Source of the DNA: Bacteroidales bacterium
Lineage (GTDB): Bacteria; Bacteroidota; Bacteroidia; Bacteroidales; UBA932
NCBI GenBank assembly: GCA_017400135.1
Contig: JAFPVJ010000017.1
Coordinates: 1 to 64,000 of the forward strand
Reading direction: 5' to 3'
DNA: 64,000 nucleotides
Position 1 is the first letter of the stretch, and each line of letters begins with the position of its first letter. The notes beneath the pieces were generated by a model. It had not been told where the DNA came from and made no database searches. It saw only the letters and a list, made by a program, of their open reading frames with translations. A program made the position numbers and the translations under genes. Of the stretch, positions 1 to 64,000 are shown one piece after another.

Positions 1-3000
1 AGAAAAGCCAATAAATACTCGATGTCGTTTCCAGTAATCAAATAAAGCTTGTTATTAATGAACCAGTTTGCCGGTGCAATACAAGCATCCATTTCGAAAC
101 CTATTTCACGGTAAATTATTTTTGGCTTTATAAAATCCTCCCAATAGCTGATACTATCTTGAGTCTCAAACCATTTGTTTGAGGTTTTCTTCCGGCCCTT
201 CTCCTTGTTACCTTTTTTGTCCAAAATGTATTTCCCATTGATAATTACGTATTGCCCTGTTTGAGCGAGTTTCTGCTTACAAAAGTCTGACAGATGGCCA
301 TTGGCCACCCATTCATTACCGTTTGCTATCAAATACTCTTGGGCAAATGAAAGCAAATACTGCTTCACCGCAGGGTATTGTTCAATATCATAATGTCTAG
401 CTGGAAAAGTGGCAATTAGATACAGTTTGGCCCACTCATAACCATACCTCTTGATATCCCGGCCGCGAAGAATCGGTCGAATAAGTTCCTCGGTTCTTTC
501 CCGCTCATCATTGGTTTTGCAGTTCGCCAAGATTTCGTCGCGTTTTTCTGTTGAAATGATGAAAGCTTCGTTGTACCCGGTGAGAACGCCTCGGTAGATG
601 TTGATGTCCCAGTCCTTTAAAGGAGTCCCGACGGCCTCTATCTTGCGCTTGATACTCTGCTCGATCGGGGATAGAATTACCCAGCTGTCACCTCCGGAGA
701 AGTCACAGATAGTACCCTGCTGCTGAACGAAAACGCTCAATTGCTTGAGGCTGTCTTTATTCTGTTTGTTAGTGACAGCGCAAAGGGTTTTATGAGCATT
801 CGCTCCCTTTTCAAACAGAAGGATATTTGTGTCCACCGTAGCGCTCTCAAAGACCTTCACGCCACCAAAGTCAATCAGCAACTGCGGATTTGTCTTCGTG
901 GCAAGGAAGGTGCGGAGTTTTTCTCCATACCCGGCTCTCATCCACTTATTGGAAGTTATGTAGCATAGATGGCCAGACTTCTTAAGAAGTTGCCATCCTC
1001 TTTCATAGAATAAGCAATAGATGTCCCCAGTGCTGGCGAAGGATTGATAGCCACATGGTGCATAAAGCTTTCCAAGTTCTCCGCTATTATTTTGTAGCTG
1101 GATATAGGGCGGGTTACCTATCACAAGGTCAAACCCATCCTTCACGTTAAACATCCACTCAGCAGAAAAGAATTCAGACGAGGCATTTTGGTCATAGGGA
1201 TTCCACCGCGCCATTTGTTCGGCGTCTGCCCGACTGGCCATATCGTTCTCTGCAAGGAGCTGAGCTAGGAACTTTCGAAGTTCATCATCCGACTCTCTCA
1301 ACCGCCGTTTCTGGGATGCAGATTTTGCTCGGAAATGCTCGTTCCGCAGATCTATGAGCTTATCCTTGGTCTCTTGAATCCTTGGATCTTCGAAAAGGTT
1401 TCCTTGAGAGTCTTCAGTTTGCTTGTCAATCAGAGAGTTGGCGCAAACGAACTTCGTTTCCAGGTTAGGAAGTGTGGGTATCCCGAAATTCGGTTTGGAA
1501 GGATCTTTCTCGCAATCACAAATGAGGGAAATAAAGAAACGAAGTTTGCTTATCTGAACGGCGATGCTCTGAATATCAATACCATAGATGCAGTTCTCAA
1601 TGAGGGTAAGCTTGAGTTGGTACAAGCTGTCTTCGGGGGAAATTTTCTCAAGAACATCAACAATTCGGTTCAGTAGTCCCATCGGGAATGCTCCAGAACC
1701 ACAGGCTGGGTCAAGAATCTTGATGGACTTCAGTTTAGCTGTAATGTCCTTGTATTCAGCTGCTTTGCCGCTTTCATACACGAAATCATCGCTTAAAAGG
1801 GAACGCACGAGAGAGGTGTCGCCAAGATAAGCCACCAGGCTCTCATCAACCATGTAGTTCACCACTTCTCGGGGAGTGTAGAAAGAGCCACTTTGATTCC
1901 TGGCAGTTTCTTTTGTCTCAGGGTTATACGCGCCGAGGAGATTCTCAAACACTTTACCGAGTAACTCGGGATCAAGAGCAACTTGTTGCTCATTCGGAGT
2001 ATTCTCCTCGATAGTAAAGTTGTATCTATTTAGGATAGAGAACAAACCGTATTCTGGGTCAAAGAACAGATTGTTCGGGACAAAAGCTCGATTCCGGTAG
2101 CGACCATCTGCGAACTTTTTGTCATTACGACTGAATCCGTCATAGTTGTAATCTTTTTCTACGCCATCTATAGTCTTTGTCTTGTCAAGACATTCAAAGA
2201 GGCCACCGTTCAAGAACGGGACATCAGCAAACATCTTGATGACTTCTTCTTCGCTAATCGAAAAGAGTTCTGAATACCTGTAAGTTGTCTTAACTCCTCT
2301 GCCTACAGTCTTGTCAAAACAACGCGTTTTACCATCTTCATCAACAATTGCCCTGTTGAGGGTGGCAAAGAATAGGTTTTGTAGGATTGCGTTGTAATAG
2401 TTCCCGCTGGTTTTGCTTTGAGGGTCAAAGTCTTTGATGACCTTTTTCATCTGCTTGGCATCAAATAGCTTTGAGGGGACAAGATCTTTTTGTTTGATAA
2501 ACCAGACAAACATCAGCCTGGTAATCAGACGGATAATCTTGGTATCTATTTGCTCTCGGTCATCATCTTCAGTGGCCGTGTTGTTAGGGAAAGTAACGCC
2601 GGTTTCATCTTTAACGGCCCACTGGTACCAGTCAAATAGTTCATTATAGAATTGTTTCGTGAGAGCTTCAACAGAGAAAGCGTTCTTCAGATTCTCAAAA
2701 GTGATACCGTTCTTCTGAAGGAACTCGAAACGGTCGATGGGAGTATTGTAAAAACTGTTCTCGTCGCCAAAAACATATGTGAAACGACGGGGAGACATCG
2801 CTTCCTCTTTGATATCGCAGATTAACGAAAGACGCCAGTGATTCCCCTCCGAGAATACAGCCAAAGCAGCATCAAACTCTCCCCAATTGGGGTTGATAAA
2901 GGACTTAACAAGTCGCCTCAACCCCACTTTCTTATGAACAACAGAACCTTTGGTAATCTCATACCAGAATAATCCAATCCGATAATGGTCCTCAGTATCT

Positions 3001-3170
3001 AACGCGCCGAGATAGAAACCACTCTCACCACCCTTGCCTCCAACATATTCAGGCTGCAGCCTCAACTCCTTTGAATGGAAGAAATCTTTGAGAAGAGCCT
3101 GCCAAGTCCCTAGATTAAATGAGGACTGAAAGATAGTGCGGAGTTCTACGTTAGAATAAATCTTTCCCAT
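1..3170 (-). CDS. Eco57I-like adenine-specific DNA methyltransferase (partial)
   Basis: The frame is open from an ATG at 3170 to the window edge, about 1056 codons, so the C-terminus is missing. SAM-binding motif I (DPACGSG) lies near residue 486 and the N6-adenine catalytic motif IV (NPPY) near residue 685. Both sit between a long N-terminal region and a C-terminal part resembling TaqI-type target recognition. This is the layout of Eco57I/PglX-like restriction-modification methylases, which methylate adenine in a specific DNA site. It starts 7 bases after the helicase stop, so the two are co-transcribed and probably form one restriction-like system. Base composition is visibly richer in A+T than the core genes, suggesting transfer. 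Whether it also carries a nuclease cannot be seen because the end is cut off. Confidence 0.85.
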   Translation of the reverse strand, partial: MGKIYSNVELRTIFQSSFNLGTWQALLKDFFHSKELRLQPEYVGGKGGESGFYLGALDTEDHYRIGLFWYEITKGSVVHKKVGLRRLVKSFINPNWGEFDAALAVFSEGNHWRLSLICDIKEEAMSPRRFTYVFGDENSFYNTPIDRFEFLQKNGITFENLKNAFSVEALTKQFYNELFDWYQWAVKDETGVTFPNNTATEDDDREQIDTKIIRLITRLMFVWFIKQKDLVPSKLFDAKQMKKVIKDFDPQSKTSGNYYNAILQNLFFATLNRAIVDEDGKTRCFDKTVGRGVKTTYRYSELFSISEEEVIKMFADVPFLNGGLFECLDKTKTIDGVEKDYNYDGFSRNDKKFADGRYRNRAFVPNNLFFDPEYGLFSILNRYNFTIEENTPNEQQVALDPELLGKVFENLLGAYNPETKETARNQSGSFYTPREVVNYMVDESLVAYLGDTSLVRSLLSDDFVYESGKAAEYKDITAKLKSIKILDPACGSGAFPMGLLNRIVDVLEKISPEDSLYQLKLTLIENCIYGIDIQSIAVQISKLRFFISLICDCEKDPSKPNFGIPTLPNLETKFVCANSLIDKQTEDSQGNLFEDPRIQETKDKLIDLRNEHFRAKSASQKRRLRESDDELRKFLAQLLAENDMASRADAEQMARWNPYDQNASSEFFSAEWMFNVKDGFDLVIGNPPYIQLQNNSGELGKLYAPCGYQSFASTGDIYCLFYERGWQLLKKSGHLCYITSNKWMRAGYGEKLRTFLATKTNPQLLIDFGGVKVFESATVDTNILLFEKGANAHKTLCAVTNKQNKDSLKQLSVFVQQQGTICDFSGGDSWVILSPIEQSIKRKIEAVGTPLKDWDINIYRGVLTGYNEAFIISTEKRDEILANCKTNDERERTEELIRPILRGRDIKRYGYEWAKLYLIATFPARHYDIEQYPAVKQYLLSFAQEYLIANGNEWVANGHLSDFCKQKLAQTGQYVIINGKYILDKKGNKEKGRKKTSNKWFETQDSISYWEDFIKPKIIYREIGFEMDACIAPANWFINNKLYLITGNDIEYLLAF

Positions 3171-3177
3171 GATCTAC

Positions 3178-6100
3178 CTATTTAAACGTTTCAGATATGA
3201 TGATTCGCGGATCTTCAACTTCCTGCTGGCTATTCCTCTCTTTCCTTGTTTGAGAATGGTAAGTCTGAATTAAGCCATCAATCTTCGTGGAGATGTAGTA
3301 CTCCTTCTCTTTCATCAGGACTCTATCATTGTGGAATTCACCGGCCAAGGCTTTCAAGAAGCGGGGAAGCTGGGCATAAACGCCATCATTAATATAGTTA
3401 ATTAGGATGTCGCACTTGGCCAGCAAGTCAGAATCCTGCGTTATTTTCTTAACTGTGCGGAGGAAGTTATTCGCACGCAGGGATGTCTGGTCCAAATCAA
3501 CTCTTCTGGCTGTATTATCGTCCCTGGCCTCCATCACGGCGTATGAGTAACTGTCAAGAGCTCTGTTCACATGCTCAAAATGAGTGTTATCTTCTCCAAA
3601 CGGCGCCGGAAGCTCCTCGGGTTTCGCCTTCAGATACTTAACAGCTTCCAGGAAGTCAAGAGGTTCAACCGCCTTAGAATTCACAAGATAGAATTCCGTC
3701 TTTACGTTGGATGATACAAAAACTATGGAATTCCCCGAATGTTTTCCTGTGTCTCTCATGACACGACTCTTCATGGGGAGATTCTTAATCTTATTATAGA
3801 GTTTGCGGTCTTTGGCATAAAGCTCTCGCACTTCACGTAGCAGCTGAATCTTCTTATCTACGGCATCACGGACATTGCTGTCAAACATCTCAAACTGCTT
3901 CACGATTTCCTCGCGGGAGTAAATCTGGGCGTCCTCTCCAAAGGCTGAATGGAAGCCCTGCAGTTTCATGAGTGCGTTCTCATAAAGCTGAATTTGGCTA
4001 TTACCCTGCTTGGATGGATAAAACATATAGTTGTAGATATTCTCAGCAACGGAACCGATACGATTCACACGTCCTATTCGCTGCATAAGCCTGGTGGCAT
4101 TCCAAGGAGAATCGTAGTTGACAATCACATTGGAGCGGTGGAGGTTAACACCTTCTGCAAGGACGTCTGAAGTCAGAATAATATTGACCGTATTTAACTT
4201 TACTGGCGAATTCGCGTCGAAGTTCTCTTTAACTGTCTTGACTACCTTGTTTCGGTTTTGTGAGGTGACAAGGGTTATGTCTCCGCGTCCCAACTCGTGA
4301 ATCATTCGGTCATAGAGATAGTTCAACGTATCAACACTCTCTGAGAAAATGACCAGCTTTCCTTCCTTATTGATTCCAGGGAGCATTAACTCTTTATCCA
4401 AGACCTCGAGGAACAGATCATACTTCGGATCATCGTTCTCCTGCTTCCAGTCGTCAATTAGGTACTCAAGGACATCTTTATCGTCCTTGAGGAGTTTCAG
4501 AAGCATCGGATCAAAATCGTCCGGAGAGAAAATGATCTCATCAGCAAGATATCCTTTTGCAACGGCATACTCGATAATCTCATCAAGTTCCATCCCTTTG
4601 GCTTGCAGGTCTTTAACCTTCAAGTCCGGAGCAATAATAACACGGCCCTCATCGAACATGCGAATCATATCGTTGGTGATGCGCAGGAGAGTCTGAAGGG
4701 ACTTCTTAAAAGCATGAAAGCTGCTCTCCAGACGCTTTACCATATGCACCTTATAGATTCCAGCCAGGGATTGGCCAAGATGTACAGCATTCTGGTACTT
4801 GCTCTGGAACTCTGGTTTCAAGAACTCGATGGCACGGTACCTTGCATACTCTAGATGCTTGGGCTTCGCAGGGTCTGTCAAGTAAGACAAGGTATTGAAG
4901 AAACGTTCACTTGTATCCTCATCCATCGCATATTCAAGAATGTTCGGAGCAAGAATCTTCGGAAACACAATATGCTGACGTTCAAGATCCTTTCTGTAGT
5001 CTGGGTCGTTGAGGATATTATGGCGTGTCCTTCTCACCGTAACTTTGTCTATGACTTTTTCACGAATTGCATCGTAGATCTTGTCAACTTCAGATGTGAT
5101 ATCGCGCTGGTCTCTTTCCCTCATCAGTTTTCCGTACTCTGCGATATAAGGGGCAAAGAAGGCTTTGAGGTTGGGAATACCGTCAATTGTACAGCTCTGG
5201 CTATTCTGGAACAGAAGAAGCTGGTTCAAAAGATCCTGCGGTCGGTTATTTAACGGCGTTGCAGAGAGCAACATTACTTTTTTTTGCAGGCTTCTTAAGA
5301 GGCCCACATTGGCGCAAGCAGATTTGCAAATCTTCTGCAATTCATCATATTTTCCGGACTGGTCGCTGCGGAATCCGTGGGCCTCATCAACGATAATAAG
5401 GTCAAATTCTTCTTTCTCCTTGTACTGGTTCTCTCCATTGAGGACTTTGTGAAGGCTACCATTGGTAATAAATTGGGCTTTGCGTTCAATCCCAAACAAC
5501 TTGAATGTCTGCTTCCAGTTGTCTTCCAGTGCCGGAGGATAAATGACAAGGATGCTCGTATTTTTACCGTTTGCTTCAATGTAACGTTTAGCAATCATCG
5601 TAGCAATCATGGTTTTCCCGAGACCCACAACGTCGGCCAGGAAAAGTCCATTGTGTTTAAGCAGCATCTGGTATCCCTGGATAACCGCGTCCTTCTGGTA
5701 CTTCAGATCAAGGACACCGTCAGGAAGTTGGATTGTGAAATCATCCTCCACCTGATCACCGAAGGTGTCAATAAGAACCTTGATATAGATTTCGTATGGA
5801 GTCGGTTGATAACCGAGGTATGTTTTCTTTTTGTTGAGTTCTATATCTTCCAAGGAGAGAGGGATAGCCTCTTCCCATAAAGTGTCAAATTCTCCCTTAC
5901 AGTATGACACATCATCATAATCCTTCATGGCAACGTTGAGTTCATAACGGGGCGGTTCAGAGATGCCCAAACCGGAATCGGAGATATTGGAAGACCCCAT
6001 TATCACCCATCCGTCTGTATTCTCATTGTGATTCTGGGGCAGGCACAAGTAGAACTTTGCATGAAGGTTCTTAGAACCGTGAATTCTCATCTGAAGCCGT

Positions 6101-6456
6101 CCGGATGTCAAATCCTCACACATTTGAAGTATTCCTTCCTCTACATCCTTGCTATATTTGGCATTGAGGATATCCTCCTTGAACTGGTCGCTATAAACCT
6201 TCTTGGCCTTGGTCTCATCCGTGAGCATTAGAAGAGCCTGATTGTGGCGCCTAAATAATTCGTCCACGTTAATGCCCACGAGGATCTTTATCTCAGAAAC
6301 ATCTCCTAACTCATTTCTAAGTTTGAAATAACCGGAAGAACGGAAGAATCCGACGACGGCAAGAAATCGGTCAAAATTGGCCATTCCTTGAGCAATGCCT
6401 CTCAACTTCGAGAAGAGCGTATTCTCCCCGTTATTGTTAAAGAATTTTGAACTCAT
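3178..6456 (-). CDS. PLD-nuclease/SNF2-family helicase fusion protein
   Basis: About 1092 aa. Residues 1-170 form a phospholipase-D-like domain with one HxK motif (H132, K134) followed by a GSSN segment, as in PLD-type nucleases. An SNF2/superfamily 2 helicase follows: Walker A (VVGLGKT) near 277-282, DEAH box near 357-360, and a motif VI-like segment (QRIGRVNR) in the C-terminal helicase lobe. The ATG at 6456 is chosen over a TTG at 6483 because that TTG lies inside a TACCTTTG promoter box (6481-6488). It is first in a two-gene operon with the adenine methyltransferase. The likely role is ATP-driven restriction of unmodified DNA with the PLD domain cutting; that role is inferred from domains and context. 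The arrangement recalls parts of DISARM. Confidence 0.85.
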   Translation of the reverse strand: MSSKFFNNNGENTLFSKLRGIAQGMANFDRFLAVVGFFRSSGYFKLRNELGDVSEIKILVGINVDELFRRHNQALLMLTDETKAKKVYSDQFKEDILNAKYSKDVEEGILQMCEDLTSGRLQMRIHGSKNLHAKFYLCLPQNHNENTDGWVIMGSSNISDSGLGISEPPRYELNVAMKDYDDVSYCKGEFDTLWEEAIPLSLEDIELNKKKTYLGYQPTPYEIYIKVLIDTFGDQVEDDFTIQLPDGVLDLKYQKDAVIQGYQMLLKHNGLFLADVVGLGKTMIATMIAKRYIEANGKNTSILVIYPPALEDNWKQTFKLFGIERKAQFITNGSLHKVLNGENQYKEKEEFDLIIVDEAHGFRSDQSGKYDELQKICKSACANVGLLRSLQKKVMLLSATPLNNRPQDLLNQLLLFQNSQSCTIDGIPNLKAFFAPYIAEYGKLMRERDQRDITSEVDKIYDAIREKVIDKVTVRRTRHNILNDPDYRKDLERQHIVFPKILAPNILEYAMDEDTSERFFNTLSYLTDPAKPKHLEYARYRAIEFLKPEFQSKYQNAVHLGQSLAGIYKVHMVKRLESSFHAFKKSLQTLLRITNDMIRMFDEGRVIIAPDLKVKDLQAKGMELDEIIEYAVAKGYLADEIIFSPDDFDPMLLKLLKDDKDVLEYLIDDWKQENDDPKYDLFLEVLDKELMLPGINKEGKLVIFSESVDTLNYLYDRMIHELGRGDITLVTSQNRNKVVKTVKENFDANSPVKLNTVNIILTSDVLAEGVNLHRSNVIVNYDSPWNATRLMQRIGRVNRIGSVAENIYNYMFYPSKQGNSQIQLYENALMKLQGFHSAFGEDAQIYSREEIVKQFEMFDSNVRDAVDKKIQLLREVRELYAKDRKLYNKIKNLPMKSRVMRDTGKHSGNSIVFVSSNVKTEFYLVNSKAVEPLDFLEAVKYLKAKPEELPAPFGEDNTHFEHVNRALDSYSYAVMEARDDNTARRVDLDQTSLRANNFLRTVKKITQDSDLLAKCDILINYINDGVYAQLPRFLKALAGEFHNDRVLMKEKEYYISTKIDGLIQTYHSQTRKERNSQQEVEDPRIIISETFK

Positions 6457-6480
6457 GTGACAGTTGCATCTTGAATTAAT

Positions 6481-6488
6481 CAAAGGTA
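6481..6488 (-). promoter_or_regulatory. Bacteroidota -7 box (TACCTTTG) for the helicase-methyltransferase operon
   Basis: The minus strand reads TACCTTTG, an exact match to the TAnnTTTG form, 24 bases ahead of the ATG at 6456. No clear TTG lies at the -33 distance. An A+T-rich stretch precedes it. The position decides the start codon of the helicase. Confidence 0.6.
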
Positions 6489-6589
6489 GTGTTTTTTTTA
6501 TTCTTTAATTGTTTTTTATAGCGCTAAAAAACAAGATGATCCTCAAAAAAAGCGTCAATCTCTGCCTTTCACTTTGAATTTGATTATTT

Positions 6590-6754
6590 GCGCCCCGGAG
6601 CAAGATGCCCAGGGGCGTGGCCCCCCTCGGCCACGGGAAGAGGGACGGGGCCCGCCGGAGACAAGTTCCCGCGCAGCGGGGACGCAGGAAACGGTGGGAG
6701 GGTACGGAGGGCGCGAAGCGACCGGAGCCCCCTGGGCGTCTTGCTCCGGGGCGC
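6590..6754. repeat. GC-rich inverted-repeat element A
   Basis: A 165-base GC-rich block in A+T-rich surroundings. Its ends (6590-6615 and 6729-6754) are inverted repeats of 26 bases with one mismatch, and similarity continues outward into TTGA-rich flanks. Inside are a hairpin (GTGGCC pairing with GGCCAC, 6617-6633), the string GGGACGGGGCCCG, and the 11-mer AGCGACCGGAG next to the right arm. Elements B, C and D share parts of this. It holds no convincing protein. It could be a mobile palindromic element or a structured RNA. I do not recognise a named family. Confidence 0.65.
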
Positions 6755-6831
6755 ATCAAGGTCAAGGGGAAAAGCAAAATATCAATTCTGAATAATTCTA
6801 TGTAACTTTACACAACAAAAACCGCCCGCCC

Positions 6832-7431
6832 ATGTGCACCTTCGACCGCAACCAACCGCGTCCCCTGCCGCCCGGCGAGATCGACCCCGAAGTCCTGACC
6901 AAGTGGTTCCACGATGCCCTTGGCGTCCTGCGGGTCGACGACACGCTCAAGCGATTCTTCTGGGACCGCAACATAAGCGAAATCCAGCAATTCCTCATTC
7001 GCAGCCGCCAGGAGCTGCAGCACTTCTGGGCATATAATTCCCCATTCGACCCCAGAAGAGTGCGGCGCTTGGTGCCCAGGATCGCATCCTTCCTCCACAA
7101 GCGCATCGAACGCTGGCCCGACTGGATCCCGGAACAAGTGCTCGCCGACATCGTGCTGGACGAAGAGCAATACGCCGCCCTCCGCGAAGGCTTTTTCCCC
7201 GGCTGGGACTGCCGCTACGCCACCTATTGCTACAACGGCAACCTGTTCCTCTACCGCTCCGGCAACATCCTGATGAAATTCCGCTACACCCGCCGCTCCG
7301 ACGGCCTCTACCACATGACCAGCTGCTACCGCACCGCCAAACTGTCCAACCCCCGCATGCTGGACGAAACGCTCCGCTGCGGCCCCTGGAGAGTTCCCCT
7401 GATCAACCGCGAAGAGCGCTCACACCGTTAA
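6832..7431 (+). CDS. hypothetical protein
   Basis: 199 aa, ATG start. I do not recognise a family. The sequence is basic and rich in Trp, Arg and Tyr, with no signal peptide or membrane segment. The C-terminal third is dense in Tyr and Cys (around the string RYATYCYNGNLFLY). It stands alone between GC-rich element A and an orphan small-RNA candidate. Composition is GC-rich like the core genome, not like the defence genes to its left. A real gene is favoured by the codon pattern and by the absence of a better frame, but no function is proposed. Confidence 0.6.
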   Translation: MCTFDRNQPRPLPPGEIDPEVLTKWFHDALGVLRVDDTLKRFFWDRNISEIQQFLIRSRQELQHFWAYNSPFDPRRVRRLVPRIASFLHKRIERWPDWIPEQVLADIVLDEEQYAALREGFFPGWDCRYATYCYNGNLFLYRSGNILMKFRYTRRSDGLYHMTSCYRTAKLSNPRMLDETLRCGPWRVPLINREERSHR

Positions 7432-7465
7432 GCCGGCAAAGCCTCAAAATAGTCTAGACTAGATC

Positions 7466-7560
7466 AAAAAAAGCCAGCCTGGGACGCTGACTTTAGGGCT
7501 CGAATCAAGTTTCCTTGAGAGGGTTGTCATCCCTCCCTCGCGAATTCCCTGCGACGATTC
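7466..7560 (-). ncRNA. orphan small-RNA candidate A
   Basis: The minus strand shows a TATCTTTG box at 7566-7573, then about 95 bases without a good reading frame, then a hairpin with a G-U pair (7471-7492) followed by a run of seven T (7466-7470 and beyond). Inside is a GNRA-capped stem (CAAG-GAAA-CTTG). It is a free-standing transcription unit between a hypothetical gene and element B. I compared it mentally with 4.5S RNA and tmRNA features and it fits neither. Its function is unknown. Confidence 0.5.
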
Positions 7561-7632
7561 CGCTGCAAAGATAGTACTTTTCTTTTTAACCGGATATCAA
7601 ATCTGTTTTAACTGCTAGATTGCCGCTCAAAA

Positions 7633-7882
7633 CCCCCGGGACCGACTGGCTGCGGGGCGAATAGGAGGGGAAGGACAAGCGAGGCCCTCGGAGGGAAGCG
7701 GTGATGCGGACGCGCCGACTCCTGCAGCGCAGCTGTGAGGAGGCGGCGGGCCGCAGCACGACGGCGTCTGTCTGACGACTGTTACGCGCCAGCGTAAAAA
7801 GGAGGAGTTAGCCGTCGAGCGACCGGAGAGGACAGCCTCGCCCTTCCCCGACGTCAGCCCCGCAGCCAGTTGGTCCCGGGGG
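7633..7882. repeat. GC-rich inverted-repeat element B
   Basis: A 250-base GC-rich element. The ends 7633-7658 and 7857-7882 are 26-base inverted repeats with one mismatch. A second inner pair (GGGGAAGG...GCGAGGC against its complement near 7830-7855) extends the stem, so the whole could fold into one long interrupted hairpin. It carries AGCGACCGGAG at 7818-7828, as element A does. It separates the two orphan small-RNA candidates. No protein is supported. Confidence 0.6.
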
Positions 7883-7903
7883 CAGGGGAGAGCGGTTGTC
7901 AAC

Positions 7904-7976
7904 AAAAAAAATACAGGGAATCCCGAAGGTTCCCTGCAAGGAGGCGCACCGCAGTGCCCTCTAACTTACTCGAAGC
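7904..7976 (-). ncRNA. orphan small-RNA candidate B
   Basis: A complete small transcription unit on the minus strand. TTG (8009-8011), exactly 19 bases, TACCTTTG (7982-7989), about 72 transcribed bases, then a strong terminator hairpin (CAGGGAA pairing with TTCCCTG, 7914-7936) and eight T. It starts back to back with the lipoprotein gene at 8085 but points away from it, so it is not that gene's leader. It does not resemble any RNA family I can name. Confidence 0.55.
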
Positions 7977-7981
7977 TGATG

Positions 7982-8011
7982 CAAAGGTAATACATTTTTT
8001 TGATTCCCCAA
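7982..8011 (-). promoter_or_regulatory. consensus Bacteroidota promoter of small RNA B
   Basis: TTG-19 bases-TACCTTTG on the minus strand, a full match to the consensus. A plus-strand TACCTTTG at 8021-8028 for the lipoprotein gene lies just beyond, so the two promoters are divergent and interleaved. Confidence 0.65.
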
Positions 8012-8084
8012 AAACATCACTACCTTTGTTTCAGCGCTCCGGCGCCACGAGCACCGGCGCCAACCCTTGACCCCAAATACGCCC

Positions 8085-8459
8085 ATGAGACACCTTCCCC
8101 TCCTGATCGCCATCGTCCTTCTCCTCACCTCCTGCTCCGCCACCTACCGGGCCCGGACGCTCGAGAGCGACACCTTGTCCTACATCAACATGACCCACGA
8201 GGAACTGGTCGATCTGCTGGGCGCCCCGCTCCGGGAGGTCAACGACGGCGGCGAAGGCTACATCCTCGTCTTCTCCGGCGATAGCGTCTCCTCCACCCGT
8301 CCCAAACAGAACGGCGCCTCCGCCCCTGAAATCAAATGCTTCATGGACAAGAACGGCTACTGCTACGACGTGCTCACCTCCAACACCCAATCCAGAGCCG
8401 TCAGCACCGCCAAAAACATCGGCATGATCATCCTCCTCGGCATCCTCATCTGCCTATAG
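8085..8459 (+). CDS. small lipoprotein
   Basis: 124 aa from the ATG at 8085, chosen because it opens directly on a signal peptide (MRHLPLLIAIVLLL) with a lipobox (LTSC). Mature protein is expected in the cell envelope. A conserved-looking segment THEELVDLLGAPLRE resembles the start of SmpA/OmlA-type domains, but this is a weak match. The C-terminus (IGMIILLGILICL) is hydrophobic and could be a membrane segment. A TACCTTTG box lies at 8021-8028 with TTG 18 bases upstream of it. No function is proposed. Confidence 0.65.
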   Translation: MRHLPLLIAIVLLLTSCSATYRARTLESDTLSYINMTHEELVDLLGAPLREVNDGGEGYILVFSGDSVSSTRPKQNGASAPEIKCFMDKNGYCYDVLTSNTQSRAVSTAKNIGMIILLGILICL

Positions 8460-8487
8460 TCTTCCGCCGCCGTTGCCGCCCCGCCCC

Positions 8488-8517
8488 TTGCAGAATCCAG
8501 AAAGATTCTTAACTTTG
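8488..8517 (+). promoter_or_regulatory. consensus promoter of structured RNA copy 1
   Basis: TTG (8488-8490), exactly 19 bases, TAACTTTG (8510-8517). A transcript would begin near 8523. Confidence 0.7.
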
Positions 8518-8522
8518 CAGCA

Positions 8523-8655
8523 GGAAATAAACCGCGACACGGATGAGGTATTTCGCTAAGTGCAAAGTCCCCGCCTCGAGCCTCACCGAAAGGTAAACAT
8601 CCGCCGCGTCTTCCTGGGGCAAGCTGAAGGGATGGCCGTGTGGCCGTCCCTTTTT
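8523..8655 (+). ncRNA. structured RNA family, copy 1
   Basis: About 133 bases between a consensus promoter and a terminator (AGGGA-TGGCC hairpin then TTTTTT, 8628-8656). A homologue in the opposite orientation lies at 9471-9609. Blocks shared in the same order are AATAAACCG, CGGATG then GGTA, GCAAAGTCCCCGCC, a GGTAA/AGTAA then TCCG block, and GTCTT followed by GGGGCAA. The CCCC and GGGG blocks could pair over distance. No protein frame fits. The size, the promoter and the lack of a downstream partner gene point to a trans-acting RNA. Bacteroidales-1 is one known family to test, but I cannot confirm it. Confidence 0.65.
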
Positions 8656-8656
8656 T

Positions 8657-9073
8657 CTATGCCTCCAGTGTGGTGATACAGTATTGGATTTTCTCGTGCG
8701 TTCTTCTCTTTACTCCGACAGTCATCTTGACAATGCCGATACCAGGACACCGATAATGCATGACGATCATTTTATCGAACTCCTTTTGGTTGCTATTTCT
8801 CTTTGCAGGTACTGTTGCTACTTTCTTGGCACCAGTAAGAATGGCATCAAGTTGGAGAACCGCAAGGGTGGATAGAAACAAACGGGATGCGTGGGTGCAA
8901 GTCTCTGTAATAGAGACAAAACGGATATTGATATACTCCTTTAAAGATAGGTTGAAACGCCTTTGAAGAGGATTCCGCTTCTTCCATTCACGGTAATAAT
9001 TGGCAATGATAGTCCGTCTTGCCGCTACGTCTTCAGGAGAACTCCCCTGAGGAATTGTGGTAATGTCGTTCAT
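8657..9073 (-). CDS. hypothetical protein (Bacteroidales type)
   Basis: 138 aa, ATG at 9073, basic and soluble. The central block YREWKKRNPLQRRFNLSL looks like a conserved signature of a Bacteroidales-only family of unknown function; I recall similar proteins but no assigned role. It ends inside the terminator T-run of the convergent RNA copy 1. Composition is more A+T-rich than core genes, in keeping with an accessory region. No nuclease or HTH motif is clear. Confidence 0.6.
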   Translation of the reverse strand: MNDITTIPQGSSPEDVAARRTIIANYYREWKKRNPLQRRFNLSLKEYINIRFVSITETCTHASRLFLSTLAVLQLDAILTGAKKVATVPAKRNSNQKEFDKMIVMHYRCPGIGIVKMTVGVKRRTHEKIQYCITTLEA

Positions 9074-9215
9074 AGTTCATTTTTTTAGGCATACGAATAT
9101 ACAAATAAATGTCGAATACTGCTGCTGAGACAATGAAACAGATACTATTTGGAATTCTCACAGATTCTGTGTTACTTTGCTAAAGACAATACTGCACACC
9201 GTGGTACTTCGAGTC

Positions 9216-9262
9216 CACAACGCGATATAGGAGATCGTACCTATGTCGCGTTGTGCGTTTTT
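9216..9262 (+). promoter_or_regulatory. leader hairpin with T-run before an Rpn relic
   Basis: A 16-base stem (9216-9231 with 9240-9255, one G-U position) closes an 8-base loop and is followed by CGTTTTT. A promoter-like TTACTTTG lies upstream at about 9173-9180. The gene at 9290 follows. The form is that of an attenuator or intrinsic terminator in a leader. I believe similar hairpins precede Rpn-type genes in other Bacteroidales, but that is from memory. Confidence 0.55.
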
Positions 9263-9289
9263 AGGAGATAACGATAAAACTAAAAAGAT

Positions 9290-9493
9290 ATGACAACAAA
9301 AAGAGATTATGAAAACATCCTCTACACGGCGGAACTCCGTGGCGAAAAGAGAGGCCGTGAAGAAGGTATGGATAAAACAAAGATGGTCATTTTGAAAAAG
9401 ATGACGGACGAGAACGCTGATCCTTCATTGATCAAAATGGTCTCCGAGTTATCTCGAGATGAGATTCTGGAAACAAAACAGGAGGCCAACTGA
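9290..9493 (+). pseudogene. C-terminal relic of an Rpn-type (PD-(D/E)XK) nuclease gene
   Basis: 67 aa. The segment ELRGEKRGREEGMDKTK and the following helix ending in a LSRDEIL-like motif resemble the charged tail of the recombination-promoting nuclease/putative transposase family. The N-terminal catalytic PD-(D/E)XK domain (about 200 aa) is absent, so the product cannot be a nuclease. Full-length relatives are near 300 aa. It keeps an intact leader hairpin, a start and a stop, so it may still be made as a short protein. Its last codons overlap the terminator of the minus-strand RNA copy 2. Confidence 0.5.
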
Positions 9494-9609
9494 CCTCCTG
9501 TAGGGTTTGCCCCAAGACTACGTGACGGAATTACTTCTAGAGCGAGGGCCTCGCGGGCGGGGACTTTTGCGCGAAACGATTACCCATCCGGGACACGGTT
9601 TTATTGTCT
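9471..9609 (-). ncRNA. structured RNA family, copy 2
   Basis: Homologue of the RNA at 8523-8655, on the other strand and of nearly equal length. It shares GCAAAAGTCCCCGCC, CGGATGGGTAA, AATAAAACCG and the final GTCTTGGGGCAA. The terminator is a perfect 8-base stem (9478-9485 with 9494-9501) followed on the minus strand by TTTTGTTT. Its terminator sequence is unrelated to that of copy 1, while the core is conserved, which argues that the core RNA is what selection keeps. Confidence 0.65.
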
Positions 9610-9614
9610 CGGTG

Positions 9615-9644
9615 CAAATGTACTGATTATTATTGATAATACAA
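9615..9644 (-). promoter_or_regulatory. consensus promoter of structured RNA copy 2
   Basis: On the minus strand TTG (9642-9644), exactly 19 bases, TACATTTG (9615-9622). The -33 element touches the position just before the start codon of the short frame at 9646. Confidence 0.7.
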
Positions 9645-9645
9645 T

Positions 9646-9759
9646 ATGACGGCGGAAGAAAGACAACGGATTGCATCAGAACTTTTGAGCTTTGGAGTCT
9701 CAGAGCAGATTATTTGGCAGTTGACAAAGATGCCGCCGGAGGAGGATCAGGTGCGATGA
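9646..9759 (+). CDS. 37-codon frame, possible Rpn tail relic
   Basis: ATG at 9646 to TGA at 9757-9759. It reads as a helix-rich peptide (MTAEERQRIASELLSFG then a second helix) like the extreme C-terminus of Rpn-family proteins. The stop lies inside the first arm of the doublet hairpin repeat. Too short to be sure it is expressed. Confidence 0.3.
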   Translation: MTAEERQRIASELLSFGVSEQIIWQLTKMPPEEDQVR

Positions 9760-9866
9760 AAGGAATGTGAGGGGCTGTTTATCCCTTTCGTCGCAGGGAA
9801 ATGGCTGTTTTCCCAGGAAATGGTGCGACGAGAGGAAAGGGGACTGCTTTCCGTTCCTTTCGTGGA
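9752..9866. repeat. doublet hairpin repeat (REP-like), site 1
   Basis: Two imperfect hairpins, 9752-9795 and 9824-9866. The arms are variants of TGCGACGAAAGGAA and its complement; starts are 72 bases apart. The 28-base spacer has its own palindrome (GGGAAA with TTTCCC). It matches the doublets at 53.8, 55.1 and 63.2 kb. The second hairpin ends 14 bases before the TATCTTTG box (9881-9888) of the next gene. Confidence 0.75.
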
Positions 9867-9910
9867 AGGAAAGAAAATGTTATCTTTGGGTCGAAAGATT
9901 GAACAAAGAT

Positions 9911-10297
9911 ATGGAGACTCGAAAGGAACTGGCGGCGGAGAAGAAACGCTGCAATTCGCATAACTGTGCGCAGGCGGTGGTCTGTACCTATTGTGACTTG
10001 GTCGGGCTGCCGGAGGAGACGGCGCGGGACATCGCCGGGGCATACGGGACCGGCATGGGCAATATGGAAGGGACCTGCGGCGCGCTGGTGGGAGCCGGGA
10101 TGATCGTGGGACTTGCTACGAAGGACAGGGATCTTTCAAGGGCGAGGATGAAGGAGTTGATGACGCGCTTTGAGGAGAAGAATGGGGCGACGCGGTGCAA
10201 GTTGCTGAAGGGGATTGGTACGGGGAAGGTGCTGCGGGATTGCCCGGGGTGCGTGGGGGATGCGGCGGGGCTTTTAGAAGATGTGCTTGGATGGTAG
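9911..10297 (+). CDS. C_GCAxxG_C_C family protein
   Basis: 128 aa from the ATG at 9911, placed 22 bases after a TATCTTTG promoter box (9881-9888); an earlier ATG at 9767 lies in the hairpin repeat and is rejected. Cysteines are arranged as in the redox-type C_GCAxxG_C_C family: NCAQAVVC at about 17-24, TCGALVGAG near 54-62, a lone Cys near 97, and DCPGC near 112-116. Members are thought to bind metal or act in redox chemistry, though function is not established. It is monocistronic, followed by element C. Confidence 0.8.
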   Translation: METRKELAAEKKRCNSHNCAQAVVCTYCDLVGLPEETARDIAGAYGTGMGNMEGTCGALVGAGMIVGLATKDRDLSRARMKELMTRFEEKNGATRCKLLKGIGTGKVLRDCPGCVGDAAGLLEDVLGW

Positions 10298-10306
10298 ATA
10301 GTAAAT

Positions 10307-10503
10307 AGGAGATTTGCCCGCGCTGACGCGCGTCCACATCTCCCCCTGCCTGCGACGGTTTACGAGCGAAGCGAGGTCGCGTCAGCGACGTGCCGGGAGG
10401 GAGGAGCGATGCGACGACCGGGAGGCACCGGCCGTAACGAAGTGGAGGCCGCATGCCCCTGGGGGCGGCTGCGAAGCAGCGGGGGATAGACAGTTAATCT
10501 CCT
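10307..10503. repeat. GC-rich element C
   Basis: About 197 bases of GC-rich DNA bounded by a short inverted repeat (AGGAGATT at 10307-10314 and its complement at 10496-10503). Several internal palindromes are visible, such as GCGTCAGCG against GCTGACGC. A GCGACGACCGGGAG string resembles the AGCGACCGGAG of elements A and B. No protein is supported. Relationship to A and B is weaker than theirs to each other. Confidence 0.4.
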
Positions 10504-10510
10504 GAACGAA

Positions 10511-10545
10511 GCAAAAAGGCCGGTGCGTCAGCATCGGCCTTTTTG
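10511..10545. terminator. bidirectional intrinsic terminator after tRNA-Ser
   Basis: AAAAAGGCCG and CGGCCTTTTT pair around a 12-base loop, giving a stem with an A-run on one side and a T-run on the other, so it works in both directions. It directly follows the minus-strand tRNA. Confidence 0.75.
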
Positions 10546-10633
10546 CGGAGAGAAGGAGATTCGAACTCCTGATACCCTTTTGGGGTACACACGCTTTCCA
10601 GGCGTGCCTCTTCAGCCACTCGAGCATCTCTCC
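10546..10633 (-). tRNA. tRNA-Ser(GGA)
   Basis: 88 bases on the minus strand. The acceptor stem is GGAGAGA with TCTCTCC, the anticodon loop reads CTGGAAA (anticodon GGA), there is a long variable arm as in tRNA-Ser, and the T loop is GTTCGAATC. The discriminator is G and a full CCA is not encoded. It is transcribed divergently from holA and ends at the terminator at 10511-10545. Confidence 0.95.
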
Positions 10634-10696
10634 AATCGTGGCTGCAAAAGTAAGAATAATTTTGTATATTTGAAAGTTTTTAAGAAAAAATCAAAC

Positions 10697-11740
10697 GTGG
10701 CGAAGAGCGGTGTCAACATAGAAGCTCAGACGCGGGAACTCATCAATGACATCCGGCAAAAAAACTTCAAGCCGGTATACCTGCTGATGGGGGAGGAGCC
10801 GTATTATCCGGACAAGATTTGTCAGGAGATCATCGACCATTGCCTGGAGGAGTGGGAGCAGGATTTCAACCAGACGGTCTGCTACGGATCGGACGTGGAT
10901 GCGGAGATGGTGATCACGGCTGCAAGAAGGTTCCCGATGATGGCGGAGCGGCAGCTGGTGGTCGTCAAGGAGGCGCAACTGATGAAGGACATCGAGCAGC
11001 TCTCGCTCTATTGCGCCCAGCCGCTGGACTCGACTGTCCTGGTCGTCCTGCTGCACCGGGCGTCGGTAGACAAGCGCAAGGCCTTCTACAAGGCCGTCCA
11101 GAAGGTCGGCGTCATCGTCGATTCGCCCGCGGTGCGGGAATACGAGATCGTCAACTGGATCGGCCGTTATTATGAGGGCCGCGGCCTGCAGATCGAGCCG
11201 CCGGCGGCGCAGCTGCTCGCCGAGTCGGCGGGAACCGACCTCGGAACCCTGGTCGTCGAGACCGACAAACTCCTCAAGAACCTCCCCGAAGGCACGGCGC
11301 GGGTGCGCGTGGAAGATATTGAGAAGAACGTCGGCGTGAGCCGGCAGTTCAGCATCTTCGAGCTCACGAAAGCCCTCTCGAGCCGCAACGCCCGCCAGGC
11401 CGTCAAGGTCGCGAGCTACATCGGCCAGTCGGCGCGCTTCGCCCTGCCCGCGGCCGTCAGCGCCCTCTTTACCCACTTCTACCGCATCCTCAAATACGAG
11501 GCCCTGCTTGCCAAGGGCGGGCGTCCCTCCCAGGAGGAGAAGGCCTCGGTCCTGGGCGTGTCGCCCTACTTCTTCCGCGAATACGACGAAGCCGTGCGCA
11601 ACTACCCGCTGCCCAAATGCATGGCCGTCATCGCCCTGCTCAAGGAATTCGACTTCAAGGGCAAGGGCGGCGACGTCTCCCAGGAGACGGAAGCCGGCGA
11701 CCTGCTCGTCGAGCTGACGGTCTCTATTTTAAATATTTGA
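10697..11740 (+). CDS. holA: DNA polymerase III subunit delta
   Basis: 347 aa, GTG start at 10697; the frame stays open upstream through the tRNA on the other strand, so an upstream start is not credible. A TATATTTG box lies at 10665-10672. The protein shows the delta-subunit pattern: an N-terminal AAA+-like part beginning KPVYLLMGEEPYYPDKI, then a helical clamp-binding and collar part. It would load the beta clamp as part of the clamp loader in the cytoplasm. The delta subunit has no working Walker A, as here. No operon partner is evident. Confidence 0.9.
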   Translation: MAKSGVNIEAQTRELINDIRQKNFKPVYLLMGEEPYYPDKICQEIIDHCLEEWEQDFNQTVCYGSDVDAEMVITAARRFPMMAERQLVVVKEAQLMKDIEQLSLYCAQPLDSTVLVVLLHRASVDKRKAFYKAVQKVGVIVDSPAVREYEIVNWIGRYYEGRGLQIEPPAAQLLAESAGTDLGTLVVETDKLLKNLPEGTARVRVEDIEKNVGVSRQFSIFELTKALSSRNARQAVKVASYIGQSARFALPAAVSALFTHFYRILKYEALLAKGGRPSQEEKASVLGVSPYFFREYDEAVRNYPLPKCMAVIALLKEFDFKGKGGDVSQETEAGDLLVELTVSILNI

Positions 11741-11806
11741 CGATTTTCTGTAAATATTTTACGAAAAACAATAAATTATTATTATCTTTGCAAAAACACT
11801 GAAATC

Positions 11807-12667
11807 ATGGGATTGATCGAATGCAAAGAAATCTGCAAGAGTTTCGGCGAAAAAGTGGCCCTCGACCACGTCTCGCTGGACATCCCCGAAGGCAAGATCT
11901 TCGGCTTGCTGGGCCCCAACGGGGCCGGTAAAACCACACTGATCCGCATCATCAACCGGATTGCCATCCCCAACAGCGGGGAAGTATTCTTCCAGGGCCG
12001 CCCCATCACGCAGCGAGATGTTGAGAAAATCGGCTACATGCCCGAGGAGCGCGGCCTCTACCGCAAGATGAAAGTCGGCGACCAGGCCATGTACCTGGCC
12101 CAACTCAAAGGCATGTCTGCCTCCTCCGCCGTCAAGGAACTGAAGGAATGGTTCGTCCGCTTCGGCATCCAGGACTGGTGGAACAAGAAGGTCGAGGAAC
12201 TCTCCAAGGGCATGGCCCAGAAGCTCCAGTTCATCACCACGGTGGTGCACAAGCCCTCGCTCCTCATTCTCGACGAGCCCTTCTCCGGCTTCGACCCGGT
12301 CAACGCCGAGCTGATCCGCACCGAGATCCTGCGCCTGCGGGACGAGGGCGCGACCATCATCCTCTCCACGCACAACATGGAGTCGGTCGAGGAACTCTGC
12401 GACAACATCGCCCTCATCAACCAGGCCCGCCTCGTCATCACCGGCGGCGTCGACGAGATCCGCCGCCAGTACGGCAACAACAACGTCGAACTGGTCTACA
12501 CCGACGAGGAAGGCCGCCACACCGAGGTCCTGCCCCGGGAAGTGGACGGCAACTCCACGCTCAAATCCTTCATCGACCGCGGCATCACCGTCAACTCCTA
12601 CAAGGAGCTCATGCCGCGCATGAATGACATCTTCATCAAACTCGTAACCGGGGAGGACAAGCTATGA
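11807..12667 (+). CDS. ABC exporter ATP-binding protein (NatA/YhaQ type)
   Basis: 286 aa. Walker A GPNGAGKT at 36-43, signature LSKGMAQK, Walker B LLILDEP, and a C-terminal extension after the nucleotide-binding domain as in NatA-like proteins. A TATCTTTG box lies at 11783-11790. The stop overlaps the start of the ABC-2 permease by four bases, so the two form one exporter in the inner membrane. Substrate is unknown; relatives export sodium or unidentified compounds. Confidence 0.9.
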   Translation: MGLIECKEICKSFGEKVALDHVSLDIPEGKIFGLLGPNGAGKTTLIRIINRIAIPNSGEVFFQGRPITQRDVEKIGYMPEERGLYRKMKVGDQAMYLAQLKGMSASSAVKELKEWFVRFGIQDWWNKKVEELSKGMAQKLQFITTVVHKPSLLILDEPFSGFDPVNAELIRTEILRLRDEGATIILSTHNMESVEELCDNIALINQARLVITGGVDEIRRQYGNNNVELVYTDEEGRHTEVLPREVDGNSTLKSFIDRGITVNSYKELMPRMNDIFIKLVTGEDKL

Positions 12668-14076
12668 ACCTGCGCACCATTTCCATCATCATCCGGAGGG
12701 AATATCTCAACAAGGTCAAGAAGAAATCCTTCCTGATCATCACCTTCCTGGTCCCCATCCTCTTCGTCGCCCTCTGCCTCCTGCCCACCCTCATCATGAT
12801 GGGCACCAAGGAGAGCGCGAAGGACATCGCCGTCGTCGACAAGTCCGGCATCGTGCTCCCGTTCCTCGAGGACACCGAGACCATCCACTACATGGACTTC
12901 TCGATGCTCAGCGTCGACTCGGTCAAGACCTATATCGAGAGCTTCGGCGTGGACGCCGTCCTCGGCATCTCCGAGCTCGACGAGGAGAACAAGACCGTCA
13001 GCGCCGAGACCTTCTCCAAGAAACCCCTCGGCGTGGACATGACCGAGAACATCAACCGGCGCATCAACGACGCCGTGGAAGCCTATCGCATTGATTCCTA
13101 CGGGATTGAGAATCTTGAAACCATCATGAAGGACGTCAAGTCCCACGTGCGCCTGACCTCCTATACCCTGGACAAGGAAGGCAAGGAAAGCGTCTCCGAG
13201 TCCGGCGTCTATATGGCGATCTCGATGATCCTCGGCATGGCCCTCTACATGTTCATCGCCCTCTTCTGCGGCATGGTCATGTCCAGCGTCATCGAGGAGA
13301 AATCCAGCCGCGTCGTGGAGGTGCTCATTTCCTCCGTGAAGTCCACCGAACTGATGTTCGGCAAGATCATCGGCGTGGCGCTGGTCGCCCTGACGCAGTT
13401 CCTGCTCTGGATCGTCCTCTGCGTCGTGCTGCTGGGCGTCTTCGGGGCCATCTTCAAGGACAAGCTGGACCTCGGCGCCCTGATGTCTGACCCGACCACC
13501 GCCACGATGGTCGCCACCTCCGGCATGGGCACGATGACCTCCACGATCGACCTGGAGGCCCTCACCGAGGCTGCGCAGGCTCCGGCCGACACGGCCGCCG
13601 TCGCGGCGAAGGCTCCCGGCGAGATGGGCGTCATCGTCAGCACCATCCGCAATCTGCCCCTGGGCCAGATCCTGATCGGATTCCTCCTGTACTTCATCCT
13701 GGGCTATCTGCTCTATGCCTCGATCTTCGCGGCCATCGGCTCGGCGGTCGAGAACGAGGGCGACAGCCAGCAGCTTCAGCTGCCGGTCACGATCCCGCTG
13801 CTGCTGGGCTTCTTCATCGCCCTGTATGCCTTCAAGGCGCCCGACAGCGCGCTGGTGTTCTGGGGTTCGATGATTCCGTTCACCTCCCCGATCGTGATGC
13901 TTGCGCGACTTCCCTTCGGCGTGCCGATCTGGGAGCTGGTCGTTTCGCTCGTGGTCCTCTTCCTGACCTTCGTGCTCTTCGCCTATCTCTCCGCCAAGGT
14001 CTATAAGGTGGGCATCCTGATGTTCGGCAAGAAGTCGTCCTGGAAGGACCTCTGGAAGTGGTTGAAACAGAAATGA
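12664..14076 (+). CDS. ABC-2 family permease
   Basis: 470 aa. One N-terminal membrane segment (after KKKS), a large extracytoplasmic domain of about 150 aa, then five or more membrane helices, the NatB/YhaP layout. A loop near residues 275-325 is rich in Ala, Thr and Met. The start overlaps the ATPase stop (ATGA) and the stop overlaps the next start (ATGA), so it sits in a coupled three- or four-gene set with the 5'-nucleotidase pieces. Confidence 0.88.
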   Translation: MNLRTISIIIRREYLNKVKKKSFLIITFLVPILFVALCLLPTLIMMGTKESAKDIAVVDKSGIVLPFLEDTETIHYMDFSMLSVDSVKTYIESFGVDAVLGISELDEENKTVSAETFSKKPLGVDMTENINRRINDAVEAYRIDSYGIENLETIMKDVKSHVRLTSYTLDKEGKESVSESGVYMAISMILGMALYMFIALFCGMVMSSVIEEKSSRVVEVLISSVKSTELMFGKIIGVALVALTQFLLWIVLCVVLLGVFGAIFKDKLDLGALMSDPTTATMVATSGMGTMTSTIDLEALTEAAQAPADTAAVAAKAPGEMGVIVSTIRNLPLGQILIGFLLYFILGYLLYASIFAAIGSAVENEGDSQQLQLPVTIPLLLGFFIALYAFKAPDSALVFWGSMIPFTSPIVMLARLPFGVPIWELVVSLVVLFLTFVLFAYLSAKVYKVGILMFGKKSSWKDLWKWLKQK

Positions 14077-14957
14077 TTCCGACTATGAAGAAAGTTTTGT
14101 TGCTCCTTGCGGCGCTCGCGCTGTCCCTCTCCTTCGCCCAGGCGCAGGAGGCATCGGACAGCGCCGCCGTACAATGGAAACACGTCAAGATGGACGGTCA
14201 CCGGACCGGCGTGACCGCGCCCAGCGCGGACAATGTCAAGACGGCGATCGGTACGGTCGAAAAGGGCGTTTACACGGCGCCCAACGGCCGCCGGTTCCGG
14301 AAAGGCGCCACCCCGGCCGTGGCGCAGCTGATGCTCGACGCGCAGCCTGCGATGGCCTCCGTCAAGGAAGTGATCGGTTATTCCGAAAAGGAAATGCTGC
14401 GCTACCGGCCCCAGTGCGAACTGTCCAACTGGTTCACGGACTTCCTGCGGGAAAAGACCGCCGAGCTGACGGGGCGCAAGGTGGACGTCGCCATCTATAA
14501 CTACGGTGGCATCCGGACTGACATGCCCCAGGGCCCGATCACCGTGGACGACATCATGAGTATGTTCCCGTTCCGCAATTCGCTCTGCTACGTGGCCCTG
14601 AAGGGCGCGGATCTGCGGGCCATCTTCGAGTTCCTGGCAGCGACGCAGATGCAGGCCGTGAGCGGCGTGCAGCTGGTCGTACGGGACAAGAAGCTCGAGA
14701 GTGTCAAGGTCGGCGGCGAACCCCTGGACGACAAGAAGACCTACGGCGTCGCGACCATCAACTTCCTGCTGACCGGCGGTGACGGGCTCTTCATCGCGAA
14801 GAACGCCCTGGAGCTGATCGAGACCGGCGTGATGGTCAAGGATGCCGTGATCCCTTACATCCAGCGCCAGACGCGGGAAAGCACCGCCATCGAAGGCCAT
14901 CTGGACGACCGGGTCGTGGTGTATGAATCGGAAGAAACCAAAGAAGGGGAGGAATAG
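14073..14957 (+). CDS. 5'-nucleotidase C-terminal domain protein, secreted
   Basis: About 294 aa; the ATG at 14073 overlaps the permease stop, and an ATG at 14085 opens directly on the signal peptide (MKKVLLLLAALALSLSFAQA). The mature part is the substrate-binding C-terminal domain of UshA-type 5'-nucleotidases, with NYGGIRTDMPQG and a LLTGGDGLF segment as landmarks. It has no metallophosphatase domain; that lies in the next gene. The two should act together in the periplasm to remove phosphate from nucleotides. In UshA both domains are one chain with the phosphatase first. Confidence 0.85.
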   Translation: MIPTMKKVLLLLAALALSLSFAQAQEASDSAAVQWKHVKMDGHRTGVTAPSADNVKTAIGTVEKGVYTAPNGRRFRKGATPAVAQLMLDAQPAMASVKEVIGYSEKEMLRYRPQCELSNWFTDFLREKTAELTGRKVDVAIYNYGGIRTDMPQGPITVDDIMSMFPFRNSLCYVALKGADLRAIFEFLAATQMQAVSGVQLVVRDKKLESVKVGGEPLDDKKTYGVATINFLLTGGDGLFIAKNALELIETGVMVKDAVIPYIQRQTRESTAIEGHLDDRVVVYESEETKEGEE

Positions 14958-14960
14958 ACC

Positions 14961-15764
14961 ATGAAGACGATCCGTACGATTCTTTGCCTCTGCGCAGCGG
15001 CGCTTCTCTGCGCCTGCTCGGCTCCCGGAAGCCGGCTTGTGATCCTGCACTGCAATGACACGCACAGCCATCTCGACCCTCTGCGGGACGGGACGGGCGG
15101 CATCATCGAGCGCGCGGCCTACGTGGACAGCGTCCGTGCCCGCAAGGGCGCCCGCAACGTCCTCCTGCTGCACGCCGGTGACTTCAGCCAGGGCACGTCC
15201 TATTTCACTCTCCTGAACGGAGACCTGGAGATCAGCCTGATCAACGCGATGGGCTACGACTGCGTCACCCTCGGCAACCACGAGTTCGACAACGGCCTCG
15301 AGGAGCTCGGGCGCCGGCTGTCCAGCCTGAACTGCCCCGTGGTCTGCGCCAACTACGATTTCACGCCTTTCGAGGCAGGAAAATACATCACCCCTTATAC
15401 CATCGTCCGCAAGGCGGGGATCAACATCGGCATCATCGGTCTCCTCTGCGACGTCAGCAGCGTCGTGAGCCGCGAGACCGCGGACCGTATGCCTTATCTC
15501 GGCCCGGACGCGGAAGTCTCCAACAAGTGGGCGAAATACCTCAAGGAAGAGGCGCTCTGCGACAAGGTGATCCTGCTCACGCACATCGGCTATGAGGCGG
15601 ATGTCGCCCTGGCGCCGCAGCTCCACAACGTCGACCTGATCGTCGGCGGCCATTCGCACACCTTCCTGGAGGCGCCGACGCTCTGCGAAGACGCCGACGG
15701 CAAGACCTTGCCCGTCATCACCGACGGCTGCTGGGGCCTGGAGATGGGTGAGTGGTCTTTCTAG
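14961..15764 (+). CDS. 5'-nucleotidase metallophosphatase domain lipoprotein
   Basis: 267 aa. Signal peptide with lipobox (LLCAC), then a calcineurin-like phosphoesterase with the metal motifs NDTHSH, GDF, GNHEFD and GGHSHT. It ends soon after the catalytic domain, so it needs the separate C-terminal-domain protein encoded 3 bases upstream. The order is swapped with respect to fused UshA. As a lipoprotein it would be anchored in the envelope and hydrolyse nucleotides or other phosphate esters. Confidence 0.88.
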   Translation: MKTIRTILCLCAAALLCACSAPGSRLVILHCNDTHSHLDPLRDGTGGIIERAAYVDSVRARKGARNVLLLHAGDFSQGTSYFTLLNGDLEISLINAMGYDCVTLGNHEFDNGLEELGRRLSSLNCPVVCANYDFTPFEAGKYITPYTIVRKAGINIGIIGLLCDVSSVVSRETADRMPYLGPDAEVSNKWAKYLKEEALCDKVILLTHIGYEADVALAPQLHNVDLIVGGHSHTFLEAPTLCEDADGKTLPVITDGCWGLEMGEWSF

Positions 15765-15781
15765 TTGATTAAAAGTTCTTT

Positions 15782-17215
15782 ATGACTATGAAGAAATGGC
15801 TTTACCTTGCAGCGTTGCTGCCCCTCGCCTGGGCGTGCGGTACGTCCGAGGCGCCCGCGCCTTGCGGCGCCGTCCCCAGTCCCTATCAGTGGGAATGGCA
15901 GAAAATGGAGACCAACCTCTTCCTGCACTTTGGCCCCAACACCTTCACCAGCAAGGAGTGGGGGAACGGCCAGGAGAGCGAGGACGTGTTCCAGCCCACG
16001 GCGCTGGACTGCCGCCAGTGGGTGGCGGTCGCCAAGGCGGCTGGATTCAAGGGCGTGATCATCACGGCCAAGCACCATGACGGATTCTGCCTCTGGCCCA
16101 ATCCCGAGAGCACGCACACCGTCGCCCAGAGCAGCTGGCGGGACGGCAAGGGAGATGTGTTGCGCGAACTGTCGGACGCCTGCCGCGAGGCGGGTCTGAA
16201 GTTCGGCGTCTATGTCTCTCCCTGGGACCGGAATCACCCGAGCTACGGGACGCCGGAATACAACCAGGTCTTCGTCCGCACGCTGGAGCACATCTACGCC
16301 AACTACGGCGAGATCTTCGAGCAGTGGTTCGACGGAGCCTGCGGCGAGGGCCCGAACGGAAAGCGCCAGGTCTATGACTGGCCGCTCTTCAACGGGACGG
16401 TCTTCCGCGAGCAGCCTCAGGCCATCATCTTCAGCGACGCCGGACCGGGCTGCCGCTGGGTGGGCAACGAGGAAGGCCATGCCGGCCGGACCAACTGGAG
16501 CACCGTCAATGTCGACGAGCTCTTCCCCGGCGTTCCCAACAAGAATGATTTCCTGAACGAGGGCCTCAAGGGCGGCACGGACTGGGCTGCGGCCGAAACG
16601 GATGTGTCGATCCGCCCGGGCTGGTTCTGGCGTCCTTCCGAGACCCCGCAGGTCAAGTCGGTGGAGAAACTCCTGCAGATCTGGTACGAGAGCGTCGGCC
16701 GCAACTCGCTGATGCTGCTCAACATACCACCGGACAACCGAGGCCTCATCGATCCCGTGGACTCGGCGCGCGTGATCGCGTTCCGCGAAGCGTTGGACCA
16801 GATCCTGGCCACGGATCTGGCTGCCGGCGCCAAGGTCAAGGCTTCGGCGACCCGCGGCCGCGCCTTCAGCGCCGCGAAGATGTTGGACGGGGATGAGAAC
16901 CATTACTGGGCGACGCCCGACGGCGTGACGGAAGCCTCTTTCGTCGTGACCCTGCCGGAGGAACGGACCTTCAATCGGGTGATGCTCCAGGAATACATCC
17001 CGCTGGGCCAGCGCGTTGAGAGCTTCTGCATCGACGTGCCTGACGGCGACGGATGGAAAGAAATCGCGGCGGAGACGACGATCGGCTACAAGCGCATCGT
17101 ACCCCTTCCGACGACGACGGCTTCCCGCATCCGGGTGCGCATCGCGAGCGCGCTCGCGTGCCCGACCATCAGCGCTTTCGCCCTGTATATGGATCCGATC
17201 CTGACCCTGAACTAG
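15782..17215 (+). CDS. GH29 alpha-L-fucosidase
   Basis: 477 aa with a signal peptide and lipobox-like AWAC. The GH29 barrel is clear: LFLHFGPNTF near the start, ITAKHHDGFCLW, and the nucleophile Asp in EQWFDGA (about D184). After about residue 345 comes a beta-rich domain resembling F5/8 type C/carbohydrate-binding modules. Expected to remove terminal alpha-L-fucose from glycans in the periplasm or at the surface. The two ATGs at 15782 and 15788 are close; either could be used. It converges on yicC with a 4-base overlap. Confidence 0.9.
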   Translation: MTMKKWLYLAALLPLAWACGTSEAPAPCGAVPSPYQWEWQKMETNLFLHFGPNTFTSKEWGNGQESEDVFQPTALDCRQWVAVAKAAGFKGVIITAKHHDGFCLWPNPESTHTVAQSSWRDGKGDVLRELSDACREAGLKFGVYVSPWDRNHPSYGTPEYNQVFVRTLEHIYANYGEIFEQWFDGACGEGPNGKRQVYDWPLFNGTVFREQPQAIIFSDAGPGCRWVGNEEGHAGRTNWSTVNVDELFPGVPNKNDFLNEGLKGGTDWAAAETDVSIRPGWFWRPSETPQVKSVEKLLQIWYESVGRNSLMLLNIPPDNRGLIDPVDSARVIAFREALDQILATDLAAGAKVKASATRGRAFSAAKMLDGDENHYWATPDGVTEASFVVTLPEERTFNRVMLQEYIPLGQRVESFCIDVPDGDGWKEIAAETTIGYKRIVPLPTTTASRIRVRIASALACPTISAFALYMDPILTLN

Positions 17216-18102
17216 AGAATATTGAGACTCTGCTCGCGGATTTTCTCGAGCTCGTCTTTCATGCGGACCACGCACTTCTGGATGGAGGCGTGGTTCGCTT
17301 TGCTTCCGGTCGTGTTGATCTCGCGGCCCATTTCCTGGATGATGAAGCCGAGCTTCTTGCCGGGCTCGGGTTCGCCGTCGATCGTGTCCATGAAGTACTG
17401 GCAGTGCTGGCGCAGACGGACCTTCTCCTCGTTGATGTCCAACTTTTCGAGATAATAGATCATCTCCTGTTCGAAGCGCTCGGGATCCAGTTTGATCCGA
17501 GTCTCTTCGGCGGCCTTGCGGATACGCTCCTTGACGATGTCCAGGCGCTCGGCGGCATATTGCTCGACCTCGTCGTAGAGGCCCAGGATGGTCTTTACGC
17601 GGCCGGTGACGTCCTTGTATAGGACGGCACCTTCGGTCGTCCGGAAAGCGTCCAGCATCGCGAGGGCGTCGTCGATGGCTTTCTCGACGAGGGGCCATTC
17701 CCCTTCACCGATGGCATCGGCTTTCTTGGTGTCGACGACGTCGGGCAACTGCAGGATGGAGAGTAGGATGTCGTTCATCTCCTCCCGGTTGGGGTAGGGT
17801 GTTCCGGGAAGCTCCCGGCGGATGCGGATGACCTGGTCGTAGTAGGCCTTGACGGCGTCCGCGTTGAGGGGACGGGCCGCTTCGCCGGCGGCGGGCTCCC
17901 AGTTGATGTAGAGGTCGATGGTGCCCCGGCGCAGGCGGTCGGCGATCTTCCTGCGCAGGTCCAGCTCCTTTTCCTTGGGGATCAGGGAGGTCTTGAGGTT
18001 GATGTCCGCGTTCTTCCCGTTGAGGGAACGGATCTCTATCGTCATCTTGCCGCCGGAGAGGATCGCTTCCCCCCGGCCGTAGCCGGTCATCGATTTAATC
18101 AT
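17212..18102 (-). CDS. YicC family endoribonuclease
   Basis: 296 aa, full length for the family. The N-terminus MIKSMTGYGRGE and the C-terminal HQKCV-like helix region with GREINTTGSKAN are signatures of YicC/YloC proteins, which cleave RNA and affect stationary-phase physiology. The product is cytoplasmic. A TACTTTTG box on the minus strand (18126-18133) sits 24 bases before the ATG and is divergent to the glnS promoter. In many bacteria yicC lies next to gmk, which is not seen here. Confidence 0.9.
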   Translation of the reverse strand: MIKSMTGYGRGEAILSGGKMTIEIRSLNGKNADINLKTSLIPKEKELDLRRKIADRLRRGTIDLYINWEPAAGEAARPLNADAVKAYYDQVIRIRRELPGTPYPNREEMNDILLSILQLPDVVDTKKADAIGEGEWPLVEKAIDDALAMLDAFRTTEGAVLYKDVTGRVKTILGLYDEVEQYAAERLDIVKERIRKAAEETRIKLDPERFEQEMIYYLEKLDINEEKVRLRQHCQYFMDTIDGEPEPGKKLGFIIQEMGREINTTGSKANHASIQKCVVRMKDELEKIREQSLNIL

Positions 18103-18188
18103 ACGCTTTGGCTGTTTTCGGAATACAAAAGTACGGAATTATTATTATTTTTGCATTTCAATATACCTGACACAAGATTCATTATTAT

Positions 18189-19844
18189 ATGGAAGAGCCC
18201 AAAAAACTCAATTTTCTGGAAGAAATCATCGAAGAAGACCTTCGGAGCGGCAAGTATGAGAGCATTCTGACCCGTTTCCCTCCGGAGCCCAACGGCTATC
18301 TGCACCTGGGGCACGCCAAGAGCCTCTGCATCAACTTCGGCCTCGCCCAGAAATACGGCGGCAAGACCAACCTCCGCTACGACGACACCAACCCGACCAA
18401 GGAGGATACGGAGTATGTCGATGCCATCAAGGAAGACATCAAGTGGCTGGGCTTCCAGTGGGAGAAGGAGTGTTATGCTTCCGACTATTTCGACCAGCTC
18501 TACGAGTGGGCGGAGCAGTTGATCGAGCGCGGCCTGGCCTACGTGGACGACCAGACCGTGGACGAGATGCGCGAGAACCGCGGCACCGTCGAGACCCCCG
18601 GCAAGGACAGCCCCTGGCGCAATCGTAGCGTCGAGGAGAACCTGCGGCTCTTCCGGGAGATGAAGGCCGGCAAATACGCCGACGGGGAGAAGGTGCTGCG
18701 CGCCAAGATCGACATGGCGCATCCGAACATGATGTTCCGCGATCCGATCCTGTACCGCATCAAGCACGCGTCCCACCACCGTACGGGCGACAAGTGGTGC
18801 ATCTATCCGATGTACGACTACACGCACGGGCAGTGCGACTCGATCGAGCATATCACGCATTCGATCTGCACTCTGGAATTCGACGTGCACCGGCCGCTGT
18901 ACGACTGGTTCATCGAGACCCTGGGCATCTTCCCGTCCCATCAGTATGAGTTCGCGCGCCTGAACCTGACCTACACGCTGATGAGCAAGCGCAAGCTGCT
19001 CGAGCTGGTCCAGAAGGGACTCGTGGCGGGTTGGGACGATCCCCGTATGCCTACGCTCTGCGGCGTGCGCCGGCGCGGCTACACGGCCGAAGCGCTCAAG
19101 ATGTTCTGCGACAAGATCGGCGTCAGCAAGCGCGACCAGCTGATGGACATCCAGCTGCTGGAGTGGTGCGTGCGTCAGGACCTGAACGCCCGGGCCAACC
19201 GCTACATGGTCGTGGGCGAGGATCCGATCAAGGTCACGCTGACCAACTGGGAGCCGGGCAAGGTCGAGTGGTTCGACTGCCCGCTCAATCCGGCCGAGCC
19301 GGAGGGAGCGACCCGCAAGGTGCCCTTCACGGGCGAACTGTGGATCGACCGTGCCGACTTCATGGAGGACGCCCCGAAGAAGTTCTTCCGCCTCAAGCCC
19401 GACGGCGAGGTGCGCCTGAAATACACCTACATCGTCAAGTGCGAGGAAGTCGTTAAGGATGAGAACGGTAAGGTCGTCGAGTTGAAGTGCTCCGTGGACC
19501 ATAGCACCCGTCCCGGCGGGGGAGAGTGGCGCAGCGTCAAGGGCACGATCCACTGGGTCTCCTGCGAGTTTGCGAAGGAGATCGTGACGCGCCTGTACGA
19601 CCGCCTCTTCACGCTGGCCGACATGAGCCAGGTGCCCGAGGACAAGGACTACAAGGATTTCCTCAATCCGGAGTCGCTGGTGGTCGCCAAGGGTTATGCG
19701 GAGCCGGCGTTGCTCAACGACAACAGCGGCATCGCCGTCCAGTTCGAGCGCGTGGGCTACTTCTACAGGGATCCCGAATCCACGACGAATCACCCGGTCT
19801 TCAACAAGACCGTTTCCCTGAAGGATTCCTACAAGGTCGAGTAG
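18189..19844 (+). CDS. glnS: glutaminyl-tRNA synthetase
   Basis: 551 aa, the usual length. Class I signatures: HLGH at about 39-42 inside PPEPNGYLHLGHAKS and the KMSKS equivalent LMSKRKL at about 264-270. The C-terminal beta-barrel anticodon-binding region is complete. It charges tRNA-Gln with glutamine; having it suggests the amidotransferase route is not needed for Gln. A TATTTTTG box lies at 18145-18152. Confidence 0.96.
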   Translation: MEEPKKLNFLEEIIEEDLRSGKYESILTRFPPEPNGYLHLGHAKSLCINFGLAQKYGGKTNLRYDDTNPTKEDTEYVDAIKEDIKWLGFQWEKECYASDYFDQLYEWAEQLIERGLAYVDDQTVDEMRENRGTVETPGKDSPWRNRSVEENLRLFREMKAGKYADGEKVLRAKIDMAHPNMMFRDPILYRIKHASHHRTGDKWCIYPMYDYTHGQCDSIEHITHSICTLEFDVHRPLYDWFIETLGIFPSHQYEFARLNLTYTLMSKRKLLELVQKGLVAGWDDPRMPTLCGVRRRGYTAEALKMFCDKIGVSKRDQLMDIQLLEWCVRQDLNARANRYMVVGEDPIKVTLTNWEPGKVEWFDCPLNPAEPEGATRKVPFTGELWIDRADFMEDAPKKFFRLKPDGEVRLKYTYIVKCEEVVKDENGKVVELKCSVDHSTRPGGGEWRSVKGTIHWVSCEFAKEIVTRLYDRLFTLADMSQVPEDKDYKDFLNPESLVVAKGYAEPALLNDNSGIAVQFERVGYFYRDPESTTNHPVFNKTVSLKDSYKVE

Positions 19845-19847
19845 GGA

Positions 19848-21053
19848 CTAGAACAGGCCGAGGTATTTGCTGCGCGCGATCAGGCAGTTGCCGATCGAGG
19901 CGGCGCGGCGTCCCAGGGTGGAATAGACGATCTTCGTGTCCGAGTTGACGCGGTTCAGCGAATATTTGTTGACCGCCGTCTTGATCGGGTACATCAGGTA
20001 TTTCTTGCCGACGATGAGACGGCCTCCGATGATGACGAGGCCCGGGTTGAAGATGTTGATCAGCCCGGCGATGCCGCGTCCGAGGGTCTCGCCGATCTTG
20101 CCGATGCAGTCGATGGCGAGGACGTCTTCCTCCTCGACGGCTTTCAGGATGTCATCCAGGGTGATCTTCTCCCCGGCCGCATATTTCTTGGAGAGGGAAG
20201 AGGGGCGTCCGCCCGCGAGCTTTTCCAGGATCATCTCGTGCAGGGCGGAGCCGGAGGCGCCCGTCTCCAGGCAGCCGACCTTGCCGCAGCGGCACATCTT
20301 TTCGTTGTCCAGGAGCGGCACGTGGCCGATTTCGCCCGAGAATCCGGATTTGCCGTAGTAGAGCCTTCCGTCCAGGATCATTCCCATGCCCAGGCCCCAG
20401 CTGAGATTGACGGCCAGCATGTTCTTTGCGTCCACGGGATGGTCGCCGGCCAGGTATTCGCCGTAGGTCATCGCCCGCGAGTCGTTCTCGATGGAGACGG
20501 GGACGTTGAAATCCTTCTCGAAAATGGCGTTGAGCGGCAGGTCGTCGCTCATGAAATAGCTCATCGAGTAGCCTTCCTCCGGGTTGACGCGGCCGCTGAG
20601 GCTCACGCCGACGCTGAGCACCTTCTCCCAGGGGATGCCGGCCGCCGCCACGGTCTCCTTGACCATGCGGCAGAGGGCCTTGAACGAATCCGCCCGGGCT
20701 TCCAGGATGAATTCGATGTCCGGGATGAAATTGACGGTGTCGCCCTTGAAATCGGTGATGCAGAGGTGGAAATGCTGCCGCGCGATGTCGACGCCGATGA
20801 AATAGCCCGCCGCGGCGTTCAGGCCGAAGATGCTGGGCCGCCGGCCGCCGGAAGTCCCGACCTTGCCCATGTCCATCATATAGCCTTCATCGATCAGTTC
20901 GCCGATGATCTTGGTGACCGTCGGAACGCTGGTGTTGATCTCGCGGGAGAGGTCGGCGATGGAATAACTGTCGTTGAGGATGCACAGGCGCAGGATCTGC
21001 CGCTTGATATCGGCATTCTTGCTGCTGTCGGTGAGAAGGTTTTTAGTACTCAT
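19848..21053 (-). CDS. ROK family transcriptional regulator
   Basis: 401 aa. An N-terminal winged helix-turn-helix (residues 15-70, ADLSREINTSVPTVTKIIGEL) precedes a ROK sugar-kinase-like domain. The zinc motif of the family is present as GHVPL followed by CRCGKVGCLE. Such proteins (NagC/XylR-like) repress sugar-use genes and respond to a sugar or its phosphate. No obvious target operon is adjacent; the fucosidase lies 3 kb away. It converges on glnS with a 3-base gap. Confidence 0.88.
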   Translation of the reverse strand: MSTKNLLTDSSKNADIKRQILRLCILNDSYSIADLSREINTSVPTVTKIIGELIDEGYMMDMGKVGTSGGRRPSIFGLNAAAGYFIGVDIARQHFHLCITDFKGDTVNFIPDIEFILEARADSFKALCRMVKETVAAAGIPWEKVLSVGVSLSGRVNPEEGYSMSYFMSDDLPLNAIFEKDFNVPVSIENDSRAMTYGEYLAGDHPVDAKNMLAVNLSWGLGMGMILDGRLYYGKSGFSGEIGHVPLLDNEKMCRCGKVGCLETGASGSALHEMILEKLAGGRPSSLSKKYAAGEKITLDDILKAVEEEDVLAIDCIGKIGETLGRGIAGLINIFNPGLVIIGGRLIVGKKYLMYPIKTAVNKYSLNRVNSDTKIVYSTLGRRAASIGNCLIARSKYLGLF

Positions 21054-21169
21054 TTCGAATCGTTGTCAAGTCCGTAAGGCAATGTTACAAAATAATTCTT
21101 TAATAACAAAGAATTTTATAAAATATTTTTTGATTGTTTTTAACTTTTGTCGTTCTGTCGCCTGAAAGT

Positions 21170-21199
21170 TTGGGATTGGCCGCAATATTGTTATATTTG
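21170..21199 (+). promoter_or_regulatory. consensus promoter of the trkH operon
   Basis: TTG (21170-21172), exactly 19 bases, TATATTTG (21192-21199); the first gene starts at 21224. Confidence 0.7.
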
Positions 21200-21223
21200 T
21201 AACTTGTTATATACGCGAAAGAA

Positions 21224-22075
21224 ATGGCGGCGAAACTGAGAAATATATTCAAGGACCCGATCAGGCTGTCGCTGAAGCAGAAGATGATCCTGAGCCTGAG
21301 TGCCATCGCGGTCATCCTGCTGACCTCCAGCATCATCTCCGTGATCGAGTACAAGATCATGAGCACCTACGTCTCCGATCAGATTGCGGACAACATCCAC
21401 AGTATCAATATGGCCCAGGAGCTGGCCGAGTCGAGCACCGACTACAACCTCGACATCCTGGCGGTCATCGGCGACGACAACCTCAACAGCCTGCCGGACT
21501 TCAACCAGAAGGAGTTCGTCTCCCATTGCGATTCGCTCCGCAACTCGTTCGCGGACGTGCGGAAGGTCCGCCTGGCGGATTCGGTCCTGTATGCCTATTC
21601 GGCCTATATGCTGACTTCCCTGGAGCTGCCGGAAGTCCTGAAGTCCGACTTCATCGACTCCCGCACCTGGTATTTCGACCGCCTGCAGCCCCGCTACAAC
21701 CGCCTGAACGCGGCCATCGACCGGATGAGCACGGAGATCTACAACGACCTCAAGAACAATTCCTCCAACTTCGACAGCGGTTTCTACCGCAGCATTGTGC
21801 CGGGCATCGTCGCGGTCGGCGTTGGCCTGCTGCTCGTGCTGATGCTGCTGTTCTTCATCCTGTCGTACTACGTCAACCCTCTCTACAAGATGGTGGACGG
21901 CCTGACGAATTATCGCTCCTACAACAAGCGCTATACCTACACCTTCGACGGAGATGACCAGCTCATGGAGCTCAACAAGGGCATTTCCGAGCTCACGGAG
22001 GAGAACAACCAGCTGCGCAAGCGTCTGATCAACCTGCGCAACAGCCGGCGCGAGGAGGTCCCCGATTCCGAATAA
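21224..22075 (+). CDS. membrane protein with sensor-like periplasmic helical domain
   Basis: 283 aa. Membrane segments at about 22-42 and 190-212 enclose a helical extracytoplasmic region of the four-helix-bundle sensor type. After the second segment, NPLYKMVDGLTNY looks like a HAMP-style start, and the tail is a coiled coil ending in Arg/Glu-rich residues. No kinase or methyl-accepting domain is present, so it is not a complete sensor. It is the first gene of an operon with trkH, 3 bases apart, so a role in controlling or assembling K+ uptake is a reasonable guess only. Confidence 0.6.
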   Translation: MAAKLRNIFKDPIRLSLKQKMILSLSAIAVILLTSSIISVIEYKIMSTYVSDQIADNIHSINMAQELAESSTDYNLDILAVIGDDNLNSLPDFNQKEFVSHCDSLRNSFADVRKVRLADSVLYAYSAYMLTSLELPEVLKSDFIDSRTWYFDRLQPRYNRLNAAIDRMSTEIYNDLKNNSSNFDSGFYRSIVPGIVAVGVGLLLVLMLLFFILSYYVNPLYKMVDGLTNYRSYNKRYTYTFDGDDQLMELNKGISELTEENNQLRKRLINLRNSRREEVPDSE

Positions 22076-22078
22076 GCC

Positions 22079-23533
22079 ATGAACCTGAAAACCATCAGCC
22101 GCAACGTGGGATACGCACTGCTCGTCAGCGCGCTCTTCATGCTGCTGTCCGTCTTCGTCTCCCTCTTCTATCACGACGGGGCGCTGGTGGCCTTGCTGAT
22201 CAGTTTCATCATCACCTTCACCATCGGTATCTTCCCCTTCATCTTCGTCAAGAAGACGGCCGAGATTACGATGAAGGACGGTTATATGATCATCGTCCTG
22301 TCGTGGTTCCTGTCGTTCGTCGTGGGGATGCTGCCATACGCGCTCTGGGGCGGTCCTTTTTCCGTGCAGAATTCGTGGTTCGAGAGCGTGTCCGGCTATA
22401 CGACGACCGGCGCCACGATCCTGGACAACATCGAGGCCATCCCCAAGAGCCTGTTGTTCTGGCGCAGTTCGACCCATTTCATCGGCGGCTTGGGAGTCGT
22501 CGTATTCCTGCTGCTGATCATCCCGAACTCCAGTCCCGTCCGTCTGCGGCTGGCCAACATGGAGTTGTCGTCCCTCTCCAAGGGCGGGTACAACACGCGC
22601 ACCAACAACGTCGTCTTCATTTTCGTCTATGTCTACCTCGGCCTGGTCGTGGTATCGTTCCTGTCCTACTGGGCGGCTGGGATGCCGGTCTTCGATGCTA
22701 TCAACCACGCCTTCAGCGTCAGCGCGACGGGCGGATTCAGCACGCGCAACCTGTCCATCGGGGCTTTCGGTTCCCGCTGGATCGAGGGACTGACGATGCT
22801 GTTCATGCTCGTGTCTTCCCTGCATTTCGGCCTGACCTTCTATGCGATCGCCCGGCGCTCCCTGCGCCCGTACAACAACCCGGTCGTGAAGTTCTACCTC
22901 TGCAGCCTGGTGTTCTTCACCTTATACATGGCTTTTACGCTGAAGCGGCTCGGCTTCGAACCGACGATGGGCAAGGCGCTCTGGGACGGCGCTTTCCAGA
23001 CGATCTGCATCGCCACGACCTCGGGCTTCGCCATCGTGGACAATGCGTCCTGGACGATGTTGCCCAACATGGTCCTGATCTTCCTGGGGTCGATGTGCGC
23101 CTGCGCGGGATCGACCTCCGGCGGCATCAAGGCCGACCGCATGCTGATCATGTTCAAGTCCATCATCACGCAGGTGCGGCGCGCCCTGTATCCTTCCGCC
23201 GTAGCGCAGGTCAAGATAGGCGGGCGTTTCCTGCGGGATGAGGATGTCTCCCCGCATCTGATCTACATCGCCCTGTACGTCCTGCTGCTCTGCATCTCGT
23301 CGGGCCTGCTGCTGATCTTCGGGCAGACGGATATCGACGCCCTGGCCTGCTCGGTCGCGTCCCTGGGCAACGTGGGCCCCGCCATCCACCAGTACGGCAC
23401 CTACGGCAGTTACAACCTGATGCCGGAGGCGGGCAAGCTCGTGATGACGTTCAACATGTTCCTCGGCCGCGTGGAGATCTATCCGGTGCTGGCCGTGCTG
23501 GCCACGATCATCCCCAAGCCGGCCCGTTCGTAA
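22079..23533 (+). CDS. trkH: TrkH family potassium uptake protein
   Basis: 484 aa, with about ten to twelve membrane helices. Selectivity-filter-like loops are visible as SGYTTTGAT, SATGGFST, TTSGFAI and LGNVGPA. The product forms the ion-conducting subunit of the Trk K+ importer in the inner membrane. The usual NAD-binding partner TrkA is not in this window. Its stop overlaps the ATG of the next gene (TAATG). Confidence 0.93.
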   Translation: MNLKTISRNVGYALLVSALFMLLSVFVSLFYHDGALVALLISFIITFTIGIFPFIFVKKTAEITMKDGYMIIVLSWFLSFVVGMLPYALWGGPFSVQNSWFESVSGYTTTGATILDNIEAIPKSLLFWRSSTHFIGGLGVVVFLLLIIPNSSPVRLRLANMELSSLSKGGYNTRTNNVVFIFVYVYLGLVVVSFLSYWAAGMPVFDAINHAFSVSATGGFSTRNLSIGAFGSRWIEGLTMLFMLVSSLHFGLTFYAIARRSLRPYNNPVVKFYLCSLVFFTLYMAFTLKRLGFEPTMGKALWDGAFQTICIATTSGFAIVDNASWTMLPNMVLIFLGSMCACAGSTSGGIKADRMLIMFKSIITQVRRALYPSAVAQVKIGGRFLRDEDVSPHLIYIALYVLLLCISSGLLLIFGQTDIDALACSVASLGNVGPAIHQYGTYGSYNLMPEAGKLVMTFNMFLGRVEIYPVLAVLATIIPKPARS

Positions 23534-24969
23534 TGGACAGAGCCTCTTTCCTCTATAAGGATTTCCTCCGGCACCTGGACGTCGAACCGACGTCCTGCCA
23601 GGACGCGATGCTGCGTCAGGTGGCTTCTTTCGTGACGGGGGATGATGCCGACATCATGGTGGTCAACGGATATGCCGGCACGGGCAAGACCACGGCGGTC
23701 GCCGCGGTGATCGATTCCCTGACGGACCTGAAAGTCCCTTGCGTGCTGCTGGCTCCGACCGGGCGCTCCGCCAAGGTGCTGTCCGGCTATGCCCGCCGGC
23801 CCGCGCACACGATCCACAAGGGCATCTACCGCCAGAAATCGGTGGGGGACGACGGCTTCGGCCAGTTCTCCCTTACGCCCAACAAGGCCCGCAGCACGCT
23901 GTTCGTCGTGGACGAGGTGTCGCTGATCGGCATCGAGGGTGGGCCGCAGGGGAGCGGAGGTGCGCATTTCGGCTCGGGCAACCTGCTGGAGGATCTGATT
24001 TCCTTCGTCCGGAACGGCATGGACTGCCGGCTGATCCTGATCGGGGACTCGGCGCAGCTGCCGCCGGTCGGGATGGAGGAGAGCCCGGCTCTCTCGCCGG
24101 AATATATGGAGGGGTTCGGGGGCGTCGTGTACGCCACCCTGAAGACGGTGGTGCGCCAGGCCCGCGAGTCCGGCATCCTGTACAACGCCACGCGGCTGCG
24201 GGAGATGATCCGGCACTCGGATCCCTGCGAGACCTTCGACGAGGTGAAGCTGTCGCTGGAAGGTTTCGACGACATCGTTCGCCTCGGGGGCGGGGAGCTG
24301 ATCGAAACGATTTCCGACGCGTACGCGCAGTACGGGGAGGATGAGACCATCGTCCTGTGCCGCTCCAACAAGCGGGCGATCCGCTACAACCTGGGCATAC
24401 GCTCGCAGGTGCAGTTCAAGGAGGACCGGCTGGTCCGGGGCGACTCGCTGATGATCGTGAAGAACTGCTACCAGTTCCTGGAGGACGTCGAGGAGATGGA
24501 TTATATCGCGAACGGCGACACGGCCAAGCTCCTGCGCATCGGGAAGTATGTGGACCGCTACGGGCTGCATTTCGCGGACGCGCGGCTCTGTTTCCCGGAT
24601 TACGACGAACTGGAGATCACGGCGAAGGTCCTGCTCGACACGCTGGAGTCGGAGTCGGCCTCGCTGACCGTGGAGCAGCAGAACGCGCTTTATAATGGCG
24701 TCAACGCCGACTATGAGAACATTGCTTCCAAGAAAAAACGCTACGAGGCGGTGCGGGAGGATCCCTTCTACAATGCCTTGCAGCTGAAATATGCCAATGC
24801 GATCACCTGCCACAAGTCGCAGGGCGGCCAGTGGCGGTGCGTGTTCATCGACAACCCGTTCTGGCAGGACGAGCAGACGGTGGACGACCTGAAATGGCTC
24901 TATACCGCGATGACGCGTGCGGTGGAAAAAGTTTATCTCGTGAATTTCAAAGACCGGTTTTTCGAATGA
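23533..24969 (+). CDS. RecD-like ATP-dependent helicase
   Basis: 478 aa. Superfamily 1B features: Walker A GYAGTGKTT near 46-54, APTGRSAKVLSG (motif Ia), VVDEVSLI (motif II), GDSAQLPPVG (motif III), and a C-terminal UvrD-like part with CHKSQGGQWR and YTAMTRA. These are typical of RecD2/AAA_30-type helicases acting in DNA repair. It is shorter than RecD2 and lacks its N-terminal extension. Starts overlap on both sides, so it is translated with trkH and the peptidase gene, although no functional link is apparent. Confidence 0.88.
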   Translation: MDRASFLYKDFLRHLDVEPTSCQDAMLRQVASFVTGDDADIMVVNGYAGTGKTTAVAAVIDSLTDLKVPCVLLAPTGRSAKVLSGYARRPAHTIHKGIYRQKSVGDDGFGQFSLTPNKARSTLFVVDEVSLIGIEGGPQGSGGAHFGSGNLLEDLISFVRNGMDCRLILIGDSAQLPPVGMEESPALSPEYMEGFGGVVYATLKTVVRQARESGILYNATRLREMIRHSDPCETFDEVKLSLEGFDDIVRLGGGELIETISDAYAQYGEDETIVLCRSNKRAIRYNLGIRSQVQFKEDRLVRGDSLMIVKNCYQFLEDVEEMDYIANGDTAKLLRIGKYVDRYGLHFADARLCFPDYDELEITAKVLLDTLESESASLTVEQQNALYNGVNADYENIASKKKRYEAVREDPFYNALQLKYANAITCHKSQGGQWRCVFIDNPFWQDEQTVDDLKWLYTAMTRAVEKVYLVNFKDRFFE

Positions 24970-27218
24970 AGAAGTTGTTGATCGCCCTCCTGTTGAGCGG
25001 GATTTGCGTCCTGGCTCCGGCGCAGGCTTTCCGTCGCACGCCGACGGCGTGGAAGTGGGTTTCCGATACGGTGGCGGTGTTCAGTTATGACGGTACGTTT
25101 GACGACGCCGACGCGTTCGGCGTCGATGCGCGGACCCTGCACGTCCAGCCGGGCGTCAAGGCGCCCGAGCGTTTCGCGGATTTTCCGTACAAGCCGGAGG
25201 ATGCGGTCAACCTGACCTGGTCGCCGGATTCTTCGATGATCGCATTTACCCGGTCGAACGATCTGTATGTCTATGACCTGGCGGCGGGCAAGGAGAAGCG
25301 CCTGACCTTCGACGGGTCGGACGTGATCCTGAATGGATATGCCTCCTGGGTGTATTACGAGGAGATTTTCGGGCGCCCGTCGCGCTACCGGGCGTTCTGG
25401 TGGTCGCCGGATTCGCGCCGGATCGGCTTCTACCGTTTCGACAATTCCGAGGTGCCGATGTTCCCCATTTATTCGCCTTTCGGGCAGGACGGATCGCTGA
25501 ACCGCACGCGCTATCCCAAGGCGGGGGAGAAGAACCCGGAGGTGCGCATCGGCATGATCGACGTACGCTCCTTGCCGTTCGGGGCTTCCGAACGGAAGGT
25601 GGCGCGCAAGACGGTGTGGGCCGATTTCGACTCGTCGGAGGACCAGTATTTCGGCACGCCGTTCTGGGGACCGGACGGCGCTTCGTTCTATGTTTCGCGG
25701 GAGCCGCGCATCCAGAATACGCTGGACCTGTACCGGGTGAGTGCGCTGGACGGCTCGAAGGAACTGATTTACCACGAGACGTACAAGACCTGGCTGGAAT
25801 GGATTGAAAACGTGCTCTTTACGGACAAGGGCCTGTATATGGCGCGGGCTTTCGAGACCGGCTGGGAGCAGATCTATTTCCTTTCCTACGACGGGAAGGA
25901 ATTCCGCCGGCTGACGGAAGGGCCGAACTGGCGGATTTCGCTGCTGCGGGTCGACGAGGCTTCGGGTTCCGTTTTCTTTACGGCCAACCGCGACGCTACG
26001 ATGCGGCCCACGCTGTACCGGGTGGACGCCGGTGGACAGGTGACGGCGCTGACGGATCCGCGGCTGGCGGTGTCCGGCGTGCGTTTCAGCCCGGACGGGC
26101 AGCATTTCGTGGCTTCCCTGTCCAATTATACGACCCCCACGCAGGTCTGGCTGTATGAGACGCGGCGGGCTCCGATGGCGTGGAAGAACCGGCGCCTGTT
26201 GGAAGGGACGCCGAAGGGCATGCACGTGGACGACCGGGCGGCACGCAGCTGTCTGAAGGTGGCCGATGCCGCGGGTCCCGACTTCGATGCGTCGGCGTAT
26301 GCCTTGCCGCAGATCGTCACGATCCCGGCGGAGGACGGGCTGATGATGCCGGCGGCGGTGACCTATCCGGTCGGCTTCGATCCTTCTGCCAAGTATCCGG
26401 TACATTTCGAGATCTACGGCGGGCCGAATACGGCGTATGTCCGGGATTCCTGGCGCCGTCCCGCTCCGCTGAACCAGTGGTGGAGCGAGCAGGGGATCAT
26501 CCACGTCGTGGTGGACTGCCGGGCCTCGGGCCACAACGGCCGGGCGGGGACGGATCTGGTCTACCGCAATCTGACGGACGTGCCGGTGCGGGATTTTCTG
26601 ACCTGGGCGGAGTATTTCAAGTCGCTGCCTTACGTGGACGGGGATCGTCTTGGCGTTGAAGGTTTTTCTTTCGGGGGAACGATGACGGCGATGCTGCTCC
26701 TGCGGCATTCAGACGTGTTCCGCTGCGGGATCGCAGGGGGCGGCGTGTATGACTGGTCTCTGTATGACAGTCACTATACGGAGCGTTTCATGGAGACGCC
26801 GCAGACCAATCCGGAAGGGTACGATGCGTCCTGCGTGTTGAAGTACGCCGGAGAGTATCCGGTGAAGATCGGGGCGATCTCTGCGGCGGTGGCTTCTTCC
26901 GCTTCGGCTGGGACTTCCGGTTCTTCCAAGGTGGGAGCTGGATCTTCCAAGGTGGGTGGTTCGGCTGCCGGTTCCGGCTCCGAGGTCGCTCCTGATCCGG
27001 ACCCGGCCGCCGGGGTGATGCTGAAACTGACGCACGGCACCGGCGACGACAACGTCCATTTCCAGAATACATTACAACTGGTGGATGCCCTGCAGAAAGC
27101 CGGTAAGGACTTCCAACTGATGATCTACCCCGACGGCATGCACGGCTACCGCGGCGCCCAGGCCATCCATTCCTGGGGCACCGACCACGACTTCTGGCTC
27201 AAATACCTGAAGCAGTAG
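24966..27218 (+). CDS. S9B dipeptidyl peptidase IV-like protein
   Basis: 750 aa from the ATG at 24966 that overlaps the helicase stop and opens on a signal peptide (KKLLIALLLSGICVLAPAQA). The N-terminal beta-propeller is followed by an alpha/beta hydrolase with Ser568 in GFSFGG, Asp694/695 in HGTGDDNVHF and His726 in DGMHGY. It should release dipeptides from peptide N-termini in the periplasm. Odd: residues about 635-683 form a Ser/Gly/Ala-rich insert with a repeated SSKVG unit, just before the strand that leads to the catalytic Asp. Confidence 0.92.
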   Translation: MKKLLIALLLSGICVLAPAQAFRRTPTAWKWVSDTVAVFSYDGTFDDADAFGVDARTLHVQPGVKAPERFADFPYKPEDAVNLTWSPDSSMIAFTRSNDLYVYDLAAGKEKRLTFDGSDVILNGYASWVYYEEIFGRPSRYRAFWWSPDSRRIGFYRFDNSEVPMFPIYSPFGQDGSLNRTRYPKAGEKNPEVRIGMIDVRSLPFGASERKVARKTVWADFDSSEDQYFGTPFWGPDGASFYVSREPRIQNTLDLYRVSALDGSKELIYHETYKTWLEWIENVLFTDKGLYMARAFETGWEQIYFLSYDGKEFRRLTEGPNWRISLLRVDEASGSVFFTANRDATMRPTLYRVDAGGQVTALTDPRLAVSGVRFSPDGQHFVASLSNYTTPTQVWLYETRRAPMAWKNRRLLEGTPKGMHVDDRAARSCLKVADAAGPDFDASAYALPQIVTIPAEDGLMMPAAVTYPVGFDPSAKYPVHFEIYGGPNTAYVRDSWRRPAPLNQWWSEQGIIHVVVDCRASGHNGRAGTDLVYRNLTDVPVRDFLTWAEYFKSLPYVDGDRLGVEGFSFGGTMTAMLLLRHSDVFRCGIAGGGVYDWSLYDSHYTERFMETPQTNPEGYDASCVLKYAGEYPVKIGAISAAVASSASAGTSGSSKVGAGSSKVGGSAAGSGSEVAPDPDPAAGVMLKLTHGTGDDNVHFQNTLQLVDALQKAGKDFQLMIYPDGMHGYRGAQAIHSWGTDHDFWLKYLKQ

Positions 27219-27257
27219 CCCTCACCTGCAGGCAATAACCCTCCTTCCCAGCGATTG

Positions 27258-27422
27258 TTCCCGGAAAGTACGAATTCCGGGATTATCGTTCGTTTCAAAC
27301 ACGCCGACGTTCCCGAAACGAACGAAATACCGGTCTACCGTACTTTTCAAATACGCAGCCGTTCCTGAAGCGTACGTTTCTACGGGTTTCCGTACCTTTC
27401 AAACACAGTGATGTCCCCGGCG
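27258..27422. repeat. 52-base tandem repeat, three units plus a fragment
   Basis: Units at 27258-27309, 27310-27361 and 27362-27413, each exactly 52 bases, then a 9-base start of a fourth. Each begins TTCC and carries a TTTCAAA block near position 36-42. The right part of one unit is complementary to the left part of the next: 27287-27296 with 27315-27324 is a perfect 10-base stem, and 27339-27348 pairs with 27367-27376 with different bases. It follows the peptidase stop. Confidence 0.7.
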
Positions 27423-27674
27423 CTCCCCGCAGCCCCCGGACGGGAGATAACTGCCTGCACAGCCCTTCACTTCCTGCACCGGGCCGGGAGATAACTGCGT
27501 GGATTTGATGGTACTGCCGCCGGCGGGACTTTGGTAAAACCGAAGTTGGAGGAAAGCACTTTCTGCCCTACACGGTAACTAATGCCGTTTGGGGTAGGAT
27601 TAAACCGAGGGGTCAACGGCAAATAAAGCCTTGCAAGGCCGATTCTGCTGTTCACCTACTTCGTTTTTTCTCAA
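27423..27674. other. intergenic stretch with a 44-base-spaced direct repeat
   Basis: CGGGAGATAACTGC occurs at 27441-27454 and again at 27485-27498. Beyond it, the minus strand is open from a GTG at 27655 to 27467 (62 codons, containing YLPLTPRFNPTPNGISYRVG). No promoter or ATG supports it, and the frame begins 20 bases after the stop of the methyltransferase gene. It might be a 3' remnant or a structured RNA. I see nothing else. Confidence 0.35.
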
Positions 27675-28910
27675 CTACACACCGCGCGTCACGAGAAGGA
27701 GACGGCGGGAGGGAGAGCCGGGAACGGTGGCAGTGACGCCGTAGAAGTGGACGGGACCGACCGGGTTGGCGGAGGTGTCGGAACATCTGCTGGTGCCGGG
27801 ATCGTTGGGATGAGGAGAGATGAGGTTGGGAAATTTACCGCCCGGGCGGAGGGAGAGGCGGCGACGGAGTTCGTCGGAGGTCATGGGGATGTTGCGGGCG
27901 GTGACTTCGGCTTGGGGGTAGCGGCGGGCGACGTCAGCCATCGTCCTTTTATCCAGGGGGAGTACTTCCAGGATTCGGCGGAAACGGCCGAAGGGAGCCA
28001 GTTCCGGGATGGGATCCTGCCCAAGGTACAGATGGGTGGAGGGGGCGAGTTTATGGAGGCCGGCGCGGCGGCAGGCGGCGGCGTGGCATTCGGATTTCAT
28101 CAGCGCCGCGCCGGGCTCAAAGAGCCAGTCGCCTTCGCCGAAAGAGTCTGCCGGCAGGCCCGGACAAGGCAATGACCGATCTTCGTCAGAGAAGCAGAGA
28201 GAATGCGTCTTCCCGTCACGTAACTCAGTGACAATCAGCTTGAACAACTCAACACCCGATGCGTCGAGATGAAGCAGCAGCTCCTTGCATTCGCCGTCCA
28301 CGGAGACGACGTGGACCTCCGAGATGGCAGGTAACCGGCGGCGCAGCAGGGTGATGTCCGCCATCGGCGAAATCTTGACGAGCACGTGCGGGCAGATTGA
28401 GAGTAGTTCGTCCTGCAGGGCGACCAGGTCCGGGCTGCAGTCTTCCAGCAGAAAGACTTTCCGTCCCATGGCGGATCGCCGGGCCGGGTCCAGATATAAC
28501 AGCGAAGGCTGGAAGTCCCCAAGGATATCCCTGACAAAACCTGGCCGGACCTCGGAGCAACGAAAAACGGCTTCGGATACGCCCAGAAGCCCGAAATTAT
28601 GCCGTACCGCCTCGCAGAGAGCGGAGTCCATTTCATTGTACAAGACCTCGGAGGCGACGGACGAAAACGCCCAGGCATCCACGCCCAGTCCGCCCGTCAG
28701 GTCCGCGATGCGGCCGCCGACCGGGAGAAGGGAAGCCGCCACCCCGGCCTTGTAAAAAGCCGCTGCGGAAGAGCTGCACTGCTCCACGTTGAGGCGTGCC
28801 GGCAGCTGCAACTCCGGGAGCACCTCCGCCCATTCGGGCACCTTGGCCTGCAGCCGCTGCCGCAGGTCGTCCTCCGTCTCCCTGACGATGTCCGCAAAAC
28901 TCTTTTTCAT
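27675..28910 (-). CDS. class I SAM methyltransferase with THUMP-like domain
   Basis: 411 aa. The SAM-binding fold is seen in VGGRIADLTGGLGVDAWAF (about 64-82) and LLYLDPARR, where the DPAR motif would hold the catalytic residues. The C-terminal half matches the THUMP-like domain of a Bacteroidota/actinobacterial methyltransferase family with no settled substrate, probably RNA. Near the end a hydrophilic Pro/Ser-rich stretch (about 365-390) interrupts the expected final strands, which resume as VHFYGV and RRLLLVTR. It is divergent from pgm. Confidence 0.8.
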   Translation of the reverse strand: MKKSFADIVRETEDDLRQRLQAKVPEWAEVLPELQLPARLNVEQCSSSAAAFYKAGVAASLLPVGGRIADLTGGLGVDAWAFSSVASEVLYNEMDSALCEAVRHNFGLLGVSEAVFRCSEVRPGFVRDILGDFQPSLLYLDPARRSAMGRKVFLLEDCSPDLVALQDELLSICPHVLVKISPMADITLLRRRLPAISEVHVVSVDGECKELLLHLDASGVELFKLIVTELRDGKTHSLCFSDEDRSLPCPGLPADSFGEGDWLFEPGAALMKSECHAAACRRAGLHKLAPSTHLYLGQDPIPELAPFGRFRRILEVLPLDKRTMADVARRYPQAEVTARNIPMTSDELRRRLSLRPGGKFPNLISPHPNDPGTSRCSDTSANPVGPVHFYGVTATVPGSPSRRLLLVTRGV

Positions 28911-28925
28911 TTCTGCAAAATTAGT

Positions 28926-28933
28926 TAAATTTG
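28926..28933 (+). promoter_or_regulatory. -7 box (TAAATTTG) of the phosphoglucomutase gene
   Basis: TAAATTTG is 32 bases before the ATG at 28966 in the short gap between divergent genes. No TTG is seen 19 bases upstream. Confidence 0.5.
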
Positions 28934-28965
28934 TATGGATTGGACGAAACTATCAAAACGATTAT

Positions 28966-30705
28966 ATGGCTGACTATCTCGACAACGTACAGAAGTGGTT
29001 GACGGGGGATTTCGATCCCGCGACCAAGACCCAGATCATCGAACTCCGCAACGAGGACCCGGCGGGCCTCGAGGATGCATTCTACAAGAACCTGGAATTC
29101 GGCACCGGGGGACTCCGGGGGCTGATGGGAGTGGGGACGAACCGCATGAACAAGTATACGGTCGGGATGGCGACGCAGGGGCTCGCTAACTACATCTTGC
29201 GCCGGTGTGCCCCCGACACGCAGGAGCAGGAAAAGAACCCTTCCGGGGAATGCTCCTGCGCATCGGAGCCCCACCGGCCAGGCGACCGCCCCAAGCTTTC
29301 CGTCTGCATCTCCTACGACAGCCGCAACAACAGCAAGCAGTTTGCACGCATTGCGGCGGATGTGATGGCGGCCAACGGCATCCAGGTGTACATTTTCGAT
29401 AACATCCGGCCGACGCCGGAGATGAGTTATGCCGTGCGTCTCAAGGGGGCCGTGGCGGGCATCATGATCACCGCTTCGCACAATCCCAAAGAGTACAACG
29501 GATACAAGGTGTCCTGGTCCGACGGCGGGCAGGTGACGGCGCCGGTGGATGCCGAGATCGTGGCCGAGGTGGCCAAGATCACGGATCCTTCGATGGTGAA
29601 ATTCAGTGCCGACGACGCCGATGCGCGCATCGAGCTGATGGGCCGGGAGGTGGACGAACAGTATCTCAGCGACCTGCTTTCCCTGCGCCTGAGCCCCGAG
29701 GCCTGCGAGCGCCACGGGCAGGACATCAAGATCGTCTACACCCCGCTCCACGGCTGCGGCGTGCGCCTGGTGCCGGAAATCCTGAAACGGACCGGCTGCC
29801 CGAATGTACTACACGTACCTGAGCAGGACATCAGCGACGGCGATTTCCCGACCGTCGTTTCGCCCAACCCGGAAGAGCCGGCCGCCCTCAAGATGGCCCT
29901 CGAAAAGGCGGATGCGACCGGGGCCGACATCGTGATCGGCACCGACCCGGACGCCGACCGGATGGGCATCGCCGTGCGCGACAATGATGGGAAGATGGTG
30001 CTCTTCAACGGCAACCAGACCGCCTCCCTGCTGACCTACTACATCCTTTCTCGCCGCGCCGAACTGGGCACCCTGGGCGCAGGAAAATATGTCGTCAAGA
30101 CCATCGTGACCACGGAGTTGATCACCGACATCTGCAAGAGTTTCGGCGTGCCGGTCTACAACGTCCTCACGGGCTTCAAATACATCGCCGAGGTGGTCAA
30201 ACGCCAGGAGACGCAGGGTGGTGAGTTCGTCTGCGGCGGCGAGGAGAGCTACGGCTTCAACGTCGGCGAATTCGTGCGCGACAAGGACGCGCAGGTGTCC
30301 TGCATGATGGTGGCCGAATGCGCCGCATGGGCCGCCGACAAGGGCTTGACGCTCTACCAGTTGATGGAAGAAATCTATGCGAAATACGGCTACCGCAAGG
30401 AGGCCCTGGTCAACGTCGTGCGCAAGGGCATCAGCGGTGCGCAGGAGATCCAGGCCATGATGAGCGCCTTCCGGGCGAACCCGCCGAAGGAACTCTGCGG
30501 CTCGAAGGTGACCCAGGTCGTCGACTATCTGGATCCGGAGAAGACCGGGCAGCCGAAGTCCAACGTCCTGCAGTTCTTCGACGAGGCCGGGGACGTCGTG
30601 TCGGTCCGTCCTTCCGGTACGGAACCCAAGATCAAGTTCTATTTCGGAGCGAAGGGCGCGGATGCGGACGAGAAGATCGCCGCGCTGAAGGAGCAGTTCT
30701 CCTAG
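28966..30705 (+). CDS. phosphoglucomutase/phosphomannomutase
   Basis: 579 aa from the ATG at 28966. All four alpha-D-phosphohexomutase domains are present: active-site Ser in TASHNPKEYNG, Mg2+ loop DPDADRMG, sugar loop GEESYGF and phosphate-binding RPSGTEPK. The size and GTGGLRG motif fit the PgcA-like group that interconverts glucose 1- and 6-phosphate. Residues about 81-109 are a hydrophilic, Cys-containing insert between the first helix and the strand LSVCISYDSRN, not usual for the family. The stop overlaps the convergent nth by 4 bases. Confidence 0.93.
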   Translation: MADYLDNVQKWLTGDFDPATKTQIIELRNEDPAGLEDAFYKNLEFGTGGLRGLMGVGTNRMNKYTVGMATQGLANYILRRCAPDTQEQEKNPSGECSCASEPHRPGDRPKLSVCISYDSRNNSKQFARIAADVMAANGIQVYIFDNIRPTPEMSYAVRLKGAVAGIMITASHNPKEYNGYKVSWSDGGQVTAPVDAEIVAEVAKITDPSMVKFSADDADARIELMGREVDEQYLSDLLSLRLSPEACERHGQDIKIVYTPLHGCGVRLVPEILKRTGCPNVLHVPEQDISDGDFPTVVSPNPEEPAALKMALEKADATGADIVIGTDPDADRMGIAVRDNDGKMVLFNGNQTASLLTYYILSRRAELGTLGAGKYVVKTIVTTELITDICKSFGVPVYNVLTGFKYIAEVVKRQETQGGEFVCGGEESYGFNVGEFVRDKDAQVSCMMVAECAAWAADKGLTLYQLMEEIYAKYGYRKEALVNVVRKGISGAQEIQAMMSAFRANPPKELCGSKVTQVVDYLDPEKTGQPKSNVLQFFDEAGDVVSVRPSGTEPKIKFYFGAKGADADEKIAALKEQFS

Positions 30706-31337
30706 GCCTCGAAAGGCCCTTCCTTACACCAGGTTTTGAGCGCGCACTGTCCGCATTTCGGGCGGTGCGCGGTGCATACATAGCGCCCGTGCAGGATCAG
30801 CCAGTGATGGGAAATGGCCCGGTCCGGGACCGGAATGTGCCGCTCCAGGTCCCGCTCCACGGCTTCGGGCGTCTTGCCGTCGGACAGGCCCAGGCGGTGC
30901 GAGACGCGGAAAACGTGCGTGTCCACGGCGATGACGGGCTTGTCATAGACGATGGAGGCCACGACATTCGCCGTCTTGCGCCCTACGCCCGGGAGGGACA
31001 TCAGGGCGTCGATGTCGGAAGGAACTTCGCCCCCGAAATCGCTGACCAGTTTCTGCGAGAGCGCGATCAGGTGCCGGGTCTTGCTGTTGGGATAGGAGAC
31101 GCTGCGCACGAAGGGGAACAGTTCGTCGAAAGACGCTTGCGCCATCGCCTCCGGGGTGGGGTAGGCCTCCAGCAGGGCGGGCGTCACCAGATTCACTCTC
31201 TTGTCGGTGCACTGGGCGGACAGGACGACCGCGACGATCAGCTGAAACGGATTGTCGTAGCGCAACTCGCTCCGGGCCTCCTGCATGTTCTCCCTGAAAT
31301 ACTCCAGGATGCCGGTGTAACGTTCCTTGCGCGTCAT
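30702..31337 (-). CDS. nth: endonuclease III
   Basis: 211 aa from the ATG at 31337, which overlaps the ftsE stop (ATGA). The helix-hairpin-helix LPGVGRKTANVV, catalytic Lys in SAQCTDKRVN and Asp in AVDTHVFR are present, as is the 4Fe-4S ligand pattern C-x6-C-x2-C-x5-C at the C-terminus. It removes oxidised pyrimidines from DNA and nicks the abasic site. Coupling to ftsE is by position only. Confidence 0.95.
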   Translation of the reverse strand: MTRKERYTGILEYFRENMQEARSELRYDNPFQLIVAVVLSAQCTDKRVNLVTPALLEAYPTPEAMAQASFDELFPFVRSVSYPNSKTRHLIALSQKLVSDFGGEVPSDIDALMSLPGVGRKTANVVASIVYDKPVIAVDTHVFRVSHRLGLSDGKTPEAVERDLERHIPVPDRAISHHWLILHGRYVCTAHRPKCGQCALKTWCKEGPFEA

Positions 31338-32041
31338 ATCGTCAGGGCCAGGTCGATCACTTCGTTGTCCAGGCGTTCGGTGCATTTCTCATCCTTGCAG
31401 ATGAAGACACGGCCCGGATATTTCTCGAAGATGCCGCGGTTGTGGGTGACCATCACGACGGCGGTGCCGCGCTCGGCGTTGATCCGGGTCAGAAGTTTCA
31501 TGATGCCGTCCGCCGTCTCGTTGTCCAGGTTGCCCGTGGGCTCGTCCGCGATGATGACTTCCGGCTCGTTGAGCAGGGCGCGGGCGATGGCGATGCGCTG
31601 CTGCTCGCCGCCGGACAGCTGGTGGGGCATCTTGTGTGCCTTCTTGTCCATTCCGACGGCCTTGAGCACCTCGGTGATGCGTTTGTCCATCGCATCCTTG
31701 TCTTTCCAGCCCGTGGCGCCCAGGACGAAGGAAAGGTTGTCCTCCACGCTGCGGTCCATCAGCAGTTGGAAGTCCTGGAACACGACGCCCAGCTTGCGGC
31801 GCAGGAAGGGAATCTCCTTGGTCCGGATCCCGTTGAGGGAGAAGCCGCAGACCTCGCCCTCACCCTTGTGGAGGGGGTTCTCCGCGATGATCGTGCGGAT
31901 GATGGAGGTCTTGCCGGTACCCACTTTTCCGACGATGTAGACGAAGTCTCCGTGCTTGATTTCCATGTCCAAACCGAAGATGACGGTCTCTTCTCCGTTG
32001 AGGATGTCGGCTTTCCGGAAAGAAATGATGCTTTCGCTCAT
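31334..32041 (-). CDS. ftsE: FtsE-like cell division ABC ATPase
   Basis: 235 aa. Walker A GKVGTGKTS, signature LSGGEQQR and Walker B VIIADEPTGNLD are all present; the sequence around the last is typical of FtsE/LolD-type ATPases. With FtsX it would regulate peptidoglycan hydrolysis at the division site. No ftsX is adjacent, which is common in this phylum. A TATCTTTG box on the minus strand lies at 32072-32079. LolD is the main alternative, but the lack of a permease neighbour and the overall match favour FtsE. Confidence 0.82.
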   Translation of the reverse strand: MSESIISFRKADILNGEETVIFGLDMEIKHGDFVYIVGKVGTGKTSIIRTIIAENPLHKGEGEVCGFSLNGIRTKEIPFLRRKLGVVFQDFQLLMDRSVEDNLSFVLGATGWKDKDAMDKRITEVLKAVGMDKKAHKMPHQLSGGEQQRIAIARALLNEPEVIIADEPTGNLDNETADGIMKLLTRINAERGTAVVMVTHNRGIFEKYPGRVFICKDEKCTERLDNEVIDLALTI

Positions 32042-32138
32042 AAAAACGTAGTTTTAAGGCACAATTATTGACAAAGATAGCGGAAAAATGATTAACTTTG
32101 AAAGTTATAAAAGAAGTAAATTGCATAAACCCCAAAAT

Positions 32139-35129
32139 ATGAAATTCAAATGCCTGGCAAGCGCCGTTTTTGTCGCGGTTCTTGCCACCTGGACTGCATC
32201 CGCGCTCCCCGGCCGGTACTCCAAGACTTACAGGGAAGCGGTGCGTCTCTACGAAAACGGAATGTTCGACCGCGCCCGCGTCCTGTTCGAGGAAATCTCT
32301 TCAAAATCGGCGGAGGATCCGATGAGCGCGGGATATGCGCTGATGTGCGCCATCCAGCAGAAAGCCGCCGGCTACGAGGAGTCCATCGACAACTACACCC
32401 GGACCTACGGCCGCACGCCGCTTTCCTCTCCGATCCATCAGTTGTATGCCGTCAGCCTGTTCGATTACGGACGCTATGAGGAAGCCGCCCGCCAGTTCGA
32501 CATGGTCAATCCCTCGGGCATGTCCCGGAAGGATTATACGGAAATCCTGTTCAAGCGCGCCTACTGCGACTATGCCGTGGGCGAATACGACAAGGCACGC
32601 TCCGCCTTCGACAAGGTGGTGAAGCGGCCTGCGTCCGAGTTTACGGCGCCGTCGCACTATGCGCTGGGCTATATGGACTATGCGGAGAACAACTTCAAGT
32701 CGGCCTTCCCGGAATTCGAGGCGGCCGCAAAAGACCCGCGTTTCCTCCAGCAAGCGTCCTACTACATGCTGGAGTGCAAGTTCATGCAGAAGGATTACTC
32801 CTACGTCGCCAAGTACGGCGACCAGATGTATGAGAACGTGCCGGAAGAGCGCAAGCCCCGCCTGGCCCGCATCCTGTCCGAGTCCTATCTCGTCCAGGGC
32901 AATGCCGGCAAGGCTAAGAAATATTACGACATGGCCGTTTCCGAAAAGCCCGTCCTGGACCCTTCGGACGCCTTCTACGCCGGTTCGCTGCAATACAACC
33001 TCGGCGACTACAAGGCCGCCATCGAGAACTTCAGCAAGATGGGGGAGCGCCGGGATTCGGTCGGTCAGATCGCTTCCTACCAGATGGGCTATTCCTACAT
33101 TCAGACCAAGGACAAGGTCTCCGCGATGAATGCTTTCAAGGAGGCTTCCGATTTGGATTACGACAAGCGGATCAAGGAGGACGCCCTGTTCAATTACGCG
33201 AAACTCGCGTTCGACCTGAACCACGACTCCTCGGCCTTCAAGGATTACCTGAACCGGTACAAGGAGTCCGGCCGCAACGACCAGATCTACGACTATATCG
33301 CCGTCGCCTCGCTCTTCAACCACGATTATGCCGGCGCCGTCGAGGCCTACGACAACATCGAGACCCTGACGCCCGAGATGAAGTCCAACTACATGAAGGC
33401 CAATTACCTCCGGGCGGAGCAGCTGATTTCCAACGGCTCCTGGCGGGATGCCATTCCCTGCCTGAAGGCCGCGACTTTCTTCGCCCCCCGGCAAGACAAC
33501 TTCAACAAGCTGTCCCGCTACTGGCTGGCCGAGTCGCAGTACAAGACGGGCAATTACGAAGAGGCCCGGAACGGCTTCACTGACCTGTACAACCAGTCGG
33601 CCCTGGACAACAAGGCGGAGGGCAAGCGCCTGCCGTACGACCTGGCCTACTGCTACTTCGACGAGAGCGCCTACACGTCCGCTGCCAACTGGTTCGACCG
33701 CTACATCTCGTCCGGCGACAAGACTTGCCGCGAGGATGCGCTGATCCGCCGCGCTGACTGCGATTTCATCACCAAGAATTATCGCTCCGCCGTGGATGGG
33801 TACGCCCGGGTCATTTCCGAGTATCCGAAAGCGGAGAGTCTCTATCCTTATTTCCAGCAGGGTGTGGCATACGGCCTGTTGGGTGACACGGCCGGCAAGA
33901 TCGCGACCCTGACCAAGGTCCGGAACGCCTCTTCCTCCGCGCCGTTCTATGCCGAGTCCCTGTATGAACTGGGCCGCACCTACGTTTCCGACGACAGGGA
34001 CAAGCAGGCGGAAGATTGCTTCAAGACCCTGCTGAACCGCTCCAAGGACAGCCTGTATCTGGCCAAGTCCCTGATCGCGCTGGGCATGATCGAGCGCAAC
34101 CGTTCGGACTATGACAAGGCGCTCAACTATTACAAGCGCGTCGCGCAGAGCTTCCGGGGCAGCGAGGCCGCCGAGGATGCGATGCTGGCCATCGAGTCCA
34201 TCTACCAGGCCAAGGGCGAACCGGAGAAGTATCTCGATTACGCCGAATCCCTCGGCCGCTCCGCCAAGACTGCCGAAGAGAAGGAACTCCTGTTCTTCAA
34301 TTCCGCCGAGCAGATCTTCATGACGGGCAATTACGAGAAGGCCCTGGTCGCGCTGGACAAGTATCTGTCCCTCTATCCGGAAGGTGCCAAGGTGACGCCC
34401 GCGACCTACTACAAGGCCGAGTGTTACAAGTCGCTCGGGTCCAAGGAGAAGGCCTGCGACTGCTATGCGGCCGTCATCCACGCTCCGGATGCCGCCGGCT
34501 ACAAGGAGCTTTCGCTGCTCAACTTCGCACGGCTTTCCTACGGGATGGAGCACTGGTCCGAGGCATACGCCGCCTATTCCACCCTCCTGAATGAGGCGAC
34601 GCTGGACGAGACGCTCCTGACGGCGAAGGCCGGCATGATGCGTTCCGCCTATTTCGGCCGCAAGTTCAAGGAGGCCGTCGATGCCGCGAAAGAAGTCCTC
34701 GCCGACCCGAAGGCCGATGCGGTCCTGAACCGCGAGGCGAAATACCTGACTGCCAAGTCGCTGCTGGCGACCAGCCAGCGCGACGCCGCCTTCGACGTGC
34801 TGCGCGGCCTGGCCCGCGATCCTTCGACGGCCGAAGGCGCCGAAGCGGCTTACCTGGTCATCCAGGATCTCTTCGACCGCGGCCGCTTCAATGAAGTGGA
34901 GAGCGCCGTGTACAAGTTCTCGGAGGCTGCTCCGAACCAGGCCTACTGGCTGGCCCGCTCGTTCATCGTGCTGGGCGACTCCTTCGCGGAGAATGAGAAT
35001 TACCGTCAGGCCAAGGCCACGTTCGAGAGTATCCTGAACGGGTATGAGCCCGCCGACGGCAAGCCCGACGATGTCGTCGAGAATGTGAAGATGCGCCTCG
35101 GCCGCCTCGAGGAAATGATGAACAAATGA
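32139..35129 (+). CDS. large TPR-repeat envelope protein
   Basis: 996 aa from the ATG at 32139, which opens on a signal peptide (KCLASAVFVAVLATWTASA). A TAACTTTG box lies at 32093-32100. The mature protein is almost wholly tetratricopeptide-like helices, with repeats of the form YxxGxYxxA. No catalytic domain is seen. It probably sits in the periplasm as a scaffold. It shares an operon with the beta-barrel gene 19 bases downstream, a pairing that suggests one envelope complex; the actual partner is unknown. Confidence 0.8.
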   Translation: MKFKCLASAVFVAVLATWTASALPGRYSKTYREAVRLYENGMFDRARVLFEEISSKSAEDPMSAGYALMCAIQQKAAGYEESIDNYTRTYGRTPLSSPIHQLYAVSLFDYGRYEEAARQFDMVNPSGMSRKDYTEILFKRAYCDYAVGEYDKARSAFDKVVKRPASEFTAPSHYALGYMDYAENNFKSAFPEFEAAAKDPRFLQQASYYMLECKFMQKDYSYVAKYGDQMYENVPEERKPRLARILSESYLVQGNAGKAKKYYDMAVSEKPVLDPSDAFYAGSLQYNLGDYKAAIENFSKMGERRDSVGQIASYQMGYSYIQTKDKVSAMNAFKEASDLDYDKRIKEDALFNYAKLAFDLNHDSSAFKDYLNRYKESGRNDQIYDYIAVASLFNHDYAGAVEAYDNIETLTPEMKSNYMKANYLRAEQLISNGSWRDAIPCLKAATFFAPRQDNFNKLSRYWLAESQYKTGNYEEARNGFTDLYNQSALDNKAEGKRLPYDLAYCYFDESAYTSAANWFDRYISSGDKTCREDALIRRADCDFITKNYRSAVDGYARVISEYPKAESLYPYFQQGVAYGLLGDTAGKIATLTKVRNASSSAPFYAESLYELGRTYVSDDRDKQAEDCFKTLLNRSKDSLYLAKSLIALGMIERNRSDYDKALNYYKRVAQSFRGSEAAEDAMLAIESIYQAKGEPEKYLDYAESLGRSAKTAEEKELLFFNSAEQIFMTGNYEKALVALDKYLSLYPEGAKVTPATYYKAECYKSLGSKEKACDCYAAVIHAPDAAGYKELSLLNFARLSYGMEHWSEAYAAYSTLLNEATLDETLLTAKAGMMRSAYFGRKFKEAVDAAKEVLADPKADAVLNREAKYLTAKSLLATSQRDAAFDVLRGLARDPSTAEGAEAAYLVIQDLFDRGRFNEVESAVYKFSEAAPNQAYWLARSFIVLGDSFAENENYRQAKATFESILNGYEPADGKPDDVVENVKMRLGRLEEMMNK

Positions 35130-35148
35130 TCTGGAGGAGGAAAGAGTT

Positions 35149-36936
35149 ATGAAAAAGACAATATTCGCAGTCACCCTTTTCGTCCTGGCCGGCGCGTTTG
35201 CTTCCGCGCAGACGTTCAACCCGCGGGTCGAGGTGGAGAATACATACGAAGGAAAGATCGTCGAGGCCGGGAAACAGGCGCTTCCGATGAGCGTCCCCGA
35301 CTCGCTGTACAAGTTCCAGTACAAGCTGGACTATACGGTGTTTGACAATCCCTACAAGGGCTCGTACAAGTTCCAGCCCTATTCGATCGAGATGAGGCCC
35401 GATGCGGCGCCTTCCGACGCCCGCCGGCTCTATCTCAACCTGGGCGCCGGCTGGACCCTCCATCCGGAGTTGGACCTGGTCTGGTCGCCCCTGTTCAAGA
35501 ACCAGCCCCTGAAGCTGAGCGTTTATGACCGTTTCCGGGGATTCTGGGGCAATTACGGCCTGATGAACTACCAGGATGGGTTCCGGGTCCTCCGCAAGCC
35601 TGTCAACGCCTCCAAGGGCTATGTTTTCGACAACAAGACCGGCGTCGACCTGCGTTATGAGTTCCAGCACGTGGCGCTCGAATTCGACGGGGGATATCAC
35701 CTGATCACTTCGCAGGACACCCTTACGTCCCATTTCCTCCAGCTGGGCGAGGCCGAGATCCGGCTGCTTCCGCTGGACCCCAACAAGGCGGATTATTTCT
35801 ACGGCGGGCGTTTCTATGTCAACGCGGGGCAGGACAAGCTGACGGCCCTGATGTTCGGGCGCCACAAGCTGGGCGTCAACGACATGGGGGCGGACCTGCG
35901 TTTCGGCGCACCGGTCGGCAGCCGGGCCCGCATCCTGCTGGACCTGGGCATCCAGTCGAACATCTATTCGGGCCTGCTCGACGCGGCTGTGACGCGCGCC
36001 TGGGCCACGCCCCGCTTCACCTACCGCTGGATGAGCGGATACGCCGAGGTGGGCGCCAAGGTCTCCTATCTGAAGGGCAGTGACAACACCGGCAGCAAGA
36101 AAACGTTCATCCAGTTCACGGAGCCGCTGTTCAATCACAAATCCGACTACATCTATCCGGCCGTCAAGGTCAAGCAGTACCTGATCCCCGACCAGCTGGC
36201 CATCTACGCCAAGGCCGTCGGCGGCGACGAGCTCCACAACTATTCGGACCTGCTCCGGGAAAATCCTTTCGCCGACCCGCAGGCCGTCGTCTTCAACCTG
36301 GATTCCTCGTCCGAGCGGGTCAATGCATCCGTCGGTTTCGAGGGTGACATCTCGGGTCGCTTCCAGTTCGACCTGCACGGCGGTTATGCCATCCTGCACA
36401 ACGGCCGCTGTGACGCCATCGAGTATACCAACCGGTGGTATCAGGCCCCGGAAGGCGGCTGGCAGGGGGAATACCTCTCCGGCTATTACAATTACTGCGA
36501 CTACAACCGCTGGTACGGGGACTTCTCTTTCCTCTGGAAATCTCCCCGTCTGGACATCGACGGACATTTCCTTTACCAGGATACTGACCTTCTCAAGCAC
36601 GATGCCAAATATCTGGCAGTCTGCCCTGCCCGCTTCAGCGGCGAATTGAAGGCCGTCTATAACTGGAACCGCCAGGCCTTTGCCGGCGTCAGCGTGGAAG
36701 CGGCCTCCCGGCGCTACGGGCACGCGGCCATGTTCTTCTTTGAAGACATGTATACTTCCGCCGACGTGGAGGTCGCCGGATGGGTGGACCTGGGCCTTTA
36801 CGGACGCTATGTGATCAAGCCCTGGCTGGCCGTTTGGGCCAAGGCCGGCAACCTGCTCGGACAGAGCGTGCAGCACTACTTCCTGCACCCCGAAAAGGGA
36901 CCTTACGCGACCGTCGGAATCAGTTTTAATTTGTAA
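35149..36936 (+). CDS. outer-membrane beta-barrel protein
   Basis: 595 aa, signal peptide (KKTIFAVTLFVLAGAFASAQ), then many alternating amphipathic strands rich in Tyr, Trp and Phe, ending in a C-terminal strand VGISFNL typical of outer-membrane barrels. It resembles TonB-receptor barrels but has no plug domain or TonB box that I can see. A strong GGAGGAGGAAAG ribosome-binding site, unusual in this phylum, lies just before the ATG. The conserved neighbourhood with the TPR protein suggests joint function. Confidence 0.78.
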   Translation: MKKTIFAVTLFVLAGAFASAQTFNPRVEVENTYEGKIVEAGKQALPMSVPDSLYKFQYKLDYTVFDNPYKGSYKFQPYSIEMRPDAAPSDARRLYLNLGAGWTLHPELDLVWSPLFKNQPLKLSVYDRFRGFWGNYGLMNYQDGFRVLRKPVNASKGYVFDNKTGVDLRYEFQHVALEFDGGYHLITSQDTLTSHFLQLGEAEIRLLPLDPNKADYFYGGRFYVNAGQDKLTALMFGRHKLGVNDMGADLRFGAPVGSRARILLDLGIQSNIYSGLLDAAVTRAWATPRFTYRWMSGYAEVGAKVSYLKGSDNTGSKKTFIQFTEPLFNHKSDYIYPAVKVKQYLIPDQLAIYAKAVGGDELHNYSDLLRENPFADPQAVVFNLDSSSERVNASVGFEGDISGRFQFDLHGGYAILHNGRCDAIEYTNRWYQAPEGGWQGEYLSGYYNYCDYNRWYGDFSFLWKSPRLDIDGHFLYQDTDLLKHDAKYLAVCPARFSGELKAVYNWNRQAFAGVSVEAASRRYGHAAMFFFEDMYTSADVEVAGWVDLGLYGRYVIKPWLAVWAKAGNLLGQSVQHYFLHPEKGPYATVGISFNL

Positions 36937-36973
36937 AATTAATTTTGTAAATTTGTTCGTTTATAAACGATAA

Positions 36974-38989
<2,016 letters not shown>

Positions 38990-39022
38990 ACCGAACGTAC
39001 AAAACTTAAATCATAAACTGCT

Positions 39023-40285
39023 ATGTTGGATATTTTTGACAGGATCGCCCGGGACAGCGGCGGCCCCATCGGACAATATTTCGAGCAGGCCTGGGGGTAC
39101 TACATGTATCCGCGCCTCGAAGGCGAACTCGGCCCGCACATGACTTTCAACGGGATTCCGGTCCTCAACTGGAGCCTCAACAACTATCTCGGCCTGGCCA
39201 ACCATCCCGAGGTCCGCAAGGCGGACGCCCAGGCCGCGGCCGACTGGGGCCTGGCGTACCCGATGGGCGCCCGGATGATGTCCGGCCACACGCGCTACCA
39301 CGAGCAGCTGGAGCGCAAGTTCGCCGAATTCGAGAAAAAGGAGGACGCGTTCCTCTACAATTTCGGCTACCAGGGCATCGTGTCTACGATCGACGCGCTC
39401 CTGAGCCGCCACGACGTGGTCGTCTATGACGCCGAATGCCACGCCTGCCTGCTGGACGGCATCCGCCTTCACATCGGCAGCAAATACAAATACCGCCACA
39501 ACAACATGGCGGACTGCGACAAGATCCTGACCCGCGCCTGTGCGGAGGCTGAGGAGAACGGCGGCGGCGTGCTGCTGATCACCGAAGGCGTCTACGGCAT
39601 GACCGGCGCCCTGGGCAAGCTGGACGAGATCGTCGCGCTCAAGAAGAAGCACAAGTTCCGCATCCTGATTGATGACGCCCACGGATTCGGGCTCCTCGGC
39701 GAGCACGGACGCGGCACTTCCGAGCATTTCGGCGTGATGGACGAGATCGACCTCTACATCGGCGCCTTCGCCAAGTCGATGGCGTCCATCGGCGGTTTCG
39801 TGGCCGGCCCCCGCAAGATCATCAACTACCTGCGTTTCAACATGCGCTCGCAGATGTATGCGAAGTCGCTTCCGATGCCGCTCGTGATCGGCAACATCAA
39901 GCGCATGGAGATCATCGATTCGCCGGAAGGCGACGAGCTCCGCAAGAAGTGCTGGGCGGTCACCCATGCGATCCAGAACGGCTTCAAGGAGCAAGGTTTC
40001 GACATCGGCGAGGCCCAGGCCTGCGTCACGCCCGTCCACATCAAGGGTGGTGTCGCCCAGGCGACCAAGATGGCCAAGGACCTGCGGGAGAACTACAAGA
40101 TCTTCTGCTCGATGGTCATCTATCCCGTCATCCCGAAGGGCATGATCATCTTCCGCATCGTCTGCACTGCGGCGCATACGATGGAGGATGTCGCCTATAC
40201 CCTCAACGCCTTCAAGGAGATCAAGGCCAAGCTCGATGCCGGCCTGTATGACGGCGACGACATCGCCGCGATGAAGGTCGAGTAA
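39023..40285 (+). CDS. alpha-oxoamine synthase family PLP enzyme
   Basis: 420 aa, fold type I aminotransferase family. The PLP Lys lies in FAKSMASIGGF, with IDDAHGFG supplying the Asp and His that contact the cofactor. The family (BioF, Kbl, serine palmitoyltransferase) condenses an amino acid with an acyl-CoA. The N-terminus is longer than in BioF and is of the Bacteroidota type often labelled simply as class I/II aminotransferase. Possible roles include sphingolipid or sulfonolipid base synthesis or glycine C-acetyltransferase; sequence alone does not decide. It is followed by pgpH with a TAATG overlap. Confidence 0.85.
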   Translation: MLDIFDRIARDSGGPIGQYFEQAWGYYMYPRLEGELGPHMTFNGIPVLNWSLNNYLGLANHPEVRKADAQAAADWGLAYPMGARMMSGHTRYHEQLERKFAEFEKKEDAFLYNFGYQGIVSTIDALLSRHDVVVYDAECHACLLDGIRLHIGSKYKYRHNNMADCDKILTRACAEAEENGGGVLLITEGVYGMTGALGKLDEIVALKKKHKFRILIDDAHGFGLLGEHGRGTSEHFGVMDEIDLYIGAFAKSMASIGGFVAGPRKIINYLRFNMRSQMYAKSLPMPLVIGNIKRMEIIDSPEGDELRKKCWAVTHAIQNGFKEQGFDIGEAQACVTPVHIKGGVAQATKMAKDLRENYKIFCSMVIYPVIPKGMIIFRIVCTAAHTMEDVAYTLNAFKEIKAKLDAGLYDGDDIAAMKVE

Positions 40286-42339
40286 TGCGCAGCCGACTCC
40301 CATCCGGCCTGCGGCCCTATCTGCCGTTCCTGGTCTATCTCCTGGCCTTGGTGCTCCTGATGCCCAAGGCCAAGAAGTTTGAATACGAATACCGGAGCGG
40401 CGCCCCATGGCGCTACGGTTCCCTTGTCTCCGAGTTCGACTTCCCGATCTACAAGACGGACGAACAGATGATGAAGGAGCTTTCGGATGCGGAGTTGAGC
40501 GCCATCCCGTATTTCAAGTATTCGGAACCGGTCGCGGCCAGGAGCCTCCAGGTTGCCGAGAGCGTTTCGCTCGGGGCGGGGGACACGATCCGTCCCGCCT
40601 TGCTGAATTCCCTGCGCCGCATCTACCGGCAGGGCATCATCCCGGACGACTTTTCCAAGGAAGACCGCCGGCTCGCCCTTTCGGACAATGTTATCTATAT
40701 CCAGCGCGGGAAGCGGGTCGCCAAGTTCCCCATCTCCGACGTCTATCGCCTCTCCCAGGCCAAGGCGCAGCTGGTCAACGACTTGCGCCGCGCCTATCCG
40801 AAGGCTCCGGTCGATTCGGCCCTGGCCGCCTGCGGTCTGCTGGACGTGATGGAGCCGAACCTGAGCTTCGACCGGCAGATGACCGAACTGGTCCATTCGG
40901 ACGAACAGCACGACATCGCGCCGACGCAGGGCTATGTCCCCGCCGGTTCGCTGATCGTGTCGGAAGGGGAGATCGTGACGGCCGAGGTGTCGCAGATGCT
41001 CGATTCCTACAAGCGCGAGTATGACGCCAACATGGGCAGCGACGTGCCCTCCTTCCTGATCTGGCTCTCCACGGTCATCCTGGCCCTGATCCTGACCTGC
41101 CTGCTGTTCTGGGCCATCTTCTATGCGGACAGCGGCCTGTTCGCTCGGAAGAAGGAGCTCTGGTACATCGTCTTCGTCGCCCTGCTCTGCGCCGTCGCCG
41201 TCCTCCTGCTGGACCGCTTCGGGAGCAACGACGTCGTCTATCTGGTCCCGTTCACCCTGTTTGCGCTGTATCTGCAGGCGTTCTTCCCGAACCGGACGAT
41301 CGCGCCCATCTACCTGGTCTCGCTGCTGCCCATGGCCGTGTTCCTGCCGCAGGGCGTCACCAACTATCTGCTGTACGCGCTGGCCGGCCTCGTGGCTATC
41401 AAGCTCTTCCCCCGTTTCAACCGGGGCTGGAAGCAGTTCCTGATGGCCCTGGCCGTGTTCGTCCTGGTGGGCGGCGGCTATCTGGTGCTCCGCTCTTCGG
41501 GCCTGCTGACCGGCCTTCTGGTGAAGGATATGGTCTATATCTTCATCGGATCGCTCCTCACCGTGGCGTTCTACCAGCTGATCTTTGTCTTTGAGAAGCT
41601 GTTCGGCCTGCTTTCCATCACCCGGCTCGAAGAGCTGACGGACACCAACAACAAGCTGCTCCGCTCGCTGGAGCTCAAGGCGCCCGGCACCTTCCAGCAT
41701 TCCCTGCAGATGATGAGCATGGCGGATGCCGCCGCGCGGGCGATCGGGGCCAACGTGTACCTGATCCGTGCGGGCGCGATGTATCACGACATCGGCAAGA
41801 TGGCCAATCCCCAGTGCTTCATCGAGAACGAGTCGCTGGTTTCCGGCGAGGAAGGCGCTCGTTACCACGCCGGCCTCTCTCCCCGCCAGAGCGCCCGCGA
41901 CATCACGCGCCACGTCCCCGACGGTGTCGAGATGGGCCGCAAGGAGCATCTGCCCGAGCCGGTCATCCGCTTCATCCTGACCCACCACGGAGACAATCTC
42001 GTCCGCTCCTTCTACAACAAGTATGTCAACGAAGGCGGCGACCCGGCAGAGGACAAGGACTTCCGTTATCTGGGCGAGAAGCCGGTTTCCAAGGAAGAGG
42101 TCATCCTGATGCTTTGCGACAGCATCGAGGCGGCTTCCCGCACCCTGAAGGACCATTCCCCGCAGAGTTTCTCCGACTTCGTGGAAGGCATGGTCAGCGC
42201 CAAGGAGGCCGAGGGTCAGCTTTCCCAGGCTGACATCACCATCCGGGAGCTCAACACGGTCAAGGATGTCCTGAAATCGTATCTGGGCCAGGTTTACCAT
42301 GAGCGGGTCGCTTATCCGAAACGAAACGACGAATCATAA
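40285..42339 (+). CDS. 7TM-HD c-di-AMP phosphodiesterase PgpH-like
   Basis: 684 aa. One N-terminal membrane segment, an extracytoplasmic 7TMR-HDED domain of about 230 aa, seven membrane helices (about 255-460) and a C-terminal HD domain with the metal pair H501-D502 in MYHDIGKM plus THHGD. PgpH-type enzymes hydrolyse c-di-AMP to pApA. Translation is coupled to the genes on both sides by TAATG overlaps. Confidence 0.9.
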   Translation: MRSRLPSGLRPYLPFLVYLLALVLLMPKAKKFEYEYRSGAPWRYGSLVSEFDFPIYKTDEQMMKELSDAELSAIPYFKYSEPVAARSLQVAESVSLGAGDTIRPALLNSLRRIYRQGIIPDDFSKEDRRLALSDNVIYIQRGKRVAKFPISDVYRLSQAKAQLVNDLRRAYPKAPVDSALAACGLLDVMEPNLSFDRQMTELVHSDEQHDIAPTQGYVPAGSLIVSEGEIVTAEVSQMLDSYKREYDANMGSDVPSFLIWLSTVILALILTCLLFWAIFYADSGLFARKKELWYIVFVALLCAVAVLLLDRFGSNDVVYLVPFTLFALYLQAFFPNRTIAPIYLVSLLPMAVFLPQGVTNYLLYALAGLVAIKLFPRFNRGWKQFLMALAVFVLVGGGYLVLRSSGLLTGLLVKDMVYIFIGSLLTVAFYQLIFVFEKLFGLLSITRLEELTDTNNKLLRSLELKAPGTFQHSLQMMSMADAAARAIGANVYLIRAGAMYHDIGKMANPQCFIENESLVSGEEGARYHAGLSPRQSARDITRHVPDGVEMGRKEHLPEPVIRFILTHHGDNLVRSFYNKYVNEGGDPAEDKDFRYLGEKPVSKEEVILMLCDSIEAASRTLKDHSPQSFSDFVEGMVSAKEAEGQLSQADITIRELNTVKDVLKSYLGQVYHERVAYPKRNDES

Positions 42340-43010
42340 TGAATCCCGATTTTGAGAAATTTGCCAGTCTCGACCGGCACATCAGTCCGATGACGCTGCA
42401 TCGCTATGCTTCCGTCCTGGACGCTTATATCAACCCGACGGTTATCGAAGAGCGCCGTATGAATGTCGCGGCGCTCGACGTGTTCAGCCGCCTTCTGATG
42501 GACCGCATCATCTGGCTGGGCGTTCCGATCGACGATGATGTCGCGAACATCATCCAGGCGCAGCTGCTGTTCCTCTCTTCGACCGACAGCACGGCGGACA
42601 TTTCCCTGTATATCAACACGCCCGGCGGCCAGGTATCTTCCGGCCTGGGCATTTATGACACGATGCAGCTTGTCGAGCCCGACGTGGCGACCATCTGCAC
42701 CGGGATGGCGGCTTCGATGGGCTCCGTGCTCCTTTGCGCCGGCGCCAAGGGCAAGCGTTCCGCCCTGCCGCATTCCCGCGTGCTGATCCATCAGCCGCTG
42801 GGCGGTGCGAAGGGTCAGGCCTCCGACATCCTGATCGCGGCCAAGGAGATCGAGAAACTGCGCACGGAGCTCTGCACTATCATCTCGGAGCACAGCGGGC
42901 AGCCCTTCGACCGGGTGTTCGCCGATGCGGACCGCGACTTCTGGATGAGCGCTCCCGAGGCCCTCGAGTATGGTATGATCGACCGGATTCTGACGACGAG
43001 AAAGAAATAA
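42339..43010 (+). CDS. clpP: ATP-dependent Clp protease proteolytic subunit
   Basis: 223 aa. Serine protease triad: Ser126 in GMAASMGS, His151 in VLIHQPLG, Asp200 in ADRDFWMSA. The N-terminus is about 30 residues longer than in E. coli mature ClpP. It forms the proteolytic chamber for ClpX, whose ATG overlaps its stop (TAATG). Confidence 0.96.
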
Positions 43011-44068
43011 TGGCAGCGAGCAAGAAAGAATTCCAGATTCCCAAGCCCAAGCAGATCAAGGCCTTCCTGGACCAATACGTAATCGGTCAGGAAAGGGCCA
43101 AGAAACTGCTTTCCGTGGCCGTATACAACCACTATAAGCGCGTCATCCACAACGTCCTCTCGCCTGAGGACGACGGGGTCGAACTGGAGAAGTCCAATAT
43201 CCTGATGGTCGGCCCGACCGGCACCGGCAAGACCCTTCTGGCGAAGACCATCGCCAAGATGCTCTATGTTCCCTTCACCATTGTGGACGCGACGGTGCTG
43301 ACCGAGGCGGGTTATGTGGGCGAGGATGTCGAGAGCATCCTCGCCCGCCTGCTGCAGGAAGCGGATTACGACGTCCGCCAGGCGGAGCTGGGCATCGTCT
43401 TCATCGACGAGATAGACAAGATCGCGCGCAAGAGTGACAATCCTTCGATCACCCGCGACGTGTCGGGGGAGGGCGTCCAGCAGGCGATGCTCAAGTTGCT
43501 GGAGGGCAATGTCGTCAACGTTCCGCCCCAGGGCGGCCGCAAGCATCCCGAGCAGGAGTTCATCCACGTCAACACGGAGAACATCCTCTTCATCTGCGGG
43601 GGGGCCTTCGAGGGTATCGACCGCCATATCGCGCAACGGCTCAACACCCAGGTGATCGGCTACGGGACCGAAGCGAAGGAGAAGGTGGACAGGGACAACC
43701 TGCTCCAGTACGTGGAGGCGCAGGACCTGCGCAAGTACGGTCTCATTCCCGAGATCATCGGCCGCCTGCCGGTCATCACCTACCTGGACCAGCTGGACCG
43801 CAAGTCCTTGAAACGCATCCTCACCGAGCCGAAGAACGCCATCCTCCGCCAGTATGAGAAACTGTTTGAACTGGATGGGAAAAAGCTGGTGATCGAGCCC
43901 GGCGTCCTGGACCTCATCGTGGACACCGCCATCAAGAACAAGCTGGGGGCGCGCGGTCTGCGCTCCATCTGCGAACGCATCATGTCGGATGCGATGTACG
44001 AATCCCCGTCGTCCCGGTCCAAGACCTTCAAACTGACGGTGGATTATGCAAAAGCACGACTGGAATAG
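43010..44068 (+). CDS. clpX: ClpX ATPase lacking the zinc-binding domain
   Basis: 352 aa. Walker A GPTGTGKT at 68-75, pore loop GYVG at 101-104, Walker B VFIDEIDK near 130-137, and an IGY version of the ClpP-binding IGF loop. Usual ClpX is 400-425 aa and begins with a four-Cys zinc domain of about 60 aa; here the ATPase part starts directly ([15 protein letters not shown]) at the ATG that overlaps the clpP stop, and no Cys motif exists upstream. The unfoldase should still work with ClpP, but adaptor and some substrate binding normally done by the zinc domain must be absent or done by another protein. Confidence 0.95.
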
Positions 44069-44100
44069 TCGTATAGTCTGAAAATATATTCCATATTTAT

Positions 44101-44154
44101 TTGGATGTTTGCATATTTTCCGTATTTTTGCAAAAGTTATTGCATAAAAATTCG
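44101..44154 (+). promoter_or_regulatory. arginine operon promoter with candidate ARG box
   Basis: TTG (44101-44103), exactly 19 bases, TATTTTTG (44123-44130). Eleven bases further, TGCATAAAAATTCG (44141-44154) resembles the ArgR operator TGAAT-4-ATTCA with two changed positions. It lies between the -7 box and the argR start, where binding would block transcription, so autoregulation by ArgR is likely. Confidence 0.55.
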
Positions 44155-44160
44155 GAAGAT

Positions 44161-44646
44161 ATGAAGAGTCGCAGGCTGGAAGCCATCAAGGCCATCGTCG
44201 CAAGGGAGACCGTCCAGAATCAGGATGAGCTCCAGAAACTTCTTGAAGCACAGGGATTTAGCGTAACGCAGGCCACCTTGTCCAGGGACCTGCGCGAGCT
44301 GGGTATCGTCAAGTCGCACGATCCGGAACGGGGCGGATACTGCTATGTGGATTCCCGCAGGGGAAAGATCCTGCCCATTGAGCCGCACCGCAACCGTTTC
44401 ACCGTCGAAACCATCAAAAGCGTAGAGTTCTCCGGCAACCAGGGCGTCATCAAGACCTATCCCGGTTTTGCCGCTGCCGTCGCCTCGGTCATCGACGACA
44501 ATGTCCATGACGGCATCATGGGGACCATCGCAGGTGACGATGTCGTGCTGGTCATCCTGCGTGACCAGGCGGATGTCCGGCAGCTCGTCTCCGAGATATC
44601 CCTGTATATCGGCGGTTTCGCCTCCAAGTTGATTGAAAACAGTTAG
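44161..44646 (+). CDS. argR: arginine repressor
   Basis: 161 aa. The N-terminal winged helix has QDELQKLLEAQGF and TQATLSRDLRELGIVK; the C-terminal oligomerisation domain has GTIAGDDVVLVILRD, where the conserved Asp pair binds arginine. As first gene of the operon it probably represses the whole set when arginine is plentiful. A likely operator is at 44141-44154. Confidence 0.95.
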   Translation: MKSRRLEAIKAIVARETVQNQDELQKLLEAQGFSVTQATLSRDLRELGIVKSHDPERGGYCYVDSRRGKILPIEPHRNRFTVETIKSVEFSGNQGVIKTYPGFAAAVASVIDDNVHDGIMGTIAGDDVVLVILRDQADVRQLVSEISLYIGGFASKLIENS

Positions 44647-44658
44647 TTGTATACACCT

Positions 44659-46401
44659 ATGGAAGAGTTTGTCATTGAAGTGGCGAATGAGAGCCACATT
44701 CACTACATCCCCGAGATCCTGAAGACCATCGAGGACGCTACCAAGGTCCGGGGCACCGGTATCGCGAAACGGAATCCCGAATATGTCAAGAAAAAGATGC
44801 TGGAAGGCAAGGCCATCATCGCGCTCCACGGAGACGATTTCGCCGGCTTCTGCTACATCGAGTCCTGGGACCACGAGCAGTTCGTGGCCAATTCCGGTCT
44901 GATCGTCAAGCCGGAGTACCGGGGCAAGGGGCTGGCGAAACGCATCAAGAAAACGGCCTTCGAACTGTCCAGGAAGCGTTTCCCGAACGCAAAGCTGTTC
45001 GGCCTGACGACGGGCGCCGCCGTGCTGCGGATCAACACCGAGCTCGGCTACGTCCCCGTGACCTTCGACGCGCTGACCAACGACCCCGTGTTCTGGAAGG
45101 GCTGCGAAAGCTGCGTCAACTACGATGTCCTGACCCGCAACAATTTCACCCGCTGTCTCTGTACCGGTATGCTTTACACACCCCCCGCCAAGAAAGTCGT
45201 CGTCGCCTACAGCGGCGGCCTCGACACCTCCTTCGCCATCAAGTACCTCAGCAAGGAGAAAGGATACGAAGTCTATGCGGCCTGCGCCAACACCGGCGGC
45301 TTCTCGCCCGAGCAGCTCAAGACCAACGAGGAGAACGCCTACAAGCTGGGCGCCAAGAAATATGTCACCCTCGACGTCACGAAGGAATATTACGACAAGA
45401 GCCTGCGCTACATGGTCTACGGCAATGTCCTGCGCAACGGGACCTATCCCATCTCCGTTTCCTCGGAGCGTATCTTCCAGGGCATGGCCATCGCGCGCTA
45501 CGCCAAGGAAATCGGCGCCGACGCGATCGCGCACGGCTCCACCGGCGCCGGCAACGACCAGGTGCGTTTCGACATGACCTTCCTCGTGATGGCCCCCGGA
45601 ATGGAAATCATCACCCTGACCCGCGACCTCAACCTTTCGCGCCAGCAGGAGATCGATTATCTCAACGCCAATGGCTTCCCGGCTGACTTCAAGAAGCTCA
45701 AGTATTCCTACAACGTGGGCCTCTGGGGCACTTCGATCTGCGGCGGGGAGATCCTCGACTCGAAGCAGGGCCTGCCCGAGTCCGCCTACCTCAAGCAGGT
45801 GGAGAAGACCGGGACCGAGACCATCGCCCTGACCTTCAGCAAGGGCCAGCTGGTCGCCGTCAATGGTACGCCTTATGACGATCCCGTCGCCGCCATCCAG
45901 AAGGTCGAGTCCATCGCCGCCCCGTACGGCGTCGGCCGTGACATGCACGTGGGCGACACGATCATCGGCATCAAGGGCCGCGTGGGCTTCGAAGCCGCCG
46001 CCCCGATGCTCATCATCGCCGCACACAAGTTCCTGGAGAAATTCACCCTCAGCAAGTGGCAGCAGTACTGGAAAGACCAGGTCGCCAACTGGTACGGCAT
46101 GTTCCTCCACGAGAGCCAGTACCTCGAGCCCGTGATGCGGGACATCGAGGCTATGCTGGAGAGCAGCCAGCGCCACGTCAACGGCACCGTCACGATGCAG
46201 CTGCGGCCCTACGGCTTTGACACGGTCGGCGTGGATTCCCCGGACGACCTGGTGAAGAACAAGCTGGGCGAATACGGCGAAGGCGCCACGGGCTGGACCT
46301 CCGAGGAAGCCAAGGGCTTCATCAAGGTCACGTCCACACCGCTGCGGGCCTATTACCTCAACCACAAGGACGAGGGCGACCAATTGGAGAAGGAGTTATG
46401 A
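44659..46401 (+). CDS. argG: GNAT acetyltransferase fused to argininosuccinate synthase
   Basis: 580 aa from the ATG at 44659. Residues 1-170 are a GNAT domain with the acetyl-CoA loop YRGKGLAK (87-94). Residues from about 178 are a full ArgG with the ATP loop AYSGGLDTS and GSTGAGNDQVRF. ArgG alone is near 400 aa. In related genomes I recall a separate GNAT gene followed by argG; here no stop divides them and the linker is only TPPAKK. An in-frame ATG at 45169 could still give free ArgG. The GNAT may supply acylglutamate for the first step of the pathway (inference), while ArgG joins citrulline and aspartate. Confidence 0.9.
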   Translation: MEEFVIEVANESHIHYIPEILKTIEDATKVRGTGIAKRNPEYVKKKMLEGKAIIALHGDDFAGFCYIESWDHEQFVANSGLIVKPEYRGKGLAKRIKKTAFELSRKRFPNAKLFGLTTGAAVLRINTELGYVPVTFDALTNDPVFWKGCESCVNYDVLTRNNFTRCLCTGMLYTPPAKKVVVAYSGGLDTSFAIKYLSKEKGYEVYAACANTGGFSPEQLKTNEENAYKLGAKKYVTLDVTKEYYDKSLRYMVYGNVLRNGTYPISVSSERIFQGMAIARYAKEIGADAIAHGSTGAGNDQVRFDMTFLVMAPGMEIITLTRDLNLSRQQEIDYLNANGFPADFKKLKYSYNVGLWGTSICGGEILDSKQGLPESAYLKQVEKTGTETIALTFSKGQLVAVNGTPYDDPVAAIQKVESIAAPYGVGRDMHVGDTIIGIKGRVGFEAAAPMLIIAAHKFLEKFTLSKWQQYWKDQVANWYGMFLHESQYLEPVMRDIEAMLESSQRHVNGTVTMQLRPYGFDTVGVDSPDDLVKNKLGEYGEGATGWTSEEAKGFIKVTSTPLRAYYLNHKDEGDQLEKEL

Positions 46402-47360
46402 TCCGGGTCGGCATCATCGGGGGAGCGGGGTACACGGCAGGCGAACTGTTGCGTATCCTGCTGAACCATCCCCAGGCGGAGATCGCCTTCGTGCAGTCTT
46501 CCAGCAACGCCGGCAACCCGCTCTGGGCGGTGCATTCCGGCCTGTACGGGGACACGGACCTGCATTTCTGCGCGGACGCGGACCTGTCCTCGGCCGACGT
46601 GGTTTTCCTCTGTTCCGGACACGGGAAGAGCAGCGCCTTCTGGGCGGAGCACCCGAGGCCGGGAGGGCTGAAGGTGGTCGACCTGGCCCAGGACTACCGG
46701 GACGAACACGACGGCTATGTCTATGGCTTGCCGGAGTGGCAGAAGGACAAGATCGCCGGGGCTGACCTGGTGGCCAATCCGGGCTGTTTCGCCACGGCAA
46801 TCCAGTTGGCGCTGCTGCCGCTGGCTGCTGCGGGTCTGTTGCCGGCCGAGGTCGGCGTGACGGCGATCACCGGTTCCACCGGGGCCGGCGTGAAGCCGGG
46901 CGTGACGACGCATTTCAGCTGGCGCAACAACAATCTCTCTGTCTATAAGGCATTTACGCACCAGCATCTGCTGGAGATCCACCGCAGCTTGAACCTCCTT
47001 CAGCCGGGTTTCGGGGACTCGGTCCGCTTCGTTCCCGTCCGGGGCGATTTCGCCCGCGGGATTTTGGCGGCGGTGACCGTGGCCTGCCCGCTGTCGGCAG
47101 AAGAGGCGACGGCATTGTATCAGGATTATTACAAGGACGCGGCGTTCACCTTCGTCTTCCCGGGCGCGGTCGACCTCAAGCAGGTCGTCAACATCAACAA
47201 GTGCCTGCTTTCGCTGGAGGCGCAGGACGGCACGCTGCTGGTCACGTCCGTGATCGACAATCTGTTGAAGGGCGCCTCCGGACAGGCGGTGCAGAATATG
47301 AATCTTATGTTTGGGCTTCCCGAGAAGACCGGACTGCAATTGAAGGCTTCGGCCTTTTAG
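46398..47360 (+). CDS. argC: N-acetyl-gamma-glutamyl-phosphate reductase
   Basis: 320 aa. NADP-binding GGAGYTAGELLRIL at the N-terminus and the catalytic Cys in ANPGCFATA. It reduces acylglutamyl phosphate to the semialdehyde, third step of arginine synthesis. The ATG overlaps the preceding stop by 4 bases. It may act on N-succinyl rather than N-acetyl intermediates, as reported for Bacteroides. Confidence 0.94.
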   Translation: MIRVGIIGGAGYTAGELLRILLNHPQAEIAFVQSSSNAGNPLWAVHSGLYGDTDLHFCADADLSSADVVFLCSGHGKSSAFWAEHPRPGGLKVVDLAQDYRDEHDGYVYGLPEWQKDKIAGADLVANPGCFATAIQLALLPLAAAGLLPAEVGVTAITGSTGAGVKPGVTTHFSWRNNNLSVYKAFTHQHLLEIHRSLNLLQPGFGDSVRFVPVRGDFARGILAAVTVACPLSAEEATALYQDYYKDAAFTFVFPGAVDLKQVVNINKCLLSLEAQDGTLLVTSVIDNLLKGASGQAVQNMNLMFGLPEKTGLQLKASAF

Positions 47361-47363
47361 GAT

Positions 47364-48485
47364 ATGGAACTGTTTGACGTTTATTCGCTTTTTGACGTCG
47401 TCCCGGTGCGGGCGCAAGGCTGCAAGGTCTGGGACGACAAGGGCACGGAATACCTGGACCTGTACGGCGGCCATGCCGTGATTTCCGTGGGGCATTGCCA
47501 TCCGCATTACGTGGCGGCCCTCAAGGCCCAGCTGGACAAGATCGGCTTCTATTCCAACAGCGTCGTGAATCCGCTGCAGGCGGAGCTCGCGCACCGGCTG
47601 GGGAAGGCCTCCGGCTATGAAGATTATTCGCTGTTTCTGGACAACAGCGGCGCGGAATCCAATGAGAACGCCCTCAAGCTGGCGTCCTTCCACACCGGCA
47701 AGGACCGCGTGATCGCATTCAAGCGCAGTTTCCACGGGCGTACCTCGGGCGCCGTGGCGGTAACCGACAATCCCAAGATCGTTTCGCCCTTCAACGCCGT
47801 CCACAAGGTTACTTTCTGCGAACTGGAGGACGCCGCGGGCGTCGAGGCCCAACTGCGAAAGGGCGACGTGTCGGCCGTCATCATCGAGGGCATCCAGGGC
47901 TGCGGGGGCATCCATGTCCCTTCCGACGGTTTCCTGCAGGCGCTGGAGTCGCTCTGCGCCAAATACGGCGCGTGCCTGGTCCTGGACGAGGTCCAGAGCG
48001 GCTATGGCCGCAGCGGGCATTTCTTCGCGCACCAGTGGGCGAACATCCGCCCCGACATCATCACGATGGGCAAGGGCATCGCCAACGGATTCCCCTGCGG
48101 GGGCATCCTGATCGCGCCGAAATTCCAGGCGGTCAAGGGCATGCTGGGCACGACCTTCGGAGGTAATTACCTCGCCTGCACCGGGGCGCTCGCCGTGCTG
48201 GATATCATTGAAAGTGAGAGCCTTATCATGAATGCCTGGCAGGTGGGCGAATACCTGAAGGGCGCCATTCCCGCTTCGCCGCGCATCAAGGAAGTCCGCG
48301 GCCGGGGCCTGATGATCGGCATCGAATTCAACGAGGACGTCGCGCCGATCCGGAAGCAGTTGCTGTATGAGAAGCACATCTTCACCGGGGTCGCGGGCTC
48401 GAATATGATACGTCTGCTCGCGCCGTTGTGCCTGAAGATGGAGGAGGCTTCCTATTTTGTGGATACTTTGAAAGAGATTTTATGA
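47364..48485 (+). CDS. argD: acetylornithine/succinylornithine aminotransferase
   Basis: 373 aa, class III aminotransferase. PLP Lys in TMGKGIANG, cofactor Asp in LVLDEVQSG, and SGAESNENALKLA. It converts the acylglutamate semialdehyde to acylornithine. Spacing to argC is 3 bases and the stop overlaps the next ATG. Confidence 0.93.
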   Translation: MELFDVYSLFDVVPVRAQGCKVWDDKGTEYLDLYGGHAVISVGHCHPHYVAALKAQLDKIGFYSNSVVNPLQAELAHRLGKASGYEDYSLFLDNSGAESNENALKLASFHTGKDRVIAFKRSFHGRTSGAVAVTDNPKIVSPFNAVHKVTFCELEDAAGVEAQLRKGDVSAVIIEGIQGCGGIHVPSDGFLQALESLCAKYGACLVLDEVQSGYGRSGHFFAHQWANIRPDIITMGKGIANGFPCGGILIAPKFQAVKGMLGTTFGGNYLACTGALAVLDIIESESLIMNAWQVGEYLKGAIPASPRIKEVRGRGLMIGIEFNEDVAPIRKQLLYEKHIFTGVAGSNMIRLLAPLCLKMEEASYFVDTLKEIL

Positions 48486-49444
48486 GGACATTTTTTCACG
48501 TACAAGATATCGGCGACCTGAATGCCGCCTTGGCTGAGGCCCGGCAGGTCAAGGCCACGCCGCTGGCCTGGAAGGCGCTGGGGGAGGACAAGACCATCAT
48601 GCTGGTCTTCTTCAACAGCAGCTTGCGCACGCGCCTGAGCAGCCAGAAGGCGGCGCTCAATCTCGGCATGCACCCGATCGTGCTGAACGTCGGGGCGGAC
48701 AGCTGGAAGTTGGAGACTGAGCTGGGCGTCGTGATGGACGGCGACAAGTCGGAGCACCTGCGCGAAGCCATTCCCGTGATCGGGAGTTATTGCGACCTGA
48801 TCGGCGTGCGCTCCTTCGCGGGGCTTCAGGACAGGGAATTTGATTATGCGGAAACCATTCTGCGTCAGTTCATTGACTATTCCGGGAAACCGGTGATCAG
48901 CCTGGAGTCGGCGACCGTGCATCCCTGCCAGGCCTTCGCGGACTTGATCACGATCGAGGAGTACAAAACGGTCAAGCGCCCGAAAGTAGTGATGACCTGG
49001 GCGCCCCATCCGCGCTCGCTGCCGCAGGCCGTGCCCAATTCCTTTGCGGAATGGATGAACGCCGCGGACGTAGATTTCGTAATCACGCATCCTCACGGCT
49101 ATGAGTTGGATCCCAAGTTCGTGGGGCCGGCCAAGGTAGAATATGACCAGATGAAGGCCCTGGAAGGCGCCGATTTCGTGTATGCGAAGAACTGGAGCTG
49201 CCCGGGCGTGACCTGTCCGGCCGACTACGGCAAGATCTTGAGCAAGGATATGTCCTGGGTCGTGGACGAGGCGCACATGGCGGTGACGAACAACGCATAC
49301 TTCATGCATTGCCTGCCGGTCCGGCGCAACATGATCGTGTCCGACGCCGTGATCGATTCGCCCCGGAGCATCGTGATTCCGGAGGCGGCCAACCGGGTCG
49401 TTTCGGCCCAGGTGGTGATGAAGCGGATGCTGGAGTCTTTGTAG
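48482..49444 (+). CDS. argF': N-acyl-L-ornithine carbamoyltransferase (ArgF' type)
   Basis: 320 aa from the ATG at 48482 that overlaps the argD stop. The carbamoyl-phosphate loop is SLRTRLSSQKA rather than the STRTR of normal OTCase, with HPCQ and HCLPVRR further on; these mark the AOTC/SOTC group. The product would be acylcitrulline, so deacylation comes after carbamoylation, which agrees with argE later in the operon. Bacteroides fragilis uses N-succinylornithine and Xanthomonas N-acetylornithine; I cannot tell which applies here. Confidence 0.9.
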   Translation: MRTFFHVQDIGDLNAALAEARQVKATPLAWKALGEDKTIMLVFFNSSLRTRLSSQKAALNLGMHPIVLNVGADSWKLETELGVVMDGDKSEHLREAIPVIGSYCDLIGVRSFAGLQDREFDYAETILRQFIDYSGKPVISLESATVHPCQAFADLITIEEYKTVKRPKVVMTWAPHPRSLPQAVPNSFAEWMNAADVDFVITHPHGYELDPKFVGPAKVEYDQMKALEGADFVYAKNWSCPGVTCPADYGKILSKDMSWVVDEAHMAVTNNAYFMHCLPVRRNMIVSDAVIDSPRSIVIPEAANRVVSAQVVMKRMLESL

Positions 49445-49467
49445 AAGTCATTTGAAAGAATCGCTTG

Positions 49468-50244
49468 ATGGATAAGGAGTTGCTGCAAGTTGTCAAGGTG
49501 GGCGGCGCGGTGGTCGAGGACCCGGCGTCGCTGTCTGCCTTGCTCGCTTCCTTTGCCGCGATGCCGGGCCTGAAGGTCCTGGTGCACGGCGGAGGCCGGG
49601 CGGCGACGCGGGTGGCCGAGGCGCTGGGGATCGAGTCCCGGATGGTCGGCGGCCGGCGGGTGACGGACGAGAAGACCCTGGAGGTCGTGACGATGGTGTA
49701 CGGCGGACTGGTCAACAAGCGCATCGTGGCCGGCCTGCAGGCGCTGGGCGTCAACGCCCTGGGCCTGACGGGCGCGGACCTGGGCTATATGCTTTCCGAC
49801 AAGCGCCCGGTCGGGGAGGTGGATTACGGCTGGGTCGGGGATGTCCGGAAGGTGGATGTCTCGGTGCTAGCGGACCTGATTGCCAAGGGTGTCGTGCCGG
49901 TGCTGGCGCCGCTGACTTACGACGGCGTGGGGCATTTGCTGAATACGAATGCGGATACGATCGCTTCCGAGGCCGCCAAGGCGCTGGCCGCATGTTTCGA
50001 CGTGACGCTGGTGTATTGTTTCGAGAAACAGGGCGTGCTGGCGGATCCCGCCGATGAGGAGAGTGTGATTCCGCTGATTTCCCGCGAATCGTATGGCTCG
50101 CTGGTGGATTCCGGCGTGGTTTCCGGGGGCATGCTGCCGAAGTTGGACAATGCTTTCGGGGCATTGTCGGCGGGCGTTTCAGAGGTGGTGATCACACGCG
50201 CTGATGCACTGGGTACAGATGCCGGGACTGTCGTTCGCTTGTAA
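49468..50244 (+). CDS. argB: acetylglutamate kinase
   Basis: 258 aa, amino acid kinase fold. KVGGAVV at the N-terminus, VLVHGGGRAA as the glycine-rich loop, and the N-acylglutamate-binding NTNADTIASEAA. It phosphorylates acylglutamate, the second step. It lacks the N-terminal helix that makes some ArgB proteins hexameric and arginine-inhibited, so control is probably by ArgR. Confidence 0.94.
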   Translation: MDKELLQVVKVGGAVVEDPASLSALLASFAAMPGLKVLVHGGGRAATRVAEALGIESRMVGGRRVTDEKTLEVVTMVYGGLVNKRIVAGLQALGVNALGLTGADLGYMLSDKRPVGEVDYGWVGDVRKVDVSVLADLIAKGVVPVLAPLTYDGVGHLLNTNADTIASEAAKALAACFDVTLVYCFEKQGVLADPADEESVIPLISRESYGSLVDSGVVSGGMLPKLDNAFGALSAGVSEVVITRADALGTDAGTVVRL

Positions 50245-50263
50245 TTGTGTTTGAATTGTTTGG

Positions 50264-51346
50264 ATGATTGCATTTGAATCCTATATTGAACTGCTTTCGC
50301 AGCTGATTGCGGTGCCTTCTTTCAGTCGGGAGGAGGGACCGGCCTGCGATGTGCTGGAGGCTTGGATGACCGCACAGGGCGTGGATAACTATGGATCCCA
50401 ATATCCACTTCGCCGGGTAGGCAACAACCTGATCCTGGAGGAGAAAGGGCGGGGCGACGGGCGGCCGGTGTTGCTGCTGAACGCGCACATCGATACGGTG
50501 CGGCCGGCTGCGAGTTATACGCGCGATCCCTTCAAGGCTTCTTTGGAAGGGGACTGCCTGTATGGGCTGGGCTCCAATGACGACGGGGGCTCGCTGGTTG
50601 CGTTGCTCGCCGCTTATTTGGAACTGGTGCAGAAGCCACAGCCCTACCGTCTGATCTATACCGCGACGGCGGCGGAGGAGGTTTGCGGCCGCGAGGGGAT
50701 GGACGAGGTCCTGCCTTTGCTGGGGCCTGTCACTCTGGGCATCATCGGCGAACCGACGAAGATGCAGATGGCGGTCGCCGAACGGGGCCTGATGGTCCTG
50801 GATTGCGTGGCGCACGGCAAGAGCGGCCACGCGGCGCGGGGAGAGGGCGTGAATGCGATCTACGGGGCGCTGCCGGCGATCGAGTGGTTCCGCTCGTACG
50901 TTTTTCCGAAGGTGTCGCCCTGGCTGGGGCCGGTGGGGATGAATGTGACGATGGTCCAGGCGGGGACGCAGCACAATGTGGTGCCGGACGCCTGTTCCTT
51001 CGTAGTGGACGTGCGGCCGAACGGGATGTACGCCAATGAGGAGCTGCTCGCGCTGATCCAGGCTGCGCTGCCTTCGATCGAGATCCGGGCCCGGTCCACA
51101 CGGCTGGGGAGTTCGCATCTGCCGGAGGGTCATGCGGTGGTTTCCCGTGGGTTGTCGCTGGGGTTGAGCGCCTTCGGCTCGCCGACCTGCAGCAACCAGA
51201 CGCTGTGCCCGTTCCCGACGCTGAAGATCGGGCCGGGGGATTCCGCGCGCTCGCACACGGCGGACGAATTCATCCTTTTGTCGGAGATCCGGCGGGGCAT
51301 CGACGTTTACGTCGCGCTGCTTGACGGATTGGTCATTAATCCGTAA
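50264..51346 (+). CDS. argE: acetylornithine deacetylase-like M20 peptidase
   Basis: 360 aa. M20 metal ligands: H and D in NAHIDTV, D in GSNDDGGS, E-E in TAAEEVCG, and the dimerisation domain in the middle. In this operon it would remove the acyl group from acylcitrulline (or acylornithine). The ATG at 50264 follows argB by 19 bases. Confidence 0.9.
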   Translation: MIAFESYIELLSQLIAVPSFSREEGPACDVLEAWMTAQGVDNYGSQYPLRRVGNNLILEEKGRGDGRPVLLLNAHIDTVRPAASYTRDPFKASLEGDCLYGLGSNDDGGSLVALLAAYLELVQKPQPYRLIYTATAAEEVCGREGMDEVLPLLGPVTLGIIGEPTKMQMAVAERGLMVLDCVAHGKSGHAARGEGVNAIYGALPAIEWFRSYVFPKVSPWLGPVGMNVTMVQAGTQHNVVPDACSFVVDVRPNGMYANEELLALIQAALPSIEIRARSTRLGSSHLPEGHAVVSRGLSLGLSAFGSPTCSNQTLCPFPTLKIGPGDSARSHTADEFILLSEIRRGIDVYVALLDGLVINP

Positions 51347-51375
51347 TTTTGAAGAAACCTATTGTTCTGTCATTT

Positions 51376-52314
51376 ATGAAACGATTATTCCTGTTTGTCG
51401 CCCTGGCGCTCGTCGCCGCTTCGGCGCTTTCTTCCTGCGGATGTCGCGCGCCCAAGCCCAAGGCCGACCACCTGATTTTCATCGCCCTAGACGGCTGGGC
51501 AACGCAGAGCTTCAAGGACAGCATGGACCGGATGCCCACGGTCCAGGCGCTGATGGCCGACGGATGCTATACGCTGCACAAGCGCTCGACCATGCCTTCT
51601 TCGTCGGCGACGAACTGGGCCACGCTCTTCATGGGCGTCCCGCCGGAGATGCATGGCTACAACGCTTGGAATTCCAAGGTGCCGGTGATCGAGCCGTATG
51701 CGATGGGGCCGAACGGGATGCCGGTGACGGTTTATACCTTGCTTTCCCAGCAGCGGCCGGATGCCGAGTCCGCTTGTATCTTCAATTGGGATGGCATAGG
51801 CTATGTCGTTGACAGTGCGGCGGTTGGTTACTGTCTTTACGATCCGGGCTATCACGACAAGAGTGATACGACCTATTGCGTCGCGGGCTACACGGAGCGG
51901 AGTGCGTTGCCGTATCTTCGCGAGCACAAGCCGGTGTTTTTCACCTTCTACATCGGCGATGTCGATGAGGTGGGACACCGCTGCGGCTGGGAGTCGGCGG
52001 GGTATCAGCAGTGCCTGGAAGAGGCGGATGCGGCGATTGCGGCCGTCATTGAGGTCTTGAAGGAGCAGGGCATGTATGACAATGCGATACTCGTGGTGTC
52101 TTCGGATCACGGTGGCGTGGGCCGCAAGCACGGGGGCATGACGCTGGAGGAGATGGAGACGCCGTTCGTGATTTGCGGCAAGGGCATTGCGCACAAGGGC
52201 GAGATTTCCGATTTCATGATGCAGTATGATGTGGCGGCGACCTTTGCCAAGGCGCTGGGACTGCAGGTCCCTTCGGAGTGGCGGGGCCGGGCGCTTCCGG
52301 TGTTTGAGAAATAG
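51376..52314 (+). CDS. alkaline-phosphatase-superfamily lipoprotein
   Basis: 312 aa from the ATG at 51376, with signal peptide and lipobox (LSSC). It resembles type I phosphodiesterase/nucleotide pyrophosphatases: metal Asp in FIALDGW, a Ser/Thr nucleophile region TMPSSSATNW, then DVDEVGH and SSDHGG as further metal ligands. Located in the envelope, its substrate is unknown. It lies between argE and argH, 7 bases before argH, though an envelope phosphatase has no known part in arginine synthesis. Confidence 0.85.
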   Translation: MKRLFLFVALALVAASALSSCGCRAPKPKADHLIFIALDGWATQSFKDSMDRMPTVQALMADGCYTLHKRSTMPSSSATNWATLFMGVPPEMHGYNAWNSKVPVIEPYAMGPNGMPVTVYTLLSQQRPDAESACIFNWDGIGYVVDSAAVGYCLYDPGYHDKSDTTYCVAGYTERSALPYLREHKPVFFTFYIGDVDEVGHRCGWESAGYQQCLEEADAAIAAVIEVLKEQGMYDNAILVVSSDHGGVGRKHGGMTLEEMETPFVICGKGIAHKGEISDFMMQYDVAATFAKALGLQVPSEWRGRALPVFEK

Positions 52315-52321
52315 CACATAT

Positions 52322-53659
52322 ATGGCTGATAAACTGTGGGATAAAGGCTTCTCGCTGGATAGCAGGATCGAGAAGTTTACGGTGGGGCAGGATCGCGTCC
52401 TGGACCTGGCCCTTGCGCCGTACGACGTCCTGGGGACGATGGCGCATATCACGATGCTCGCTTCGCGGGGGCTGCTGGGGGCCGATGAGTTGCCTTTGCT
52501 GCTGGCGGAGTTGAAGGAGATTTATGCCTCGGCGGTCGCGGGTTCGTTCGTGATCGAGGAGGGCGTGGAGGATGTTCATTCACAGGTGGAGCTGATGCTG
52601 ACGCGGGGGCTCGGGGACCTGGGCAAGAAGGTGCACACGGGGCGTTCGCGCAACGACCAGGTGCTGGTGGACCTGAAGCTGTTTTCGCGGGCGGAGTTGG
52701 AGAAGACGGTTTTGCGGGTGGAGGCGCTGTTCGAGGTGCTGCAGGCGCAGAGCGAGAAGTATAAGGATGTCTTGATGCCGGGCTACACGCATCTGCAGGT
52801 GGCGATGCCTTCGTCTTTCGGGCTTTGGTTCGGGGCGTATGCGGAGTCTTTGGCGGACGATCTGAGCGTGCTGAAGGCGGCTTGGGATGTGACGAACCAG
52901 AATCCGCTGGGGTCGGCGGCCGGTTATGGGTCTTCGGCGCCGCTGGACCGGACGTTGACGACACGGCTGCTGGGTTTCGATGACTTGGATTACAATGTGG
53001 TGTACGCCCAGATGGGGCGGGGGAAGACGGAGCGGCTGATCGCTTTTGCGCTGTCTTCCGTGGCGGAGACGCTGGGTCGTTTCGCGGCGGATTGCTGCTT
53101 GTTCAACAGCCAGAATTTCGCTTTCGTGAAGTTGCCGGATGCGATGACCACGGGCTCGAGCATCATGCCGCATAAGAAGAATCCGGATGTGTTCGAGTTG
53201 ATCCGGGCGCGTTGCAACAAGATCTGCGGGGCGCCGGAGTCGATTCGCTTGCTGACGACGAATCTGCCGTCGGGGTATTTCCGGGATATGCAGGTGATCA
53301 AGGAGGTTTTCCTGCCGTTGTTTGACGAGTTGGGGGATTGTCTGGAGATTGCTGCGTATGCAGTGGGTGCGATGACGGTTTCCGAGGATCTGATGTCGGA
53401 TCCGCGGTATGCGCTGGCATTCAGCGTGGAGGAGGTCAACGACCGGGTCTCGAAGGGTGTCCCGTTCCGGGATGCGTACAAGGCGGTGGGGCAGGAGATT
53501 CAGGCAGGGTCGTTTGTCTTTAACGGCACGCTGCACCACACGCACGAAGGCTCGATCGGCAACCTCTGCAACGACCGCATCGCCGCGAAGTTCGCCCGCG
53601 TGCTATCTTCTTTCACTTTCGACCGCGTCCACGCAGCGGTCTCGGCGCTGCTGGCGTAG
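52322..53659 (+). CDS. argH: argininosuccinate lyase
   Basis: 445 aa from the ATG at 52322. The fumarase/aspartase signature GSSIMPHKKNPD contains the catalytic Ser; HTGRSRNDQV and TPGYTHLQ-like MPGYTHLQVAMP bind substrate. It splits argininosuccinate into arginine and fumarate, the last step. Last gene of the operon; no clear terminator follows before element D. Confidence 0.95.
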   Translation: MADKLWDKGFSLDSRIEKFTVGQDRVLDLALAPYDVLGTMAHITMLASRGLLGADELPLLLAELKEIYASAVAGSFVIEEGVEDVHSQVELMLTRGLGDLGKKVHTGRSRNDQVLVDLKLFSRAELEKTVLRVEALFEVLQAQSEKYKDVLMPGYTHLQVAMPSSFGLWFGAYAESLADDLSVLKAAWDVTNQNPLGSAAGYGSSAPLDRTLTTRLLGFDDLDYNVVYAQMGRGKTERLIAFALSSVAETLGRFAADCCLFNSQNFAFVKLPDAMTTGSSIMPHKKNPDVFELIRARCNKICGAPESIRLLTTNLPSGYFRDMQVIKEVFLPLFDELGDCLEIAAYAVGAMTVSEDLMSDPRYALAFSVEEVNDRVSKGVPFRDAYKAVGQEIQAGSFVFNGTLHHTHEGSIGNLCNDRIAAKFARVLSSFTFDRVHAAVSALLA

Positions 53660-53835
53660 TTTCCTCCCGCCTTTGCGCCTCTCTGCAAGAAATAACTTTT
53701 TCCACCGGGCCCCGTCCCCCTTCCCGTGCCCGGGGGTGGGCACGTCCGCGCCAACGGGGTACCGCCCCCTCCGGGCGTGAACGTCCGCTCATCCTTCGAG
53801 AACCCCGCGCTTCCACCTCCTCCCGCCTTGGCTCG
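53660..53835 (-). repeat. GC-rich element D, related to element A
   Basis: Read on the minus strand, 53704-53744 aligns with 6615-6654 of element A: CACGGGAAG, then GGGGGACGGGGCCCG, with a stem GTGCCC/GGGCAC in place of GTGGCC/GGCCAC of A. The bases change in pairs, so the hairpin is kept. Similarity continues for about 50 bases to CGGGAGG. The perfect 26-base ends of A are not found here, so this copy is degraded or truncated. A direct repeat CTCCCGCCTT lies at both ends of the block. Confidence 0.55.
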
Positions 53836-53951
53836 TGCGACGAAAGGAAAGACAAGGCTATTCCGTTCCTTTTGTGGAAGGGTTTTCCAGGTTTGGGGCT
53901 GTTTTGGTGCGACGAGAGGAAGGGACGGGGGCACTCTTTCCTTTCGTCGCA
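53836..53951. repeat. doublet hairpin repeat (REP-like), site 2, downstream of RAYT
   Basis: Hairpins at 53836-53878 and 53908-53951, starts 72 bases apart. Arms are TGCGACGAAAGGAA and TGCGACGAGAGGAA with complements; the outermost arm of the second is nearly perfect. The array ends 34 bases from the stop of the transposase gene. Confidence 0.8.
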
Positions 53952-53985
53952 GATGATGTGCAGAGGAAACTTGGGGACAGGCAGG

Positions 53986-54960
53986 TCAGATACAGAGACA
54001 CCTTCGGAGTTGGGCTTCGGTCACGTTTTTTCCCGCAAGTAAACCGCGCGGGGTTCTGCCGAACCTTGACTGAAGACATTCTTGCCAAAGGTTGTTGCAA
54101 ATGGTTGCGCGTTTGGATTCGGATAGTCGGTAGATGGAAGCTGGCTCACTTCCCTTGAGGTATCTGGGGACAATTTGCCCGTCGACGACGGCGCACAATT
54201 CCAGATCCGTCATTCTTTTCCGGTCGACCTTTCCTTGCTCGAAGATCTTTGCCGTTTTGGAGTTGAAATCAGGGACCCCGGATTCAATGAGGTCCACTGT
54301 TATCGGCGGAGCATCGTTCTCCTTGCGTTGTTCGTCCAAGTCCCTTTCATTTGACACTTTGTTCATTTGGAACAGGTAGTTCCGGGGTGAGATGTAGATT
54401 TCTTCCACGTATGCCGTATCGATTATATCCTCTCGGAGAAGAAGCCCGTTTGCTGACATCCGGTAACGGTCTGCGGGAAGACTTTTGTTTCTCGGGAGAT
54501 ACAGATATCGGTTTGAGTCACGTAACAGTTGCTTTTCTTCGCGCCGGCCCAGTTCATTCCGGAAGAATGCGTTTGCCGAACAATGCGGATATTCGAAGGG
54601 CGTTGAGGTCAGGCCATGATGGAGTCCCTGCCGGATCACATAATTGAGGGCTGCCGTCGTATGGAAAAGGCCTTCTACTTCCAGGGAGAAATAATTCCTT
54701 TCTCCAAGTTGTCCGTTTCGGGAGTATTTTGCGTTAAAGTACCGGGCGTAGGCATACCGGCTGCGGTACATGAGTTCCTTGTAATGGTCTGTTTGTACGA
54801 GATTGTGATGGTGAGTCGTCATGAATCCTTCCGCCAACAGCCGGGATTCCGTTTCCAAAACGGCCAGGGCCAGACAGTTGAACCCCATAATGAGGTCCGC
54901 TTCGCTTCGGTACATGACTTCGTCGTGGGACGAAAGACACAGATGGACAGTCTTTCTCAT
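53986..54960 (-). CDS. REP-associated (RAYT-like) HUH/Y1 transposase
   Basis: 324 aa. The N-terminal 130 residues follow the TnpA-REP pattern: VHLCLSSHDEV, then the HUH-like THHHNLV at 49-55, then the tyrosine-rich helix RYAYARYFNAKYSRNGQL (68-85), GERNYFSLEVEG, and a NYVIRQGLHHG segment in place of the usual YIELNPVRAG. The remaining 190 residues are an extra C-terminal region not found in typical RAYTs (about 150-220 aa), with unknown role. It is flanked by doublet hairpins on both sides. A TATCTTCG box on the minus strand lies at 55046-55053. Composition is less GC-rich than the neighbours. Confidence 0.72.
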   Translation of the reverse strand: MRKTVHLCLSSHDEVMYRSEADLIMGFNCLALAVLETESRLLAEGFMTTHHHNLVQTDHYKELMYRSRYAYARYFNAKYSRNGQLGERNYFSLEVEGLFHTTAALNYVIRQGLHHGLTSTPFEYPHCSANAFFRNELGRREEKQLLRDSNRYLYLPRNKSLPADRYRMSANGLLLREDIIDTAYVEEIYISPRNYLFQMNKVSNERDLDEQRKENDAPPITVDLIESGVPDFNSKTAKIFEQGKVDRKRMTDLELCAVVDGQIVPRYLKGSEPASIYRLSESKRATICNNLWQECLQSRFGRTPRGLLAGKNVTEAQLRRCLCI

Positions 54961-55081
54961 AGCATTCCTTATTCAACAACTCATCTCCAGCTCCAGTCCT
55001 GATACGCGAATCGCCCGCCTCTCAAGAAACGCTGTATGTCAAAAACGAAGATAGCACTTTTTCCTCGCATTCTGTAGTATT

Positions 55082-55196
55082 TGCGACGAAAAGAAAGATT
55101 CCGTGGTTTCTTTCCTTTCGTTGCAAGAAATAGGGCGATTATCGCTGAAATGATGCGACGAAAGGAAAAGGGGGAAAGCTATATGCCTTTCGCGGA
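55082..55196. repeat. doublet hairpin repeat (REP-like), site 3, upstream of RAYT
   Basis: Hairpins at 55082-55125 and 55154-55196, starts 72 bases apart. The spacer carries a palindrome GCGAT-T-ATCGC. The second hairpin ends 8 bases before a TATATTTG box (55205-55212), so the repeat occupies the -33 region of the next gene. Confidence 0.8.
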
Positions 55197-55234
55197 TTTG
55201 TCGTTATATTTGTTTGCGTGAAACAGTTGAAGAG

Positions 55235-55714
55235 ATGAAGAATGCTTTCGGTTATGTGCTGGGATTCCTGATTTTTGTTGCGGGGATTCCGGCGTTGATG
55301 TGGTGGGTGTCGGGGCGGCCTTTTCCTTGGGCGCCCGCTTGGCCTTGGGTCATCGTTGCCCTTCTGCTGGCCATTCCCGGACTGGCACTCAGCATCTGGT
55401 CCATCGTTTATATGAAGCGGGTTGGGGAGGGGAATCCTTTCGACGCCTATAACCACGAGGTGGCGCCCCGGACCAAACATCTGATGACGGACGGGCCTTA
55501 TGGCTTCTCCCGCAATCCCATGCTCCTGGGCATTTACATCTATGATCTGGGCGTTCTGCTTTGGCTGCAGAGCGGGTGGCCGCTGATCGTTTTCTCCGTT
55601 GAGGTATTTCTCCTCACACTACAGGTCCGGTCGGAGGAGAAGCGGCTTGCGGCGGATTTCGGGGAGGAATATGAAGCTTACAAACAGCGAGTTCCGCGTT
55701 ATTTTATCTGGTAA
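55235..55714 (+). CDS. isoprenylcysteine/phospholipid methyltransferase-like membrane protein
   Basis: 159 aa from the ATG at 55235. Four or five membrane helices and the C-terminal signature RNPMLLG then EEKRLAADFGEEYEAY identify the ICMT/PEMT (NnrU/DUF1295-like) family of SAM-dependent membrane methyltransferases. Substrate is unknown; bacterial members act on lipids or small molecules. The stop overlaps the start of the hydrolase gene (TAATG). Confidence 0.85.
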   Translation: MKNAFGYVLGFLIFVAGIPALMWWVSGRPFPWAPAWPWVIVALLLAIPGLALSIWSIVYMKRVGEGNPFDAYNHEVAPRTKHLMTDGPYGFSRNPMLLGIYIYDLGVLLWLQSGWPLIVFSVEVFLLTLQVRSEEKRLAADFGEEYEAYKQRVPRYFIW

Positions 55715-56457
55715 TGGACTTCAAGTTGTTTGGAAAAGAGGGCGCGCCCTCGCTGTTGCTGATTCCCGGACTGGGTGTCTCATTCGAAATCTTCCTTCCA
55801 CTGATCGGTCTGCTGGAGGAGCGCTTCCGTATCATTGCCGTGCAGGTGGACGGCTTTACGCTGGGTAAGCAGACGCGTTTCACTTCCATCGATGACCAGG
55901 CGGCCCAGGTGATAGACTATGTCAAGACTCACTGCGAGGCCCGTTTGGACTGCGCCTACGGCCTTTCCCTGGGCGGGAAGATCCTTTCCCGTGTGCTGGA
56001 GAGAAATGAGATCGTCATCGACCATGCCGTCCTGGATGCGGCACCCCTGTTGCCCCTGCCCAAATGGCTGGTGGGGCCGCTGCGCTACTACCAGTGCGCC
56101 AACGTCTGGACCTGCTATCACTGGACCGGATTCTGGAGATGGGTCTTCCATTCCCATTACTTCGATGTCCTGCTGGACGAATGCAAGAAGGTCTATCCGT
56201 TCGGCGGGGGCCAGGCTGTCCTGGATGGGTATAAGTCGGTCTATACCAACAAGTTGGAGTCTATCTCCGGCACCGATATCCATTATTGGCACGGTTCCCT
56301 GGAGGCCTTTGTCGCCAAGCCGCAGGCACGGCATCTGGAAGTCATCCATCCCGATATCCACATAGAAGTCTTCCCGAAGATGAATCACGGTCAGCTGCTG
56401 GTCGATCATCCGGAAGAAGTCGCCCGCCGTCTCGACAAAATGATGATGGAAGTATGA
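55714..56457 (+). CDS. alpha/beta hydrolase
   Basis: 247 aa. Oxyanion loop IPGLG, nucleophile Ser in GLSLGG (elbow near residue 90), and a C-terminal His in KMNHGQ; the Asp is likely in the preceding strand region. No signal peptide, so cytoplasmic. Substrate cannot be told. It is coupled on both sides by overlapping stops and starts. Confidence 0.8.
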   Translation: MDFKLFGKEGAPSLLLIPGLGVSFEIFLPLIGLLEERFRIIAVQVDGFTLGKQTRFTSIDDQAAQVIDYVKTHCEARLDCAYGLSLGGKILSRVLERNEIVIDHAVLDAAPLLPLPKWLVGPLRYYQCANVWTCYHWTGFWRWVFHSHYFDVLLDECKKVYPFGGGQAVLDGYKSVYTNKLESISGTDIHYWHGSLEAFVAKPQARHLEVIHPDIHIEVFPKMNHGQLLVDHPEEVARRLDKMMMEV

Positions 56458-57146
56458 AACAGGTTTTGAGATATCTCCATTCCTTGTCGCTGCATAACGA
56501 TAAGATTTGGTTCGAGGCGCATAAGGCGGGTTTTCTGACGGCGAAAGCCACGGTGGCGGCGTTGGCGGAGAAGCTCATTGCCGGGATCCGTTCCTTCGAT
56601 GATAGCATCGGCCCGCTGTCCATATCCGACTGCACTTACCGCATCTACCGGGACGTGCGCTTCTCTAAGGACAAGAGCCCATACAAGACGCACATGGGGA
56701 TCTTCGTGAACCGGGGCGGAAAGAAGTCGGGATACAGCGGCTATTATTTCCACATTGACGGGAATGGCAACCATCTCCTCGCCGTCGGGAATTACTATAC
56801 CGAGCCGCGTGTGCTGAAAGTCCTGCGTGAGGACATCGAGCTGGGCGGGGGAGACTTCCGCCGTATTCTGGAGGGTGTCGCTCCGGGTTTGGAGTTGGAG
56901 ACGGAAAGCGCGCTGAAAAAGGTCCCGAAGGGTTTTCCGGCCGACAGCCCGGATGCGGAATTCTTCAAACTCAGAAACTTCTGCCTGGTCGAAAACTTGG
57001 ATGATGCGTTCATCCTTTCACCGGACCTGCCGGCCCGCCTGCTGTCCATCTTCCGGACGGGGAAGCCATTCCTGGATTACGTCAACCGTGCGATCGACTA
57101 CTGCCGGGAAGAGCAGAAAGAGTACTTTACCAGCCTGGATTTGTAA
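56454..57146 (+). CDS. DUF2461 family protein
   Basis: 230 aa from the ATG at 56454 that overlaps the hydrolase stop. The segments NDKIWFEAHKAGF, RIYRDVRFSKDKSPYKTH and GYYFHID are the signature of DUF2461 (TIGR02453). Function is unknown. It is the last gene of the three-gene set and converges on the serine hydrolase. Confidence 0.85.
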   Translation: MKQVLRYLHSLSLHNDKIWFEAHKAGFLTAKATVAALAEKLIAGIRSFDDSIGPLSISDCTYRIYRDVRFSKDKSPYKTHMGIFVNRGGKKSGYSGYYFHIDGNGNHLLAVGNYYTEPRVLKVLREDIELGGGDFRRILEGVAPGLELETESALKKVPKGFPADSPDAEFFKLRNFCLVENLDDAFILSPDLPARLLSIFRTGKPFLDYVNRAIDYCREEQKEYFTSLDL

Positions 57147-57147
57147 G

Positions 57148-58407
57148 TTACCAGATGATGGAGGAGGCGACGATGTTGGCGACCTGGGCGCGCAGGCGGC
57201 CGACGGCGCCGTCGTCGGTCGGGTGGACGCGGTTGGTCAGGAGCACGACGGCGGTGCGGGTGTCCGTATCGATGAGGATCGAAGTGCCGGTGTAGCCGGT
57301 GTGCATCAGGCAGGTCTCAGGATTAAATAAGTCGCCTCGCAGACCGCTGTGGGCGCTGCTCACGTCCCAGCCGAGGGCGCGGCCGACCGAGGGGTCATTC
57401 TCCGAAGGAACGGTGCCCATCAGGCGGATGGCGGCGCGGCTGAGGATGCGCTCCGAGTTTTCCGGAAAGCCAAGTTTCTTGTCGGCGAGTGCACTGCCGC
57501 CACGCATAATCATCATGCAGATCCGCGAGAGGTCGACCGCGTCCGAGAAGACGCCGGCGTTGCCGGAATTACCCCCGTTCACCAGGCGGGCGAGGGGGTC
57601 GTGGACAGCGCCGAGCAGGGGCGTCCCGTCGGCCTGGACTTCGGTCGGGGCGATGAGCGGGAGCCATTCCGCGTGGCGGGAAGGGGTGCGCAAATCATCC
57701 TGCAAGGGCAGATAGCCGGTATGGCGGAGACCCAGCGGGGCGAAGACGTGGGCTTCGGCGTAGTCGCAGAGGCGTTCGCCGGTCACGCGCTCCAGGATGT
57801 GCTGCAAGGTGATGAAATTCAGGCAACTGTAGAGGAAGTCGCTGCCGGGGTGGAAGTGGCGCTCGACCTCGGTCGCGATGACGCGCATCAGGGAGTCGGG
57901 CTGCTGCGGGCCGAAACGGGCGACGATCTTGTCGGCGTCGTAGTAGGCGCTCAGGCCGGAGGAATGGGTCATCAGGTCGCGGATCGTGATATCTACAGTC
58001 TCGCCGGTCTGGGGGTCGGTCCAGGGCTTGAATTCCGGGATGAAACGCTTGACCGGGTCGTTCAGGCGCAGGCGGCCGTCTTCGATCAACTGCATGACGG
58101 ACAGGGTAGTGCCGACGCATTTACTTAGGGATGCCAGGTCGAAAAAGGTTTCGACGGTCATGGGCTCTTCCTTTGGCACGACCGATTTGTTGCCGTAGGC
58201 CTTCAGATAGACGACATGATTGCCGCGCACGACGGAGAGCACGGCGCCCGGCATTTCCCCGTCGCGGATGGCTTCTTCAATGACTCCGTCGACGCGGCTT
58301 AGTCGCTCCGGGTCCATCCCGTGATTCCGGGGACTGTCGATCTTGACTTGGGCGTTCAGGGCCAAGGAAGCCAGCGCGGCCAGCGCAAAAATGATGATAC
58401 GTTTCAT
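57148..58407 (-). CDS. class C beta-lactamase-like serine hydrolase
   Basis: 419 aa with signal peptide (KRIIIFALAALASLALNAQ). Active-site Ser93 and Lys96 in ASLSK; the second box is YSC (residues 193-195) instead of YxN; the third is HTGYTG in place of KTG. These suit an esterase or peptidase of the beta-lactamase family acting in the periplasm rather than an antibiotic-resistance enzyme. A TATCTTCG box on the minus strand (58412-58419) is only 5 bases from the ATG, suggesting a leaderless or very short leader mRNA. Confidence 0.85.
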   Translation of the reverse strand: MKRIIIFALAALASLALNAQVKIDSPRNHGMDPERLSRVDGVIEEAIRDGEMPGAVLSVVRGNHVVYLKAYGNKSVVPKEEPMTVETFFDLASLSKCVGTTLSVMQLIEDGRLRLNDPVKRFIPEFKPWTDPQTGETVDITIRDLMTHSSGLSAYYDADKIVARFGPQQPDSLMRVIATEVERHFHPGSDFLYSCLNFITLQHILERVTGERLCDYAEAHVFAPLGLRHTGYLPLQDDLRTPSRHAEWLPLIAPTEVQADGTPLLGAVHDPLARLVNGGNSGNAGVFSDAVDLSRICMMIMRGGSALADKKLGFPENSERILSRAAIRLMGTVPSENDPSVGRALGWDVSSAHSGLRGDLFNPETCLMHTGYTGTSILIDTDTRTAVVLLTNRVHPTDDGAVGRLRAQVANIVASSIIW

Positions 58408-58411
58408 AATG

Positions 58412-58440
58412 CGAAGATAAGGAAAAAACGCGTATCTTTG
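58412..58440. promoter_or_regulatory. back-to-back -7 boxes
   Basis: TATCTTCG on the minus strand (58412-58419) and TATCTTTG on the plus strand (58433-58440) are 13 bases apart between divergent genes. Both starts lie within about 9 bases of their box. Confidence 0.5.
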
Positions 58441-58448
58441 ATTTCGTT

Positions 58449-58982
58449 ATGTTCAAGGTCAGTGAGATTATTACGACGGCGCCGGAGACGTTTGCTTCCG
58501 AGCTGCAGCGGCGGGTGTATGAGACGTTTGCCCGGCTGGGGATTCCTTTCGAAAGGGTGGAGACGGATCCGGGCCTGACGATGGAGGATTGCCAGCACAT
58601 CGATGCAAAGATCGGCGTGCGCATCGTCAAGACGCTCTTCCTCTGCAACCGGCAGCAGACGGAGTTCTACCTCTATGTCACGACGGACGACAAGCCTTTC
58701 GTGACCCGCGAGTTCTGCGGGGCGCTGGGGATTCCGCGGGTGTCGTTCGCTTCTGCGGAACAGCTCTGGGCGCGGACCGGCGTGCTGGTCGGGGCGACAA
58801 CGGTCCTGAGCGCCATCCTGCCGCAGGCGGCCGGCATCCATTGGGTGATGGACCGAAGCGTCGCTCAGTCGGAATGGTTCGCCTGCACCGACGGGACGGC
58901 CACCTGTTTCGTGAAGATCCGCACGGACGACCTGCTGGGGAAATACCTTCCCGCCGCCGGCCTCTCTCCCGTGCTGATCTGA
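58449..58982 (+). CDS. YbaK/ProX aminoacyl-tRNA deacylase
   Basis: 177 aa, YbaK/EbsC fold. The family Lys is in IVKTLFLCN and the GVLVGATTV segment forms the binding pocket. Such proteins hydrolyse mischarged tRNAs, often Cys- or Ala-tRNA-Pro. The ATG follows its -7 box by 8 bases, so the mRNA has almost no leader. Confidence 0.85.
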   Translation: MFKVSEIITTAPETFASELQRRVYETFARLGIPFERVETDPGLTMEDCQHIDAKIGVRIVKTLFLCNRQQTEFYLYVTTDDKPFVTREFCGALGIPRVSFASAEQLWARTGVLVGATTVLSAILPQAAGIHWVMDRSVAQSEWFACTDGTATCFVKIRTDDLLGKYLPAAGLSPVLI

Positions 58983-59008
58983 GGACGTGTCTTTCCCGGA
59001 AACCGAGT

Positions 59009-59812
59009 ATGTCTGAGCATTGGGAAATATACGCCGACTGGAATCCGTGGCACGGCTGTACGAAAATCAGCCCCGGATGCAAGTACTGCTATGTCTATCG
59101 GCAGGATGAGATGTACGGGAGCATGGTTTCCAGCAGCGAATGCAGGAAGACGGGCAACTTCTACCTTCCCATCAAGCGCAAGCGCGACAAGTCGTGGAAG
59201 ATAGAGAGTGGAAAGATCGTCTTCACCTGCTTCACCTCGGATTTCCTGTTGAAGGACGCGGACCCGTGGCGGCCCGAATGCTGGGAAATGATCAAACGGA
59301 GAAGCGACCTCCACTTCTATTTCTTCACCAAGCGCATCGACCGCTTTATGGAGTGCATTCCCGAGGACTGGGACGACGGCTACGACAACGTCATTGTAGG
59401 CTGCACCGTCGAGAACCAGGAAATGGCCGATTACCGCCTGCCCATCTTCCTGTCCCTTCCCATCAGGCACAAGAGTATCATCGCTTCGCCCCTGATCACA
59501 GCCCTCGACCTCACACCCTATCTGGATGCTACGATAGAGGAAGTGTCCGTCGGCGGCGAGTCGGGCGTCGATGCCCGCCCCTGCGATTACGACTGGATAC
59601 TAGCCCTACGGGAACAATGCGTCGCCAGGGACATCCCCTTCCGTTTCCACCAGACGGGTGCCCGCTTCATCAAGGACGGAAAGATGTACTATGTGAAGCG
59701 CTGTTACCAACTCAGCCAGGCCCACAAAGCCAACATCGATTACAGAATCGGGAAATACCTCGTACCCGGCACGGTCAGATACGAGTGGAAGGAAAGTGAT
59801 TACCACGACTGA
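59009..59812 (+). CDS. DUF5131 (phage Gp37/Gp68-like) protein
   Basis: 267 aa from the ATG at 59009. The N-terminus WNPWHGCTKISPGCKYCYVY has the family's cysteine cluster (C-x6-C-x2-C), and GGESGVDARP further on is also typical. The cluster looks like an iron-sulfur site of radical-SAM type, but activity is not known. It lies 26 bases after ybaK and may share its transcript. Confidence 0.85.
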   Translation: MSEHWEIYADWNPWHGCTKISPGCKYCYVYRQDEMYGSMVSSSECRKTGNFYLPIKRKRDKSWKIESGKIVFTCFTSDFLLKDADPWRPECWEMIKRRSDLHFYFFTKRIDRFMECIPEDWDDGYDNVIVGCTVENQEMADYRLPIFLSLPIRHKSIIASPLITALDLTPYLDATIEEVSVGGESGVDARPCDYDWILALREQCVARDIPFRFHQTGARFIKDGKMYYVKRCYQLSQAHKANIDYRIGKYLVPGTVRYEWKESDYHD

Positions 59813-59823
59813 ATCCGCGCGGG

Positions 59824-60486
59824 CTATTCCGCCCAGCGGGAAAGGAAGTCCAGGGCGTCCGGGACCGTCTCCGGGAGCTTCTCCCCGGACTTGAAGAAGG
59901 CGTCGATTTCGTCCTTGCGGGCGGGGAAGAGCTTGCGCAAGTTCTTGCGGGTCAGCGGGTAGACGACATCGTCCTTATAGACGCAGACCAGCTCGCTGAC
60001 GGTGAAAGGATATTCCTTGTCGCTGTCCAGATTGTAGACGACGCCGTCGGCATAATAGGTGCCGTAATTCTGGACGGAAGTGGTCTGGGACGAGGTCCCG
60101 TAGGCACCTTCCTTGACATCCCGGAGGATCCGCACCTCGCGCCGCACCGCGACACCCAGATTGGATGTCAGGGGGTGCAGGCGGAAAAAGATGTTCTGGT
60201 CCCGCAGGAACATCACGCTGTCGATCCGCACCTTGATGATGTCCCCGTCCTGTGTGGCCGTCAGTTCCTTGCCATCCGGCCCGAGGAAACGGAGCGTGTT
60301 GTCGACGGCGCAGATGTTCAGCCGCCCTTGCGCCGGCCGCTGCCCGCGGAGATATACCATACCGTTGCCGAATTCCGGCATCAGGTAATAGACGTCGGCC
60401 GGGATGCCATGGTGACCGGTTTTCTCCTGCGCGCCGGCGCCCAGGGCCAGGATGAAGGACAAAAGGAATACGAGACTGCGTTTCAT
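59824..60486 (-). CDS. secreted hypothetical protein
   Basis: 220 aa from the ATG at 60486, signal peptide (KRSLVFLLSFILALGAGAQ). The mature part is beta-rich, without a motif I recognise; a late segment (LTRKNLRKLFPARKDEIDAF) suggests a conserved C-terminal helix seen in periplasmic Bacteroidales proteins of unknown function. A TACCTTGG box (60492-60499, one mismatch) precedes it on the minus strand. Confidence 0.65.
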   Translation of the reverse strand: MKRSLVFLLSFILALGAGAQEKTGHHGIPADVYYLMPEFGNGMVYLRGQRPAQGRLNICAVDNTLRFLGPDGKELTATQDGDIIKVRIDSVMFLRDQNIFFRLHPLTSNLGVAVRREVRILRDVKEGAYGTSSQTTSVQNYGTYYADGVVYNLDSDKEYPFTVSELVCVYKDDVVYPLTRKNLRKLFPARKDEIDAFFKSGEKLPETVPDALDFLSRWAE

Positions 60487-60535
60487 GCTTGCCAAGGTAG
60501 CAATAATAATTGAATAATCGTGCGCCCGGGCCCCG

Positions 60536-61237
60536 TCAGGCGCCGAGGCTCTCCTGCACGCGGTCTCTGTATTTCCGGGAAACGGGAAGCGAAACGCCGC
60601 CCACGGACACGCTGTCGGGCGTCTCGGCGCTGGCCAGGCCCCGGTTTACCAGATACGAGCGGTGGATGCGCAGGAACCCTTCTCCGAGCAGGTTCTCCCA
60701 CTGCGAGATGCCGGTCTTGTTGCGGTAGGAACTGCCGTCACGAAGGAACACGCGCACCTCCGTGTCGTTCGACTCGATGTAGGCGATGTCTTCCTGGTTC
60801 ACGGTGACGGAGCGCCGGTCGGAGAAGAAAGTGACCGGATGCGTGGCAGTGGCGAAGCGCCGGTCCAGCCAGCGGAGGCAGAACACGTCGCCCAGCGCGA
60901 GGACGGTGAAGATGATGCCGAGGAATACGGGATTGATCAACGCCGGTTTCACATCGATGACCCACTGGTATTCAGGGATTTGCGACTTTTCCCATAACCA
61001 ATGGTGGACCAGCAAGATCAGAGAGAATGCGGCTACGAACACCGCCAGGGACAGCCAGACCTTGTCCAGCGCCTTCTTCGCCTTGGGGAACAGGAACTCC
61101 AACGCCAGGCTGCAGGGCCCGAAAACGACCAGGCTGATCAGCAGGGCCTGCGTCCAGGAATAGCCCAGGCTGACCAATACGGCCGAAACGAGCCCGAGCG
61201 CCACGATCCAATATATGATCCGTCCGGCGGTTTTCAT
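60536..61237 (-). CDS. membrane-bound LytTR transcriptional regulator
   Basis: 233 aa. Four membrane helices in the first 125 residues are followed by a LytTR DNA-binding domain (about 135-230) with DIAYIESNDTEVRVFLRDG and FLRIHRSYLVN. There is no receiver domain, so it senses through its membrane part. Related proteins regulate neighbouring genes; the divergent membrane-protein gene at 61380 is the likely target. Confidence 0.85.
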   Translation of the reverse strand: MKTAGRIIYWIVALGLVSAVLVSLGYSWTQALLISLVVFGPCSLALEFLFPKAKKALDKVWLSLAVFVAAFSLILLVHHWLWEKSQIPEYQWVIDVKPALINPVFLGIIFTVLALGDVFCLRWLDRRFATATHPVTFFSDRRSVTVNQEDIAYIESNDTEVRVFLRDGSSYRNKTGISQWENLLGEGFLRIHRSYLVNRGLASAETPDSVSVGGVSLPVSRKYRDRVQESLGA

Positions 61238-61326
61238 CTCAGGACAAAAATAGGCAATTGTCCCGTCGCAAACAAGCCTCTATGGCCGAGGATGGGATTT
61301 GACCGGGGGAGAGGGGGATTCGCATT

Positions 61327-61356
61327 TTGAGGATATGTCTGCATCTACTTCCTTTG
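61327..61356 (+). promoter_or_regulatory. promoter of the ExbB-like gene
   Basis: TTG (61327-61329), exactly 19 bases, TTCCTTTG (61349-61356), one mismatch from the consensus. The ATG is at 61380. Confidence 0.5.
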
Positions 61357-61379
61357 CATAAAACCAATCTTTCATCATT

Positions 61380-61769
61380 ATGGCAACAGATTCTTTGTAT
61401 GTAGTCGATTCGCTGGGCATGGTCCAGGCGGTCCCGATGGAAAAAGCATCATTCTCCCTCGTCAGTTTCTTCGTGGAAGGCGGCCTCGGCGGCATGCTGA
61501 TCATCACGATCTTCCTGATAGCCCTCCTGGCTGCAGCCTGGAAAGCGCCGAGGTGGGTCAAGGAAATCGGCATCTGCGCCTTAATTGTAGGCGTATTCTG
61601 GGCCTTGTGCGGCCTCAGCCAGATGTCCAGCGCCATCTCCATGGCGGGTGACATCTCTCCCGCCGTCCTCTGGGGAGGCATCCATGTCATGCTCATCCCC
61701 CTCCTCTACGGCCTGGTCATCTATTTCCTCTCCCTGATCATCCGCATCATCCAGAAGCCGCGGATCTGA
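61380..61769 (+). CDS. small ExbB/MotA-like membrane protein
   Basis: 129 aa with three membrane segments (about 28-52, 62-84, 94-118). Helix spacing and the Gly/Ala-rich pattern resemble a trimmed TolQ/ExbB/MotA channel subunit, but no partner (ExbD) is present. The gene is divergent from the LytTR regulator, which likely controls it. Function unknown. Confidence 0.6.
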   Translation: MATDSLYVVDSLGMVQAVPMEKASFSLVSFFVEGGLGGMLIITIFLIALLAAAWKAPRWVKEIGICALIVGVFWALCGLSQMSSAISMAGDISPAVLWGGIHVMLIPLLYGLVIYFLSLIIRIIQKPRI

Positions 61770-61846
61770 ACGACGCTTTTTTCGGCATAAAGCCAACCTT
61801 TCCGGTCTGGTTTGCGTTAAAGAAGTGAATATACCTTTGTATGATT

Positions 61847-62323
61847 ATGATTCCATTAGTTGCAAGTGATGCTGTCCGCATCAGTGAAGGTGTGATAAAC
61901 CTTCTTTGGCGAACCGGCGTGTTCGTTGTCCTGCCCATTGTCATCGTTTCCCTTTTGGTAAAATCTCGAAAGCATGAGATTAACAGAAGGACGGAGGTGA
62001 TGCTCAAAGCGGTCGAGTCCGGCACCCAACTATCTCCGGGGTGGTTTGAAAAAACATTCCCAGAAAAGCAGTCGCGACGGCTGACGGCCGGCATCACATG
62101 GTCTGTGATCGGCATCTTCCTTACCATTGCCGCGGTCGTGATGTTTGTCCTGCTTACTAAAGCGGGATCCGACGGGGAGGGCATTGCCATAGTCGTCTCC
62201 CTGGGAGCGGTTTTGGCTGGAATTGCTCTGGGCGTGGGTGTCGGCAAATGGATCGCTTATTCGGTTGCGAAGAAGAATGCCGAGTTGTTCGCCGGCCACG
62301 TTAAGGAAGACGGACAGGACTGA
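61847..62323 (+). CDS. DUF6249-type membrane protein
   Basis: 158 aa from the second ATG at 61847; the first, at 61841, begins two bases after the TACCTTTG box (61832-61839) and would be upstream of the transcript start. Two or three membrane segments (near residues 20, 85 and 110) and a short cytoplasmic part with RRTEVMLKAVESG, as in DUF6249 proteins. These occur with ECF sigma genes; here the sigma factor starts 4 bases downstream. Its role is unknown. Confidence 0.7.
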   Translation: MIPLVASDAVRISEGVINLLWRTGVFVVLPIVIVSLLVKSRKHEINRRTEVMLKAVESGTQLSPGWFEKTFPEKQSRRLTAGITWSVIGIFLTIAAVVMFVLLTKAGSDGEGIAIVVSLGAVLAGIALGVGVGKWIAYSVAKKNAELFAGHVKEDGQD

Positions 62324-62326
62324 CGG

Positions 62327-62809
62327 ATGACCCGGGAGCAGTTCATCTTTGAAGTGCGCGTGTGTCAGGGACCGTTGAGGCGGTTCCTGACAACGATGTG
62401 CAATGGTGATTCCGCCCGGGGGGATGATCTGGCACAGGAGACTATGTTGCGGGCCTGGCTTGCTTCCGACCGCTTCCGGGGCAGTTTCCGTCCCTGGCTG
62501 TTCCGCATTGCCTACAACGTGTTTGTCGATCATTTCCGGAGGCAGCCTCAAGGCATCGACACAATGGATGATGTCTGGATGGAGCGCGTGCCGGCTGATG
62601 CCGACGCCGACAAGGCCTTCCGCCACGAGGCACTGAACCAAGCTCTGGGCTGCCTTCCGCTTAAGGAACGCACCGCCCTTATCCTGCATTATTGGGAAGA
62701 TCTGCCGGTGAAGGAGATTGCCTCCGTCATGCGGGTACCGTCCGGCACAGTCAAATATTGGCTCCATCAGGGCCGGAATCATCTTAAAGCCTTACTTCAG
62801 CATGAATGA
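62327..62809 (+). CDS. ECF RNA polymerase sigma factor
   Basis: 160 aa. Region 2 with DDLAQETMLRAWLASDRFRG and region 4 with LPVKEIASVMRVPSGTVKYWLHQGRNHL, joined by a short linker, as in ECF sigma-70 factors. It should direct transcription of a small regulon. The next gene overlaps it by 8 bases and may be its anti-sigma. Confidence 0.93.
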   Translation: MTREQFIFEVRVCQGPLRRFLTTMCNGDSARGDDLAQETMLRAWLASDRFRGSFRPWLFRIAYNVFVDHFRRQPQGIDTMDDVWMERVPADADADKAFRHEALNQALGCLPLKERTALILHYWEDLPVKEIASVMRVPSGTVKYWLHQGRNHLKALLQHE

Positions 62810-63155
62810 CATTGAAGAAATCTTGCGTCAAAATAAGCCTTCTATGCCCACAGGAGAGACCTTCCTGGTCGAACTGAATGCGAAACTGGAAGCGGCCGAG
62901 ACTGCCAAGGACCTGGTTGCCCGTGAAAGGCGGCGGGGTCGAATCGCCGTGCTGCTGGCCGCCGTTATCGGTATTACACTCGGCTGCCTGTCCGCCGCGC
63001 TGATACCCCTTCTAACGTCCCTTTCGTGGCCGCGTTTGCCGCTGCTTCCTCAGGCTCGGGATTTCCTGACCCAATGGCCCTATTTCTGGCTGGCCCTGTT
63101 CTCCCTGTCCATGCTTTTGATAGGTGTGGTAGGCCTTACCCGGGAATCATATTAG
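62802..63155 (+). CDS. membrane protein, putative anti-sigma factor
   Basis: 117 aa from the ATG at 62802, inside the end of the sigma gene. A cytoplasmic N-terminus (MNDIEEILRQNKPSMPTGE) of about 48 residues precedes two membrane helices (about 49-72 and 95-114). The position and topology are those of a membrane anti-sigma factor, but no zinc-binding ZAS motif is seen, so this is an inference. Confidence 0.6.
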   Translation: MNDIEEILRQNKPSMPTGETFLVELNAKLEAAETAKDLVARERRRGRIAVLLAAVIGITLGCLSAALIPLLTSLSWPRLPLLPQARDFLTQWPYFWLALFSLSMLLIGVVGLTRESY

Positions 63156-63160
63156 TACGG

Positions 63161-63275
63161 TGCTACGAAAGGATACAATGCTGTGTTTCATTCCTTTCGT
63201 GGTAGCGAAACAACTATTTCTTGTGAAACTGTAGCGACGAAAGGAAGATACAAATGTGATTTTTCCTTTCGTCAT
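63161..63275. repeat. doublet hairpin repeat (REP-like), site 4
   Basis: Hairpins at 63161-63206 and 63232-63275, starts 71 bases apart. The first has a variant foot (TGCTACGAAAGGA with TCCTTTCGTGGTAGC), where both arms of the foot changed together. It lies just after the putative anti-sigma gene and before the lipoprotein gene. Confidence 0.72.
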
Positions 63276-63323
63276 AAAAAAGAAACTTGCAAGGGAAAAA
63301 TAGTTGGTGTAGGAATTAATTGT

Positions 63324-63331
63324 TAATTTTG
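63324..63331 (+). promoter_or_regulatory. -7 box (TAATTTTG) of the lipoprotein gene
   Basis: TAATTTTG lies between two copies of GGAATTAATTGTTA, 12 bases before the ATG at 63344. Confidence 0.45.
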
Positions 63332-63343
63332 GAATTAATTGTT

Positions 63344-63847
63344 ATGAAAACCCTACGCTCCAAAATCGCGGCGCTGCGCGCCCCAGTGGTTGTCTTGACC
63401 ATATTTGCGGTGGCCATCGGCACGGCGGCGTGTTCGTCCGGGAAATCGGGCGAAGATACGCAGTGGGCGACGATGGGAAAAACGGAGCCTCAGACGTCGG
63501 CTCACAAGATGCCTCCGGTCTCGAAACTCCGCTTGGACGGGACGCTCCGGGGGACGGTGAAGGACGAAGAAGGCCAGCCGTTGCAGGGCGTGACGGTGTA
63601 TGCGCTCATCCCGGATGACCCGCATGTCTTCGGGAACGTGACGGATGCCACCGGGCAGTATGAGATCCAGTTTCCTAAGAAATGGGTGACGGAAGTCCAG
63701 TTTTCGATGCTTGGCAAAGAGAAAGTGACGCTCCCCCTCGGCAAGAAGAAAAGGATTGACGTCGTCCTGAAGAATGAAGCGCTGGAGCTGGACCCCGGCT
63801 ACCTCGACCAACCCGACGGCGCCTTCCGCATCGTCCAGTCGGAGTAA
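63344..63847 (+). CDS. lipoprotein with carboxypeptidase-regulatory-like domain
   Basis: 167 aa from the ATG at 63344. Signal peptide with lipobox (GTAAC), a Ser/Gly-rich spacer, then a CarboxypepD_reg-like beta-sandwich of about 80 aa beginning GTVKDEEGQPLQGVTVYA. This domain is typical of TonB-receptor N-termini and of surface lipoproteins in Bacteroidota; here it stands alone. Function unknown. Confidence 0.8.
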   Translation: MKTLRSKIAALRAPVVVLTIFAVAIGTAACSSGKSGEDTQWATMGKTEPQTSAHKMPPVSKLRLDGTLRGTVKDEEGQPLQGVTVYALIPDDPHVFGNVTDATGQYEIQFPKKWVTEVQFSMLGKEKVTLPLGKKKRIDVVLKNEALELDPGYLDQPDGAFRIVQSE

Positions 63848-63860
63848 GGGCAGAGGATAT

Positions 63861-63993
63861 GGGGGAAGGTCTCTGCTCTTTGTGGGGAAGGTGGAAAAAA
63901 AGATACCTCACCTTCCCCGTGAAATCGGCCTTCCAGTGGACTGTGGGCCATAATCAGTGGTGAAGGTGTAGCCCCTAAAATTCCACCTTCCCC
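63861..63993. repeat. cluster of GGGGAAGGTGG inverted repeats
   Basis: GGGGAAGGTGG at 63884-63894 faces CACCTTCCCC at 63909-63918, giving a hairpin. CCACCTTCCCC appears again at 63983-63993, and a variant GGGGGAAGGT at 63861-63870. The first hairpin may also act as a terminator for the lipoprotein gene, though no T-run follows. The array may continue past the window. Confidence 0.45.
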
Positions 63994-64000
63994 AAAACAA

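Follow-up and report, generated by a model that had tools for sequence, protein, structure and literature searches.

The question raised by this locus is whether a gene for a 324-aa protein and the paired hairpins around it belong to one system, and of what kind. The window, i.e. the whole stretch of DNA analyzed, comprises nucleotides 1 to 64,000 of contig JAFPVJ010000017.1 of a Bacteroidales bacterium (assembly GCA_017400135.1). It contains four doublets of imperfect hairpins, two of which bracket the gene (Table 1). A sequence-only reading had proposed a REP/RAYT-like organization. This was supported by a genome search, by the alignment of the HUH and Tyr motifs, and by the covariation of gene and repeat, and it was right in kind: the gene with its doublets is best regarded as a variant of the REPtron. 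We consider it about 75% probable that the locus is a REPtron-like system, in which an HUH/Y1 transposase is located between copies of its own cognate two-hairpin repeat and this repeat is spread in trans.

Table 1. Features of the window; positions are counted from its first nucleotide.
Feature	Position	Strand	Details
Putative RAYT-like HUH/Y1 transposase gene (P0001)	53986..54960	-	324 aa; core of ~residues 1-130 and ~190-residue C-terminal extension
HUH motif H50-x-H52 (THHH)	54805..54813	-	H50 in 95/95 and H52 in 94/95 family members
Catalytic-type tyrosine Y107	54640..54642	-	95/95; followed by N/Q at 111 (71 N, 24 Q) and H114-H115 (95/95)
C-terminal R-C-L motif, residues 320-322	53995..54003	-	95, 94 and 90 of 95
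Doublet A, dispersed	9752..9867	+	Hairpins 9752-9795 and 9824-9867
Doublet B, downstream of gene	53836..53951	+	Hairpins 53836-53879 and 53908-53951; spacer 53880-53907
Doublet C, upstream of gene	55082..55197	+	Hairpins 55082-55125 and 55154-55197; spacer 55126-55153
Doublet D, dispersed	63161..63276	+	Hairpins 63161-63204 and 63233-63276; site also occupied in genome G180

All four doublets were found where they had been placed before, and their arms are variants of TGCGACGAAAGGAA. With up to two mismatches allowed, this arm has 14 matches in the window, all of them inside the doublets; the mean expected number was 0.72, and none of 100 shuffles reached 14. The ungapped layout is arm, loop, arm, spacer, arm, loop and arm of 14, 16, 14, 28, 14, 16 and 14 nt, which gives two 44-nt hairpins and a 28-nt spacer. 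Some arms of the outer hairpins are imperfect in part (e.g., in 55154-55197). The start-to-start distance, previously given as 71 or 72 nt, is exactly 72 nt at each site. In the window's genome, loop and spacer have constant lengths but an almost unconstrained sequence: identity is 0.28-0.41, compared with 0.71-0.89 in the arms. The spacer had also been described as palindromic. Its self-complementarity turned out to be no higher than in spacers recombined between related loci: the mean mini-stem was 2.37 vs 2.41 for the recombined spacers in the 72-nt class (n=43) and 2.67 vs 2.70 in the 83-nt class (n=30). A spacer hairpin as a third element was ruled out by this lack of excess pairing. The Rfam scan at the gathering threshold gave no match in the window. 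Many genomes of the genus contain copies, often 83-91% identical, of a segment of ~150-180 bp that lies upstream of doublet A (9471-9650); it too has no Rfam match and is possibly another dispersed element. At 10545-10633, on the minus strand, ARAGORN calls a tRNA-Ser (GGA), and the Rfam gathering-threshold scan lists nothing there.

The gene was confirmed at its proposed position on the minus strand, and the protein, as had been noted, continues for ~190 residues beyond its core. Conservation was determined in an alignment of 95 proteins, which included P0001 and some near-identical rows; three short proteins were excluded. The HUH-like motif and the Tyr of the earlier reading are conserved throughout this family, apart from H52 in one member. 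In an hhalign comparison of the P0001 family with ten Y1_Tnp proteins of the order, 114 columns were aligned (probability 75, P 2.5e-5), with HUH on HUH and Tyr on Tyr; the catalytic-type His and Tyr thus coincide with those of Y1_Tnp proteins. Pfam Y1_Tnp matched 11 of 35 diverse family members at E<=1 (best 2.7e-5), and REP_Tyr_transpos (NF047646) matched 21 of the 35 at the same threshold (best 1.8e-10). P0001 itself scored 15.3 bits against the latter (E=0.014), which is below the curated cut-off of 80 bits, and alone against Pfam it gave nothing above the cut-off and one chance-level hit, Y1_Tnp being unmatched. No match was found in the PDB by sequence or profile, among the defence systems of PADLOC, or by tblastn in plasmid and phage collections. 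The family has the combination that defines TnpA-Y1, an HUH motif and one Tyr in a core of ~110-170 aa. Together, the conservation of these residues and the Y1_Tnp and REP_Tyr_transpos matches point to an HUH/Y1 protein. From these weak but consistent family matches, P0001 is predicted to be a divergent HUH/Y1 transposase of the REP-associated type, and, judged by the two library scores, its family appears closer to the REP-associated enzymes.

Copies of the repeat were searched for with a covariance model of the single hairpin; its training set was the 14 hairpins from seven doublets. The hits in the window's own genome (2.31 Mb, 28 contigs, 88.6% complete) make up nine doublets, each with a 72-nt distance. 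Four of the 18 hairpins lay outside the training set; they form the doublets at C9:176986/177058 and C7:24785/24857, where the distance is 72 nt as well. Of 812 first-look candidates, 150 were scored, and at E<0.05 these included no solo hairpin. The doublet is thus the only form found in this genome, in agreement with the fixed two-hairpin unit proposed earlier. The expectation of many copies in the same phase was borne out as to phase; in number, nine doublets are few by REP standards, where the copy number is high and often over 100.

With stricter filters, the same model was run on 200 genomes of the genus, and six, including the window's own, had matches at E<=0.001. G180 carries five doublets, all at 72 nt, and G171 carries one of the window's arm family. 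The places found in G171, C37 near 26455-26570 and C21:137-181, appear to be a single site divided between two contig ends. In G002, G043 and G211, the matches were weaker and other arms occur in the same layout. Doublets in related genomes without the gene had been named beforehand as evidence against a REP/RAYT-like unit. Such doublets, of the window's arm family and with no listed gene at E<=1e-30, do occur in G171 (95% complete) and G180 (55% complete), the doublet and gene searches presumably having drawn on the same 200 genomes; REP relics or incomplete assemblies would, however, give the same picture.

Amplification specific to a genome was examined for one arm, GCCACGAAATCCAT, in eight genomes. 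With up to one mismatch, 29 matches were found in its own genome, G175, many of them 72 nt apart, against 2 for the reversed-pattern control. The other seven genomes had 0-4 matches, and in five of them other arms adjoin the gene; an exact match in G200 adjoins the gene's close relative in that genome. Longer hairpin arrays were observed at several loci, each at the step of its own lineage: 72 nt at L041, 83 nt at L145, 82 nt at L158 and 83-84 nt at L166. The L041 gene has 8 hairpins before it and 7 after it, and two spacer types alternate, as if doublets had been duplicated. At L121, the flanks consist of 48-bp units in tandem that contain the hairpin arm CCGTGACG; this array resembles a minisatellite that has developed from the repeat. 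At L055, near-identical doublets flank a shortened transposase gene (261 aa), in which the stretch from just after the HUH motif through the Tyr is absent; it is likely a decayed copy.

A search with P0001 in 41 genomes (the window's own, 24 relatives in the genus and 16 from other parts of the order) gave matches in 22 at E<=0.001, all within the genus except a weak match in G033. At E<=1e-30, relatives were present in 63 of 200 genus genomes and in 20 of 80 good ones. The genes occur in one to few copies per genome and differ in sequence. Named relatives are Bacteroidales assemblies, several of them from the ruminant forestomach. For the analysis of flanks, 98 loci were collected: 89 of the 92 listed matches (two at contig ends and one with an internal stop were left out) and nine from another search. 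In 193 flanks of up to 700 nt each, we looked for pairs of hairpins that have similar arms and lie 46-124 nt apart. Doublets passed the threshold in 107 flanks, representing 79 of the 98 loci (76 of 93 after removal of near-identical proteins), and in none of 579 shuffled flanks or 83 window segments. The remaining 19 of the 98 relatives had no doublet above the threshold. At L023, a doublet at 82 nt seen in a separate scan was missed because it overlaps the gene end. In the P0001 family, the upstream doublets lie at a median of 247 nt before the gene, and the downstream ones begin at a median of 28 nt after the stop codon.

There is also a more distant subfamily, with 20-29% identity to P0001 in the members that were found first. 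At E<=1e-15 it was detected in 86 of 101 genus genomes, and the window's own genome has it as well. Its scan left out L229 (the same as L033), L038 (weak, from another family) and most of the listed matches. Doublets were found at 35 of 49 loci (30 of 43 distinct ones), with no above-threshold doublet at the other 14; the distance was 51-53 nt in 48 of 49 passing flanks, and none of 392 shuffles passed. In three members of the 52-nt subfamily (L027, L242 and L243), the hairpin call is doubtful, as the sequence resembles tandem repeats of 52 nt. The subfamily gene of the window's genome (L059, G000:C3:25255-26133) has a doublet of its own, at 51 nt and with TGCGCCCAATGGC arms.

Arm sequences vary by lineage (e.g., ACACCTTGGACG, GCCACGAAATCC, TGTCTCAGAATG and GCCGCGTTTACA) and are common only to close relatives, so that each transposase has its own repeat family. 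Forty loci have doublets both before and after the gene; the pair was alike in direct orientation in 29 and in inverted orientation in 5, with more than 90% identity in 12. The two gene-side doublets of the window (identity 0.56 vs 0.53 by orientation) cannot be oriented against each other. In the REPtron manner, cognate palindromic repeats lie on both sides of the gene and recur elsewhere in the genome. Since doublets of differing arms flank related genes and arm amplification is specific to the genome, gene and repeat co-diversify, as in REP/RAYT systems.

The spacing behaves differently from the arms. In 148 of 156 pooled flanks, it fell into three classes at 51.88 (s.d. 0.59), 72.32 (0.62) and 82.88 (0.71) nt, which include two probable false positives (L040 at 53 and L053 upstream at 82). 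The remaining flanks gave 61, 63, 80, 96 (two), 104 (two) and 114 nt. At L169, whole arrays step by 114 nt. On a quick tree of 97 proteins, with labels set by hand for L113, L054 and L159 and blanked for L121, L160 and L040, the 72- and 83-nt states need four changes, and 61, 104 and 114 nt are main states on single branches. The extra length of the 83-nt clade sits in the hairpin (median 51 vs 40 nt), and that of L103 and L111 in the spacer. Six spacing states fit a step of 10.47 nt, and in the phase test p was 0.0006 within the B-DNA band and 0.005 when any period of 8-14 nt was allowed; this test excludes 63, 80 and 96 nt, which were judged spurious or truncated (L037, L169 upstream, L121/L160). 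When all nine values were used, R fell to 0.71, with p=0.0024 in the 10.2-10.7 band and 0.015 for any period of 8-14 nt. With only the three main classes, the two p values were 0.009 (B-DNA band) and 0.088 (any period of 8-14 nt). Counting whole turns through zero also gave a good fit, yet 20% of arbitrary offsets fit equally well, so only the step, not the intercept, counts as evidence.

The A/T content of the spacer peaks about every 10 nt, near -10, 0 and +9 in the 72- and 83-nt classes and near -6 and +5 in the 52-nt class. In each of the three classes, none of 1000 circular-shift permutations reached this phase. Outside the spacer, the corresponding numbers were 0/1000 for the 83-nt class, 3/1000 for the 72-nt class and 59/1000 for the 52-nt class, where the phase is not clear. 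These permutation tests ignore kinship, so the zeros overstate the strength of the result. As the spacer has no excess self-pairing, a small hairpin does not explain the A/T tracts. The helical spacing steps and the phased tracts suggest that the unit is recognized partly as a duplex.

It is a distinct possibility, though we hold it at less than even odds, that the doublets are the single-stranded REP hairpins of an ordinary REPtron, whose enzyme is a relative of TnpA-REP, with the spacing merely inherited and the 10.5-nt steps a coincidence. The REP_Tyr_transpos matches of the family agree with this. Only four 72/83 switches and three rarer states were found, which means few independent events, and the three main classes alone give the p values of 0.009 and 0.088 stated above. 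Fixed spacing between REPs is also known. REPINs were reportedly described by Bertels and Rainey in 2011. According to the parts of the P. fluorescens study considered here (PMC3116915), REPs are paired in inverted orientation (93% of 430) at a spacing of 71 bp in GI and 110 bp in GII. The doublet as a unit, its conserved spacing and the closeness of 71 to 72 are shared with the present repeats. The 110 bp of GII, in contrast, does not fit the steps in the P0001 family, and here each hairpin is near-palindromic by itself, with loops that tend to be alike in direct orientation across related loci, though not within the doublets of the window's genome. Against coincidence stand the phase of the six states and of all nine values and the A/T phasing in all three classes. 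Moreover, a scan of 56 flanks from 30 REP_Tyr_transpos loci in the order yielded 9 hits, which had no common spacing.

The same helical steps and phased tracts, together with loops of fixed length and free sequence, would suit sites at which this protein or a host protein binds duplex DNA (operators, nucleoid or gyrase sites), the enzyme being domesticated and no longer moving the doublets. Their consistent position around the gene would suit such sites as well. We regard this as unlikely: the active-site residues are strictly conserved, and amplification is indicated by the 29 arm matches in G175 and by the L041 gene with its arrays of 8 and 7 hairpins.

It is likewise improbable that the doublets are MITE-like miniature IS200/IS605 elements, in which the two hairpins would be the left and right ends of a 116-nt element. 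Each unit does have two hairpins, and the loops within a doublet are more often alike in direct than in inverted orientation (41 vs 21 of 70 loci and 20 vs 8 of 31), as expected of ends on the same strand; in the window's genome, the two loops of one doublet gave 0.278 direct vs 0.285 inverted. The HUH/Y1 core and hairpin ends are also common to IS200/IS605 TnpA and its derived MITEs. However, the arrays of L041, L145, L158 and L166 run past two hairpins at the same step, and no conserved end or target motif is apparent by eye beside the sites. Unlike IS200/IS605, there is no IS body here, and the transposase genes are one to few per genome and differ in sequence. Transcription terminators or mRNA stabilizers that merely adjoin genes might begin 28 nt past a stop codon, but the upstream copies, the strict spacing, the turnover of arms along with the transposase and the genome-specific amplification make this explanation very improbable.

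The REPtron-like reading can be compared with the described systems. As in REPtrons of TnpA-REP (RAYT) groups 2 and 3 (Quentin 2.2 and 2.5), an HUH/Y1 gene is flanked by its own family of palindromic repeats, which differs along with the gene and has dispersed copies. Unlike in REPtrons, the doublets are few and lack the canonical GTAG foot: at the feet as placed by the scan, GT[AG]G was found in 11 of 302 5' feet and C[CT]AC in 9 of 302 3' feet, with a background of 4.6% each. The fixed spacing with turn-sized steps between lineages and the ~190-aa C-terminal extension also set the family apart. Its motifs are mostly [ST][TN]HxH and Y-x-x-R-[NQ], while the REPtron Tyr motif is given as Y-[IV]-x-x-NP (PMC6006769, in part). 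The sections of Quentin et al. (2018) considered here describe a Bacteroidetes subclass, 2.6, with a median of 179 aa, atypical hairpins without GT[AG]G and repeat copies elsewhere in the genome, and long subclasses, 2.1 and 2.3, without REPs (PMC6006769). The host, the hairpins without GT[AG]G and the dispersed copies are as in subclass 2.6, from which, by that description (179 aa, NH[LIV]H, YIH[QN]NP), the P0001 family of ~305-325 aa appears distinct. Compared with the subclasses in those sections, it joins a long protein with REP-like repeats that lack the GT[AG]G foot. Another report lists repeats of the GTAG and the CGTC type, with CGTC repeats occurring in Bacteroidetes as well (PMC3733652). 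In the titles and abstract openings of the open-access literature, we found no description of a Bacteroidales version or of helical phasing of REPs. What is new is that the doublet spacing is frozen while the arm sequence is free, with classes roughly one B-DNA turn apart.

In the REPtron-like system that we favor, the enzyme would spread the two-hairpin unit in trans to a handful of other sites, the doublet probably being the moving unit. Searches for an empty site, as evidence of movement, gave no match across a junction, either for the surroundings of doublet A in 200 genus genomes, for the joined flanks of seven own sites in G180, or for those of four G180 sites in the window's genome. Site D, in a block of 91.6% identity, is the only site common to these two genomes. 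GC skew is near zero around most doublet sites. By analogy with E. coli TnpA-REP, for which single-strand cutting and joining is reported (PMC8266576, in part), the HUH core would cut and join the hairpins as single strands. With less confidence, the unit may be bound before or besides cutting as a (bent) duplex with both palindromes on one face. We infer such binding from the helical spacing steps and phased A/T tracts, because a purely single-stranded substrate gives no obvious cause for 10.5-nt steps. The C-terminal extension possibly binds the bent duplex, which could let the gene-flanking doublets regulate the gene. As a whole, we propose only tentatively that this large family of REP-type transposases, found essentially in one Bacteroidales genus, has two-palindrome units spaced in duplex turns (~5, 6, 7, 8, 10 and 11) with phased A/T tracts, and that HUH action is preceded by a duplex-recognition step, in which the C-terminal extension would read either the bent duplex or a one-face cruciform.

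To our knowledge, the spread of REP repeats is an unsolved problem. The bench-tested REP transposases described in the available part of PMC8266576 are gamma-proteobacterial. This REPtron variant is interesting chiefly for its spacing rule. The family offers about a hundred natural pairs of transposase and repeat, in which the arms turn over and the spacing is either frozen or jumps by about one helix turn. Such pairs make it testable which residues read the repeat, whether the doublet or the hairpin is the unit, and whether it is read as a duplex. If the proposal is true, a supposedly single-strand enzyme system would have a duplex-recognition step.
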